This document shows, one piece after another, positions 1 to 49,361 of a DNA stretch of 49,361 nucleotides. Position 1 is the stretch's first letter. Each line of letters opens with the position of its first letter. This DNA is from Deinococci bacterium (GTDB taxonomy: Bacteria; Deinococcota; Deinococci; Deinococcales; Trueperaceae). A program made the translations under genes and the position numbers. The stretch is taken from positions 1-49,361 of the forward strand of contig JASBRS010000007.1 in assembly GCA_030149325.1 (NCBI GenBank), in the 5' to 3' direction. The notes under the pieces are model-generated. The model saw nothing but the letters and a program-made list of their open reading frames with translations, had not been told where the DNA came from and made no database searches.

Positions 1-2
1 AT

Positions 3-569
3 GCGGCGGCGCCGAGCGGCCGGGATGCGGCCGCGGTGGCGCTGGCGCAGGCCGGAGTGGCGGCAGCGGAGGCCGCAGGCTGGGGGCTCGCCACGGCGCT
101 GCGCGCGACGCTGGCGTTGGGCGCCCTGGGCGTCGGCGCCGACGGCTACCGCGAGCTGAGGCTGCGGGGAGCCCTCGAGGGGGCGTTGGCGGCGTCCGGC
201 GTCGACGACGCCGCCGTCGCGGCGCGGTTGCCGGAGGCGCTGCTCGAGTCGCTGCCGGACCCGGCCGCCTTCGATCCGCGTACCTGGCTGCCCACGCTCG
301 GCGCCAGCCCGGCGGCGCGTGCGGCGCTGGGCGTGCACGAGCACGAGGGGGTGCGGTGGTTCCGTCAGGAGGGCTTCCGACGACTGACGGCGGCGGCGTT
401 GGGGCTGGCGGCCGCGGCGGGCGCCGCGGGCCTGGAGGCGGCACAGCGGAAGCTGGCTGACGCCGAGCGGAGCAGCGAGTACCGCTTCGAGGCGCTGCTG
501 CGGGGCCCGGCGGACGCCACCGTGGACGCCGCGGTCGAGCCCGAAGCCGGGGCCGACGAGGAGGCTTGA
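3..569 (+). CDS. Unknown Ala-rich protein, 5' end probably outside the window
   Basis: I do not recognise this gene. The reading frame is open from the left edge of the window to a TGA at 567-569. The first in-window start candidate is a GTG at 36 (177 aa), but the frame continues upstream without a stop and with similar composition, so the true start may lie outside. The protein is very rich in Ala, Gly, Leu and Arg. A hydrophobic stretch near residues 15-35 and another Ala-rich one near residues 125-140 could be membrane or packing helices. The tail is acidic (EPEAGADEEA). It ends 7 bp from the end of ruvC on the opposite strand. No catalytic motif is visible. Confidence 0.5.
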   Translation, partial: AAAPSGRDAAAVALAQAGVAAAEAAGWGLATALRATLALGALGVGADGYRELRLRGALEGALAASGVDDAAVAARLPEALLESLPDPAAFDPRTWLPTLGASPAARAALGVHEHEGVRWFRQEGFRRLTAAALGLAAAAGAAGLEAAQRKLADAERSSEYRFEALLRGPADATVDAAVEPEAGADEEA

Positions 570-576
570 GCCGACG

Positions 577-1113
577 CTAGCGGCCGCTCGGCTCGCCCGC
601 GAGCCGGCGGCTGTGGAGGTGGGTCAACGCCAGGGCGAGGGCGTCGGAGGCGTGATGGTTGGCGGGGGCCGCGCTCGTGCCCAGCAGGGCGCGCACCATG
701 AAGGTCACCTGCGCCTTCTGGGCGCGACCGGTCCCGACCAGCGCCTGCTTGACCTGCATGGGCCCGTACTCGAACACCGGGACGCCGCGCTCGGCCGCCG
801 TCAGCAGCACCACACCGAAGGCCTGGCCGACCTTGAACGACACCTCACGCTGTCGGTGGAAGAACTGCCCCTCGATGGCCACGGCGTCGGGGCGGTGCGC
901 ATCGAGGAACGCGGCGACCGCGGTGCGGATGGCCAGCAGGCGTTCGGCCTGGGGGGTGCTCGGGCGCGTCACCACCACCTCCGAGCCGAGGAGGCGCGCC
1001 TCGCGGCGCAGCTCCTCGATCGCACCCAGCCCCAGGTTGGCGACCCCCGGGTCCACACCCACCACCCGGAACGGCGGGGCGCCGTCCTGGTTCGGGGTGC
1101 GGACCGGGGGCAC
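577..1113 (-). CDS. ruvC: Crossover junction endodeoxyribonuclease RuvC
   Basis: RuvC cuts Holliday junctions symmetrically in the RuvABC resolvasome. The 178-aa product starts at GTG 1113, preceded by GAGGAG at a good distance; an ATG-initiated extension into glnA is only frame overlap. The RNase H-like fold motifs are visible: GVDPG near the N-terminus (first catalytic Asp), AIEGQFF (catalytic Glu), and HHASDALALAL near the C-terminus. The third metal ligand position, three residues before the last Asp, is His rather than the Asp of Escherichia coli RuvC. A His at this place is known in Thermus RuvC, so the enzyme should be active. It lies 25 bp downstream of glnA on the same strand and may be read through from it. 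Confidence 0.93.
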   Translation of the reverse strand: MPPVRTPNQDGAPPFRVVGVDPGVANLGLGAIEELRREARLLGSEVVVTRPSTPQAERLLAIRTAVAAFLDAHRPDAVAIEGQFFHRQREVSFKVGQAFGVVLLTAAERGVPVFEYGPMQVKQALVGTGRAQKAQVTFMVRALLGTSAAPANHHASDALALALTHLHSRRLAGEPSGR

Positions 1114-1138
1114 CGTCAGGCTCCTCGAGGTACGGGTC

Positions 1139-2479
<1,341 letters not shown>

Positions 2480-2733
2480 GCGAACTCCTCCTGGGACCGG
2501 TCGGCCGCCGTCGTCGCTCGCGGCGTTCGCGAGGCGCGGCGTCGGACCCCATCGACGCTACCACGGCGCCCGCCCGTTGTGACGTACCGTGTTCGTTCTG
2601 CCGGCATGTTGACCGCTCGGAGGCGCACAACGTGCAGCCAGAGAGGGTGCGACGGGTCGGAACGAGGGCGGCGCCGGGACCGAAGGCCCCGGCGCCGCGA
2701 CGCTGCTCCCGGCCCGAGGCCGGCCGAGCGCGC
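2480..2733 (-). other. Intergenic region between the two glutamine synthetase genes
   Basis: This 254-bp stretch holds the ribosome binding site of the downstream glnA (AGGAGGAG, five bases from GTG 2479) and a strong hairpin close to the end of the upstream glnA. No convincing sigma-70 -35/-10 pair or protein-coding frame was found in it. Confidence 0.6.
2668..2698 (-). terminator. Hairpin terminator after beta-type glnA
   Basis: A perfect 11-bp stem (GCGGCGCCGGG with its complement) around a 9-base loop, 35 bp past the glnA stop codon. There is no T-run, so it may need Rho or act as an mRNA end stabiliser. Confidence 0.6.
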
Positions 2734-4146
2734 TCAGCTGTCGTAGTAGAGGCTGAACTCGTAGGGGTGCGGGCGCAGCCGGAGCTGCTCGAGCTCGTTC
2801 TCGACCTTGTAGTCGATCCAGGTGGTGATGAGGTCGTCGGTGAAAACGCCGCCCTTGGTCAGGAAGGCGTGGTCGTTGGACAGCGCGTCGAGCGCCTCGC
2901 CGAGCGAGCCGGGCGTCGACGGGATGTGCGACAGCTCCTCCTTGCTCATCTCGTAGATGTTGCGGTCGAGCGGTGCGCCGGGGTCGGTCTTGTTCTGGAT
3001 GCCGTCGAGCATCGCCATCATCATGGCCGAGAACATCAGGTAGCCGTTGCTGCTGGGGTCGGGGCAGCGGAACTCGGCGCGCTTGGCCTTGGGACTGCCC
3101 GAGTACATGGGGATGCGCACGGCCGCCGAGCGGTTGCGCTTCGACATCGCCAGGTTGACGGGCGCTTCGTAGCCGGGCACCAGCCGGTGGTAGGAGTTGG
3201 CGGTGGGCGCGGCGAAGGCCAGGACGGCGGGGGCGTGCTTCAAGAGGCCGCCGACGGCGTGCAGCGCGGTGGCGCTGAGGCCGGCGTAGCCGTCACCGGG
3301 GAACAGCGGCCGACCGTCCTTCCACAACGACATGTGGGTATGCATGCCCGAGCCGTTGTCCTCGAAGATCGGCTTGGGCATGAACGTCACGGTCTTGCCG
3401 TAACGCTTCGCCACGTTCTTGATGATGTACTTGTACCACATGAACTGATCGGCCATCTGGAGCAGTTCGGCGTAGCGCATGTCGATCTCCGACTGCCCGC
3501 CGGTGCCCACCTCGTGGTGGTGCGCCTCGACCACGATGCCGAGCTCCTGCATGACGCCGACCATCTCGCCGCGCAGGTCGTGGTAGGTGTCGGTCGGGCT
3601 GACGGGGAAGTAGCCGCCCTTGTAGCTGGGCTTGTACCCGAGGTTGGGCTCCTCGAAGCGCGCCGTGTTCCAGGCGCCCTCCACCGAGTCGATCTCGTAG
3701 AAGCCGCGGTACTGGTTCTGCTCGTAGCGCACCTCGTCGAAGATGAAGAACTCGGGCTCGGGCCCGACGTAGGCGGTGTCGGCGATGCCCGTCTCCTTCA
3801 GGTACGCCACCGCCTTGCGGGCGACGTGCCGCGGGTCGCGGCTGTAGTCCTCCAGCGTCTCGGGGTCCTTGATGTCGGCGATCACGCTGACGGTCGGCTG
3901 CTTGAAGAAGGGGTCGATGACGGCGGTCGAGGGGTCGGGCACGGCGAGCATGTCGGAGACGTTGATGGCCTGCCAGCCGCGGATCGACGAGCCGTCGAAG
4001 CCGACGCCCTCCTCGAAGGTGCCCTCGTCCCAGGTGTCGATCGGGTAGGAGCAGTGCTGCCACGTCCCGAGCAGGTCCGTGAACTTCAGGTCGACCATCT
4101 TCGCCCCGTGCTCGCGGGCAAACTCGAAGAACTCGCGTGCTGTCAT
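2734..4146 (-). CDS. glnA: Glutamine synthetase type I, beta-like subtype
   Basis: A second glutamine synthetase of 470 aa, the usual length of the GSI-beta enzymes of Proteobacteria and Actinobacteria. ATG 4146 is chosen because GAGGTG lies seven bases before it; the GTG at 4161 falls upstream of that site. Motifs: [39 protein letters not shown], and the C-terminal FSLYYDS. The loop RNIYEMS carries Tyr at the place that GlnE adenylylates in beta enzymes, so covalent regulation is possible if a GlnE homolog exists in the genome (not in this window). It is transcribed divergently from the first Liv operon, and a promoter can be seen upstream. Having one Tyr-type and one Phe-type enzyme side by side suggests different nitrogen-status control. 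Confidence 0.95.
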
Positions 4147-4212
4147 CGAAGAACACCTCACAAGTCACGAAATGCGGTTACACCCTGCACGATTTGGGCG
4201 CTTCCGTGACGA

Positions 4213-4242
4213 AGCGTATCGCTAGGCATTGTCATGAGTCAA
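4213..4242 (-). promoter_or_regulatory. Predicted sigma-70 promoter of beta-type glnA
   Basis: On the minus strand, TTGACT (4237-4242), an 18-base spacer and TACGCT (4213-4218). It lies about 65 bp upstream of the glnA start codon. Confidence 0.55.
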
Positions 4243-4343
4243 TATGTGAGCGTGCATGGTGTCCGGCGCCCCGCCGCCCGAAGGGGCCGCGCTCGGGGCG
4301 CCTCGACCGGCTCGGACCGCCGCGGCGGACCGCCCGGCTCATG

Positions 4344-4373
4344 CAACTCACGCCCACCTCGGTACAACTCACG
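4344..4373. repeat. Direct repeat CAACTCACG, 21-bp spacing
   Basis: Two exact 9-bp copies start 21 bp apart, two helical turns, in the leader of the first Liv operon. This geometry is typical of a binding site for a dimeric regulator on one DNA face. The regulator is unknown. Confidence 0.4.
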
Positions 4374-4466
4374 ACGGGGACAGCGATTGCCCCTATCCAT
4401 CGTCGGCAGGTCGACGCGCCCCCCAGGGACCGGCTGCGGAGGCGATGCGAAAGGAGAGCGAGGCTG

Positions 4467-5726
4467 ATGAGGAAGTTCCTGATCCTAGGTGCGGCAACCA
4501 TCCCGCTTCTGTTCGGGACGGCACTGGCGCAGAGCTGCACGGTGACCATCGGGAGCGTGATGGCGCTGACCGGCTCGCTCGGCGTGCTCGGCCAGCAGAT
4601 CGCCAAGGGAGCCCAGCTGGCGGTCGCCGACCTGAACGCCGCCGGCGGCGTGGACGGCTGCACCGTCAAGCTGGCGCTGTCCGACGACCAGACGCAGGCC
4701 AACGTCGGCGTCGATGCCGCCAAGAAGCTGGTGGACGTCCAGCACGTGCCCGCCATCGTGGGCGCGCTGTCGAGCGGGATCACCACCGCCATCCTGACGT
4801 CCGTCACGGCGCCCGGCCACGTCATCCTGATCTCGCCGGCCTCGACCTCGCCGACGCTGACCCAGCTCGGCAAGGACGGCAAGACGGGCGGCTACTTCTT
4901 CCGTACCGCGCCGTCCGACGCCCTGCAGGGCGTGGCCATGGCCGACTACGCCTACACCGGGGGCCTGCGCAAGGTCGCTGTGCTGTACCTCAACAACGCC
5001 TACGGCCAGGGGCTCAGCGACCAGTTCGTCAAGGCCTTCAAGGGCTTGGGCGGGACCGTGACGCAGGACGTCGTCTACAACCCCGACCAGCCGTCGTACC
5101 GCTCCGAGGTGAACAAGGCCCTGGGCGGAGGCCCGCAGGCGCTGTTCCTCATCGGCTATCCGGGTGACGGCACTACCATCGCCCGCGAGTGGGTGGCCTC
5201 CGGCGGCCCGCAGACCTGGCTCCTGCCGGACGGGCTGGAGTCCCAGGCGTTCGTCAACGACGTCGGCCCCAGCTACTTCAAGAAGGTGTACGGGACCGCG
5301 CCCGGCACCACCGACACCCCCTCGCTGGCGACCTTCAAGAAGGAGTTCCAGGCCAAGTTCGGGAGCCTCCCCACGCAGGCGTACATGACCAACGCCTACG
5401 ACGCCACCGTCATCGTGGGCCTGGCGATGGACTACGCCAAGACCACCACCGACACCGCCGCCATCCGCGATGCCATGCGCAAGGTGACCGACCCCAACGG
5501 CCAGAAGGTCTACGCCGGCGCCAACGAGCTGCAGGCCGCGGCGGGGCTGCTCAAGCTCGGCACCACGCTGCAGTACATCGGCGCGACCGGGCCACTGCAG
5601 TTCGACGCCTACGGCGACGTGGCCGGCCCCTACGTGAAGTGGACGGTCACCGGCGGCAACGTCAAGGAGACCGGCATGATCACGGTCTCCGAGATCGAGA
5701 AGGTCCAGGCCGAGCTCGCCAAGTAG
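4467..5726 (+). CDS. Liv-type ABC transporter substrate-binding protein (first system)
   Basis: Captures a substrate outside the membrane for a branched-chain amino acid (HAAT/Liv) family ABC importer. The 419-aa protein begins with a signal peptide: a short basic start (MRKF), a hydrophobic core and FGTALAQ, likely cleaved after ALA. The mature part matches the Peripla_BP_6 family, with the opening signature TVTIGSVMALTGSLGVLG and two Rossmann-like lobes. AAGGAG lies ten bases before ATG 4467. Four further transporter genes follow. The bound ligand cannot be read from sequence; amino acids, amides and urea-like compounds are all known for this family. A pair of hairpins follows the gene and probably keeps its mRNA more abundant than that of the membrane parts. 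Confidence 0.9.
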   Translation: MRKFLILGAATIPLLFGTALAQSCTVTIGSVMALTGSLGVLGQQIAKGAQLAVADLNAAGGVDGCTVKLALSDDQTQANVGVDAAKKLVDVQHVPAIVGALSSGITTAILTSVTAPGHVILISPASTSPTLTQLGKDGKTGGYFFRTAPSDALQGVAMADYAYTGGLRKVAVLYLNNAYGQGLSDQFVKAFKGLGGTVTQDVVYNPDQPSYRSEVNKALGGGPQALFLIGYPGDGTTIAREWVASGGPQTWLLPDGLESQAFVNDVGPSYFKKVYGTAPGTTDTPSLATFKKEFQAKFGSLPTQAYMTNAYDATVIVGLAMDYAKTTTDTAAIRDAMRKVTDPNGQKVYAGANELQAAAGLLKLGTTLQYIGATGPLQFDAYGDVAGPYVKWTVTGGNVKETGMITVSEIEKVQAELAK

Positions 5727-5738
5727 GCTCGCCCTGCC

Positions 5739-5801
5739 ATCGCGCCCAACCTAGGCGCGATCGTCGTTGCGGGGGTCGCCGGTCGTCTCGGCGGCCCCCG
5801 C
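5739..5801 (+). terminator. Tandem hairpins between binding-protein gene and livG
   Basis: Two hairpins in the 95-bp gap: an 8-bp perfect stem ATCGCGCC (5739-5746 with 5754-5761), and GCGGGGG/CCCCCGC with further GC pairs inside (5769-5801). No T-run follows. They probably act as partial terminator or 3'-end stabiliser, a common arrangement in transporter operons. Confidence 0.5.
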
Positions 5802-5821
5802 GATGGTGAGGATGTGAACGG

Positions 5822-7304
<1,483 letters not shown>

Positions 7305-7305
<1 letters not shown>

Positions 7306-8195
7306 TGGGGCAGTACATCGCCGACGGCATCGTCCTCGGCGCCACGCTGGCGTTGGGGGCCATCGGTCTCACCTTGACGTTCAACATCCTGCGTTTCGCC
7401 AACTTCGCGCACGGGGAGCTGCTCACCTTCGGCGCGTACTTCGCGCTCGCGCTGAGCGGGGTCCTGGCCTTCGGACCGGACCTGGGGTCGCTGACGTTCG
7501 GCTGGGGCTTCGTGCTGGTGATCGTCCTCGCTGCGGCCCTGACGGCGGGCTTGGCCATCCTCCTCGATCTCCTGATCTACCGCGTCCTGCGCAGGAGCGA
7601 CGTGGCGGTGGCGCTCGTCATCGCGTCGTTCGGCGCCTCGCTGATGCTGCGCAACATCGTGGTGTTCGTGTGGGGGCCGCAGCCCGAGTACTACTCGCGC
7701 GCCATCGCCATCGCCCGGCCGGTGCTGCCGGGGGTGCGCCTCAGTGCCGACGAGATCTTCGTGGTCGTCGTAGCGGCCGTGTTGATGATCGCGCTGCACC
7801 TGTTCCTCACGCGGACCCGCCTGGGCAAGGCGATGCGCGCGGTCAGCGACAACGCCGCGCTCTCGCAGGTGACCGGGATCAACGTCACCAACGTGGTGCG
7901 TCTGGTGTGGGCGGTCGGCGGCGCCCTGGCCGCGGTGGGGGGGATCCTCTACGGGCTCACGGTCCAGATGATCCCCACCATGGGCTTCAACCTCATCCTG
8001 CCGATGTTCGCCGCGGCCATCCTGGGCGGGATCGGCAGCATCTACGGGGCGGTGCTGGGCGGCCTGGTGATCGGCCTCGCCGAGTCGGTGTCGGTGCTGT
8101 GGATCGATCCCGGCTACAAGCCGGCCGTCGCCTTCGCCCTGATGTTCGTGATCCTGCTGGTCCGCCCCCACGGCATCCTGGGAGAGCGATCGTGA
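7305..8195 (+). CDS. livH: Liv-type ABC transporter permease LivH (first system)
   Basis: One half of the membrane channel, 296 aa, the normal LivH length, with about eight hydrophobic helices. The conserved segment FNILRFANFAHGELLTFGAY and the EAA-like loop TRLGKAMRAVSDNAALSQVTGIN, where the ATPase docks, are present. The start is GTG 7305, overlapping the livF stop. It ends in a GTGA overlap with the second permease. The ATPase genes precede the permease genes here, the reverse of the second operon. Confidence 0.92.
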
Positions 8196-9157
8196 CCGGC
8201 TTGCTGTCGTACCTGGTGTTCTTCCTGATCCAGGCGCTGATCTACGCTCTGGTGGCGCTCGGCCTCAACCTGCAATGGGGCTACACGGGGCTGTTCAACA
8301 TCGGCGTTGCAGGGTTCTTCCTGGTGGGCTCGTACACCTTCGCCGTCCTCTCGGGCCCGGCCTACGCCACACACCTCGGGGGATTCGGGTTGCCGGTGGC
8401 CGTCGGGATCCTGGGTGCGATGGCGATGGCGGGGCTGATCGCCCTCGTCGTCGGCATCCCTACGTTGCGCCTGAGGGAGGACTACCTGGCGATCGCCACC
8501 ATCGGGATCGCCGAGGTCCTCCGGTTGGTGGCGCTCAACGCCCGCGGCCTGACCGGCGGCAGCCGTGGCGCCCAGAGCATCCCGCGACCGTTCCAGGGCC
8601 TCGAGCTCGGCAACGTGGCCTCGAACCTGGTGTTCCTGGTCCTGGTGGCGGCGCTGGTCGTGCTGGTCTACCTGGCGCTGGAGACGATGGTCAGGTCGCC
8701 CTGGGGGCGTGTCCTGAAGGCCATCCGCGAGGACGAGCAGGCAGCGTCCTCGCTCGGCAAGGACCCCTTCCGCTTCCGCCTGCAGTCGTTCGTGCTGGGG
8801 TGCGCCATCATGGGCCTGGGAGGCGCACTGAACGCCAGCTTCGTGGGCTTCGTCGCGCCCACCGACTTCCTGCCTATCCTGACCTTCGAGATCTGGGCGA
8901 TGCTCATCGTCGGGGGCAGCGGCAACAACCGCGGCGCCCTATTGGGATCGGTGCTGGTGTGGGCCTTCTGGACCGGCACGGGGTCGATCGCGCAGTCGCT
9001 CCTGCCGTCCGGGCTGCAGGTGAAGGGCGGCGCGCTCCAGGTGATCCTCATCGGCGCGGTGTTGCTCCTCATCCTGATGATCCGTCCGCGCGGACTCATC
9101 GGCGAGGAGAGAACTGTCTCCAGGGAGGCGGAACTCGGCGGCGACGGCCGCACCTGA
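8192..9157 (+). CDS. livM: Liv-type ABC transporter permease LivM (first system)
   Basis: Second membrane subunit, 321 aa, starting at GTG 8192 inside the livH stop (GTGA). Family features: LNLQWGYTGLFNIGVAGFF near the N-terminus, GIPTLRLREDYLAIATIGIAE, and the EAA-like docking loop SPWGRVLKAIREDEQAASSLGK. Ends with RPRGLIGEE and a short polar tail. Last gene of the first Liv operon. Confidence 0.92.
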   Translation: MTGLLSYLVFFLIQALIYALVALGLNLQWGYTGLFNIGVAGFFLVGSYTFAVLSGPAYATHLGGFGLPVAVGILGAMAMAGLIALVVGIPTLRLREDYLAIATIGIAEVLRLVALNARGLTGGSRGAQSIPRPFQGLELGNVASNLVFLVLVAALVVLVYLALETMVRSPWGRVLKAIREDEQAASSLGKDPFRFRLQSFVLGCAIMGLGGALNASFVGFVAPTDFLPILTFEIWAMLIVGGSGNNRGALLGSVLVWAFWTGTGSIAQSLLPSGLQVKGGALQVILIGAVLLLILMIRPRGLIGEERTVSREAELGGDGRT

Positions 9158-9207
9158 CGGGACGCGGAACGCGAGTACAGGACGCGATGTGGAGCCCTTC
9201 GGCAGCG

Positions 9208-9236
9208 TTGACACGTCGAGGGGCTCTCTGTATTAT
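9208..9236 (+). promoter_or_regulatory. Near-consensus sigma-70 promoter of the second Liv operon
   Basis: TTGACA at 9208-9213, exactly 17 bases, then TATTAT at 9231-9236: eleven of twelve consensus bases with ideal spacing. Transcription should begin near 9243, leaving a leader of about 95 bases before the ATG at 9338. Confidence 0.85.
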
Positions 9237-9337
9237 GTTCCAGCGCGCATGCATTGTTACAGTTGCACGTTCGCCAACCGCAGGGGCTCCAGGGACCGCT
9301 GACGGCGGCACGGGGCCGCACCATGGAGGAGGAATAC

Positions 9338-10501
9338 ATGTTCAAGAAGCTGTTCTTGGCAGCCATCGCTCTCGTGCTCGCAGGTACGGCCCTGGCGCAG
9401 GCGCCGATCAAGATCGGCGTCAACCTCGAGCTGTCCGGTCGCTTCGCGACCATCGGCAACTCCACCTTGCAGGGGATCCAGGCTGCCCAGCAGCAGATGT
9501 CCGAGGTGCTCGGGCGCCCCGTCGAGCTGTCGATCTGTGACAACCAGACCACGCCCGAGGGTTCGAAGGCCTGTGCCAACCGCTTCATCGACGAGAAGGT
9601 CGTCGGCGTTCTCGGCGCTATCTCCTCGACCATGAGCATCGCTGCGGCCCAGAACCTGCAGGACGCCGGCATCATCATGATCTCGACGAGCTCCACCAAC
9701 CCGGCCACCACCCAGATCGGTGACCACATCTTCCGCGTCGCCTACACCGACGATTTCCAGGGCAAGGTCGCGGCCGAGTACGCCTTCAACACCCTCAAGG
9801 CCCGTAAGGCGGCGATCTTCCGTCAGCAGGACGACGACTACAGCTTCGGCCTGGCCGGCTTCTTCCAGGACGAGTTCCAGAAGCTCGGCGGACAGACCAT
9901 CATGCTGAACTTCGTCGCCAACACCGTCGACTTCTCCTCGCAGATCAACGACGCGCGCGGCTTCAAGCCCGACGTCGTCTACTACTCCGGCTTCTGCGCC
10001 GAGGGCGCCACGCTCATCCCGCAGCTCAAGCAGCAGGGCTTCAACATGCAGTTCCTGGGCGCCGACGCCTCCGACGACTCGCAGTGCCCGACCAGCGGTG
10101 GCGCGGCCTTCAACGGCTACCTGTTCACCGGCTTCGGCGGCCCCGAAGTGCTCACGGGCGCGGCCAAGCAGCGCGCCGAGGACTTCCACAAGTTCTTCAA
10201 CATCGCGTTCCCGAAGGCCACCGACTTCAACGGCTTCACGCTGGCCGGCGCCGACTCCTACAACGTGCTGGTGCAGGCCATCAAGGACGCCGGCACCGAC
10301 AACGAGGCGGCCGTCCTCAAGTCGCTGTCGAACCTCAAGGACTACCCCGGCGTCTCCGGCTCGATCACCTTCGCCGGCACCGACGGCACCCCGAAGGACC
10401 GCACCATCGCCTTCTTCGAGTACCTGGTGCCTGGCCAGAACGGTGCGGCCTGGTCGAAGATCAGCAAGTTCGGCCTGAGCACCGCCGCCGCCTCGCAGTA
10501 G
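9338..10501 (+). CDS. Liv-type ABC transporter substrate-binding protein (second system)
   Basis: Extracytoplasmic binding protein of 387 aa for the second importer. GGAGGAGG sits five bases before ATG 9338. The signal peptide is MFKKLFL, a hydrophobic core and GTALAQ. The mature protein opens with IKIGVNLELSGRFATIGN, typical of Peripla_BP_6. It carries four Cys after the signal peptide (in SICDNQ, KACANR, GFCAEG and SQCPTS), which could form disulfides outside the membrane. With a near-consensus promoter and a strong ribosome binding site it is probably one of the best expressed genes here. A perfect 30-bp palindrome follows. Ligand unknown; a hydrophobic amino acid is the family default. 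Confidence 0.9.
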   Translation: MFKKLFLAAIALVLAGTALAQAPIKIGVNLELSGRFATIGNSTLQGIQAAQQQMSEVLGRPVELSICDNQTTPEGSKACANRFIDEKVVGVLGAISSTMSIAAAQNLQDAGIIMISTSSTNPATTQIGDHIFRVAYTDDFQGKVAAEYAFNTLKARKAAIFRQQDDDYSFGLAGFFQDEFQKLGGQTIMLNFVANTVDFSSQINDARGFKPDVVYYSGFCAEGATLIPQLKQQGFNMQFLGADASDDSQCPTSGGAAFNGYLFTGFGGPEVLTGAAKQRAEDFHKFFNIAFPKATDFNGFTLAGADSYNVLVQAIKDAGTDNEAAVLKSLSNLKDYPGVSGSITFAGTDGTPKDRTIAFFEYLVPGQNGAAWSKISKFGLSTAAASQ

Positions 10502-10560
10502 ACCGACCAGAGTTCGCTCCGGAGCCTAGATGGCTACTGTCGACCATACGAATCGGACCA

Positions 10561-10590
10561 CCTGGAGGGCGGGGTACCCCGCCCTCCAGG
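10561..10590 (+). terminator. Perfect 30-bp palindrome between binding-protein and permease genes
   Basis: Fifteen bases followed by their exact reverse complement (arm CCTGGAGGGCGGGGT), 59 bp after the binding-protein stop and 34 bp before the permease start. As RNA it folds into a very stable hairpin with a minimal loop. No T-run follows, so leaky termination or protection of the upstream mRNA is more likely than a full stop. Confidence 0.65.
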
Positions 10591-10624
10591 CGTGTGCCGT
10601 ATCTCCAACGTCCGAGGTGTCTCT

Positions 10625-11830
10625 GTGGCGGTGACTTCCACCAGAGCTCAGCGGCGTCGCGTGCCCTGGGGCTGGATCATCGGCCTGGGGCTGGTGGCGC
10701 TCGTTATCTTCCGTATCTACTATGTCGTCCATGTCCTCAAGGCACGCGACCTGGCCTTCTTCGTCGGCGCCATGTTGCAGTCGCTTCAGCTCGGTAGTCT
10801 CTACGCGCTCATCGCGCTGGGCTACACCATGGTCTACGGCATCATCCGCTTGATCAACTTCGCCCACGGCGACGTGTTCATGGTGGGCGCGTTCCTCGCC
10901 TACTTCCTGTTCAGCCGAAGCCCGTACGCCCTGCCCTGGGCGCTGATCTGGGCCGCGCTCTCGGCCTGGGGTGTGATGTTCGTACTGAACCTCTGGCGAG
11001 GTTCGTTCCGGGATCCGATCGTGATCGGCGGCGGTGTCGTGGCCATGGCCGGGTTGACCTATGCGCTCTCGGCGACGACCGTCAACTGGCTGCTCGCCAT
11101 GCTTCTCAGCATGCTGATCACGGGCGTGCTCGGCGTCGTGATCGACCGAGTGGCGTACCGGCCCCTGCGGGGCGCGCCGCGTATCTCCCTGTTGATCACC
11201 GCTATCGCCATGTCGTTCTTCCTCGAGAACACCGGCCTGCTGGTCTTCACGCGGAACCAGACGCCTTTCCGTCCGCCCACCGAGTGGACGCAGTACCTGC
11301 AGTTCCCGGTGTTCGGCAGCACCGTCTACACCACCCGCTTGATCTTCCTCATCCCCTTGGCCACGGCCCTGCTGGTGGTGGCGCTCACCCTCTTCGTGAC
11401 GCGTACGCGGTTGGGGAAGGCGATGCGAGCGTCGGCGCAGGACCCCGAGACGGCTCAGATGATGGGTGTCAACGTCGATCGCGTCATCGCCACCACCTTC
11501 CTGCTGGGGTCGATGCTGGCCGCCGCTGGCGGCGTGCTGTGGGGGCTCAACTTCGGCAGCCTCAACCAGCCGGCCGTGATGGGCATCCTGCCGGGCATCA
11601 AGGCGTTCGCTGCCGCGGTCATCGGCGGCATCGGGAGCCTGCCGGGTGCCGTGATCGGCGGCGTGTTGCTCGGCTTCCTCGAGAACTTCGTGACGGCGCT
11701 GTTCCCGCGCACCCAACACTTCGCCGGCCTCACCGAGTACAAGGACACCTTCGCGTTCATCCTGCTCATCCTGGTGCTGCTGCTTAGGCCTAGCGGCATC
11801 GTGGGTGAGGACCTCTCGGAGAAGGTGTGA
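10625..11830 (+). CDS. livH: Liv-type ABC transporter permease LivH (second system), enlarged
   Basis: Membrane subunit of the second importer. GTG 10625 is preferred because GAGGTG stands five bases upstream; GTG at 10592 or 10631 is possible. The 401-aa product is about 100 residues longer than usual LivH (near 290-300). The extra length is an N-terminal basic segment plus a hydrophobic helix (WIIGLGLVALVIFRIYYVV) before the normal start of the fold, and an insertion near residues 105-160 with two more hydrophobic stretches. The core is standard: GYTMVYGIIRLINFAHGDVF, TRTRLGKAMRASAQDPETAQ and RPSGIVGED. Stop and next start overlap as TGATG. Confidence 0.9.
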   Translation: MAVTSTRAQRRRVPWGWIIGLGLVALVIFRIYYVVHVLKARDLAFFVGAMLQSLQLGSLYALIALGYTMVYGIIRLINFAHGDVFMVGAFLAYFLFSRSPYALPWALIWAALSAWGVMFVLNLWRGSFRDPIVIGGGVVAMAGLTYALSATTVNWLLAMLLSMLITGVLGVVIDRVAYRPLRGAPRISLLITAIAMSFFLENTGLLVFTRNQTPFRPPTEWTQYLQFPVFGSTVYTTRLIFLIPLATALLVVALTLFVTRTRLGKAMRASAQDPETAQMMGVNVDRVIATTFLLGSMLAAAGGVLWGLNFGSLNQPAVMGILPGIKAFAAAVIGGIGSLPGAVIGGVLLGFLENFVTALFPRTQHFAGLTEYKDTFAFILLILVLLLRPSGIVGEDLSEKV

Positions 11831-13197
11831 TGAGCGAGAAGCGCATGCGCAACGCCGTCCTGACGCTGCTGGGGCTCGGCCTGGTGGCCGTGGTGCTCTA
11901 CCTGGTGCAGGCCAGCGGCAACGCCAAGCTGGCGCAGGTCATGGCCCTCTTCGCCATCTGGGGCATCGCCGCCGTCAGCCTCAACCTCATCAACGGCACC
12001 ACCGGCATCCTGTCGCTGGGGCATCACGGTTTCATGCTGGTCGGCGGCTACGCCACCGCCCTGCTGATGCTGCCGGAGGCGGCGCGCGCCCGCATCAGCG
12101 AGAGCGCCCGCAGCCAGATGACGCCCTTCACGCTGGGGCTCTCGGTCGAGAGCTGGATGCGCGCCATCGGCCTGCCCGGCCTGGCGACGCCGGGAACGCT
12201 GTGGGTCCGCTTCCTGATCGCGCTGCTCATCGGCGGTCTGCTGGCGATGCTGTTCGGTCTGCTGGTCGGGGTGCCCAGCCTGCGGCTCAAGGGCGACTAC
12301 CTCGCCATCGTCACCTTCGGCTTCGGCGAGATCATCCGGCTGCTGGCGTCCACCCACCTGCTGGGGCCCTTCACCAACGGCGCCTTGGGCTACAACGGCG
12401 TCCCCGGGAACTTCGGGACCAGCCTGTGGTGGACCTTCGGCATCCTGGCCCTGACGGTATTCGTGATGACGAAGTTGAAGTTCAGTTCCTACGGGCGGGC
12501 GTTGCAGGCCATCCGCGAGGACGAGATCGCCGCCGAGGCGATGGGGGTGAACCTCGCCTACCACAAGGTGTTCGCGTTCGCCCTGTCGGCCTTCTTCGCC
12601 GGCGTGGCGGGCGGGCTGTGGGTGTCGTACCTGGCTGCCGCGCGCCTCGACTTCTTCCTGTTCTTCCTGACCTTCTTCTTCCTGGTCGCGATCAGCGTGG
12701 GCGGCACCGGCTCCTACACCGGCGTGCTGTTGGGCACCGCGGTGGTGGTGTTCGTGCAGCAGTACGGCGACCCGCTGGAGCAGCCCTACAGCCTCCACAC
12801 CTGGCTGGCCCTGGTCGGCGTGATCATCGCCGCCGTCGCCCTGGGCGCGGCCTGGCTGAGGCGCAGTCGACGGCTGAGGCCGGTCTGGCACCCGCTGCTG
12901 TTCCCCCTGCTGGGGATCGGTGTGGTGGCCGTGCTGACGGCCCTGGTCGGATCGCACTGGGCGCCGCTCACGGGCACCTTCCAGGCCTTCGGGATGCGCC
13001 GCATCCTGCTTGCCGTGCTGCTGGTGGCGATCATGGTGGTGCGCCCCGAGGGGATCATGGGCCGCGCCGAGTTCAGTTGGGCGTGGGTCTTCCGTGAGCG
13101 GCGGGATCAACCGTCCGACGAGGAGCGCGCTCAGGACGCCTGGCTCTCCAACCCCGAGCTGAACCGGGAAGCCTCCGACGACGAGGGCGAGGGCTAG
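11830..13197 (+). CDS. livM: Liv-type ABC transporter permease LivM (second system), enlarged
   Basis: Second channel subunit, 455 aa, longer than typical LivM (about 300-350). Core motifs: LNLINGTTGILSLGHHGFML, GVPSLRLKGDYLAIVTFGFGE, the docking loop SYGRALQAIREDEIAAEAMG, and RPEGIMGRAEF. Additions are a polar insertion of about 50 residues after the second helix (around residues 80-120), a basic stretch WLRRSRRLRP with two extra hydrophobic segments before the last helix, and an acidic cytoplasmic tail of about 40 residues. Both permeases of this operon are enlarged, so the pair may pack in a non-standard way. Confidence 0.9.
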   Translation: MSEKRMRNAVLTLLGLGLVAVVLYLVQASGNAKLAQVMALFAIWGIAAVSLNLINGTTGILSLGHHGFMLVGGYATALLMLPEAARARISESARSQMTPFTLGLSVESWMRAIGLPGLATPGTLWVRFLIALLIGGLLAMLFGLLVGVPSLRLKGDYLAIVTFGFGEIIRLLASTHLLGPFTNGALGYNGVPGNFGTSLWWTFGILALTVFVMTKLKFSSYGRALQAIREDEIAAEAMGVNLAYHKVFAFALSAFFAGVAGGLWVSYLAAARLDFFLFFLTFFFLVAISVGGTGSYTGVLLGTAVVVFVQQYGDPLEQPYSLHTWLALVGVIIAAVALGAAWLRRSRRLRPVWHPLLFPLLGIGVVAVLTALVGSHWAPLTGTFQAFGMRRILLAVLLVAIMVVRPEGIMGRAEFSWAWVFRERRDQPSDEERAQDAWLSNPELNREASDDEGEG

Positions 13198-13199
13198 CC

Positions 13200-14011
<812 letters not shown>

Positions 14012-14015
<4 letters not shown>

Positions 14016-14737
14016 GCGAGCGCGAGCCCCTGCTGCAGATGCACAAGGTCACCACCCACTACGGCCCCATCCGGGTCCTGCACGACGTCGACATGGTGAT
14101 CTACCCCGGCGAGATGGTGTGCCTGCTGGGCGGCAACGCCTCTGGCAAGTCGACCACGCTCAAGACCGTGCTGGGGATCGTGCGCGTCTCGGAGGGGGAG
14201 ATGACGTTCCGCGGCGAACGCGCCGACACCCTGACCACCGCGCAGCGCATCGAGCGCGGCATGGCGGTGGTGCCGGAGAACCGCCGCATCTTCCCCAAGA
14301 TGACGGTCCGCGAGAACCTCGAGATGGGGGCCTATCTGCGGAGCGACCGCAAGGCCGTCCGCGAGGACATGGACTACGTCTTCGAGCTCTTCCCGCGCGT
14401 CGGCGAGCGGCTCAACCAGCTCGGCGGGACCATGTCGGGCGGGGAGCAGCAGATGCTGGCCATGGGGCGCGCGCTGATGAGCCGACCCAAGCTCATCCTG
14501 ATGGACGAGCCCTCGATGGGGCTGGCGCCGCTGTTCGTCGAGAAGATCTTCGAGATCATCAAGCAGGTCAACGAGCGCGGCATCAGCGTGTTCGTCGTCG
14601 AACAGAACGCCAACGTGGCGCTCGGCATCGCCGACCGCGGCTACGTGCTGCAGACCGGTGAGGTGGTGCTGTCGGGCGACGCCCGGGACCTGCTCCACAA
14701 CGAGGCGATGAAGCGCGCCTACCTGGGCGACGTCTAG
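14012..14737 (+). CDS. livF: Liv-type ABC transporter ATP-binding protein LivF (second system)
   Basis: ATPase of 241 aa, last gene of the second Liv operon. ATG 14012 overlaps the livG stop and is preceded by GGAGGG. Motifs: Walker A GGNASGKST (the usual GPNGAGKS core changed but G-x4-GKS kept), VVPENRRIFPKMTVRENL in the Q-loop region with Glu in place of the usual Gln, signature MSGGEQQM, Walker B LILMDEPSMGLAP, and VVEQNANVAL. A strong hairpin follows. Confidence 0.92.
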
Positions 14738-14760
14738 CCCCCAGGACCTACGCCGACGAG

Positions 14761-14791
14761 ACGAGGACCGCGCCGACGGCGCGGTCCTCGT
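14761..14791. terminator. Bidirectional hairpin terminator
   Basis: A perfect 14-bp stem (ACGAGGACCGCGCC) with a 3-base loop lies between the ends of livF (plus) and the ferredoxin reductase (minus), placed to serve both. The flanks are not T-rich. Confidence 0.75.
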
Positions 14792-14811
14792 TCCGCTGTG
14801 GCGACCCGCGG

Positions 14812-16188
<1,377 letters not shown>

Positions 16189-16307
16189 GCGTACCTTGTA
16201 CCACGCACCCTTCGACGCTCGACAAGGCGGAATGTCCCATGGGGGCGGGATGTCCCGGCATCGCAAGGAGAGCGGACGCGGGGGGGCCCGGCGGCGCGCC
16301 GCGCCGA

Positions 16308-16336
16308 TTGCCCCGCGGCCGCAGGGCGGGTATCCT
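16308..16336 (+). promoter_or_regulatory. Predicted promoter of lysC, leaderless type
   Basis: TTGCCC (16308-16313), 17 bases, TATCCT (16331-16336). Only eight bases separate the -10 box from ATG 16345, so transcription should start at or next to the start codon, and no ribosome binding site is present. Confidence 0.55.
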
Positions 16337-16344
16337 TGTGGGCC

Positions 16345-17640
16345 ATGAGCTCCAGGAGCGCGGCGTCGGCCGCTCCCAGACCCGCGCCCGCGGACGACCT
16401 GGTGGTCCAGAAGTACGGCGGCACCAGCGTCGGCGACGTCGAACGGATCCGCAAGGTAGCGGGCCGCATCGCGGCCACCGCCCAGGAGGGGCGACGCGTG
16501 GCGGTCACGGTGTCCGCCATGGGGCACACCACCGACCGTCTGGTGGGGCAGGCTCGGGAGCTGACGCCCCGTCCGGCCCGCCGCGAGCTCGACGTGCTGA
16601 TGGCCACCGGCGAGCAGCAGTCGATTGCGCTCCTGGCCATCGCCCTCGACGCGCTCGGGGTGCGTTCGCGCTCGTTCACCGGAGCCCAGGCCGGCTTCCT
16701 CACCGACTCGCGCCACGGCAGCGCCAGCATCCTCGAGGTGGACACGGGGGCGGTGCGGGCCAGCCTCGACGCCGGTGAGGTGGCGGTGGTCGCGGGCTTC
16801 CAGGGCGTGGACGGCGCCGGCGCCATCACCACCCTCGGGCGCGGCGGCTCCGACACCACCGCCATCGCGCTGGCCGCGGCGCTGGGTGCGCCGGAGTGCG
16901 AGATCTACACCGATACCGAGGGGGTCTACACCACCGACCCGCACCTCATCTCCAGCGCCAGCAAGCTCGACGTGGTGGACTACGACGAGATGCTGGAGCT
17001 GGCGGCGCTCGGCGCCAAGGTGCTGCACCCGCGCAGCGTCTGGTACGCGCGTCGCTACGGCGTCCGCATCCATGTCCGCAGCTCGTTCAGCTACAACCGG
17101 GGGACCCTGGTCACCTCGCTCCGGGACTCGCAGGAGGCGCGCATGATCACCGACAAACCCGTCACCGGCGTGGCGCTCGACCTCAACCACGCCCGCATCG
17201 ACGTTCACGGCGTGCCCGACGAGCCGGGCGTCGCGGCGCGCCTGTTCGCTGCGCTCGGGCGGGCGGGGGTGAGCCCCGACATGATCATCCAGGGGGTCCG
17301 CGGCGCCTCCGACAGCCGTCAGCAGATGGCCTTCACGGTGCCGCAGGATGCCATGCAGGATGCGCTCGACGCCCTCGGGCCGGTGCTGGCGGAGCTCGGT
17401 GCGCACGCGTCCGCCGATCCCGACGTCGCCAAGCTGTCGATCGTGGGCATCGCCGTGGGCTCGACGCCCGGCGTGGCCGGCCGCATGTTCGAGGCGGTGG
17501 CGGCCGCGGGGGCCAACATCGAGATGATCACCACCAGCGAGGTCCGCCTCAGCGTGGTCATCCCGGCAGCACGCGCCAAGGAAGCCTTGCGCGCCGTGCA
17601 CACCGCCTTCGGCCTCGACGCCGCCACGCCGGCGGACTAG
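16345..17640 (+). CDS. lysC: Aspartate kinase
   Basis: Phosphorylates aspartate, the first step toward lysine, threonine, methionine and diaminopimelate. The 431-aa protein has an N-terminal amino acid kinase domain with VVQKYGGTSV, the substrate-site phrase MATGEQQS, and GRGGSDTTAIALAAAL. Two ACT domains for feedback control follow from about residue 270 (RIDVHGVPDEPGVAARLF and KLSIVGIAVGSTPGVAGRMF). It is a stand-alone kinase, not fused to homoserine dehydrogenase. ATG 16345 is chosen over TTG 16336, which lies in the -10 box. No other lysine or threonine gene is close. Confidence 0.94.
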   Translation: MSSRSAASAAPRPAPADDLVVQKYGGTSVGDVERIRKVAGRIAATAQEGRRVAVTVSAMGHTTDRLVGQARELTPRPARRELDVLMATGEQQSIALLAIALDALGVRSRSFTGAQAGFLTDSRHGSASILEVDTGAVRASLDAGEVAVVAGFQGVDGAGAITTLGRGGSDTTAIALAAALGAPECEIYTDTEGVYTTDPHLISSASKLDVVDYDEMLELAALGAKVLHPRSVWYARRYGVRIHVRSSFSYNRGTLVTSLRDSQEARMITDKPVTGVALDLNHARIDVHGVPDEPGVAARLFAALGRAGVSPDMIIQGVRGASDSRQQMAFTVPQDAMQDALDALGPVLAELGAHASADPDVAKLSIVGIAVGSTPGVAGRMFEAVAAAGANIEMITTSEVRLSVVIPAARAKEALRAVHTAFGLDAATPAD

Positions 17641-17661
17641 CCGGGCGCGGAAGGCCGGGAC

Positions 17662-17961
17662 ATGCGCGCCGACACCGTCGAGCAGGTGTTCGTCCGCCGC
17701 CGCGGCGGCCACACCGAGGTCCTGCTGGTGCTGGAGTCGCCGGCAGGCGAGCGCCTGCGCGAGACCCTGCCGCTCGGCGGCGTGGGGTTCGAGGAGGCGG
17801 CGCGGCGCGCGGCCGTGGAGCTGGCGCGCCGGGGCATCCGTCCGGCGCGACGGCTGCGCGTGCGCTCCGAGCGCGGGGGCAGCCTCGACGACGACGCGGC
17901 GCTCAGGGACGTCTTCCTGAGGGCGTGGGGGGACGACGAGGACGACGCCCGATGGGACTGA
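17662..17961 (+). CDS. Small protein of unknown function upstream of a Nudix gene
   Basis: I do not recognise this 99-aa protein. It starts at ATG 17662, 21 bp after lysC, and its last ten bases overlap the start of the Nudix gene, so the two are probably coupled. The N-terminal part reads like short beta strands (EQVFVRRRGGHTEVLLVLES); an Ala/Arg-rich helix follows, and the C-terminus is strongly acidic (GDDEDDARWD). The strand pattern resembles the opening of a Nudix domain (RRGGHTEVLLV), but no Nudix box follows. Confidence 0.6.
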   Translation: MRADTVEQVFVRRRGGHTEVLLVLESPAGERLRETLPLGGVGFEEAARRAAVELARRGIRPARRLRVRSERGGSLDDDAALRDVFLRAWGDDEDDARWD

Positions 17962-18464
17962 AGCTGGCCACGCTGGCCTACCTGCGGCAGGACGGCAAGA
18001 CGCTGATGCTCCACCGGCAGGGCCGGGAGGACGACTACCATCGAGGCCGCTACAACGGCCTGGGCGGCAAGTTCGAGCCCGGCGAGTCGCCGGAGCGCTG
18101 CCTGGAGCGGGAGGTCCTCGAGGAGTCGGGGCTGATCGTCACCGAGGCGCACCTCAAGGGCGTGCTCAGCTTCCCGCGCTTCGACGGGATCGACGACTGG
18201 ATGGCGTTCGTGTTCGTGGTGCCCGGCTTCCGCGGCGAGCTGCGCGAGGCCTCGCCGGAGGGGACCCTCCACTGGGTGGACGACGCGGCGCTCGCCGAAC
18301 TCCCGCTCTGGCCGGGGGATCGGGTGTTCCTGCCGTGGCTCGATCGCGATGCCTTCTTCTCGGCCACGCTGCGTTACCAGGACGGCGCCTTCGAGGGCTA
18401 CGAGGTGCGCTTCTACGGTCCCGGCGGCGTCCCGCTGACCGACGAGGGGGGAACGGCGGGTTGA
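17952..18464 (+). CDS. Nudix hydrolase, MutT/MTH1-like 8-oxo-dGTP diphosphatase
   Basis: Probably hydrolyses damaged nucleoside triphosphates. The 170-aa protein has a complete Nudix box (GGKFEPGES, then REVLEESG, about residues 38-60) with all the metal-binding Glu. The opening LATLAYLRQDGKTLMLHRQ and the phrases YNGLGGKFEPGES and WPGDRVFLPWLD resemble the human MTH1-like bacterial subgroup more than Escherichia coli MutT. It overlaps the unknown gene before it and ends nine bases from the convergent SCP2 gene. Confidence 0.88.
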   Translation: MGLKLATLAYLRQDGKTLMLHRQGREDDYHRGRYNGLGGKFEPGESPERCLEREVLEESGLIVTEAHLKGVLSFPRFDGIDDWMAFVFVVPGFRGELREASPEGTLHWVDDAALAELPLWPGDRVFLPWLDRDAFFSATLRYQDGAFEGYEVRFYGPGGVPLTDEGGTAG

Positions 18465-18473
18465 AGCGGCCGC

Positions 18474-18797
18474 TCAGGTCAGCTCTTCGAGGCGCTGCCG
18501 GTCGACGCGTGCCACCAGCTTCTGCGCCAGCATCACGTCGCCGTCGACCTTCAGCTTGCCGGTCATGAAGGCGGCCATGGGGTTGAGCTGGCCGCGCATC
18601 AGCTTGATGAGGTTCTCGTCGCTCACGCGGATGGTCACGTCGGGGGCCTCGGCGCGGCCGTCGAACGCCTCCACCTTGCTGCCGGTGATCACATGGTAGA
18701 CGGGTTCGGAGATGTCGTACTGGATCGTCGCGCGCTCGCTCGGATCGCCGGCCCCGAAGGCCTTCGGGATGAGGTGCAGCAGCTCCTTGGCGGTCAT
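18474..18797 (-). CDS. SCP2 sterol-binding domain protein
   Basis: A 107-aa single-domain protein of the SCP-2 lipid-carrier family: YDISEPVYHVITGSKVEAFDG, then VTIRVSDENLIKLMRGQLNPMAAFMTGKLKVDGD, the C-terminal signature of the fold, split here only for display of its halves around residues 55-88. Such proteins bind acyl-CoAs or other lipids in a hydrophobic tunnel. It is divergent from an acyl-CoA dehydrogenase gene, which fits a role in fatty acyl handling (inferred). No ribosome binding site is present; a -10-like TAGACT stands six bases before the ATG. Confidence 0.85.
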   Translation of the reverse strand: MTAKELLHLIPKAFGAGDPSERATIQYDISEPVYHVITGSKVEAFDGRAEAPDVTIRVSDENLIKLMRGQLNPMAAFMTGKLKVDGDVMLAQKLVARVDRQRLEELT

Positions 18798-18803
18798 GTC
18801 GCC

Positions 18804-18866
18804 AGTCTAGCGGTTGTACGCGTCCGGCGCGTCGCTGGCGCGTCCTGACGGGACGCTCGGTATACT
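18804..18866. promoter_or_regulatory. Divergent leaderless -10 boxes, SCP2 and acyl-CoA dehydrogenase
   Basis: On the minus strand TAGACT (18804-18809) stands six bases before the SCP2 ATG. On the plus strand TATACT (18861-18866) stands five bases before the GTG at 18872. Neither gene has a ribosome binding site, and -35 elements are weak. Both look like leaderless start regions sharing one 74-bp gap. Confidence 0.5.
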
Positions 18867-18871
18867 CGGCG

Positions 18872-20050
<1,179 letters not shown>

Positions 20051-20066
20051 CGCGGGGACAGGAGGC

Positions 20067-20080
20067 CCTCCGGAAGGAGG
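20067..20080 (+). promoter_or_regulatory. Small hairpin that can mask a ribosome binding site
   Basis: CCTCC, a GGAA tetraloop and GGAGG, where the 3' arm is part of the very strong AAGGAGGAGG site of the second dehydrogenase. The GNRA-type loop makes the short stem more stable than its length suggests. It could limit translation initiation. Confidence 0.4.
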
Positions 20081-20089
20081 AGGTGCAGC

Positions 20090-21241
20090 ATGATCGACTT
20101 CGAGCTCACCGACGAGCAGAAACAGTTCCAGAACCTCGCCCGGCAGTTCGCACGCGACCGCATCGTGCCGGTGGCCGGCGAGCACGATCGCGCCGAGAGC
20201 TACCCGGAGGAGGTCGTCCGCCAGGGCTACGAGCTGGGACTGCTCAACACCATCGTGCCCGAGAGCGTCGGCGGCCTGGGACTGGGCTCGCTCGACGAGG
20301 CCGTCATCGGCGAGGAGCTGGCGTACGGCTGCATGGGCATCTACACCGTGTTCATGGCGTCGGAGCTGGGGATCACGCCGCTGTTGCTGGCGGGGACGCC
20401 GGAGCAGCACGAGCGCTTCCTGCGGCCGTTGCTCGACGGCCCCAACCTCGCGGCGTTCGCGCTGTCGGAGCCCGACAACGGCAGCGATGCCGGGGCCATG
20501 AAGACGCGCGCCACCTTCGACGGCGACGACGTGGTGATCAACGGCTCCAAGATGTGGATCAGCAACGGCGACCGGGCGGCCTTCACGGTGGTCTTCGCCA
20601 GCTTCGACCCGGAGCTGCGTCACAAGGGCACGCTGGCGGTGGTGGTCGAGGCGGGGCGCGAGGGCTTCAGCGCCCGCAAGCTGCACGGCAAGTTGGGGCA
20701 ACGGGCGAGCCCCACCGCCGAGCTGGTGTTCGACCAGGTCCGCGTTCCGCGCGCGAACATCCTGGGCCAGCCCGGGGACGGCTTCAAGATCGCCATGCGC
20801 ACCCTCGACAAGACGCGCATCCCGGTGGCCGCCGGCTCGGTGGGCGTGGCCCGGCGCGCCCTCGACGAGGCGGTGGGCTACGCCGTCGAGCGCCAGGCGT
20901 TCGGGAAGCCGATCGCGCGCTTCCAGGCCATCCAGTTCAAGCTCGCCGACATGAAGATCGGGATCGAGACCGCGCGCTGGCAGACGTACCGTGCGGCCTG
21001 GCTGGCCGATCGCGGGCTGCCGCACGGCGAGGCCGCCGCCATCGCCAAGGCCTACGCCTCCGACATGGCGTTCCGGGCCGCGGAGGAGGCGGTGAACGTG
21101 CACGGCGGCTACGGCTACATCAACGAGTACCCGGTCGAGAAGCTGATGCGCGACGTCAAGCTGAACCAGATCTACGAGGGGACCAACGAGATCCAGCGGC
21201 TGGTGATCGCCCGCTCGCTGCTCGAACGGCGACTAGAATAG
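20090..21241 (+). CDS. Acyl-CoA dehydrogenase (second copy)
   Basis: A paralog of the preceding gene, 383 aa, starting at ATG 20090 behind AAGGAGGAGG. Landmarks are MIDFELTDEQKQFQNLARQF at the N-terminus, FALSEPDNGSDAGAMKT, FGKPIARFQAIQFKLADM, GGYGYINEYPVEKLMRD and IYEGTNEIQ with the catalytic Glu. YGCMGIYTVFMASELG resembles medium-chain dehydrogenase sequences, so it may act on longer acyl chains than its neighbour; chain length cannot be settled from sequence. Thirty-nine bases separate the two dehydrogenases. Confidence 0.93.
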   Translation: MIDFELTDEQKQFQNLARQFARDRIVPVAGEHDRAESYPEEVVRQGYELGLLNTIVPESVGGLGLGSLDEAVIGEELAYGCMGIYTVFMASELGITPLLLAGTPEQHERFLRPLLDGPNLAAFALSEPDNGSDAGAMKTRATFDGDDVVINGSKMWISNGDRAAFTVVFASFDPELRHKGTLAVVVEAGREGFSARKLHGKLGQRASPTAELVFDQVRVPRANILGQPGDGFKIAMRTLDKTRIPVAAGSVGVARRALDEAVGYAVERQAFGKPIARFQAIQFKLADMKIGIETARWQTYRAAWLADRGLPHGEAAAIAKAYASDMAFRAAEEAVNVHGGYGYINEYPVEKLMRDVKLNQIYEGTNEIQRLVIARSLLERRLE

Positions 21242-21376
21242 GTCGGTGACGGACGGGCGATCGGCCCGCGGCACGGCGACCGGCCCGCAGGCGGGACCGG
21301 CCGGTCCGGGCCCGGCCGGTCGGCGGACCCCGACTCCGACGACCGTCGCGGCGCGCGCCGCGACCTGGAGGACAGC

Positions 21377-22135
21377 GTGAAGATCGTGACCATCTTGAAG
21401 CAGGTGCCGGACGCCGAGGCGCGGGTCCGGACCAGCGGCGGCGCCGTCGACCTCGACGGCGTCACCTTCGTGATCGACGGCATGGACGAGTACGGCGTGG
21501 AGGAGGCGCTGCGCATCCGCGAGGGCGGCACCGACGCCGAGATCGTGGCGCTGGCGCTCGGGCCGCAGCGCTTCGAGGAGGCGCTGCGTACCGCCCTCGC
21601 CATGGGAGCCGACCGCGCCGTGCACATCGAGACCGACCTGGCGCTCGACGCCATCGCCCAGGCCCGCGTGCTGGCGAACGCGATCGAGCAGGAAGGCGCC
21701 GATCTGGTGCTGGTGGGCGGCAAGGAGGCCGACTGGGACAGTGCCGCCCTGGGTGCGGCGGTGGCCGAGTCGCTGGGCTGGCCGCACAGCGACTGGACCA
21801 CCTCGGTCGAGCTCGACGGTGCGAACCTGCGGACCCGCCACGACACCGACGACGGCATCGAGGAGCTGACGCTGCCGATGCCGGCCGTCGTCACCACCCA
21901 GCAGGGGCTCAACGAGCCTCGCTACCCGACGCTGCCGAACATCATGAAAGCGAAGCGCAAGGAGCTGGCCAAGCGCACCCCCGACGACTTCGGTGGGGCG
22001 ACGCCACGCACGGCCACACTTGAACAGACCATCCAGTCGCGTGAGCGGCTCGGCAAGGTCCTGGAGGGCGACCCCACCGAGGCCGCCCGCGAGCTCGCGC
22101 GCCTGCTGGCCGACGAGGCCAAGGTGCTGGGCTAG
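21377..22135 (+). CDS. etfB: Electron transfer flavoprotein, beta subunit
   Basis: ETF takes electrons from acyl-CoA dehydrogenases and hands them to ETF-quinone oxidoreductase. The 252-aa product starts at GTG 21377 with GGAGG five bases upstream. Typical features: [17 protein letters not shown] at the N-terminus, [15 protein letters not shown], the AMP-site region [20 protein letters not shown], and [20 protein letters not shown], the recognition loop that docks on dehydrogenases. The 135-bp gap before it is rich in short palindromes of CCGG repeats. etfA follows after 17 bp. Confidence 0.94.
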
Positions 22136-22152
22136 CCCCGCAAGGAGACCGC

Positions 22153-23124
22153 ATGATCCTCATCCTCACCCAAGCCAAGGGGACGGTCGCCGGCAAGGCC
22201 GACCTGGAGCTCATCCAGGCGGGCAGGGAGCTGGCCGCCGCGTCGGGGCTGCCGCTCGCGGGAGCCGTGATCGGGGCCGATCCGGCCGCCATGGCGGACG
22301 ACCTCGCACGCTACCTTCCCACCGTCTACCGGGTCGCTGCGCCCGAGCTGGCGGAGTTCCGAGCGGAGCCCGCCACCACCGCCGCCCAGGCGGTCGCGGC
22401 CGCCAGCGGAGCGCAGGCCGTGCTGGTGACGGCCAACCGTTCCGGGCTCAGCTTCAGCCCGCGCCTCGCCGTGCGCCTCGGCGCGGCGCTGCTGGAGGAC
22501 GTCATCGCGCTCGGCTCCGAGGACGCTCACGTGACCGCCACCCGCTACACCTACCTGGCACGCGTGACCGAGCGCGTTCGGGCCGAGACCTCGCCCGTGG
22601 TGATCAGCGTCAAGCCCAACGTCTTCGCCGCCGCCGGACCCGCGGACGGCGCCGGGAGCACGCAGGACGTCCCCGTCACCTTCGGCCCCGCCGATGCGCG
22701 CGTGCGCGTCGGCGAGCGCCGTCGTGCGCAGGGCGGGCGCGTGGCCCTGGAGGACGCCAAGGTCGTGGTCACCGGCGGACGCGGCGTCGGGGACGAGGGC
22801 GGTTTCGCGCGGCTGGTCGAGCCGCTGGCCGACCTGCTGGGCGCCGGCGTGGGCGCCACACGCGCGGTGGTGGACGCGGGCTGGCGCCCCTATGCCGAAC
22901 AGGTGGGGCAGACGGGCAAGACCGTAACGCCCGACCTCTACCTGGCGTTGGGGGTCTCGGGAGCCGTCCAGCACCTCTCCGGCATGAACCGCTCGAAGGT
23001 CATCGCCGCGATCAACAAGGACCCCGACGCACCCATCTTCAAGGTGTGCGACTACGGCATCGTCGGCGACGTCAACGACGTCGTACCCGCCTTGAAGGAT
23101 GCGCTGGCGGAGCGCTCTCGCTAG
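22153..23124 (+). CDS. etfA: Electron transfer flavoprotein, alpha subunit
   Basis: FAD-carrying partner of EtfB, 323 aa, beginning at ATG 22153 behind AAGGAG. The C-terminal FAD domain is clear: [57 protein letters not shown] and [20 protein letters not shown], which is the ETF-alpha signature region. The overall layout (alkyl dehydrogenases plus both ETF genes) makes this a local fatty or branched-chain acyl oxidation module; an ETF dehydrogenase is not in the window. Confidence 0.95.
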
Positions 23125-23179
23125 CGTGGCCGCCGCGGACCCGGGCATCGGCGACACCACGCCGGCAGGGGACGCGGCG

Positions 23180-24364
23180 ATGTCGCCCCGCGTACGCCGG
23201 GCCGACCGGAGCGACCTGGCGGCGCTGGAGGCGCTCGAGCGCAGCTTCCCCGGGGACCGCCTGCAGCGCGCCTCGCTGGCCCGTCTGCTGGGGCGCGAGA
23301 GCGCCGAGCTGTGGGTGGCCGAGGTCGACGGTGAGGTCGTCGGCGACGCCGTGGTGCTGTTCCGCAAGGGCTTCGCGTCGGCGCGGCTGTACTCGCTGGT
23401 GGTGTCGCCGGAGAGCCGCGGCCGCGGGGTGGCGCGCGCGCTCCTGGCGCGGGCCGAGGAGGGTGCGCGGGAGCGCGGCGCGGTGTCGATGCGGCTCGAG
23501 GTCCGGGCCGACAACGACGCCGCCATCGCGCTCTACCGCAAGGTCGGCTACGAGGTGGTGGGCACCACCGCCGACTACTACCAGGACCACTCCGAGGCGC
23601 TGCGGATGCTCAAGCGCTTCGCCGGCGGCGGCGCCACCGTGTTGGGCGTGCCCTACTACGCCCAGACGCTCGACTTCACCTGTGGGCCGGCCTCGCTGAT
23701 GATGGCGATGCGCTACCACGGCTACCCGGTGCCGTTCGAGCGCTGGCTCGAGCTCGCCATCTGGCGCGAGGCGACCACCATCTTCATGCTCTCCGGCCAC
23801 GGCGGTTGCAGCGCCCACGGGCTGGCCGTGGCGGCGCTGCGGCGCGGCTTCCGCGCCACCGTGGTGACCCGCGACGCGGAGGTGCCGTTCCTCGACTCGG
23901 TGCGCTCGGAGGACAAGAAGGACGTGCTGCGCATCGCCCACCAGACCTTCGCGCGCGATCTCGAGGACCTCGGCGGCCGCGCGCTGCTGCGCGACTTCGA
24001 CGACAACGACGTGGTCGATGCGGTCGAGCGCGGCGCGCTGCCGCTGGTGCTGCTGTCGGGCTACCGGCTGTACGCCGAGAAGGTGCCGCACTGGGTGGTG
24101 ATCACCGGCTTCGACGACGATCACCTCTACCTGCACGATCCCTACATCCCCGACGGCGCCGGTCGTGCCGACAGCGTCCACCTGCCGCTCCGGCGCGACG
24201 CCTTCGAGGCGGTCAGCCGCTTCGGGCGGCGCCGGCACCGCTCGATGGTGCTGGTGGAGCGCTGGGGGAGCGTCAGCCGTCGCCCGCAGGGGGAGCGTCC
24301 TCACCCGCAGGGTGAGCGTCCTCACCCACAGGGTGAGCGTCCTCGCCGGCAAGGTAGCGGATGA
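23180..24364 (+). CDS. GNAT acetyltransferase fused to a C39-like cysteine peptidase
   Basis: A 394-aa two-domain protein. Residues 1-145 form a RimI-like GNAT domain with the acetyl-CoA loop SRGRGVARAL (79-88) and ALYRKVGYEVVG. Residues 155-360 look like a papain-fold C39-type peptidase: Cys168 in FTCGPASLMM, His304 in PHWVVITGF and Asp320 in YLHDPY form a likely triad. The last 25 residues repeat GERPHPQ. ATG 23180 is chosen because the GNAT fold begins at once and GGGGA precedes it; GTG 23126 and ATG 23099 are alternatives. Proteins with this fusion are known next to RLAN/RimK-type ATP-grasp ligases in predicted peptide-maturation systems, as here on the facing strand. Substrate unknown. 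Its 3' end overlaps the ligase gene by 92 bp. Confidence 0.88.
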   Translation: MSPRVRRADRSDLAALEALERSFPGDRLQRASLARLLGRESAELWVAEVDGEVVGDAVVLFRKGFASARLYSLVVSPESRGRGVARALLARAEEGARERGAVSMRLEVRADNDAAIALYRKVGYEVVGTTADYYQDHSEALRMLKRFAGGGATVLGVPYYAQTLDFTCGPASLMMAMRYHGYPVPFERWLELAIWREATTIFMLSGHGGCSAHGLAVAALRRGFRATVVTRDAEVPFLDSVRSEDKKDVLRIAHQTFARDLEDLGGRALLRDFDDNDVVDAVERGALPLVLLSGYRLYAEKVPHWVVITGFDDDHLYLHDPYIPDGAGRADSVHLPLRRDAFEAVSRFGRRRHRSMVLVERWGSVSRRPQGERPHPQGERPHPQGERPRRQGSG

Positions 24365-25211
24365 TGGCCTCGTAGATGTCGGGGTCGGCCTGGTCCTCCT
24401 CGCCGGCCGCGATGGTGGGGTTGTCGTTGACCTCGATGACGTAGAACTCGCCGTCGATCTCCTTGAGGTCGATGCCGTAGAGGCTGCCTCCGATGGCATT
24501 GGCGGCCGCCAACGCCACCTCGACCAGGCGGGGGTCGGCGCCGTCCCTGGGTACGCCCTCGACGGTGGCCCAATCGCCGGCTTCGCTGCGGTCCATGGTG
24601 CGCCAGCCCTGCGCGGCGAAGCGGTAGCGCACCACCGCCAGCACCCGGCCCGCCAGCGTGATGACGCGCCAGTCGAAATCGCTGGGGAGGTACTGCTGGA
24701 TCACCAGCCGGTCGGCGCGGCGGAGGAAGCGCCGGCCCACCTTCTGGAACGCTTCGGGGGTGGCCACCTTGTCGACGTAGAGGCTGAAGCTGGAGTTGGG
24801 CGCCTTGAGCACCAGCGGTGCGCCGAGCTCGTCGAACAGCCGCTCGGCGGTGGCCTCGGAGAGCTCGTCGTCGCCCAGGAAGCGCGTGACCGGGATCGGC
24901 ACGCCCTCGCGCTCGAGCCGCGCGTACATGTTGACCTTGTCGCAGCAGATGCGGATCGACTCCGACTGGTCGAGCACGCGAATGCCCAGCATTTCGGCGG
25001 TGCGGGCCACCACGTAGCTGGTGTTGAGCGGGTCGGTGAGGGCGCGGATGAGGACGCCGTCGTAGTTGCGAAGGTACTTCAGCTCGTCCTTGAACAGGAA
25101 GTCGAGCTCGTGCCCGAGCTCGAAGGCCGCCAGGCGGAAGTTGGTCAGCGCCGTGAGCTCCACCGACGAGCGGATGGTGTAGCGCTCGGCGAAGATGGCT
25201 AGGCGTGCCAT
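24273..25211 (-). CDS. RimK-like ATP-grasp ligase
   Basis: Probably joins an amino acid to a carboxylate using ATP, as RimK adds glutamate to ribosomal protein S6. The 312-aa product has the ATP-grasp fold: nucleotide-binding Lys in CCDKVNMYARL (92) and LVLKAPNSSFS (136), and metal ligands Asp248, Glu260 and Asn262 in YGIDLKEIDG and YVIEVNDNPTI. ATG 25211 overlaps the end of the upstream RLAN gene by 13 bp. In many bacteria RLAN and this ligase are one polypeptide; here they are split. The C-terminal 23 residues repeat GEDAHPV/A and come from the same 21-bp DNA repeat that encodes the tail of the convergent peptidase. Substrate unknown. Confidence 0.88.
   Translation of the reverse strand: MARLAIFAERYTIRSSVELTALTNFRLAAFELGHELDFLFKDELKYLRNYDGVLIRALTDPLNTSYVVARTAEMLGIRVLDQSESIRICCDKVNMYARLEREGVPIPVTRFLGDDELSEATAERLFDELGAPLVLKAPNSSFSLYVDKVATPEAFQKVGRRFLRRADRLVIQQYLPSDFDWRVITLAGRVLAVVRYRFAAQGWRTMDRSEAGDWATVEGVPRDGADPRLVEVALAAANAIGGSLYGIDLKEIDGEFYVIEVNDNPTIAAGEEDQADPDIYEAIIRYLAGEDAHPVGEDAHPAGEDAPPAGDG
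24283..24345. repeat. 21-bp tandem repeat coding on both strands
   Basis: Three adjacent 21-bp units, the second being CCCGCAGGGTGAGCGTCCTC plus A, with one to three changes among copies. They sit in the overlap of two convergent genes. Plus strand: PQGERPH units of the GNAT-peptidase. Minus strand: GEDAHPV-type units of the ATP-grasp ligase. The unit is a multiple of three, so copy-number changes keep both frames. Confidence 0.9.
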
Positions 25212-25837
25212 GTGCCCAGCTCCTCGACCAGGGCTCGCTCGTCGGGGACGAGGTCCTTCCACGGCAGCGGCATGATGGCGGACAGCAGGTAGGCGCGGGC
25301 CGTGACGATGACGCGTACCCGTGCCAGCGGCAGCCGGAAGGCGGCGAACACCGCCTCGGCGAAGGCCTGGTACTCGGGCACCAGCGTGCGCCCGAGGACG
25401 CATCGCACCACGTCGATGCGGTAGTCCTCCGGCAGCTCCTGGCACAGCACGGCGTACTTGCCGGTGTAGGTGAGCCCCTTGCGCCGGGCCTCCAGGGCGT
25501 CGGCGTCGACGAGCAGCTCCCCCTTGCTGGAGAAGGGGTTGACCGGGTAGGCCATCATCGGCGGTGCCGGGAAGCGACTGGTGGCGATGTGGAAGGTGGG
25601 GACCCCGAGCCCCGCCAGCCGCGCCTTCTCCATGGCGATCGGCACCACGTAGGCGTCGAGGGCGTCGGCGGGCGTGGGGATGAGGCGGAGGCCGGCCAGC
25701 TCGCCGTCGAGCGAAGCGTAGTAGCCGCGTGTCAGGTAGCTGTAGTCGCCGTCGAGGTTCGCGAGATCGGCCTCGACAGGGCCGGCGCCGGGCCCGAAGC
25801 GTTCCGGGTCCAGCGCCAGCCTCAGGGGGGCGGTCAT
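25199..25837 (-). CDS. RLAN-domain protein (RimK-like ATP-grasp N-terminal domain), stand-alone
   Basis: A 212-aa protein matching by eye the RLAN domain that is usually fused in front of RimK-like ligases: residues 24-50 read ADLANLDGDYSYLTRGYYAS, then a segment ending GLRLIPTPADALDAY, close to the family pattern of NL-x-YxYLxxGYYxSL followed by a strand and IP. The second half (YPVNPFSSKGELLVD, LCQELPEDYRIDVVRC) is less familiar and may contact the ligase. RLAN proteins have no proven function; substrate-peptide recognition has been proposed. ATG 25837 lies five bases after the pgk stop, and the 3' end overlaps the ligase gene by 13 bp, so gap, pgk, RLAN and ligase form one likely operon. 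Confidence 0.75.
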   Translation of the reverse strand: MTAPLRLALDPERFGPGAGPVEADLANLDGDYSYLTRGYYASLDGELAGLRLIPTPADALDAYVVPIAMEKARLAGLGVPTFHIATSRFPAPPMMAYPVNPFSSKGELLVDADALEARRKGLTYTGKYAVLCQELPEDYRIDVVRCVLGRTLVPEYQAFAEAVFAAFRLPLARVRVIVTARAYLLSAIMPLPWKDLVPDERALVEELGTWHA

Positions 25838-25842
25838 GGGCT

Positions 25843-27021
25843 TCAGCCCTCCAGGGCGGCGACCCCGGGGAGCGTCCTGCCTTCCAGGAACTCGAGGGCG
25901 GCGCCGCCCCCGGTGGAGATGTGGCCGATGCGGTCGGCGAGCCCGCTGGCGTTGACGGCGGCCACGGAGTCGCCGCCCCCGACCACGGTGAAGGCCGGCA
26001 GCTCGGCCACCGTCTTCGCCAGGGCGGCGGTGCCGGCGTCGAAGGGGGGCGTCTCGAAGACGCCCAGCGGTCCGTTCCAGAACACCGTACGCGTGCCCTC
26101 GAGGGCTTCGCGGAAGGCGGCGACCGCCTGGGGTCCGACGTCGAGGCCCATCATGCCGTCGGGGATGGCGTCGGAGGGGTGCACCTCGGTGGCCACGCCG
26201 GCGCGCAGCTCGCGCGCGCACACGCTGTCGACGGGCAGCACCACGCGCACGCCCGCCGCCTCGGCCGCGCGGAGCAGGTCGCGGGCGGTGTCGAGCTGAT
26301 CCTCCTCGACCAGGGAGGCGCCGGTCGAGCCGCCCTGGGCCGCGAAGAAGGTGTAGGCCATGGCGCCCCCGATCAGGATGCGGTCGGCCACCTTCAGCAG
26401 GCTCGACAGCACGCCGATCTTGTCCGACACCTTGGCCCCGCCGAGGATCACCGCGAAGGGGCGCTCCGGCCGTTCGAGCAGGCGCGACAGCGCCCGCAGC
26501 TCCTGCTCCAGCAGGTGGCCCGCCGCCGACGGCAGCAGCCGCGCCACGCCCTCGGTGCTGGCGTGGGCGCGGTGGGCCGAGCCGAAGGCGTCGTCGACGT
26601 AGAGGTCGGCGTAGCCGGCGAGGATGCGGGCGAGCTGGGGGTCGTTCTTGGTCTCGCGGGGGTCGAAGCGGGTGTTCTCGAGCAGCGTGACGCTGCCGTG
26701 GGGAGCGTCGGCCACGAAGGCCTGCTGCTCCTGCGAGCCGGGGCCGTCGCAGGCGAGGTAGCGCACGTTGCGCCCCAGCAGCTCCTCGAGCCGCGTGGCG
26801 ACGGGCCGCAGCCGGGCCCCCTCCTCGACGCCCTTGGGGCGTCCCAGATGGCTCATCAGCACCAGCGTGGCGCCGCGGGAGGCGAGCGCCTCCAGCGTGG
26901 GCAGCGCCGCCCGGATGCGGGTGTCGTCGACGACCTGCCCGTCCCGGATGGGGACGTTGAAGTCCACCCGAACCAGGACGCGCTTGTCCTTGACGTCGAG
27001 GTCCTCGAGGGTCCTGAACAT
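25843..27021 (-). CDS. pgk: Phosphoglycerate kinase
   Basis: Transfers phosphate from 1,3-bisphosphoglycerate to ADP in glycolysis. The 392-aa length is standard. ATG 27021 is preceded by AGGAG. Motifs: [11 protein letters not shown] at the substrate site, [39 protein letters not shown], and the nucleotide-site [11 protein letters not shown] and [12 protein letters not shown]. It follows gap after 76 bp with a hairpin between, and precedes the RLAN gene by five bases, an unusual partner for a glycolytic gene. Confidence 0.96.
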
Positions 27022-27043
27022 GCTGGCTCCTAGCGTGCAGCGC

Positions 27044-27066
27044 GGGCGCCGGTCGTGCCGGCGCCC
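27044..27066 (-). terminator. Intercistronic hairpin between gap and pgk
   Basis: A perfect 9-bp stem (GGGCGCCGG with its complement) and a 5-base loop in the 76-bp gap. No T-run. It probably stabilises or attenuates, giving more gap than pgk message. Confidence 0.45.
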
Positions 27067-27097
27067 GGTGGGGTGGCGATGGATCCGGGCGTCGGCC

Positions 27098-28228
<1,131 letters not shown>

Positions 28229-31200
28229 TCAGCTCCTCCTCAGGGCGATCCCGAGGCGCTCGCCCTCGAGGTCGTGCTCCTCCCGGTGCGCCTCGCCCTC
28301 GAGCGGCCCCGTGCGCAGCTCGGTGGCCAGCACCTCGGCGGCGATGGCATCGGCGTGGTCCTCGAGCACGGCCGCCAGGACGCCGCCGGCGGCGAGCCCC
28401 AGCTCGATGGTGTCGGACACCTCCAGGCCGGCGTTCTTGCGGGCGTTCTGGACCAGGCGGACCACGTCCCGCGCCAGCCCCTCGCGGATCAGCGCGTCGT
28501 CGAGGGTGGTGTTGAGGGCGGCCAGGTAGCCGCGCTCCTCCACGGCCGCGAAGCCCTCGGGGCTGCGCGCGTCGAGCAGCACGTCGTCGGGCCCCAGCTC
28601 CACCTCGCCGCCGTCGAGCGCGACGGTGAGGGTGCGCCCCTCGCGCACCGTGGCCGCGACCTCACGGCCGTCCATGGCGTCGAGCGCCGCGCGCAGCTGC
28701 GGCACCAGGCGGCCCAGGCGCGGGCCCACGCGCGGCAGGTTGGGCTTGACCTGGTAGTCCACGAAGGCGTCGTGGACGCCGAGGTAACGCACGCGCTTGA
28801 CGTTGAGCTCGTCGAGGAGCTGGTCCTCGAGCCGCTGCACGCCCGCCAGCTCGTCCTCGCTGCGGAGCCGGACCAGCACCTCGGGGAGCGGCTGGCGTAC
28901 CTTCATGCCGGAGGCGGCGCGCGCCGCGCGGCCGAGCTCCACGACCCACATCAGCGCGCGCATGTCGCGCGTCAGGTCCTCGTCGAGCAGGCGCTCGTCG
29001 GCCACCGGCCAGGCGGCCAGGTGCACCGATTCGGGGGCGTCGCCGTCGAGCGAGCGCACCAGGTTCTGGTAGAGCTCCTCGGCCGTGAACGGCGCCATCG
29101 GAGCCATGAGGTGCGTCACCGTCACCAGCGCCTGGTGCAGGGTGGCGTAGGCGGCCGCCTTGTCGGCGTCCCCCTCGGAGCGCCAGAAGCGCCTGCGGTT
29201 GCGGCGCACGTACCAGTTCGACAGCTCGTCCACCACGAAGTCGCGGAGCGCGCGGCTGGCGGCGGTGGGGTCGTAGCCCTCGAGCTGACGGGTGACGTCG
29301 AGCACCAGCTGGCTCAGGCGTGAGAGCAACCAGCGATCGACGAGCGGGCGCTCGTGCGGAGCCGGGGCCGAGGCGAGCTCGGGACGATCGAGGTTGGCGT
29401 AGAGCACGAAGAAGCTGTAGGTGTTCCACAGGGTCAGGAAGAAGTCGCGCAGCGTCTCCTCGACCAGCCCGGCGCTGAAGCGCTTGGTCGCCTCGGGCGG
29501 CGACACGCTGTAAAGGTACCAGCGCAACGCGTCGGCCCCGGAGACGTCGAGCACGCTCCAGGGGTCGACCACGTTGCCCTTGGACTTCGACATCTTCTCA
29601 CCGCGCTCGTCGACGATATGCCCCAGCACGATGACGTTGCGGAAGGCGGGGCTGTCGGGCCGCAACGGCGCCAGCGGCCCGGGGGCGCGCCCCGCCTCGG
29701 CGTCGCCGCTGTCGGTCAGCAGGGTGGCGAGGGCGTGCAGGCTGTAGAACCAGCCGCGGGTCTGGTCGACGGCCTCGCAGATGTAGTCGGCGGGGAAGTT
29801 GTCGGCCAGGGCGGCGGCGGCCTCGGGGCTCGAGGCCTGGCCCTGGTAGTGCCACTGGGCGTAGGGCATGGCGCCCGACTCGAACCACACGTCGACGGTG
29901 TAGGGGACGCGCCGGAAGGTCTTGCCGTCGCGTTCGAAGGTGATGTCGTCGACGTAGGGTCGGTGGAGCTCGAGCCCCGACAGGTCGCGCCCGGTGAGCA
30001 CCGAGAGCTCCGCGACGCTGCCCACGCAGAGCTGCTCGCTGCCGTCCTCGCTGACCCAGATCGGCAGCGGCGCGCCCCAGAAGCGCTCGCGGCTGAGGGC
30101 CCAGTCGACGTTGTTCTCGAGCCACTTGCCGAAGCGCCCGGTGCGGATGTGGTCGGGGTACCAGTGGACCTTGTCGTTGTTGGCCAGCAGGCGGTCCTTG
30201 AGCGCGCTGGTGCGGATGTACCAGCTGCGCTTGGCGACGTTCATGAGCGGCGTGTCGTCGCGCCAGTTGAAGGGGTAGGCGTGCCGCAGGGTGCCCCGCT
30301 TCCACATCAGGCCGCGCTCCAGCAGGTCGGCGGCGATGGCGTCGTCGGCGTCCTTGAACCAGCGGCCGGCGTAGGGCCCTTCGCCGTCGGCGGCGTCGAG
30401 CGGCCTCACCGCCGGCAACACCCCACCGGTGAGGTCGACCGAGAACAGCGTCGGCAGCCCGTGCCGGCGGCCCTGCTCGAGGTCGCCGTAGGCGGGCGCC
30501 AGGTGGACGATGCCGGTGCCGTCCTCGAGGCTGACGAGGTCGTCGCTCACAACCCGGAAGGCGCCGGCGAGGTCCTCCCCGGGATCCGCCTGTCCGTGCA
30601 GGATGGGGTCGTAGTGGAGGCCCTCGAGCTCGGTCCCGACGACCCGGCGCAGCTCGCGGTGGGGCACGCCGTCGAACACCGTGCCGACGAGCTCGGCGGC
30701 CAGCCAGAAGAGCTCGGGCGCGCCGCCCTCGTCGGCGTGGCGCGGCGGCGCCTCGACCAGGGCGTACTCGGCGTCCGCCGCGACCGCCAGCCCGCTGTTG
30801 GCGGCCAGCGTCCAGGGCGTGGTGGTCCACGCCAGGAACCACACCGGCCGGCGCTCGTCCTCGGCCAGCAGCCCGCGCTCGACCAGCTCGGAACGCCGGG
30901 CCGGGAACTTGGGGAACACCGACGGGTCCTCGACGTCCTCGCGATAGCCCAGCGCAACCTCGTGCGAGGCCAGGGTGGTGTTGCTGCTGGGGCTGTGCCA
31001 GGTGGTCTTGTAGTCCTCGACCAGCAGGTCCCGCTCCCAGAGCTGCTTGAGCACCCACCAGCACGACTCGATGTAGTCGTTGGTGTAGGTGACGTAGGCG
31101 TCGTCCAGGTCGAGCCAGAAGCCGATGCGCTCGGTCATCCGGTTCCACTCCTGGATGTTGCTGAAGACGTCCTCGCGGCACAGCCGGTTGAAGCGCTCGA

Positions 31201-31537
31201 TGCCGTAGGCCTCCACCTGCTGCTTGTTGGTGAAGCCCAGGCGCTTCTCGATGGCGATCTCGACCGGCAGGCCGTGGGTGTCCCAGCCGCCCTTGCGCCC
31301 CACGCGGTAGCCCTGCATGGTCTTGAAGCGCGGGAAGAGGTCCTTGAAGGCGCGGCTGATGACGTGGTGCACGCCCGGCCGGCCGTTGGCCGTGGGCGGG
31401 CCCTCGTAGAAGACGTACGAGCCCTGCGGAGCGGGCTTGTCGAGGGCCTTGCGGAAGATGGCTCGGTCGCGCCAGAAGGCGATGACGCGCTCCTCGAGCT
31501 CAGGGAACTTCACGGTGGGCGGCACCTCACGGAACAC
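28229..31537 (-). CDS. ileS: Isoleucyl-tRNA synthetase, long type with GVHH signature
   Basis: Charges tRNA-Ile. At 1102 aa it is of the long kind (eukaryote-like, IleRS2) rather than the roughly 930-aa bacterial form. Start GTG 31537 has AGG seven bases upstream. The class I catalytic motif HxGH is replaced by GVHH (residues 55-58 in PPTANGRPGVHHVISRAF), with first and third positions exchanged; the KMSKS loop is intact (EKMSKSKGN, Lys648). Conserved features include GWDTHGLPVEI, WTTTPWTLAANSGLAV in the editing domain and VDVWFESGAMPYAQ. GxHH IleRS2 enzymes have been described as active and extremely resistant to mupirocin. A T-box leader precedes the gene. Confidence 0.95.
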   Translation of the reverse strand: MFREVPPTVKFPELEERVIAFWRDRAIFRKALDKPAPQGSYVFYEGPPTANGRPGVHHVISRAFKDLFPRFKTMQGYRVGRKGGWDTHGLPVEIAIEKRLGFTNKQQVEAYGIERFNRLCREDVFSNIQEWNRMTERIGFWLDLDDAYVTYTNDYIESCWWVLKQLWERDLLVEDYKTTWHSPSSNTTLASHEVALGYREDVEDPSVFPKFPARRSELVERGLLAEDERRPVWFLAWTTTPWTLAANSGLAVAADAEYALVEAPPRHADEGGAPELFWLAAELVGTVFDGVPHRELRRVVGTELEGLHYDPILHGQADPGEDLAGAFRVVSDDLVSLEDGTGIVHLAPAYGDLEQGRRHGLPTLFSVDLTGGVLPAVRPLDAADGEGPYAGRWFKDADDAIAADLLERGLMWKRGTLRHAYPFNWRDDTPLMNVAKRSWYIRTSALKDRLLANNDKVHWYPDHIRTGRFGKWLENNVDWALSRERFWGAPLPIWVSEDGSEQLCVGSVAELSVLTGRDLSGLELHRPYVDDITFERDGKTFRRVPYTVDVWFESGAMPYAQWHYQGQASSPEAAAALADNFPADYICEAVDQTRGWFYSLHALATLLTDSGDAEAGRAPGPLAPLRPDSPAFRNVIVLGHIVDERGEKMSKSKGNVVDPWSVLDVSGADALRWYLYSVSPPEATKRFSAGLVEETLRDFFLTLWNTYSFFVLYANLDRPELASAPAPHERPLVDRWLLSRLSQLVLDVTRQLEGYDPTAASRALRDFVVDELSNWYVRRNRRRFWRSEGDADKAAAYATLHQALVTVTHLMAPMAPFTAEELYQNLVRSLDGDAPESVHLAAWPVADERLLDEDLTRDMRALMWVVELGRAARAASGMKVRQPLPEVLVRLRSEDELAGVQRLEDQLLDELNVKRVRYLGVHDAFVDYQVKPNLPRVGPRLGRLVPQLRAALDAMDGREVAATVREGRTLTVALDGGEVELGPDDVLLDARSPEGFAAVEERGYLAALNTTLDDALIREGLARDVVRLVQNARKNAGLEVSDTIELGLAAGGVLAAVLEDHADAIAAEVLATELRTGPLEGEAHREEHDLEGERLGIALRRS

Positions 31538-31933
31538 GGCGATACCTCGCTCTCCGGGGGCGCAGACGACACCGCGCCCCGAACGCTCGTCACGTTGGGG
31601 CGCGTAGGTCCTCGCGCGTTACCACCCAACTTCTCCGGACCCTTGCGGGCCACGGACTCGGCGGCTGCCCGACGCACGGAACGTCGGAGAGCCTGGCGCT
31701 GTGACGCGCGCCTCGCGGCTCCATCTACTGCCGCCGAGCCCCGTGCGGGGCGGGCGGGTTCGGGGAGCGGCTCGGGGAGGATCTTCCGTCGGGGGCGCCT
31801 GCCGGGCTCGCACCGTCCCCGGCTCGCTGTCGGGCCCCGACCCGACGTACTCGTTCCCGTCATCGCCACCGCCGACCGGTGAGCACCGTGCCCTGGTCGT
31901 CGGTCCAGAGCCGCTTTACAACGTTCGGCGGCC
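31538..31933 (-). promoter_or_regulatory. T-box riboswitch leader of ileS
   Basis: The leader senses uncharged tRNA-Ile and controls ileS. Read on the minus strand: the 5' specifier-loop element AGTA (31848-31851) opens a stem CGTCGGG/CCCGACG; the distal part holds AGCGAG and the loop GGTGCGA (31808-31814), the classic Stem I features; the 3' side of the loop reads GAAGATC with the Ile codon ATC at 31780-31782. The T-box proper, GGGTGGTAACGCG, is at 31615-31627, whose TGG pairs with the tRNA CCA end. A competing terminator hairpin follows. Stem II/III assignments were not attempted. Confidence 0.9.
31573..31604 (-). terminator. Leader terminator of the ileS T-box
   Basis: Stem CGCGCCCC/GGGGCGCG extended by AACG/CGTT, just 3' of the T-box sequence and mutually exclusive with pairing around it. 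Only scattered T residues follow (TGTCGTCT), so termination may be weak or Rho-assisted. Confidence 0.65.
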
Positions 31934-31939
31934 CTGCAT

Positions 31940-31969
31940 ATACTAAAACCTAGCAGCAGGCCAGGACAA
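31940..31969 (-). promoter_or_regulatory. Predicted promoter of the ileS leader
   Basis: TTGTCC (31964-31969), 18 bases, TAGTAT (31940-31945) on the minus strand. The start site would be near 31933, about 80 bases before the specifier-loop element of the T-box. Confidence 0.55.
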
Positions 31970-32174
31970 CGTCAATACGCCGCTGCGTTTCCTCGCACAA
32001 CCTCTCTCGTGCGTCCTCGCGGTGCGCGTATGCTCCACGGACGCATGGGGTGCGACCCCGCCGAGCGGCGGACAACAGCGTTTCCTTGGATCACGATCGC
32101 GATCGAGCCGGCATCCCAGCGAGCCATGCGTCCTTCGCGTTCGAACGAGGGCGAACGCACGGAACGGAGATGGC
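31970..32174 (+). other. Non-coding region upstream of rho
   Basis: About 200 bp with no convincing gene. It contains a 12-bp palindrome CGATCGCGATCG (32094-32105) and GGAG six bases before the rho ATG. A TATGCT at about 32028 could be a -10 box, but no matching -35 was seen. A long leader would fit the known self-regulation of rho. Confidence 0.4.
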
Positions 32175-33854
32175 ATGAGCCCCAGAACCCGCAAGACAGC
32201 CGACGACAGCGGCGCCGCCGAGACGGCGGAGGCGCAGGAGCCGAAGACCCGCAAGCGCGGTCGGCCCCGCAAGCAGAGCGCGGAGACCGCCCCGGGTTCG
32301 GACGACGCCCAGGCCCCCGAGACCGTCGAGGCCAAGGCCCCGGCGCCGGAGGTGCCCACGTCCGACGGGGCCGACGCCGAGGCGCCGGCCGAGCGTGAGA
32401 GCGGCGGGCGCAGCGGTGGCCGCAAGGGGCGCAACGGCAAGAGCCGCTCGGGTCAGGGCGACGACAGTGGCAACGAGTCGGCGTCGGCGGGGGGCTCGAA
32501 CGAAGGTGGCAACGACGAAGGCGACACGCAGGAGGACCGCGGCGGCCGCTCGGGGCGCGGCGGCCGCAACCGTCGGGGGCGTTCCGGCGGCGGCCGCAAG
32601 GGCGGGCTGAACTTCCGCGATCTGCAGTCGAAGATCGTGCCGGAGCTGCACCTGCTGGCCAAGGAGGTCGGGCTCGAGGAGTACCGCCAGATGAGCAAGG
32701 ACGAGCTGGCGCTGGCCATCCTCGAGCGCTCGGCGGAGAGCGAGGGCCTCAAGCTCGTCCAGGGCTACCTCGAGATCTCGTCGGACGGCTACGGCTTCCT
32801 CCAGGAGTCGCTGCTCAAGCTCAGCTCGCGCAGCGTGATCGTGTCGGCCGGCCTGATCAAGCAGTTCAAGCTGCGCACCGGCGACTACATCCTGGGCAAG
32901 GCCCGGCGCCCGCGCGACAACGAGCGCTACGGCACCCTCATCCGGGTGGAGGCCGTGAACGGCGTCGATCCCTTCCAGGCCGCCAAGCGCCCGCGCTTCG
33001 ACGACCTGGTGCCCACCTTCCCGGAGCAGCGCATCACGCTGGAGACCACCCAGAACGAGCTCTCCGCGCGCGTGATCGACCTGCTCGCGCCCATCGGACG
33101 CGGTCAGCGCGGCCTGATCGTGGCGCCCCCCAAGGCCGGGAAGACGACGTTGCTCAAGAAGATCGCCAACTCGGTGGTCACCAACGAGGACGACATCAAG
33201 GTCATCGTGCTGTTGGTGGACGAACGGCCCGAGGAGGTCACCGACTTCCGCGAGTCGGTCCAGGGGGTCGAGGTCATCGCCAGCACCTTCGACGAGCCCC
33301 CCTCGAACCACATCCGGGTGGCCGAGTTCGTGCACGAGCGCGCCCGTCGCATCGTCGAGGAGGGCGGTCACGTGATGATCCTGCTCGACTCGATCACCCG
33401 TCTGGCGCGGGCCAACAACCTGGTCACGCCGGCGACCGGTCGGACCCTGTCGGGCGGCCTCGATTCCAACGCCCTGCACTGGCCCAAGCGCTTCCTGGGG
33501 GCGGCCCGCAACATCCGCGGCGGCGGCAGCCTGAGCATCCTCGCCACCGCCCTGGTCGAGACGGGCTCGCGCATGGACGACGTCATCTTCGAGGAGTTCA
33601 AGGGCACCGGCAACATGGAGCTGCACCTGAGCCGTCGCCTCGAGGAGCGCCGCGTGTTCCCGGCCATCGACATCCTCAAGTCCGGGACGCGCCGCGAGGA
33701 CCTGCTGCTGGGCGAGGCCATCCTGGCCAAGATGTGGCTGCTGCGCAAGGTCATCAGCGACATGGACGCGGCCGAGGCGATGGAGATGCTGCTGTCGCGG
33801 CTGTCGCGCACCAAGAGCAATGAGGAATTCCTCGCCACCCTCGGTCAAGGCTGA
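32175..33854 (+). CDS. rho: Transcription termination factor Rho with long N-terminal extension
   Basis: Hexameric RNA helicase that ends transcription. The 559-aa protein is about 140 residues longer than Escherichia coli Rho. The extra part (about residues 1-140) is low-complexity: an AT-hook-like KRGRPRK, Glu/Ala-rich acidic stretches, then Gly/Arg-rich runs such as RSGRGGRNRRGRSGGG, similar to the RNA-binding inserts of actinobacterial Rho. The core follows: Rho_N (LNFRDLQSKIVPELHLLAKE), the cold-shock-like RNA site (GYGFLQES), Walker A APPKAGKTT (about 316-325), Walker B VIVLLVDERPEEV and the R-loop region SGGLDSNALHWPKRFLGAAR. Many terminators in this window lack T-runs, consistent with heavy Rho use. 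Confidence 0.95.
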   Translation: MSPRTRKTADDSGAAETAEAQEPKTRKRGRPRKQSAETAPGSDDAQAPETVEAKAPAPEVPTSDGADAEAPAERESGGRSGGRKGRNGKSRSGQGDDSGNESASAGGSNEGGNDEGDTQEDRGGRSGRGGRNRRGRSGGGRKGGLNFRDLQSKIVPELHLLAKEVGLEEYRQMSKDELALAILERSAESEGLKLVQGYLEISSDGYGFLQESLLKLSSRSVIVSAGLIKQFKLRTGDYILGKARRPRDNERYGTLIRVEAVNGVDPFQAAKRPRFDDLVPTFPEQRITLETTQNELSARVIDLLAPIGRGQRGLIVAPPKAGKTTLLKKIANSVVTNEDDIKVIVLLVDERPEEVTDFRESVQGVEVIASTFDEPPSNHIRVAEFVHERARRIVEEGGHVMILLDSITRLARANNLVTPATGRTLSGGLDSNALHWPKRFLGAARNIRGGGSLSILATALVETGSRMDDVIFEEFKGTGNMELHLSRRLEERRVFPAIDILKSGTRREDLLLGEAILAKMWLLRKVISDMDAAEAMEMLLSRLSRTKSNEEFLATLGQG

Positions 33855-33870
33855 GTGACAGCGTAGGAGC

Positions 33871-35163
33871 ATGACCCGGGCGCGGTCGCGATCGACCGTG
33901 CTGGCGCTGCTCCTGGCCCTGACGGCCGGCGCCGCGCTGGCGCAGCGCAGCTACGTCGTGCGCCCCGGCGACACCCTCTACGCGCTCGCCGGACGCTTCG
34001 ACACCACGGTGGCGGCGCTGATGTCCGCCAACCGCCTGAGCAGCGACGTCCTCAGCGTCGGGCAGGTGCTCACCCTGCCGACCGCCGCTGCGGTGGGCTA
34101 CCGCATCGTGTTCGTACGCGCGGGGGAGACCCTGGCCGAGCTGGCGCAACGCGTCGGGCGCAACGCCGCGACGCTGCGCTCGGCCAACCCCGGCCTGGCC
34201 GGCGGGGCGCTGCCCGCGGGCGCCGCCGTGTCGGTGCCGCCGGGCGATGGCGTGACCGTCTTCGCGCAGGCGGGCGATACCGCGCGGGCGTTGGCCGTGC
34301 GGGCGGGCCTCGACCCTGCCGACGTCGCCGATGCCAACGGGGTCGGCATCGATGCCCCCCTGCCGGCGGGACGAGCGCTGCTGCTGCCGGCGAGCGCCGC
34401 GGCCTCCCCGGCGGAGGCCGCGGCCGGGACCCGCGCCGCGGCCGCGCCGGCGACGACCCCGACCGCACCTGGCGCGGCCCCGACCGATGCGGCCTCGACC
34501 GGTCCGGCCCCGACCGGTGCGGCCCCGACCGATCCGACCCCGACCGGTACGCTTGCCGCCGGCCCGACCCCCACCGGCCCGGTCCGAGCCGCGACGGACG
34601 TTGCGGGCATGGCGACCGGCGTCGGGGGCGGGGCGGCCGCAGGCGACGCTGCCGCCACCGGGGGGACGGCGCTGGCCGGCGTGGGCGGCCGGGAGCGACT
34701 TCGCGGCCTGCAGGACGCGGCTCTGCGGGATGCGGTGGCTCGGCTCGGGAGCGTGTCGTTCACGAGCCCCACCTTCGAAGCACCGGTCCACGGCCGCATC
34801 TCCTCCAGGTTCGGCTGGCGGACGCTGTCGGTGAACGGCAACCACTTCCACGCCGGGGTCGACCTGGCCGCGCCGATGGGGACGCCGGTCCACGCGGCGC
34901 GCGACGGCACCGTCGTCAAGGCGGGCTGGGGCGGCAGCTACGGCAACGTGGTGTTCCTCGATCACGGCGACGGTACCCAGACGCGCTACGCCCACCTCAG
35001 CCGCATCGACGTGCGCGTCGGCGAGACCGTACGACAGGGCGACGTGCTGGGGCTGGTGGGGAGCACCGGCGCCTCGACCGGACCGCACGTCCACTTCGAG
35101 CTCAGGTTCGACGGCCGTGCCGTCGACCCGCTGGCCTACCTCGAAGGGGCGGGGAGCCCGTAG
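33871..35163 (+). CDS. LysM and M23 peptidase domain protein (cell-wall hydrolase)
   Basis: A secreted or periplasmic 430-aa peptidoglycan-acting protein. A signal peptide (basic start, LALLLALTAGAALAQ) is followed by one clear LysM domain (YVVRPGDTLYALAGRF) and two more degenerate LysM-like units (RAGETLAELAQRVG and QAGDTARALAVRAG). A Pro/Thr/Ala linker of about 100 residues with a tandem repeat leads to a C-terminal M23 domain. Zinc ligands are seen in HFHAGVDLAAP (His and Asp) and HVHFELR, with another active-site His in TRYAHLSRI. The set suggests an endopeptidase or a NlpD/EnvC-like amidase activator; the complete zinc site favours an active enzyme. It starts 16 bp after rho. Confidence 0.92.
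   Translation: MTRARSRSTVLALLLALTAGAALAQRSYVVRPGDTLYALAGRFDTTVAALMSANRLSSDVLSVGQVLTLPTAAAVGYRIVFVRAGETLAELAQRVGRNAATLRSANPGLAGGALPAGAAVSVPPGDGVTVFAQAGDTARALAVRAGLDPADVADANGVGIDAPLPAGRALLLPASAAASPAEAAAGTRAAAAPATTPTAPGAAPTDAASTGPAPTGAAPTDPTPTGTLAAGPTPTGPVRAATDVAGMATGVGGGAAAGDAAATGGTALAGVGGRERLRGLQDAALRDAVARLGSVSFTSPTFEAPVHGRISSRFGWRTLSVNGNHFHAGVDLAAPMGTPVHAARDGTVVKAGWGGSYGNVVFLDHGDGTQTRYAHLSRIDVRVGETVRQGDVLGLVGSTGASTGPHVHFELRFDGRAVDPLAYLEGAGSP
34474..34548 (+). repeat. 15-bp tandem repeat in the peptidase linker
   Basis: Five adjacent 15-bp units like GCGGCCCCGACCGAT, encoding (A/P)(A/T)PT(D/G)-type pentapeptides in the linker between the LysM and M23 parts. Such in-frame repeats can vary linker length by slippage. 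Confidence 0.7.
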
Positions 35164-35193
35164 GCGTGCGTGAGGGCGCGCGTGCCGAACGCC

Positions 35194-35214
35194 GATCGGA
35201 CACGGATCGGACAC
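35194..35214. repeat. Direct repeat GATCGGACAC, 11-bp spacing
   Basis: Two exact 10-bp copies start 11 bp apart, one helical turn, just upstream of the receiver-domain gene. It may be a regulator binding site. Confidence 0.4.
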
Positions 35215-35237
35215 AGACGCTCCGACCCGGGCGGGCG

Positions 35238-35243
35238 TAGGTT
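35238..35243 (+). promoter_or_regulatory. Possible leaderless -10 box of the receiver gene
   Basis: TAGGTT ends six bases before GTG 35250, and no ribosome binding site is present. No clear -35 was seen. Confidence 0.35.
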
Positions 35244-35249
35244 GGGGCC

Positions 35250-35672
35250 GTGGCGACCGTCCTGCTCGTCGAACCCAACGACCACCTCCGCACCGTCTTC
35301 CGCAGGCTGTTCGCCCGTGCCGGCATCGACCTGGTCGAGGCCGTCGACGGTGAGGGAGCCCTGGGGGCAGCCCACGACGGCGTCCCCGACCTGATCGTGG
35401 TGGAAGGTTCCGTGCGCGACGCCGACGGCCAGGGGCTGCTCAAGCGACTGGAGCGCGACCCCGACCTCAGCGGCGTGCCGGTGATCGTGCTGGGCACCCG
35501 CCCGCGTGCGCTGGAGGACCTCGAGGACGTCGCGGAGGCCACCATCGTCGAGCGCGTGGCCGGGCCTCCGCACCTGCAGGAGCTGCAGCACCCCTTCCGG
35601 CCGCGCCGCCTGATCGAGCTGGCCCAGGGCACGCTGGGCGCGTGCTACCGCGAGGGCCCTCCCAGCGCCTGA
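35250..35672 (+). CDS. Stand-alone receiver-like protein with degenerate phosphorylation site
   Basis: A 140-aa protein with the response-regulator receiver fold: TVLLVEPNDHLRTVFRRLF at the start, PDLIVVEGSV for the third strand, and VPVIVLGTRPRALEDL for the fourth. The phosphoacceptor Asp is Glu (VVEGS), and the conserved Lys before Pro-Phe is His (QHPFRP). One residue of the N-terminal acidic pair is also changed. So it is probably not phosphorylated and acts as a constitutive or phosphorylation-independent pseudo-receiver. No output domain is attached. It lies 86 bp after the M23 gene and has its own possible start region. Partner unknown. Confidence 0.8.
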   Translation: MATVLLVEPNDHLRTVFRRLFARAGIDLVEAVDGEGALGAAHDGVPDLIVVEGSVRDADGQGLLKRLERDPDLSGVPVIVLGTRPRALEDLEDVAEATIVERVAGPPHLQELQHPFRPRRLIELAQGTLGACYREGPPSA

Positions 35673-35721
35673 TGGAGGCGCCTGGCGATCGCCGGCGAGG
35701 GCCCATCGGCACCGGGCTTCG

Positions 35722-35751
35722 TTGACGCTGACGAGCGACCGCAGCTATACT
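35722..35751 (+). promoter_or_regulatory. Sigma-70 promoter of the iscR-like operon
   Basis: TTGACG (35722-35727), 18 bases, TATACT (35746-35751): ten of twelve consensus positions. It overlaps the region where the palindromic operator begins. Confidence 0.75.
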
Positions 35752-35762
35752 CCAGGGGAGTT

Positions 35763-35781
35763 CCTCGGAATCATTCCGAGG
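35763..35781. promoter_or_regulatory. Perfect 19-bp inverted repeat, likely IscR-type operator
   Basis: CCTCGGAAT, one base, ATTCCGAGG, starting 11 bp after the -10 box, across the expected transcript start. The position fits repression, most likely by the Rrf2-family product of the gene that follows (inferred). Confidence 0.65.
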
Positions 35782-35804
35782 TCCTCGCCTAGGGGATGAC
35801 CATC

Positions 35805-36260
35805 ATGTGGATCTCGACGAAGGCCCAGTACGGCATGCGCGCGCTGGTCGAGGTGGCGCTCGGCGGGGACGACCCCACCAGCCTCAAGACCGTGGCCAAG
35901 CGCCAGGACCTGAGTCATCAGTACCTCGAGCAGATCTTCGCGGTGCTCCGGCGGGCGGGCATCGTCGAGTCGGTCCGCGGGGCCCGAGGAGGCTACCGCG
36001 TGGCGCGGCCGCTCGCCGAGGTGACGGCGCTCGAGGTGGTCGAGCTGCTCGAGGGCAGCGTCGCCCCGGTCACCTGCATCGACGACGAGGGGACCTGCGA
36101 GCGCGTCGGGCACTGCTCGACCGAGGCGCTGTGGCGCCGCGTCGACGGCGCCGTCCGGGAGGTGCTCGGCTCCACGACCGTGGCCGATCTGGTCGCGCAG
36201 CGGCGCATCCTCCAGCCGGGGCCCGTTCCCCGCGCCGAGACGCTGGGTCGCGTCAACTGA
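35805..36260 (+). CDS. iscR: Rrf2-family regulator, IscR-like
   Basis: A 151-aa winged-helix regulator. ATG 35805 (MWISTKAQYGMRAL) is chosen because AGGGG lies nine bases upstream; ATG 35796 is too close to it. The DNA-binding part includes LSHQYLEQIFAVLRRAGIVESVRGARGGY, a family hallmark, named here by its ends. Three Cys (in VTCIDDEG, GTCERVG and GHCSTEA), spaced like the [2Fe-2S] ligands of IscR, indicate Fe-S sensing. The cysteine desulfurase gene follows, as in isc operons, and a perfect palindrome overlaps the promoter, so self-repression is likely. IscU, IscA and ferredoxin genes are absent here. CymR-like cysteine regulation is a less likely alternative because CymR lacks these Cys. 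Confidence 0.88.
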   Translation: MWISTKAQYGMRALVEVALGGDDPTSLKTVAKRQDLSHQYLEQIFAVLRRAGIVESVRGARGGYRVARPLAEVTALEVVELLEGSVAPVTCIDDEGTCERVGHCSTEALWRRVDGAVREVLGSTTVADLVAQRRILQPGPVPRAETLGRVN

Positions 36261-36280
36261 CGGGCCCGGCCGCGCACCCC

Positions 36281-37417
36281 TTGCGTCTCTACCTCGATCA
36301 CGCCGCCACCACGCCGCTCGATCCGGCGGTGCTGGAGGCGATGTTGCCCGCCCTCGGCGAGGCCTTCGGCAACCCGTCCAGCGTGCACCGGAGCGGACAG
36401 CGCGCGAGGCGGCTGGTGGAGCGCGCCCGCGAGCAGGTGGCAGCGGCGCTGGGCGCCCGCCCCGAACGGATCCACTTCACCTCGGGAGCGACCGAGGCCG
36501 ACAACCAGGCCCTCCGCGGGGTGCTGGCCGCCGGCGGCGGCCTGGTGACGAGCCGCGTCGAACACGCCGCGGTGCGCGGGACCGCGCGGGCGCTGGCGGC
36601 CGCCGGGACGCCCGTCGTCCTGCTCGAGCCCGACGCCGACGGCGCCATCGCGCTCGACGATCTCGAGCGCGCCCTGCGCACGGCTCCCGACACGCGGCTG
36701 GTCGCCCTGATGGCCGTCAACAACGAGACCGGGGTGCTCACCGACGTGGCCGCGGCAGCCGAGATCGCCCACCGTCACGGAGCGCTGCTGTTCTGCGATG
36801 CGGTTCAGGCCGTGGGGCTGGAGCCGGTCGACGTGGAGGGCTGGGGCGTCGACCTGCTGGCCGTCTCGGCCCACAAGATCCACGGACCCAAGGGGGCGGG
36901 GGCGCTCTACGTGGCCGACGGTGTTGCGCTGGAGCCGCTGCTCTACGGCGGTGAGCAGGAGCGCGGTCTGAGGCCTGGGACGCACGCCACCCCGGCCATC
37001 GTGGGGCTGGGGGAGGCGGCCGAGCGCGCCGCCCGGGAGCGGGCCCAGCGCTACTCCGCGGTGGCCCGCGCGCGCGACGCCTTCGAGGCGCACGCCCTGC
37101 GCCTGCCCGGGGTCCGCGTCAACGGTGGGGGAGCGCGCCGCAGCGTGAAGCACAGCAACCTGCGGGTGTCCGGGGTGGACGGCGAGACGCTGCTGCTCGC
37201 GCTCGACGACCTGGGGGTGGAGGCGAGTGCGGGCTCGGCCTGCGCGGCCGGGAGCGTCGAGCCCAGCCAGGTGCTGCTGGCGATGGGGTTGAGCGCGGCC
37301 GAGGCCCGGGCCAGCGTCCGCTTCAGCTTCGCCCACACCGTCACGGTCGACGACGCCGTCGAGGGGGCGCGTCGCTTCGCGGCGGCGGTCGAACGCTGCC
37401 GCACGCTGGCGGCCTGA
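36281..37417 (+). CDS. iscS: Cysteine desulfurase, IscS/NifS family
   Basis: PLP enzyme that takes sulfur from cysteine for Fe-S clusters and thio-modified tRNA. TTG 36281 gives the canonical opening (M)RLYLDHAATTP; no ATG or GTG lies near the family start, and the frame upstream is antisense or shadow of iscR. The product has 378 aa. Visible sites are the His in SRVEHAAV stacking on PLP, AVNNETGVLTD, FCDAVQAVG with the PLP-binding Asp, and the Schiff-base Lys in VSAHKIHGPKGAGALYV. The persulfide Cys lies in SAGSACAAGS, on the short loop typical of this class. Probably coupled to iscR, whose stop is 20 bp upstream. It may also supply sulfur for MiaB. Confidence 0.92.
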   Translation: MRLYLDHAATTPLDPAVLEAMLPALGEAFGNPSSVHRSGQRARRLVERAREQVAAALGARPERIHFTSGATEADNQALRGVLAAGGGLVTSRVEHAAVRGTARALAAAGTPVVLLEPDADGAIALDDLERALRTAPDTRLVALMAVNNETGVLTDVAAAAEIAHRHGALLFCDAVQAVGLEPVDVEGWGVDLLAVSAHKIHGPKGAGALYVADGVALEPLLYGGEQERGLRPGTHATPAIVGLGEAAERAARERAQRYSAVARARDAFEAHALRLPGVRVNGGGARRSVKHSNLRVSGVDGETLLLALDDLGVEASAGSACAAGSVEPSQVLLAMGLSAAEARASVRFSFAHTVTVDDAVEGARRFAAAVERCRTLAA

Positions 37418-37440
37418 GCCCGCACCTTCCGGCGGCCGGC

Positions 37441-38646
37441 TCAGGCGGTCTTGCGGCGTTCGGCCCGTTCGAGGGCGGCCTGAGGATCGTCGAGGTCTCC
37501 CACGTCGAAGGTCAGCCGCGTCACCTGGCTGCCCGGGATGTCGAACATCAGGCTCGTCATGCTGCGCTCCAGCACCGAGCGCAGCGCGCGGGCGCCGGTG
37601 CGACGATCGCGCGCGCGGCGCGCCACCTCGAACAGGGCGGCCTCGGTGAAGTCGAGCTCGACGCCCTCGAGCGCGAACAGCTCCTTGTACTGCTTGACCA
37701 GCGCGTTGCGCGGCTTCGTCAGCACGTCGACCAGCGCCTCCAGGCTGAGATCGTGGAGCCGCACGGTGACGGCCAGGCGGCCGATCAGCTCGGGGATCAG
37801 CCCGAACGCCATCAGGTCCTCCGGGAGCACCTCGGCGTCGATCACGGGGTCGATGCCTCCCAGCGCCGCGGGGTCGGACTGGAAGCCGACGCGCGAGACG
37901 CTGACGCGCCGGCGCAGGATGTCCTCCATCCCCTCGAAGGCACCGCCGACCACGAACAGGATGTTGGAGGTATCGACGGGGATGAGCTCCTGGTGCGGGT
38001 GCTTGCGGCCCCCCTGGGGCGGCACGTGGGTGACGGTTCCCTCGATGATCTTGAGGAGCGCCTGCTGCACCCCTTCGCCCGACACGTCGCGGGTGATCGA
38101 CACCCCTTCGGACTTGCGAGCGATCTTGTCGATCTCGTCGATGTAGATGATGCCCCGCTCGGCCGCGGCGACGTCGTAGTCGGCGACCTGGAGGAGGCGC
38201 AGAACGATGTTCTCGACGTCGTCGCCGACGTACCCCGCCTCGGTGAGGGTGGTGGCGTCGGCGATGGCGAAGGGGACCTGCAGGCTGCGCGCCAGGCTGC
38301 GGGCCAGCAGCGTCTTGCCGGTGCCGCTGTTGCCGATCAGCAGGATGTTGGCCTTCTCGATCTCGGCATCGGGGTTCTGCAGCCGCCGGTAGTGGTTGTA
38401 CACCGCCACCGCCAGCGTGCGCTTCGCGTCGTCCTGCTCGATCACGTACTGGTCGAGATGGGCCTTCAGCTCACGCGGGGAGGGCAGGCGCAGCGACGGC
38501 AACTGGCGCTGCTTGGCGCCCGCCAGCACCTCGTTGACCCGCTCGGCGCAGTCGTTGCAGATGTGGGCGCCGGCGTTGGCCGACGACACCAGCTCCTTGA
38601 CCTCGGCCTGGGTACGACCGCAGAAGCTGCAGCGCGCCTGCGCCAC
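37441..38646 (-). CDS. clpX: ATP-dependent Clp protease ATP-binding subunit ClpX
   Basis: Hexameric unfoldase that feeds ClpP. The 401-aa protein has the N-terminal zinc finger (CSFCG and CNDC), Walker A GNSGTGKT (GPTGSGKT in most ClpX), pore loop GYVGDD, Walker [12 protein letters not shown], the substrate-gripping RKH in GGRKHPHQE, and sensor 2 [10 protein letters not shown]. The ClpP-docking loop has VGF where IGF is usual. GTG 38646 begins one base after the clpP stop, so translation is coupled. It ends 23 bp from the convergent cysteine desulfurase gene. Confidence 0.95.
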
Positions 38647-38647
38647 G

Positions 38648-39265
38648 TCACGTGCCCTCGCCGGCCCCGAAGCGACCCACCTGACGCGGCTCGACCACCC
38701 GGTCGATGATGCCGTACGCCAGGGCCTCGCCGGGGTCCATGAAGTTGTCGCGTTCCATGTCGCGGCGGAGCTTCTCGCGGCTGTGCCCGGTGTGCTGCTG
38801 GTAGATGGCCTCGAGGCTGTCGCGGATGTCCATGAACTCGCGCGCCTGGACCTCGAGATCGGGCAGGCTCGAGCGCGGGAAGCCGGCCGAACCGGCGTGG
38901 ATCATGATTCGGCTGTGCGGCAGCGCCACCCGGTGACCGGGCTCGCCCGCCATGAGGATGACCGAGCCCATCGACATGGCGATGCCCACGCAGTTGGTGT
39001 GGACCGGCGCGGAGATGTACTGCATCACGTCGTAGATCGCCAGGCCGGCGTACACCTCGCCGCCCGGGGAGTTGATGAACATGTTGATGGGCTGTTCGTT
39101 GGACTGCGAGTCCAGCAGCAGGAGTTGCGCGGTCACGACGTTGGCGGTCTCGGAGTCGATGGCGGATCCCAGGAAGATGATCCGCTCCTTGAGCAGGCGG
39201 CTGTAGACGTCGTAGGTGCGCTCTCCGCGCCCGGTCTGTTCGATCACGTAGGGGACGAGCGGCAT
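38648..39265 (-). CDS. clpP: ATP-dependent Clp protease proteolytic subunit ClpP
   Basis: Barrel-shaped serine peptidase of 205 aa. The catalytic triad is seen as Ser in GIAMSMGSV, His in [10 protein letters not shown] and Asp in [10 protein letters not shown]. The stretch after the catalytic His reads [21 protein letters not shown], more diverged than the usual QPxGGxxGQAxDIEI, so handle-region contacts may differ. No ribosome binding site is obvious. TAAGGT (39273-39278) stands seven bases upstream of ATG 39265, which could be a leaderless -10 box in addition to read-through from tig. clpX follows directly. Confidence 0.95.
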
Positions 39266-39283
39266 ACGCCCTACCTTAGCACC

Positions 39284-39313
39284 GACCCGCCGGGGCGGAC
39301 GCCCCGGCGGGTC
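39284..39313 (-). terminator. Hairpin between tig and clpP
   Basis: A 14-bp perfect stem (GACCCGCCGGGGCG) with a 2-base centre, about 40 bp past the tig stop. No T-run. It may end or process the tig transcript before clpP. Confidence 0.6.
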
Positions 39314-39353
39314 ACGTGGTTCGGCTCAGCGACGGGGTCGCGAGGGGTGCGGC

Positions 39354-40742
39354 TCAGTCCTCGCTGCCGGCGTCGTCGTCCTCCGACGCATCCGAGTCGG
39401 CGCCCGCGGCCGCCTCCTCGTAGGCCGCCTGCGCGTCGTCGGCGTCGTCGGCCGCGGCGGGCCCCCCCACGAGCTCGCGCACGGCTTCGCGCAGGGCCTT
39501 GTCCCGGGCCAGCAGGAAGCGGTAGTTGGCCAGCCAGCGCTCGCCCATCTCGCGGCGGAAGCGTGCGGGGTCCTGACGCTGACGGCGCGCCTGGTAGCGC
39601 ACCGCTTCTTCGAACTCCTCGTCGGTGACGTCGGTGCCGCGCAGCTCCTGCAGGCGCTCGAGCACCAGGTCCCGCTTGACGCCCTTGTGCGCGGCGTCGA
39701 CGAGCTCCGACTCGAACTCGTCCTTCTTGCCGTTCTCCTCGAGCTGCGCGAGGTAGCGCTCCAGCGTCATGCCCTGACGCCCGAGGTCCTCCGCCAGGTC
39801 CTGGAGGAGGTTGCGCTGGCGGCGCTGCAGCAGGCTCGAGGGGATCTCGAAGCTGCTGGCCTCGACCAGCTTGGTCACGAGCTCCTCGCGCTGGGCCTCC
39901 AACGCATCGCGCTCGAGCTGGTTGCGCAGGCTGTCGGCGATCCCCTGCCGCGCCTCGTCCCAGCTATCGAAGCCCAGCGTGGTGGCGAACTCGTCGCCCA
40001 CCTCGGGCTTCTCCTTGCCCTTGACGTCCTTGACCATGACGCGCAGGGTGCGCGTCTGCGGTTCGCCCTGCTCGTCGGGGACGTAGTCGTCGACGAGTTG
40101 GAGGTCGAAGACCTCGCCGATGCGCTTGCCGACGAGCTGGTCGCGGATCGCCTCGGCGGCCGTCTCCATGTCGATCGGCTGCACCGCGCCGGTGCCCTTC
40201 GGCTCGCTCTCCTCGCCAGCGTCCTCGGGCGCGGCGAGCGACTCCACCAGCACGTAATCGGTGGCCTGGGCCTCGCGCTCGACCGGCACCAGGGTGGCGT
40301 GCTGCGTGCGGAGCTGCTCGACGGTGTCGTCGATCATGGCCTCGGTGAGCTCCTGCGGCGCGGCCTCGAGGGTGATCGAGCCCAGCTCCGGCAGCTCGAC
40401 CTCGGGGTAGAGCTCGGCGTGGACCTCGAAGGTGAACGCCTCGCCCTCCTTGGGCGCGTCGGCGTGGAAGTGCGCGTGGACGGGGGTGAGCTGGAGCTCG
40501 CGGACCGCCTCGGGGTAGTTGGCGTCGACCAGGGTCTCCTGGACCTCCTCCTCGAGCGTCTCGCGTCCGACGCGGCGCTCCAGGACGCCGCGCGGCGCGC
40601 GGCCCGGCCGGAACCCGGGCACCTTCACCTGCCGCGCCAGGCTGGTCAGGACGCGGTCGAACGCGGCGTCGACCTCGGGCGCCGGTACCGTGACCTTGAA
40701 CGTGGCGTTGACCGCCTGCTTCTCGATCAGCTCTGCTTCCAT
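39354..40742 (-). CDS. tig: Trigger factor, ribosome-associated chaperone
   Basis: Binds at the ribosome exit tunnel and helps nascent chains fold. The 462-aa length and order tig-clpP-clpX are typical. The N-terminal ribosome-binding domain carries GFRPGRAPRGVLERRVGR, close to the GFRxGKxP signature. A peptidyl-prolyl isomerase (FKBP-like) domain follows, with an insertion rich in Ala, Glu and Pro (LAAPEDAGEESEPKGTG), then the helical C-terminal arms. The last 35 residues are acidic and Ala-rich. AGGAG precedes ATG 40742. Confidence 0.94.
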   Translation of the reverse strand: MEAELIEKQAVNATFKVTVPAPEVDAAFDRVLTSLARQVKVPGFRPGRAPRGVLERRVGRETLEEEVQETLVDANYPEAVRELQLTPVHAHFHADAPKEGEAFTFEVHAELYPEVELPELGSITLEAAPQELTEAMIDDTVEQLRTQHATLVPVEREAQATDYVLVESLAAPEDAGEESEPKGTGAVQPIDMETAAEAIRDQLVGKRIGEVFDLQLVDDYVPDEQGEPQTRTLRVMVKDVKGKEKPEVGDEFATTLGFDSWDEARQGIADSLRNQLERDALEAQREELVTKLVEASSFEIPSSLLQRRQRNLLQDLAEDLGRQGMTLERYLAQLEENGKKDEFESELVDAAHKGVKRDLVLERLQELRGTDVTDEEFEEAVRYQARRQRQDPARFRREMGERWLANYRFLLARDKALREAVRELVGGPAAADDADDAQAAYEEAAAGADSDASEDDDAGSED

Positions 40743-40832
40743 CGGTCTCCTAGCCTTTCCACGCGCCCGGCTCCGAGCTGGGCGGGCTCGCCGCCCCGAC
40801 CGGTCGCGGTGTCGTGGCGCTGCGCGGCTCGC

Positions 40833-40863
40833 AAAAAGAGCGGCAAGCCACCGGGGCTTGCCG
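40833..40863 (-). terminator. Rho-independent terminator of tRNA-Leu
   Basis: A 9-bp stem CGGCAAGCC/GGCTTGCCG with a 5-base loop, followed on the minus strand by CTCTTTTTG. This is one of the few terminators here with a real T-run; it starts four bases after the encoded CCA. Confidence 0.85.
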
Positions 40864-40866
40864 TCC

Positions 40867-40950
40867 TGGTGCGAGGAGCGGGACTTGAACCCGCACGGCT
40901 AGGCCACTAGATCCTAAATCTAGCGCGTCTACCAATTCCGCCATCCTCGC
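40867..40950 (-). tRNA. tRNA-Leu, anticodon TAG
   Basis: An 84-nt class II tRNA including encoded CCA. Acceptor stem GCGAGGA/TCCTCGC with discriminator A73, anticodon stem CTAGA/TCTAG around TTTAGGA (anticodon TAG), long variable arm and a GTTCAAG T-loop. Confidence 0.96.
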
Positions 40951-41007
40951 ATGCGGCGCGCCCCGGGGGGCCGCGTTCCACGCCGTCGACGTCGTGCCAC
41001 GCCGCGA

Positions 41008-41032
41008 CGAGGGGCCGCGCTGCGGCCCCTCG
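41008..41032 (-). terminator. Hairpin between tRNA-His and tRNA-Leu
   Basis: An 11-bp stem CGAGGGGCCGC/GCGGCCCCTCG with a 3-base loop between the two tRNA genes. No T-run; it may be a processing element or a partial terminator. Confidence 0.45.
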
Positions 41033-41059
41033 CGGGCGCCGGGGTCTCGCCCCGATGGC

Positions 41060-41137
41060 TGGGGTGGATGATGGGATTCGAACCCACGACCCTCGGAACC
41101 ACAATCCGATGCTCTAACCTACTGAGCTACATCCACC
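41060..41137 (-). tRNA. tRNA-His, anticodon GTG
   Basis: Acceptor stem GTGGATG/CATCCAC with C73 and encoded CCA. The extra G at position -1, the identity mark of tRNA-His, is encoded at 41137. Anticodon loop TTGTGGT. It lies 109 bp upstream of tRNA-Leu on the same strand. Confidence 0.96.
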
Positions 41138-41152
41138 GAGCTCGCGCCCATA

Positions 41153-41182
41153 AGTCTATCAGACCGTCCCGCGCTGTGGGAA
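41153..41182 (-). promoter_or_regulatory. Predicted promoter of tRNA-His (and tRNA-Leu)
   Basis: TTCCCA (41177-41182), 18 bases, TAGACT (41153-41158) on the minus strand. It lies 15 bp upstream of the mature tRNA-His. Confidence 0.5.
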
Positions 41183-41269
41183 CCACCTCGGCGCGGCGGA
41201 GGGCCGCCGACTTGACGCTGCGGAACGGCGCGACGGATGATGGCGCATCGCGTACCGGAGGCGCGCCCC

Positions 41270-42682
41270 ATGCAGGGAGAGCCGCAGGCGACCGAACCGG
41301 ACGAGCTCGCAGTCGTCCGACGTCATGCCTTGTTCGAGGACCTCGAGGCCCACGACCTCGAGGCCCTGCTGGCGACGGCCGAGATCCGCTCGGCCGAGGC
41401 CGGCGCCCTCATCCTCGCCGAAGGGGACGAGGGCAGCGACATGTTCTTCATCCTCGAGGGCGAGGTCGAGATCACCCGCGGGGAGGGAGCGCAGAAGCGA
41501 CTGCTGGTGGTCCGCGGCGCGGGCGAGGTGTTCGGGGAGATGGCGCCGCTGGGCGGGGCGCGACGCAACGCCAGCGTCCGGGCCATCACCGCCGTCCGGC
41601 TGCTGGTCGTCGGCCAGGACGCGCTCCAGAAGCTGCTGGCGACGAGCGCCAGCGCCTCGCTCACCATGGTGCGCACGGTCACCCAACGGCTCCGGAGCGC
41701 CGAGGCGATGCTGGTGCAGCAGGAGAAGCTGGCCGGGCTCGGCACCCTGGCCGCGGGTCTGGCGCACGAGCTGAACAACCCGGCCGCCGCCATCGTGCGG
41801 GCCAGCGCCCAGCTCCATCAGGCGCAGCTCGCCGCCGCCGACGTCTTCACCGAGCTCGCCGCCACGGGTCTCCCGGAGGCGGAACGCGCGCCGCTGGCGG
41901 GGCTGCTGGACGAAGCCCGCGGCGGCGGTGGGACGGCGCAGCTCGCTGCGCTCGACGCCATGGACGTCGAGGAGGAGCTCGGCGACGCCCTGGTGGCGTC
42001 GGGCGTGGGCGGCGGCCGCGAGCTGGCCGCGGTGCTGGCCGAGGCCGGCTGGCGCGCCGACGAGCTGGCCCAGCGGTTGGCGCCGTTCGCGCCCGAACGG
42101 CGCGCCGCCGTGGTGCGTTGCGCCGCCGCCGCCGGCGAGGTCGCGCAGCTCCTGCGCGAGACGGGCATCGCGGCCGATGCCATCTCGGAGATCGTCGCTT
42201 CGGTGAAGAGCTACAGCTACCTCGATCAGGCGCCGGTGCAGGCGATCGACGTCCACGCCGGGCTCGAGTCGACCCTGGTGATGCTCCGCCACAAGCTCAA
42301 GGACGGGATCGAGCTCGAGCGCGACTTCGCCGACGGCGTGCCGCGCATCGCCGCCCACGGCAGCGAGCTGAACCAGGTGTGGACCAACCTCATCGACAAT
42401 GCCATCGACGCCATGGGCGGCCGCGGCCGGTTGCGCATCGCGACCGCGGTGGAGGGCACCTGGGTGACGGTGTCGGTCTGCGACGGCGGACCGGGGATCC
42501 CGGCGGAGCTTCAGGCGCGGGTGTTCGATCCCTTCTTCACGACGAAGGCGGTCGGGTCCGGGACGGGCCTGGGGCTGCACGTCGTGTACTCGATCGTCAA
42601 GCGTCACCACGGCCGCGTCCGGCTCTCCTCCGACGCAGGGGGCACCTGCTTCTACGTCGAGCTGCCGGTGGCCGGCGCCTGA
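41270..42682 (+). CDS. Histidine kinase with N-terminal cyclic nucleotide-binding domain (HK1)
   Basis: A soluble sensor kinase, 470 aa, no membrane segment. ATG 41270 is chosen for the GGAGG eight bases upstream; an in-frame ATG at 41237 lacks one. Residues 10-125 form a cNMP-binding domain with a full phosphate-binding cassette, VFGEMAPLGGARRNASV (88-103), with the ligand-contacting Glu and Arg. A HisKA-like H-box has His166 in LAAGLAHELNNPAAA. About 100 extra residues then separate the two dimerisation helices. The ATPase domain shows ELNQVWTNLIDNAIDAM, DGGPGIP and GSGTGLGLHVV. It faces two paralogs on the other strand. cAMP or c-di-GMP-like control is plausible for this copy. Confidence 0.9.
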   Translation: MQGEPQATEPDELAVVRRHALFEDLEAHDLEALLATAEIRSAEAGALILAEGDEGSDMFFILEGEVEITRGEGAQKRLLVVRGAGEVFGEMAPLGGARRNASVRAITAVRLLVVGQDALQKLLATSASASLTMVRTVTQRLRSAEAMLVQQEKLAGLGTLAAGLAHELNNPAAAIVRASAQLHQAQLAAADVFTELAATGLPEAERAPLAGLLDEARGGGGTAQLAALDAMDVEEELGDALVASGVGGGRELAAVLAEAGWRADELAQRLAPFAPERRAAVVRCAAAAGEVAQLLRETGIAADAISEIVASVKSYSYLDQAPVQAIDVHAGLESTLVMLRHKLKDGIELERDFADGVPRIAAHGSELNQVWTNLIDNAIDAMGGRGRLRIATAVEGTWVTVSVCDGGPGIPAELQARVFDPFFTTKAVGSGTGLGLHVVYSIVKRHHGRVRLSSDAGGTCFYVELPVAGA

Positions 42683-42686
42683 GTCG

Positions 42687-42715
42687 CCGCCCGGCAAAGG
42701 GCGTCAGCCGGGCGG
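42687..42715. terminator. Bidirectional hairpin between convergent kinase genes
   Basis: A 9-bp stem CCGCCCGGC/GCCGGGCGG in the 21-bp gap, with its right arm inside the last codons of the minus-strand kinase. It can serve both transcripts; no T-run. Confidence 0.55.
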
Positions 42716-44104
42716 TCCGGCCTCGTGCCCGGCTGCGGCCGGCAAGCGCACCTCGAAACAGGTCCTGCCGGGCCGGGAGTCGACGTGAACGTCGGCCCGA
42801 TGGGACCGGCAGATGCGACGCACGACGTCGAGGCCCAATCCGGTCCCCTCGCCCACCGCCTTGGTGGTGAAGAACGGCTCGAAGATCCGGTTCGCGAGAT
42901 CGGTCGGGATGCCGGGACCGTCGTCGATGACCTGCACGACGGCCCGATCGCGGTCGGCGCGGGTCCGGACCGCCACGGTGCCGCCCTCGGACACCGCTTC
43001 CAGGGCGTTCTGCAGCAGGTTCGTCCACACCTGGTTGAGCTCGCCCGGGTTGCCCGGGACCGGGGGGAGCGCGGGGTCGAAGTCGGTGGTGACGACCACG
43101 CGCCGCTCACGGAAGCGCGGCGCGAGGACGGTGAGCGTGGCGTGGAGGCCCTCGTGGACGTCGACGTCGTCGCGGTCGGGCGCGCGGTCCATGTTGGAGT
43201 ACGCCTTGACGGCCTGGATCAGCTCCGAGACGCGGCGGGCAGCCTCGGCGGCGTCGGCGAGCAGACGGCGGGCGGCCAGGTCGGCCTCGGACCAGCGCAG
43301 CGAGACCGCCAGGCCGTCGTCGGGCAGCGCGTGGGTGGCGGTCTCGAGGTCGCGCGCGCTGATCCCCGCGGCGGCCCACGTCTCGGCGGCCCGGGGGGCG
43401 TCGGGAACGCCGCGTGCGGCCAGCCAGGACGACAGGGCGTCCTCGGCGTCGGCGCGCTCCAGGGGGTCCGTGGGGACCCCCGCGCCGCCCTCGCCGAGGC
43501 GTGCCAGCGGCTCGAGCCCCGCCGACGTGACGATCGGCTCGAGCAGGTCCCGCGTTACCGTGCTCAGGTCGCGCAGACGCTGCTCGAGCTCCTCGACCGT
43601 GCGCTGGATGGCGGCGGCGGGGTTGTTCAACTCGTGGGCGAGCCCGGCCGCCAGCTTGCCGAGGCTCAGGAGCCGTTCGCGTTGCTCGTCGTGGCGGGTG
43701 TACTCCCGCGAGCGGTCGACCATGACCGCCGCCAGCCGCGCGCGCAGGGCCGGGATGCGTTCCAGCATCTCGGGGAAGAGGGCGGCCGGGAAGCACGCGA
43801 CCCGCGTGGGGCCGTCGGCCCGGCCGGTGCTCGGCGCACGCGTCAGGCGCGACGAAGGCAGCATCCCCGTGACGTCGCCCGCGCGCCGCACCACGACGCG
43901 GCCGTCGGGCGGTCCCTGCTCCCGTCGGAAGTGCAGCTCGCCCGCCACCACCGCGATCATCTCGTCGGCGGGATCGCCCTCACGGAACATCGCCTCCCCC
44001 GGCCCGGCGCTCACCCAGCGCGCGCGGGCGTCCAGCCAGGCGATCTGCTCGTCGTCCAGGTCGGCGAACACCTTCACACGGCGGAGGTCGGAGGGCACGG
44101 TCAC
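42704..44104 (-). CDS. Histidine kinase with cNMP-like N-terminal domain (HK2)
   Basis: A paralog of HK1, about 466 aa. GTG 44104 is chosen by alignment with HK3 (SDLRRVKVFADLDDEQIAW against ARELRRVAAFADLDEADLRW); GTG 44098 or GTG 44179, which overlaps the HK3 stop, are alternatives. The N-terminal barrel has a degenerate cassette (TGMLPSSRLT), lacking the usual Glu and Arg pair, so it probably does not bind cAMP. The H-box is KLAAGLAHELNNPAAA; the ATPase domain has ELNQVWTNLLQNALEAV, DDGPGIP and GEGTGLGLDVV. The dimerisation helices are again separated by a long insertion (ERADAEDALSSWLAARGV). Third gene of an operon with HK3 and the REC fusion. Confidence 0.9.
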   Translation of the reverse strand: MTVPSDLRRVKVFADLDDEQIAWLDARARWVSAGPGEAMFREGDPADEMIAVVAGELHFRREQGPPDGRVVVRRAGDVTGMLPSSRLTRAPSTGRADGPTRVACFPAALFPEMLERIPALRARLAAVMVDRSREYTRHDEQRERLLSLGKLAAGLAHELNNPAAAIQRTVEELEQRLRDLSTVTRDLLEPIVTSAGLEPLARLGEGGAGVPTDPLERADAEDALSSWLAARGVPDAPRAAETWAAAGISARDLETATHALPDDGLAVSLRWSEADLAARRLLADAAEAARRVSELIQAVKAYSNMDRAPDRDDVDVHEGLHATLTVLAPRFRERRVVVTTDFDPALPPVPGNPGELNQVWTNLLQNALEAVSEGGTVAVRTRADRDRAVVQVIDDGPGIPTDLANRIFEPFFTTKAVGEGTGLGLDVVRRICRSHRADVHVDSRPGRTCFEVRLPAAAGHEAGPPG

Positions 44105-44168
44105 CGGGCCGGCCCCGGCCCCGACGGCGGGTCGGTCCCTTCGACCGTCCGGGGCGGCCTGGAAGGCG

Positions 44169-45590
44169 TCATGCCGCACCGCGGTCGCCGTGGGCGGAAC
44201 GGGCTCCGACCGCCGGGAGGCGCACCGCGAAGCAGGTTCGCCCCGGCTCCGACTCCACCTCGACGCGCCCCAGGTGGCGCTCGACGATCCGGCGCACCAC
44301 GTCGAGCCCCAGCCCGGTGCCCTCGCCGACGTCCTTGGTCGTGAAGAACGGCTCGAAGATGCGCGGACGGATCTCGGCCGCGATGCCGTCGCCGTTGTCG
44401 ATCACCTCCACGACGGCCGCGCCCGTTGCGGCCGAGGTGCGCACCACGATCTCGCCGCCCGCCGCCACCGCGTCGATGGCGTTGTCGATGAGGTTGGTCC
44501 ACACCTGGTTGAGCTCCGCCGGGTTGCCCGTGATGCGGGGCGTGTCGGGGTCGAAGTCGGTGCGAAGCACGATGGCTTTGGCGTGCAGCTTGTGGCCGAG
44601 CATGGTCAGGGTGGAGCGGATGCCTTCGTGAAGGTCCAGGTCCTGACGCCGTGGGGCGCGATCCATGTTGGAGTAGGCCTTCACCGCAGCGATCAGGTCG
44701 ACGACCCGATGGCTGGCGTCGGCGATGTCGTCCACCAGCCGACGCATCGCAAGGTCCGTCTCCAGCCACGCGACGCAGGCGGCGGCGTCGGTCTCGGCGA
44801 CGCCTTCCAGGATCCGTTCGAGGTCCTCGGGGGAGAGGCCGGCGGCCACGACGGTCTCCGCGGCCGTCCACGCCCCGGGGATGCCGCGGGCCTCGAGCCA
44901 GCTCGCGACCGTCTCCTCGGCGTCGGCGCGCTCGAGCGCATCCAGGAGCTCAGGACCGCCGCCGCCCGCAGCCGGCGCCACGGCCTGCCGCACCCGCGCC
45001 GAGAGCGCGGCCGCGGTCTCCGGTGGGAGCCCGCCCAGCGCCATGGCGCTGAAGGCGTCGATGCGACGGCGCAGCGCTTCCGCCCGCTGCTGGATAGCCG
45101 CCGTGGGGTTGTTGAGCTCGTGGGCGAGACCCGCCGACAACTTGCCCAGGCTCACCAGCTTCTCGCGCTGCTCGCCGTGGCGCGTGAACTCGCGCGAGCG
45201 ATCGACCATGACGGCCGCCAGGCGCGCCTGGAGCACCGGCATGCGCTCCAGCATCTCGGGGAAGATGGCCTTCGGGAAGTTCGCCGTGCGCGTGGGCCGA
45301 ACGGCCCGCAACGTCACCGGCGTGTGGGTCATGCGCGAGTGCGGCAGCAGGCCGGTGATGTCGCCGGCCCGCGAGACGATCACCAGCCCGTCGGACGTGC
45401 CCTTCTCCTTGCGCCAGACGATCTCGCCCTCGAGGAGGGCGATCATCTCCACCGTAGCTTCGCCCTCCACGCTCAGCGCTTCCCCGGGCTCGAAGGTCCG
45501 GATGTCGGCGCGTTCGGCGAGCCAGCGCAGGTCCGCCTCGTCGAGGTCGGCGAAGGCGGCGACCCTCCTCAGCTCCCGGGCGTCGATCAC
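44169..45590 (-). CDS. Histidine kinase with cNMP-like N-terminal domain (HK3)
   Basis: A 473-aa kinase of the same design as HK2: cNMP-like barrel (residues 5-125) with TGLLPHSRMT in place of the phosphate cassette, a PEMLERMPVLQARLAAVMVDRS helix, His157 in KLSAGLAHELNNPTAA, a long insertion containing ERADAEETVASWLEARGI, then ELNQVWTNLIDNAIDAV, DNGDGIA and GEGTGLGLDVV. GTG 45590 overlaps the stop of the REC fusion gene by two bases (GTGA), so the kinase and its likely partner are translated together. HK2 and HK3 are more like each other than HK1. Confidence 0.92.
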   Translation of the reverse strand: MIDARELRRVAAFADLDEADLRWLAERADIRTFEPGEALSVEGEATVEMIALLEGEIVWRKEKGTSDGLVIVSRAGDITGLLPHSRMTHTPVTLRAVRPTRTANFPKAIFPEMLERMPVLQARLAAVMVDRSREFTRHGEQREKLVSLGKLSAGLAHELNNPTAAIQQRAEALRRRIDAFSAMALGGLPPETAAALSARVRQAVAPAAGGGGPELLDALERADAEETVASWLEARGIPGAWTAAETVVAAGLSPEDLERILEGVAETDAAACVAWLETDLAMRRLVDDIADASHRVVDLIAAVKAYSNMDRAPRRQDLDLHEGIRSTLTMLGHKLHAKAIVLRTDFDPDTPRITGNPAELNQVWTNLIDNAIDAVAAGGEIVVRTSAATGAAVVEVIDNGDGIAAEIRPRIFEPFFTTKDVGEGTGLGLDVVRRIVERHLGRVEVESEPGRTCFAVRLPAVGARSAHGDRGAA

Positions 45591-47248
45591 AGGTCGGCCA
45601 GGTAGCGGTGGATCGACGACACCGAGACCGAGCCCTCACCTACCCCCGAGGCCACGCGCTTGACCGAGCCGGACCGCACGTCGCCGGCGGCGAAGATGCC
45701 GGGGACGCTGGTCTCGAAGGGGTAGGGCTCGCGCTCCAACGGCCAGTTCCTCAGCTCGCCGTCGGCGTCGATCAGGTCGGGCCCGGTCAGCACGAAGCCC
45801 TTGGGGTCGCGTCGCACCAGACCGTCGAGCCACTCGGTGTGGGGCAGGGCGCCGATGAACACGAACAGGCCCGCGGCCTCGACGACCTCGGTGGTGTCGG
45901 TGACGTTGTTACGGAGGACGAGCTGCTCGAGGCCCTTGTCGCCGCGGGCCTCCACCACCTGGGTGTGGTTGCGCACGTGGATGTTGGGGGTCGCGCCGAT
46001 CTGATCGATGAGGTACTGCGACATCGAGGAGGTCAGGCTCTCGCCGCGGATCAGGATGGTGACGCTGCGGGCGAAGCGGGAGAAGTACATGGCGGCCTGG
46101 CCGGCGGAGTTGCCGCCCCCCACGACGTAGGCGTCCCGTCCCTCGATGGTCGGGGCCTCGGTGGCGGCCGCGCCGTAGTAGACGCCGGTCCCGGTGAGCT
46201 CGAGCAGTCCCGGGGCCTCGAGGCGGCGGTACGACACCCCGCTGGCGATCAGCAGCACGTGGCAGAGCACCTCGCTGCCGTCGGCGAAGACGACGCGACG
46301 GCTGGGACCGTCGACCGCAACCGACACCGCCGTCTGGGGGCACAGGATGTCGACCCCGAAGCGGCGTGCCTGGGTGGTCGCCCGCCGCGACAGTTCGCTC
46401 CCCGCGATGCCCGCCGGGAAGCCCAGGTAGTTCTCGATGCGGGAGCTCTCCCCGGCCTGGCCACCGGGGGCGTCGCGCTCGACGAGCAAGGTGCGCAGGC
46501 CCTCGCTGGCGCCGTAGACGGCGGCCGCGAGGCCGGCGGGGCCGGCGCCGATGATGACGAGGTCGTAGAACTCGCGGTCGGCGTGGGTCTTGAGTCCGAG
46601 GCGATCGGCGAGGAGCGCCGGGTCGGCGCTGGCGACCACGCCGCCGTCGGGGAACACCACGGCAGGCAGCTGCGTGTCGGAGAGCCCGGCATCGGCCAGC
46701 AGGTCCCGGGCCTCGACCTCGCGCTCGAGGTCGAGGAAGCGGTAGGGCACCTGGTTGCGGGCCAGGAAGTTCTTGAGGGTGTGGGCGTCGCGGGTCCAGC
46801 GGTAGCCCAGCACCCGGAGCCCGTCGAAGGCCGGCCGGTAGTGGGCCTGCCAGTCGTCGAGGAAGTCGTCGAGGACAGGGAAGAGCTTCTCCTCGGGGGG
46901 ATGCCACGGCTTCAGCAGGTAGTAGTGCACGTCGGCCTGGTTGATGGCTTCGATGGCGGCGTTGGTGTCGGCGTAGGCGGTCAGCAGGATGCGCTTCGCC
47001 CTCGGGAAGACCTGGCTGGCCTGGGTCAGGAACTCGGTTCCCGACATGGCGGGCATGCGCTGGTCCGACAGGAACAGCGCCACCTCGTCGTTGCGCAGCC
47101 TGAGCTTGCGCGCGAGCTCGAGTCCGGCCGCGCCCGAGTCGGCGGCGAGCACCCGGAAGCGCTCGCCGTAGCGGCGCTTCAGGTCGCTGGTGACGGCCCT
47201 GAGTACCTGAGGGTCGTCGTCGACTGCCACCAGAGTGGGTCTGGCCAT
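45587..47248 (-). CDS. Response regulator fused to glutaredoxin-like and thioredoxin-reductase-like domains
   Basis: A 553-aa fusion. Residues 1-125 are a receiver with acidic pair, phosphoacceptor Asp62 in LFLSDQRMPAMSG, Thr90 and Lys113, apparently functional. About residues 140-220 resemble a glutaredoxin fold (DAHTLKNFLARNQVPYRFLD, LPAVVFPDG) without a CxxC. From about 228 the protein is a pyridine nucleotide-disulfide oxidoreductase of the TrxB group: FAD site VIIGAGPAGLAAAVYGASEG and NADPH site VVGGGNSAGQAAMYFS, and GIFAAGDVRSG. The redox CxxC of TrxB is replaced by YYGAAATEA, so it cannot be an ordinary thioredoxin reductase. ATG 47248 follows GGAGGG. Probably the regulator for the kinases in its operon, coupling NAD(P)H or redox state to signalling (inferred). 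Confidence 0.9.
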   Translation of the reverse strand: MARPTLVAVDDDPQVLRAVTSDLKRRYGERFRVLAADSGAAGLELARKLRLRNDEVALFLSDQRMPAMSGTEFLTQASQVFPRAKRILLTAYADTNAAIEAINQADVHYYLLKPWHPPEEKLFPVLDDFLDDWQAHYRPAFDGLRVLGYRWTRDAHTLKNFLARNQVPYRFLDLEREVEARDLLADAGLSDTQLPAVVFPDGGVVASADPALLADRLGLKTHADREFYDLVIIGAGPAGLAAAVYGASEGLRTLLVERDAPGGQAGESSRIENYLGFPAGIAGSELSRRATTQARRFGVDILCPQTAVSVAVDGPSRRVVFADGSEVLCHVLLIASGVSYRRLEAPGLLELTGTGVYYGAAATEAPTIEGRDAYVVGGGNSAGQAAMYFSRFARSVTILIRGESLTSSMSQYLIDQIGATPNIHVRNHTQVVEARGDKGLEQLVLRNNVTDTTEVVEAAGLFVFIGALPHTEWLDGLVRRDPKGFVLTGPDLIDADGELRNWPLEREPYPFETSVPGIFAAGDVRSGSVKRVASGVGEGSVSVSSIHRYLADL

Positions 47249-47406
47249 GCCTCGTGCCCTCCTTGAAGCTGCGGTTGACGCACATCCTAGCAGGAGGGGG
47301 GAGGCGGGCGGGGTCCGCAGCCGAGCGCGGCCGGCGAGGGCCACCGCTCGACGGCACGACCCACGTGCCCGACACGGGGGAGTTCCCTGTGGGGCGCTAG
47401 CGTACC

Positions 47407-47577
47407 TCAGCCCAGCCGGACCACCAGGAGGAGCACGATCAGGACGACGACGCCGGTCGCGGCCGTGATGGCGAGTACGCGACGCATGCCGGGCGTGAAC
47501 GACCGCATCCGCGGAAGCGTGAGCGTCAGCACGATCGTCAGGAGCACGGCGTAGAGGATGAGGAAGATCGGGTTCAT
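47407..47577 (-). CDS. Small two-helix membrane protein of unknown function
   Basis: A 56-aa protein. ATG 47577 has AAGGAG five bases upstream; longer forms upstream are not membrane-like and run into the tRNA region. Two hydrophobic helices (IFLILYAVLLTIVLTLTL and VLAITAATGVVVLIVLLLVV) are joined by a short basic loop (PRMRSFTPGMRR), so the loop should be cytoplasmic with both ends outside. It lies between the tRNA operon and the REC fusion gene, 158 bp from the latter. Confidence 0.65.
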   Translation of the reverse strand: MNPIFLILYAVLLTIVLTLTLPRMRSFTPGMRRVLAITAATGVVVLIVLLLVVRLG

Positions 47578-47728
47578 CGGCTCTCCTTGCCCGCCCGGTC
47601 CGCGTCGCCCACGTACGGCGTGTCCGCGCCGCGGTCGTGGATGCCGGGCCCCGTCGCCCTGGCGTGGCACGGCGACGGTCGAGGTGCTCCACGGTGCGGG
47701 GTGGGATGGTTGTCGTGAAAGGTGCATC

Positions 47729-47742
47729 CGTCCCGAAGGACG
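47729..47742 (-). terminator. UUCG-tetraloop hairpin after tRNA-Arg
   Basis: On the minus strand CGTCC, TTCG, GGACG directly follows the encoded CCA of tRNA-Arg, then ATGCACC and TTTC. The tRNA 3' end (GGTGCA) can pair with the following TGCACC to lengthen the stem. Probably terminator or processing signal of the tRNA operon. Confidence 0.5.
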
Positions 47743-47743
47743 A

Positions 47744-47819
47744 TGGTGCACCAGGAAGGACTCGAACCCTCGACCTACCGCTTAGAAGGCGGCTGCTCTA
47801 TCCACTGAGCTACTGGTGC
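47744..47819 (-). tRNA. tRNA-Arg, anticodon TCT
   Basis: 76 nt with encoded CCA. Acceptor GCACCAG/CTGGTGC, A73, anticodon arm GCCGC/GCGGT around CTTCTAA (TCT). Last gene of a Pro-Gly-Arg tRNA operon. Confidence 0.96.
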
Positions 47820-47890
47820 ACGCGAGCCGGGACGGACTCGGCGTCGGCCGACGGCCTCCCGGCCCCAGGGGCCGGGAGGCGCGCTGCCGT

Positions 47891-47966
47891 TGGATCGGGA
47901 GACGGGATTCGAACCCGCGACATACAGCTTGGAAGGCTGTCGCTCTACCAACTGAGCTACTCCCGC
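47891..47966 (-). tRNA. tRNA-Gly, anticodon TCC, with G1-A72 mismatch
   Basis: 76 nt with T73 and encoded CCA; anticodon arm ACAGC/GCTGT around CTTCCAA (TCC); otherwise a standard bacterial tRNA-Gly. The acceptor reads GCGGGAG against CTCCCGA, so the first pair is G1-A72 instead of G-C. Confidence 0.93.
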
Positions 47967-48000
47967 GCGCTCGTGCGTTCGACCACGACCGCCGCGTGGC

Positions 48001-48077
<77 letters not shown>

Positions 48078-48131
48078 CTGGCCCGCGTCGGCGCCGGCGA
48101 CAAGGACGCCTGCTCGTGCCGACGGCACCGA

Positions 48132-48161
48132 AGTATACACGCCCCACGAAGGGTGCGACAA
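48132..48161 (-). promoter_or_regulatory. Promoter of the Pro-Gly-Arg tRNA operon
   Basis: TTGTCG (48156-48161), 18 bases, TATACT (48132-48137) on the minus strand, about 55 bp upstream of tRNA-Pro. Confidence 0.75.
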
Positions 48162-48214
48162 GCGTGGCCGAGGCGGTCGTTCGGCTGCAGGACGGCGTTC
48201 GTACGATGCAGCGG

Positions 48215-48667
48215 TCAGGTCAGCTCGGTCAGCGCGAGCCGGGTCCAGGCCCGCACCTCGTCGGTGAGGTCGAGGGCGTCGAGGTCGCGGCCGCCGTACC
48301 AGCCGAGGCCGTCCTCGTCCGCCGTGAGGGTTCCGTCGTAGGGCTCGACGGGGCGCCCGAAGTAGATCAGGTCGATGTGCTCGTGGCCCGGACCGATGGT
48401 CTCGAGCTGCACGCCGCGGGGGCGCACCAGTTGGCGGGGAGCCGGCAGGTCGAGGGCGCGTTCGCCGACCAGCTCGACCTCCACCCCCGATTCCTCCCGC
48501 ACCTCGCGCACGGCGGCCTCGTCGGGCAGCTCGTGGGGTTCGACGTGGCCGCCGCAGGGGAGCCACATCCCGAGCTTGCGGTGGCGGTGCAGCAGCAGGC
48601 GCCCGCGCCAGGCCACGAACACCGTGGCCGCGAAGTCGCGGGTGAGGTGGGGGTGGGCGTCGCTCAC
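48215..48667 (-). CDS. Nudix hydrolase
   Basis: A 150-aa Nudix protein, separate from the one at 17952. The Nudix box is complete (GGHVEPHELP, then REVREESGVEVE, about residues 39-65). It opens AATVFVAWRGRLLLHRHRKLGMWLPCGGH, given here only by its ends, similar to dGTP or ADP-ribose-type hydrolases; the substrate cannot be predicted. ATG 48667 overlaps the miaB stop by four bases (ATGA), so it is translated with miaB. The tRNA operon follows downstream on the same strand after about 50 bp to its promoter. Confidence 0.88.
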   Translation of the reverse strand: MSDAHPHLTRDFAATVFVAWRGRLLLHRHRKLGMWLPCGGHVEPHELPDEAAVREVREESGVEVELVGERALDLPAPRQLVRPRGVQLETIGPGHEHIDLIYFGRPVEPYDGTLTADEDGLGWYGGRDLDALDLTDEVRAWTRLALTELT

Positions 48668-49361
48668 TGCGCCATCACCAACGGAACCGGTCCCGCCGCG
48701 GCCCCCACCACGTCCCCGTAGAGCGTGTGCGGGGTGGCGTGCCGGACCCGGACCTGGTGCAGCCCCATGCGGGTCACCTGGCCGGCGGGGACCAGCACGG
48801 TGTGGTTCTTGTCGGAGTGGCCCACGGCGTAGCTGCCGTCGCGTCCGAGCTCCTTCACCAGAACGCGCAGCTCGCGCCCCTCGAAGCGTCGGTTGGACAC
48901 CAGCGACCAGTGCTTCTGGCGCTCCACCAGGCGCTGCAGGCGCTCGATCTTGAGCTCGCGCGGCAGGTCCTCGAAGTGCTCGAACGAGGGCGTTCCGGGG
49001 CGTGCGCTGTACACGAACATGTAGGCGTGATCGAAGGCGACCTCGTCGTAGAGCGTGAGCGTCTGCTCGAAGTCCGCCTCGGTCTCGCCGGGGAAGCCGG
49101 CGATGAGGTCGGTGCTGATCACCACGTCGGGGACCTTGGCGCGGATCTCGCGGACGATGTCGAGGTAGCGCTCGCGACGGTACTCGCGTGCCATGCGCCG
49201 CAGCACGGCGTCGCTGCCCGACTGCGCGGGCAGGTGGATGTAGCTGCAGACGTTGGGCTCCTCGGCGATGGCGTCGATGATATCGGAGGTGAAGTTCATG
49301 GGATGGCTGGTCGTGAACTTCACCCGCGGGATGCCGATGGCGGCCACCTGCCGGAGCAGCT
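48664..49361 (-). CDS. miaB: tRNA-2-methylthio-N6-dimethylallyladenosine synthase MiaB, 3' part only
   Basis: Radical-SAM enzyme that adds the methylthio group to i6A37 in tRNAs. Only about the last 232 residues are in the window; the frame continues past 49361, so the Fe-S Cys motifs are outside. MiaB rather than RimO is indicated by HLPAQSGSDAVLRRMAREY and VVISTDLIAGFPGETEADF, then FMFVYSARPGT-like FVYSARPGTPSFE. A C-terminal TRAM domain (residues from LRVLVKELGRDGSYAVGHSD) binds tRNA. Coupled to the following Nudix gene by ATGA. Confidence 0.93.
   Translation of the reverse strand, partial: LLRQVAAIGIPRVKFTTSHPMNFTSDIIDAIAEEPNVCSYIHLPAQSGSDAVLRRMAREYRRERYLDIVREIRAKVPDVVISTDLIAGFPGETEADFEQTLTLYDEVAFDHAYMFVYSARPGTPSFEHFEDLPRELKIERLQRLVERQKHWSLVSNRRFEGRELRVLVKELGRDGSYAVGHSDKNHTVLVPAGQVTRMGLHQVRVRHATPHTLYGDVVGAAAGPVPLVMAQ

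Follow-up and report, generated by a model that had tools for sequence, protein, structure and literature searches.

A split RLAN/ATP-grasp pair and a convergent GNAT gene in the Truepera family: a predicted peptide ligase system in which RLAN is most likely a degenerate ATP-grasp subunit

The RLAN protein that is encoded beside a RimK-like ATP-grasp ligase in the Truepera family of Deinococcota is, as judged from fold models and profile comparisons, most likely itself a degenerate ATP-grasp ligase. In the stretch of 49,361 nucleotides analysed here (the window; contig JASBRS010000007.1 of assembly GCA_030149325.1), these two genes face a third gene that codes for a GNAT acetyltransferase, and we see about an even chance that the trio constitutes an ATP-dependent peptide (carboxylate-amine) ligase of two subunits together with a partner acetyltransferase, a system that would produce a small N-acetylated peptide. 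A C39 peptidase domain, which is fused to the acetyltransferase in the window, is dispensable to the system.

The gene trio and its domains

On the forward strand, the GNAT-C39 gene (23180..24364, 394 aa) codes for a RimI-like GNAT domain (23180..23629; match to TIGR01575) that is followed by a C39/papain-like peptidase domain of the DUF3335 type (23648..24256; match to PF11814). The protein (23180-24361) is matched in Pfam by DUF3335/Peptidase_C39-like with an E-value of 4e-73 and by Acetyltransf_1 (GNAT) with 7.5e-19. On the reverse strand, the ligase gene (24273..25211, 312 aa; protein at 24276-25211) matches RimK ATP-grasp with 3.7e-11, and the RLAN gene (25199..25837, 212 aa; protein at 25202-25837) matches PF14401 with 2.4e-12, which is the sole family match of this protein and which, with 47.2 bits, lies above the curated cut-off of 25. 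PF14401 is matched by all 15 members of the RLAN family set, and profile comparison connects the split RLAN to the fused RLAN domains of five Proteobacteria (P 4e-17). The four domains RLAN, RimK, GNAT and C39 are thus all encoded together in the window. Upstream of RLAN, phosphoglycerate kinase (pgk, 25843..27033, reverse strand) follows at a distance of 5 bp, and etfA (22153..23124, forward strand) precedes the GNAT-C39 gene by 55 bp; most relatives have the same two neighbours.

The earlier note on this DNA had placed the three genes at exactly these coordinates, which a recheck of the open reading frames and translations upheld, and the domain make-up that it had named from the letters was borne out by the HMM search for all three proteins, including the assignment of the 25199-25837 protein to RLAN. 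It had also called the expected catalytic residues complete, and they are present and conserved: Cys168, His304 and Asp320 in the C39 domain, Glu107 and Tyr119 in the GNAT domain, and Lys92, Lys136, Asp248, Glu260 and Asn262 in the ATP-grasp protein. Which of the conserved residues of the three domains are catalytic was assigned from general family knowledge, and Glu107 and Tyr119 presumably correspond to the catalytic pair of RimI. RLAN has no comparable catalytic residue set of its own.

The nearest PDB matches of the ATP-grasp protein are RimK, LysX and ArgX, and its score with the RimK model TIGR00768 is 79.4 bits, below the cut-off of 143.4. The GNAT domain is the best match to RimI (TIGR01575) in the genome, yet with 80.5-83.3 bits it stays under the cut-off of 86.4, and we therefore do not regard it as the RimI of this genome. 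Furthermore, the GNAT domain and, weakly, the ATP-grasp protein match the two halves of the N-acetylglutaminylglutamine (NAGGN) synthetase model TIGR03103 (9e-8 and 0.04), at a model score of 31 bits that is far below the cut-off of 569.

Distribution and linkage

The window comes from a genome of the Truepera family. Among 111 Deinococcota genomes searched, RLAN was found in 24 and DUF3335 in 20, all within this family, and neither was found outside it. A Truepera sp. contig (JAGXSJ010000119.1), which was matched by the window RLAN, has the same three-gene arrangement, and orthologs of the ATP-grasp protein (at least 64% identity) occur in 23 of 61 genomes, always together with RLAN unless the contig ends inside the cluster. 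The supposed co-occurrence of the three genes in relatives could be confirmed by a neighbourhood survey: the trio is complete in 22 loci of the Truepera family, in each of which RLAN and the ATP-grasp gene are co-directional and the GNAT gene is convergent, and in complete loci ligase, RLAN and GNAT are never found apart.

In 18 of these 22 loci, the trio is located between the ends of a GAPDH–pgk run and an acyl-CoA dehydrogenase–etfBA run. The other four (G001, G012, G016 and G017; the contig of G001 offers little sequence on one side) have neither metabolic flank and still contain the intact trio, and this integrity after relocation argues for a shared function. The neighbours of the relocated trios have no extra gene in common, and no conserved small gene or precursor gene was found among them.

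Outside the Deinococcota, a Planctomycetales locus (L042, 5011-7042) encodes a split RLAN, an ATP-grasp protein and a GNAT without C39 domain, all on the same strand. RLAN was not found in viral contigs, and phage matches of the fused RLAN-ligase protein span the ATP-grasp part only. An anti-phage defence system was considered as well and rejected, as no PADLOC model matched.

The RLAN/ligase overlap and the convergent 3' ends

RLAN and ligase are separate genes that overlap by exactly 13 bp (25199..25211, reverse strand; ATGGCACGCCTAG), with the GNAT-C39 gene on the opposite strand, as had been described before. The overlap contains the start of the ATP-grasp gene and the stop of the RLAN gene, and it is preceded by GAGGAG. 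The split is not peculiar to the window genome but fixed throughout the Truepera family, and two Planctomycetota loci share it; the 13-bp overlap is identical in all 24 split-form loci, the two from Planctomycetota included. In every locus, the RLAN stop is a TAG within codons four and five of the ligase gene, which demands CTA, ATA or TTA at that place. CTA accounts for 2 of the 387 leucine codons across nine genes of the window, and the ligase gene contains no other CTA. As the overlap codon is thus nearly unused in the window, the position of the RLAN stop is probably under selection. It is very likely that RLAN and ligase are produced by coupled translation.

At their 3' ends, the GNAT-C39 and ATP-grasp genes overlap by 92 bp, and this overlap runs through a 21-bp tandem repeat of 3.7 copies (24283..24359) that was found only at this locus, with a palindromic core (CCTCACCCNCAGGGTGAG) that occurs nowhere else in the window genome. 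Through the repeat, both proteins gain an additional C-terminal tail, made of GERPHPQ repeats from one strand and of EDAHPxG repeats from the other, and the aligned relatives are devoid of these tails.

The nature of RLAN

A structural model of the RLAN of the Planctomycetales locus L042 (AF2, alignment of four sequences; pLDDT 79.6, pTM 0.78) has LysX as top match in a Foldseek search of the PDB (E 5.2e-8, TM 0.64), and the best 50 of 400 PDB matches under 1e-3 are all ATP-grasp enzymes. The model of the window RLAN is weaker (pLDDT 61.6, likewise from a four-sequence alignment) and finds the same ATP-grasp class of matches; the fold matches of RLAN include the ATP-grasp ligases MdnC and PsnB. 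The models cover split-form RLANs only, namely these two proteins, which are 46% identical.

A relation to the partner ligase is detectable at the level of sequence profiles. The hhalign comparison of RLAN with the profile of its partner ATP-grasp protein gave P-values of 1.3e-4 to 2e-4 over about 105 columns, with a probability of just 54%. Its score of 35.7 was reached by none of 200 column shuffles (mean 15.0, maximum 23.7), and ten unrelated families scored at most 17.0. The comparison of fused RLAN with fused ATP-grasp and two cross comparisons pointed to the same region (P 0.0026-0.016), and the register agrees in all four comparisons. The similarity rests on these local hhalign alignments, as global alignment over the whole length gave nothing; no similarity was detectable between RLAN and the other RimK/LysX-like ligase of the genome, and the RLAN sequence profile did not match any ATP-grasp protein of the PDB.

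Could the fold match be an artefact of shallow alignments, with RLAN being an unrelated alpha+beta domain? Models built from only four sequences, the modest hhalign probability and the lack of a profile match in the PDB would agree with such an explanation, but two models of rather different proteins were both topped throughout by ATP-grasp enzymes, neither the shuffles nor the ten unrelated families came up to the profile score with the partner, and the same register was returned four times, so that we consider an artefact rather improbable.

If RLAN is a degenerate ATP-grasp ligase, the register of the alignment indicates what has been lost. The ATP-binding Lys136 of the partner aligns to Ala96 of RLAN, the E-x-N-x-N-P motif is missing, and the ATP-binding Lys and the Glu/Asn metal ligands are lacking (C-terminal register by eye). 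By these residues, RLAN is probably catalytically inactive. The earlier note had treated RLAN as a domain of unspecified nature that was simply split off, but it now looks like a degenerate ATP-grasp paralog. We hold it to be likely that this extends to the RLAN family as a whole, which would then be a degenerate ATP-grasp duplicate of its partner. The RLAN–RimK proteins would be pairs of an active enzyme and a pseudo-enzyme, the Truepera family and the Planctomycetota would have retained a less eroded and unfused form, and GNAT rather than the peptidase would be the obligate partner.

The peptidase domain is optional

In six of the 22 loci (G001, G005, G009, G012, G017 and G030), the convergent gene encodes a GNAT of ~146-156 residues without C39 domain, and DUF3335 was not found elsewhere in these six genomes. 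In one further locus (G033; L062, 9847-10968), the C39 domain is kept, with Ser in place of the catalytic Cys and without the His motif, and GNAT, ligase and RLAN are intact; judged by these residues, it is a natural dead-peptidase variant. Of the 22 loci, 7 thus have no C39 domain or a dead one, and in the window the domain is intact. G030 lies within a well-supported clade of C39-bearing loci and has thus lost the domain, and in case of the deeper GNAT-only lineages both early absence and later loss would fit. The earlier interpretation as a peptide or protein modification system is still the best reading, whereas the peptidase can no longer be regarded as an essential part of it, nor RLAN as a mere split-off domain.

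Proposed function

In the mechanism that we propose, the ATP-grasp protein would convert a carboxylate to an acyl phosphate and then join it to an amine. It keeps the residues of RimK/LysX-type enzymes, which suggests the ATP-dependent carboxylate–amine joining that is the established chemistry of this family. RLAN, translated beside the ligase by coupling, would pair with it as a heteromer, in which its probable role is to give the substrate site its shape or to keep the enzyme stable; the fusion of RLAN and ligase in other phyla and the fixed 13-bp overlap point to one complex, and such a heteromer is well supported. The RimI-like GNAT would subsequently acetylate the free alpha-amine of substrate or product, resulting in a small N-acetylated peptide, and acetyl transfer to an alpha-amine is likely in view of the retained Glu107 and Tyr119. 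Where present, the C39 domain may cleave the product or trim a precursor, and the system would work without it.

What is the product? N-acetylglutaminylglutamine synthetase, the GNAT–ATP-grasp enzyme of the NAGGN osmolyte pathway, makes an N-acetylated dipeptide. The weak likeness to this synthetase, the fact that neither a precursor nor a target is linked to the trio, and the neighbourhood of a GCS2-like ligase in Legionella together make a small N-acetylated peptide the best guess, and we tentatively favour it over a tagged protein. The Legionella case is a plasmid of Legionella adelaidensis (L091, 41-3232), on which RLAN-RimK is followed by the GCS2-like ligase and an N-formylglutamate amidohydrolase (FGase). 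This is a different RLAN system, perhaps with a glutathione-like tripeptide pathway. Such a pathway was rejected for the window, as GCS2 is absent in its genome and in all RLAN-positive relatives searched except G016 and G017, and the Legionella context is for the same reason not directly transferable.

The most serious rival is a tagging of proteins, in which the ligase would extend a housekeeping protein at its C-terminus by amino acids, the GNAT would acetylate it, and the C39 domain would remove the tag. The solved structures nearest to the ATP-grasp protein, RimK and LysX/ArgX, act on protein C-termini, and no precursor gene would be needed. RimI-like GNATs can act on proteins, and the GNAT fits this reading equally well. 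RimB acts against RimK, and a peptidase related to it, RloA, is encoded next to an ATP-grasp gene (PMC12239564). However, no conserved target protein is linked to the trio, a counteracting peptidase would be expected to be essential and is dispensable here, and the GCS2 neighbour in Legionella favours free amino acids; we therefore consider tagging possible, though unlikely. A graspetide-like tailoring, in which the ligase would cross-link a ribosomal peptide, C39 cut its leader and GNAT cap its N-terminus, could refer to MdnC and PsnB among the fold matches and to the C39 domains of bacteriocin transporters, which cleave leaders, but the 5 bp between pgk and RLAN are too short for a precursor ORF, the moved loci have no conserved small gene, there is no transporter and the C39 domain is dispensable, which makes it very improbable.

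Comparison with known systems

The grouping of RLAN, RimK, GNAT and papain-like domains was reportedly predicted by Iyer et al. in 2009, in Mol Biosyst 5:1636. The RLAN–RimK/GNAT–C39 systems of Proteobacteria (DUF3335; PF14401, PF11814) have the same domains as the window. In Azospirillum, GNAT-C39 is directly followed by RLAN-ATP-grasp in one direction, and fusions of RLAN with the ligase occur in Alphaproteobacteria, and were seen in Azospirillum, Tistrella and also Pseudomonas. Proteobacteria thus have RLAN N-terminal to the ligase in one chain and co-directional genes, whereas the window has split genes with a 13-bp overlap and a convergent GNAT-C39 gene, and the proteobacterial RLAN is ~45 residues shorter. 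NAGGN synthetase (TIGR03103) resembles the window in combining GNAT and ATP-grasp, but it is one fused chain without RLAN and C39. LysX/ArgX and RimK are the closest solved structures to the ATP-grasp protein and to the RLAN fold model, and we know of no degenerate partner subunit of these ligases. RimK–RimB and RloA–C of Pseudomonas pair a RimK-like ligase with a peptidase, as the window does, but this peptidase is a retropepsin, and those systems have neither GNAT nor RLAN (PMC12239564). A fusion of DUF3335 to GNAT has been documented (PMC10318531).

Related genes were also observed on plasmids. A Pseudomonas aeruginosa plasmid (L089, 7902-9491) has RLAN-RimK in a run with ggt, asparaginase, a Glu/Asp transporter and pagP, with no GNAT-C39 nearby. 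On a Sinorhizobium meliloti plasmid (L070, 4953-5621), a stand-alone DUF3335-like peptidase ends an ABC transporter operon and faces asparagine synthase and formyltransferase genes, with RLAN not nearby. PA1766-1767 of Pseudomonas, which had been considered as RLAN genes, proved to be the rlo operon.

Novelty and implications

In the literature searched, we found no functional study of RLAN, DUF3335 or PA1345. Although this type of system had already been predicted, its split form and what RLAN is seem to be new: an arrangement of split, convergent genes with a dispensable peptidase was not found in the sources searched, nor was the ATP-grasp nature of RLAN, which does not in itself prove novelty.

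Several bacterial phyla have RLAN next to a peptide ligase, and its Pfam name reflects this position only. The natural losses of the peptidase point to RLAN, ligase and GNAT as the core parts of the system. If RLAN is indeed a decayed ATP-grasp subunit, this class of enzymes would gain a concrete and testable architecture, for which the structures of RimK and LysX could be used as models.

Follow-up and report, generated by a model that had tools for sequence, protein, structure and literature searches.

The window analysed here, a stretch of 49,361 nucleotides from a bacterium of the family Trueperaceae, encodes on its minus strand a type 2 isoleucyl-tRNA synthetase (IleRS) with an editing loop two residues shorter than that of most aligned IleRS, the gap lying directly before a conserved aspartate. 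The same enzyme carries GVHH in place of the class I signature HXGH. We consider it likely that this single, probably housekeeping enzyme continues to hydrolyse Val-tRNA(Ile) in a compacted pocket, with mupirocin resistance and continued editing both being predictions from the sequence.

The ileS gene and its shortened editing loop

The open reading frame is uninterrupted and complete, with 1102 residues. Against the TIGR00392 ileS equivalog family it scored 854.9 bits, above the curated cut-off of 621.4, which places it among the IleRS, and it is predicted to charge tRNA(Ile) with isoleucine. Pfam domains comprise the class I catalytic domain (PF00133), the anticodon-binding domain (PF08264) and the C-terminal DUF5915 (PF19302). 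The latter, which we take to be a marker of type 2 IleRS, spans residues 905-1101, and no zinc-finger family was among the Pfam matches, so that the C-terminal part is of type 2. The SD3 of type 2 enzymes is described as having no zinc-binding motif (Brkic et al., PMC10485003). Also in the trees the assignment to type 2 was recovered, with the longest branch separating two cyanobacterial IleRS1 rows, used as outgroup, from all others (68 and 81 rows; half-branches of 3.47 and 3.62; no eukaryotic row included). The query is ~40% identical to P. megaterium IleRS2 compared with 25-26% to the IleRS1 of the same species. A comparison covering the best 80 of at least 592 candidates gave, as its nearest named relatives by sequence, two MAGs of the Trueperaceae (68% and 66%) and one from a cyanobacterium (60%). 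The overall pLDDT of the AlphaFold2 model is 93.9.

28229..31537, minus strand: ileS, type 2 isoleucyl-tRNA synthetase, 1102 aa, GTG start, stop included (TIGR00392 above cut-off; PF00133, PF08264, PF19302)
28880..29338, minus strand: anticodon-binding domain (PF08264; Pfam search)
28235..28825, minus strand: C-terminal DUF5915 domain (PF19302; Pfam search)
30290..30931, minus strand: CP1 editing (proofreading) domain, approximately residues 203-416 (alignment with T. thermophilus 1ile; matches to the editing-domain structures 1udz, 1ue0 and 1wk8; AlphaFold2)
30482..30520, minus strand: editing loop GTGIVHLAPAYG--D, residues 340-352, shortened by two residues between G351 and Asp352 (alignment of 135 rows)
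30809..30829, minus strand: Thr-rich segment WTTTPWT of the editing domain, residues 237-243, intact (T238 and T243 unchanged across all 70 rows)
30371..30415, minus strand: insertion in the hairpin right after the editing loop, approximately residues 375-389 (alignment of 83 rows)

Within the editing domain, the query loop reads GTGIVHLAPAYG-D compared with, for example, GTGIVHQAPAFGAED in relatives, two residues being gone directly before the Asp. Across 135 aligned IleRS rows (rows, not distinct species), the loop from His345 to Asp352 was long in 92, short in 38 and not covered in five. Counted from the first Gly of GTG, the Asp stands at position 13 in the query and at position 15 in 92 of the 130 readable rows, the spacing of 15 being an observation on these rows rather than a published class Ia definition. 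Loop spacing is normal in the ValRS (GTGALKITPAHDPTD) and LeuRS (GTGAIMGVPAHDERD) of the source genome itself. The hairpin following the loop is 23-40 residues long in all 31 short-loop rows of Trueperaceae type, 15-17 in the 13 from Chloroflexota and 13-15 in all 39 long-loop rows. Since the Chloroflexota short-loop enzymes are devoid of the long hairpin, a short loop can occur without it.

According to section 32 of Cvetesic et al. 2016 (PMC4861432), the conserved regions of the editing domain were free of relevant substitutions or deletions in 334 IleRS, and the intact domain is used by these authors as an argument that all IleRS rely on editing. The short loop looks like an exception to this generalisation, as worded in that section. 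Within the literature searched, with subscription journals mostly outside its scope, we found neither a description of an IleRS with a shortened editing loop nor a paper combining Trueperaceae with isoleucyl-tRNA synthetase.

Among solved structures, T. thermophilus IleRS (1ile) was the best sequence match (E 9.6e-263) and has the same fold as the query model (Z 42.1, 4.9 A over 816 residues), but it differs in its canonical HVGH, its normal editing loop (GAED) and the presence of knuckle cysteines. Structurally, the query was closest to P. megaterium IleRS2 (8c8u; Z 44.1, 6.6 A over 1016 residues), with which it has the type 2 architecture in common along almost its whole length; the hyper-resistant HIGH-motif mutant of that enzyme (8c8w) matched with Z 43.5 and 5.2 A over 950 residues. 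The CPRCG/CWRC and CQACG/CACG sites of the T. thermophilus enzyme are presumably zinc knuckles, and all eight of their cysteines are absent from the query. These and a further replaced motif, all located by alignment, are:

30980..30994, minus strand: SPSSN replacing CPRCG, first half of zinc knuckle 1
30254..30268, minus strand: NWRDD replacing CWRC, second half of zinc knuckle 1
30041..30052, minus strand: SEDG replacing CQACG, first half of zinc knuckle 2
29924..29935, minus strand: ERDG replacing CACG, second half of zinc knuckle 2
29837..29851, minus strand: HYQGQ replacing HYPFE

At knuckle site 1, 34 readable family genomes retain no cysteine in 29 cases, one in a single case and four in 4 cases; this gradation suggests that the loss may have proceeded stepwise. 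Zinc loss was considered and rejected as a novelty, since many Bacteroidota rows and the AMHH relatives likewise have fewer knuckle cysteines or none. HYPFE is described as setting type 2 and eukaryotic IleRS apart (PMC4861432, section 21) and was treated by us as a marker of type 2, not as defining it. The query lacks it, and the exact motif occurs in only part of the rows (seven of the 31 short-loop rows of Trueperaceae type, all 13 short-loop rows from Chloroflexota and 28 of the 39 with a long loop), showing that HYPFE varies within type 2. As a separate observation, the Asp of DVWFDSG at residue 553 (29879-29881, minus strand) is changed to Glu in 27 of 31 short-loop rows compared with 2 of 39 long-loop rows.

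Distribution and history of the short loop

Of the 39 genomes of the family, 33 have the short editing loop and two (G021 and G003) the long one, while the loop was unread in four fragmented genomes. A DNA pattern of the short loop, run on the 111 genomes of the phylum, matched 33, every one of them in the family, while the reversed-pattern control matched none of the 111. Matches elsewhere, with a pattern that misses differently worded short loops, amounted to 2 of 63 genomes from the order of a Leptolyngbyaceae MAG (G111 known beforehand) and, as counts from sampled groups and not prevalences, to 4 of 385 genomes from the class of a Hyphomonadaceae MAG (Alphaproteobacteria; G112 and G113 known beforehand) and 13 of 101 Chloroflexota, the centre genome of the latter being without a match. 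None was found in six single genomes from other places. In all four alphaproteobacterial and all 13 Chloroflexota genomes checked, the short-loop enzyme is the only IleRS above the TIGR00392 cut-off, and it is likewise the only IleRS detected in the five short-loop family genomes checked for copies. The gene of one Chloroflexota genome (G566) is interrupted by TAG. Both short-loop cyanobacteria also carry a canonical IleRS1. In one of them (G515), the short-loop IleRS (L166, L174/L181) is found in two pieces ~2.7 Mb apart; a split intein was considered and rejected, because the N-terminal piece enters a run of N and another N run lies near the start of the other piece; the split is treated here as an assembly break, probably a scaffold misjoin. 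Concerning the two long-loop genomes of the family, the enzyme of G021 (L107) carries ALHH and is 56% identical to the query, and that of G003 (L127) carries HYGH and is 40% identical, both with a normal loop; these divergent IleRS suggest gene replacement or contamination.

In a whole-protein tree of 70 rows (31 short, 39 long), the short loop constitutes one clade, corresponding to one change. Addition of the 13 Chloroflexota rows yielded two short-loop groups with two changes forced by well-supported branches, namely a Trueperaceae-type group that includes Alphaproteobacteria and a cyanobacterium (support 99) and a Chloroflexota group (support 93). The same two groups appeared in the core-only tree. 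An editing-domain-only tree calculated with the loop and hairpin columns excluded united all short-loop rows into one group (support 90-92), and in one editing-domain tree the Chloroflexota rows did not form a clade of their own (two changes). L127 and L128 were dropped from these domain trees, and L197, with missing residues, from the editing trees. The disagreement between core and editing trees on the Chloroflexota short-loop enzymes (L187-L199) hints at an exchange of the editing domain. Whether the short-loop editing domain moved between lineages by intragenic recombination or the short loop arose twice, as opposed to one origin with the whole gene, is in our assessment an even call: the separation of Chloroflexota and Trueperaceae-type enzymes in the whole-protein and core trees, together with their union in the editing-only tree, speaks for exchange or two origins, whereas AU tests fail to reject any alternative (p 0.102 for the whole protein, 0.098 for the core, 0.078 for the editing domain) and the trees were flagged for uneven letter composition and long branches.

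Probable proofreading in a compacted pocket

In E. coli IleRS, Asp342 anchors the amino group of the substrate, and His333 and Thr246 reject the cognate product (PMC9023258). H345 and D352 of the query were equated with E. coli His333 and Asp342 via alignment with relatives and cyanobacterial IleRS1, not with the E. coli enzyme itself. Together with T238, T243 and N247, they are invariant in all 70 aligned rows, the query thus having the editing residues of class Ia, and the same five residues are kept in the Chloroflexota rows covering them (12 or 13 of 13). Given this invariance, editing probably persists in a compacted site. The site would keep its Thr-rich segment, its His and its anchoring Asp, with the Asp being reached via the shorter loop, and hydrolysis of Val-tRNA(Ile) would most likely continue. 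In the AlphaFold2 model (pLDDT 97 for the block 341-350 and 95 for the block 351-360), a helix of residues 353-358 begins right after D352, and in a long-loop control model D158 is the third residue of a helix of residues 156-165. Judged from this secondary structure, the Asp of the short loop would sit just before the following helix rather than inside its first turn.

The conservation of the domain was compared between both loop types. Out of 24 editing columns conserved to at least 90% in 36 long-loop rows, 21 stay at or above this level in 31 short-loop rows; G301, D339 and P348 are conserved in the former and fall below 90% in the latter. The corresponding comparison for the catalytic core gave 133 of 141 columns. 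The slope of editing-to-core divergence is 1.74 for short-loop rows compared with 1.66 for long-loop rows over the same core range and 1.58 for all long-loop pairs, values that allow at most a mild relaxation of editing. Constraint on the editing domain in short-loop rows is close to normal.

We regard it as unlikely that the shortened loop weakened or retuned post-transfer editing, with valine or some other near-cognate slipping through or the cognate product being spared in a different way. His345 and Asp352 are expected on opposite sides of the pocket, which a shorter link could narrow, and exchange of the Asp for Ala (D333A/D334A in SgIleRS/ScIleRS, type 2 or eukaryotic enzymes) cuts hydrolysis of Val-tRNA 10^4-fold (PMC4861432, section 26). 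The report of no relevant deletions in the 334 surveyed sequences and the steeper short-loop slope point in the same direction. This is countered by the invariance of the five editing residues, by the near-normal constraint on the domain and by the status of the short-loop enzyme as sole TIGR00392-passing IleRS in the alphaproteobacterial and Chloroflexota genomes checked. Equally doubtful, in our view, is the broader proposition that the short loop, added to the swapped signature, remodels IleRS quality control a second time in nature, having passed from phylum to phylum, possibly through exchange of the editing domain, and having altered the specificity or strength of the pocket. If true, these bacteria would live with a higher level of valine at isoleucine positions, or exclude other near-cognates, through their only IleRS. 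Continued hydrolysis of Val-tRNA(Ile) in a compacted pocket is the reading that we prefer.

The swapped signature, copy number and mupirocin

The initial annotation, which mentions neither the short editing loop nor the lost knuckle cysteines, had described GVHH in place of the signature, flanked by an intact PPTANG and accompanied by an intact KMSKS loop. Minus-strand translation and alignment bear this out:

31364..31375, minus strand: GVHH, swapped class I HXGH signature, residues 55-58 (translation, alignment; GxHH in 35 of 37 readable family genomes)
31382..31399, minus strand: PPTANG, residues 47-52, intact (translation, alignment)
29582..29596, minus strand: KMSKS, residues 648-652, intact (translation, alignment)

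G55-V56-H57-H58 stand in the context PPTANG-RP-GVHH-VISRAFKDLFPR, with the first and third residues of the signature swapped; Gly in first and His in third and fourth position correspond to the Gly/Ala-first pattern of GXHH IleRS2. The signature was readable in 37 of the 39 genomes of the family, comprising 35 GxHH (29 GVHH, 5 GIHH, 1 GLHH), one ALHH (G021) and one HYGH (G003), and GVHH is therefore neither a sequencing slip nor chance. In a set of 83 rows, mostly picked for nearness, G/AXHH was present in 76 of 82 readable rows. In the tree, L129, a row from the same order with the canonical HVGH, clusters with two GVHH rows (L109, L112), in line with the reversion described by Brkic et al. 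(PMC10485003).

That some type 2 IleRS carry GxHH and resist mupirocin, as further stated in the initial annotation, agrees with Brkic et al. 2023 (PMC10485003), who linked GXHH IleRS2 to mupirocin hyper-resistance. In their tree, G/AXHH was acquired at least twice and is found in 86 of 163 IleRS2, versus 77 with HXGH. The assignment of the enzyme to a special group thus stood as far as tree and motif identify a type 2 enzyme with GXHH, but not in the sense of a small group, considering these figures and the 76 of 82 relatives. The IleRS2 of D. radiodurans, with its natural ALHH, has a mupirocin Ki of 6600 uM (6.6 mM) and of 8.1 uM with HVGH, and introduction of GVHH into the T. thermophilus and P. 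megaterium IleRS2 increased the Ki to 35 uM and 460 uM, respectively (PMC10485003, Table 1). In the structures of the same study the third His occupies the place of the first, and modelling resulted in a clash with mupirocin. Extreme mupirocin resistance of the enzyme described here is a reasonable prediction. The query resembles the GXHH/AXHH IleRS2 of S. griseus and D. radiodurans (PMC10485003) in the swapped signature, intact KMSKS and type 2 architecture; beyond the description of that type, it has the shorter editing loop, the longer neighbouring hairpin, no knuckle cysteines and HYQGQ. The GVHH mutant of P. megaterium (PMC10485003) has the same motif as the query, but is engineered and has an editing loop of normal length. 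MupA and MupB, which belong to the IleRS family and are associated with resistance to mupirocin, are not matched at their cut-offs, the query scoring 668.5 and 708.8 bits versus 1900. As the GXHH kind is already described and tied to hyper-resistance (PMC10485003), GVHH alone is ordinary; a known variant was read correctly here, and it adds a family, not a principle.

A second, canonical ileS, which by the initial annotation would have spoken against its reading if it were the main enzyme, was not found in the source assembly (3.04 Mb, 102 contigs, 96.79% complete) by whole-genome protein and TIGR00392 searches, the other matches being ValRS- or LeuRS-like. As the sole IleRS found in a 96.8% complete genome, the GVHH enzyme is taken as the housekeeping enzyme and is probably the single one of this bacterium. 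Seven family genomes (G000, the source genome, as well as G003, G007, G012, G013, G016 and G021) each gave one TIGR00392 match above cut-off, and all 39 gave one IleRS match each at E <= 1e-100, a threshold that an IleRS1 need not pass. A dedicated resistance copy alongside a normal ileS is highly improbable: such pairs do occur in a small Bacillaceae group (PMC10485003), and the two cyanobacterial genomes combine canonical IleRS1 with a short-loop IleRS, one of the latter genes being interrupted at a scaffold gap, but the seven family genomes searched with TIGR00392, the source genome among them, speak for one enzyme each. No near relative of the query was found in the plasmid collection; its 159 matching records at E <= 1e-80 are all below 60% identity, with the best of the 12 listed being 42-43% identical. 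Eight neighbouring ORFs checked against Pfam are ordinary and gave no hint of a mobile resistance element:

27101-28129, minus strand: glyceraldehyde-3-phosphate dehydrogenase, downstream of ileS (Pfam)
24276-26221, minus strand: two RimK-like ATP-grasp ORFs beyond glyceraldehyde-3-phosphate dehydrogenase (PF08443; PF14401 in the adjacent ORF)

Upstream of ileS, the opposite strand encodes Rho, a LysM-M23 peptidase, a response-regulator receiver protein, an Rrf2 regulator and a class V aminotransferase. Ahead of its Rho_N domain, Rho (32025-33854, plus strand) carries roughly 150-200 additional N-terminal residues rich in Arg, Gly and Ser, the length varying with the choice of start codon.

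On its own, the GVHH motif contributes one more family to a known resistance mechanism, and the editing loop is the more important of the two features. With residues lost next to the essential Asp in the sole IleRS detected, as in the 17 alphaproteobacterial and Chloroflexota genomes and the five short-loop family genomes checked for copies, the loop provides a natural test of how much change of the pocket is tolerated before proofreading fails.
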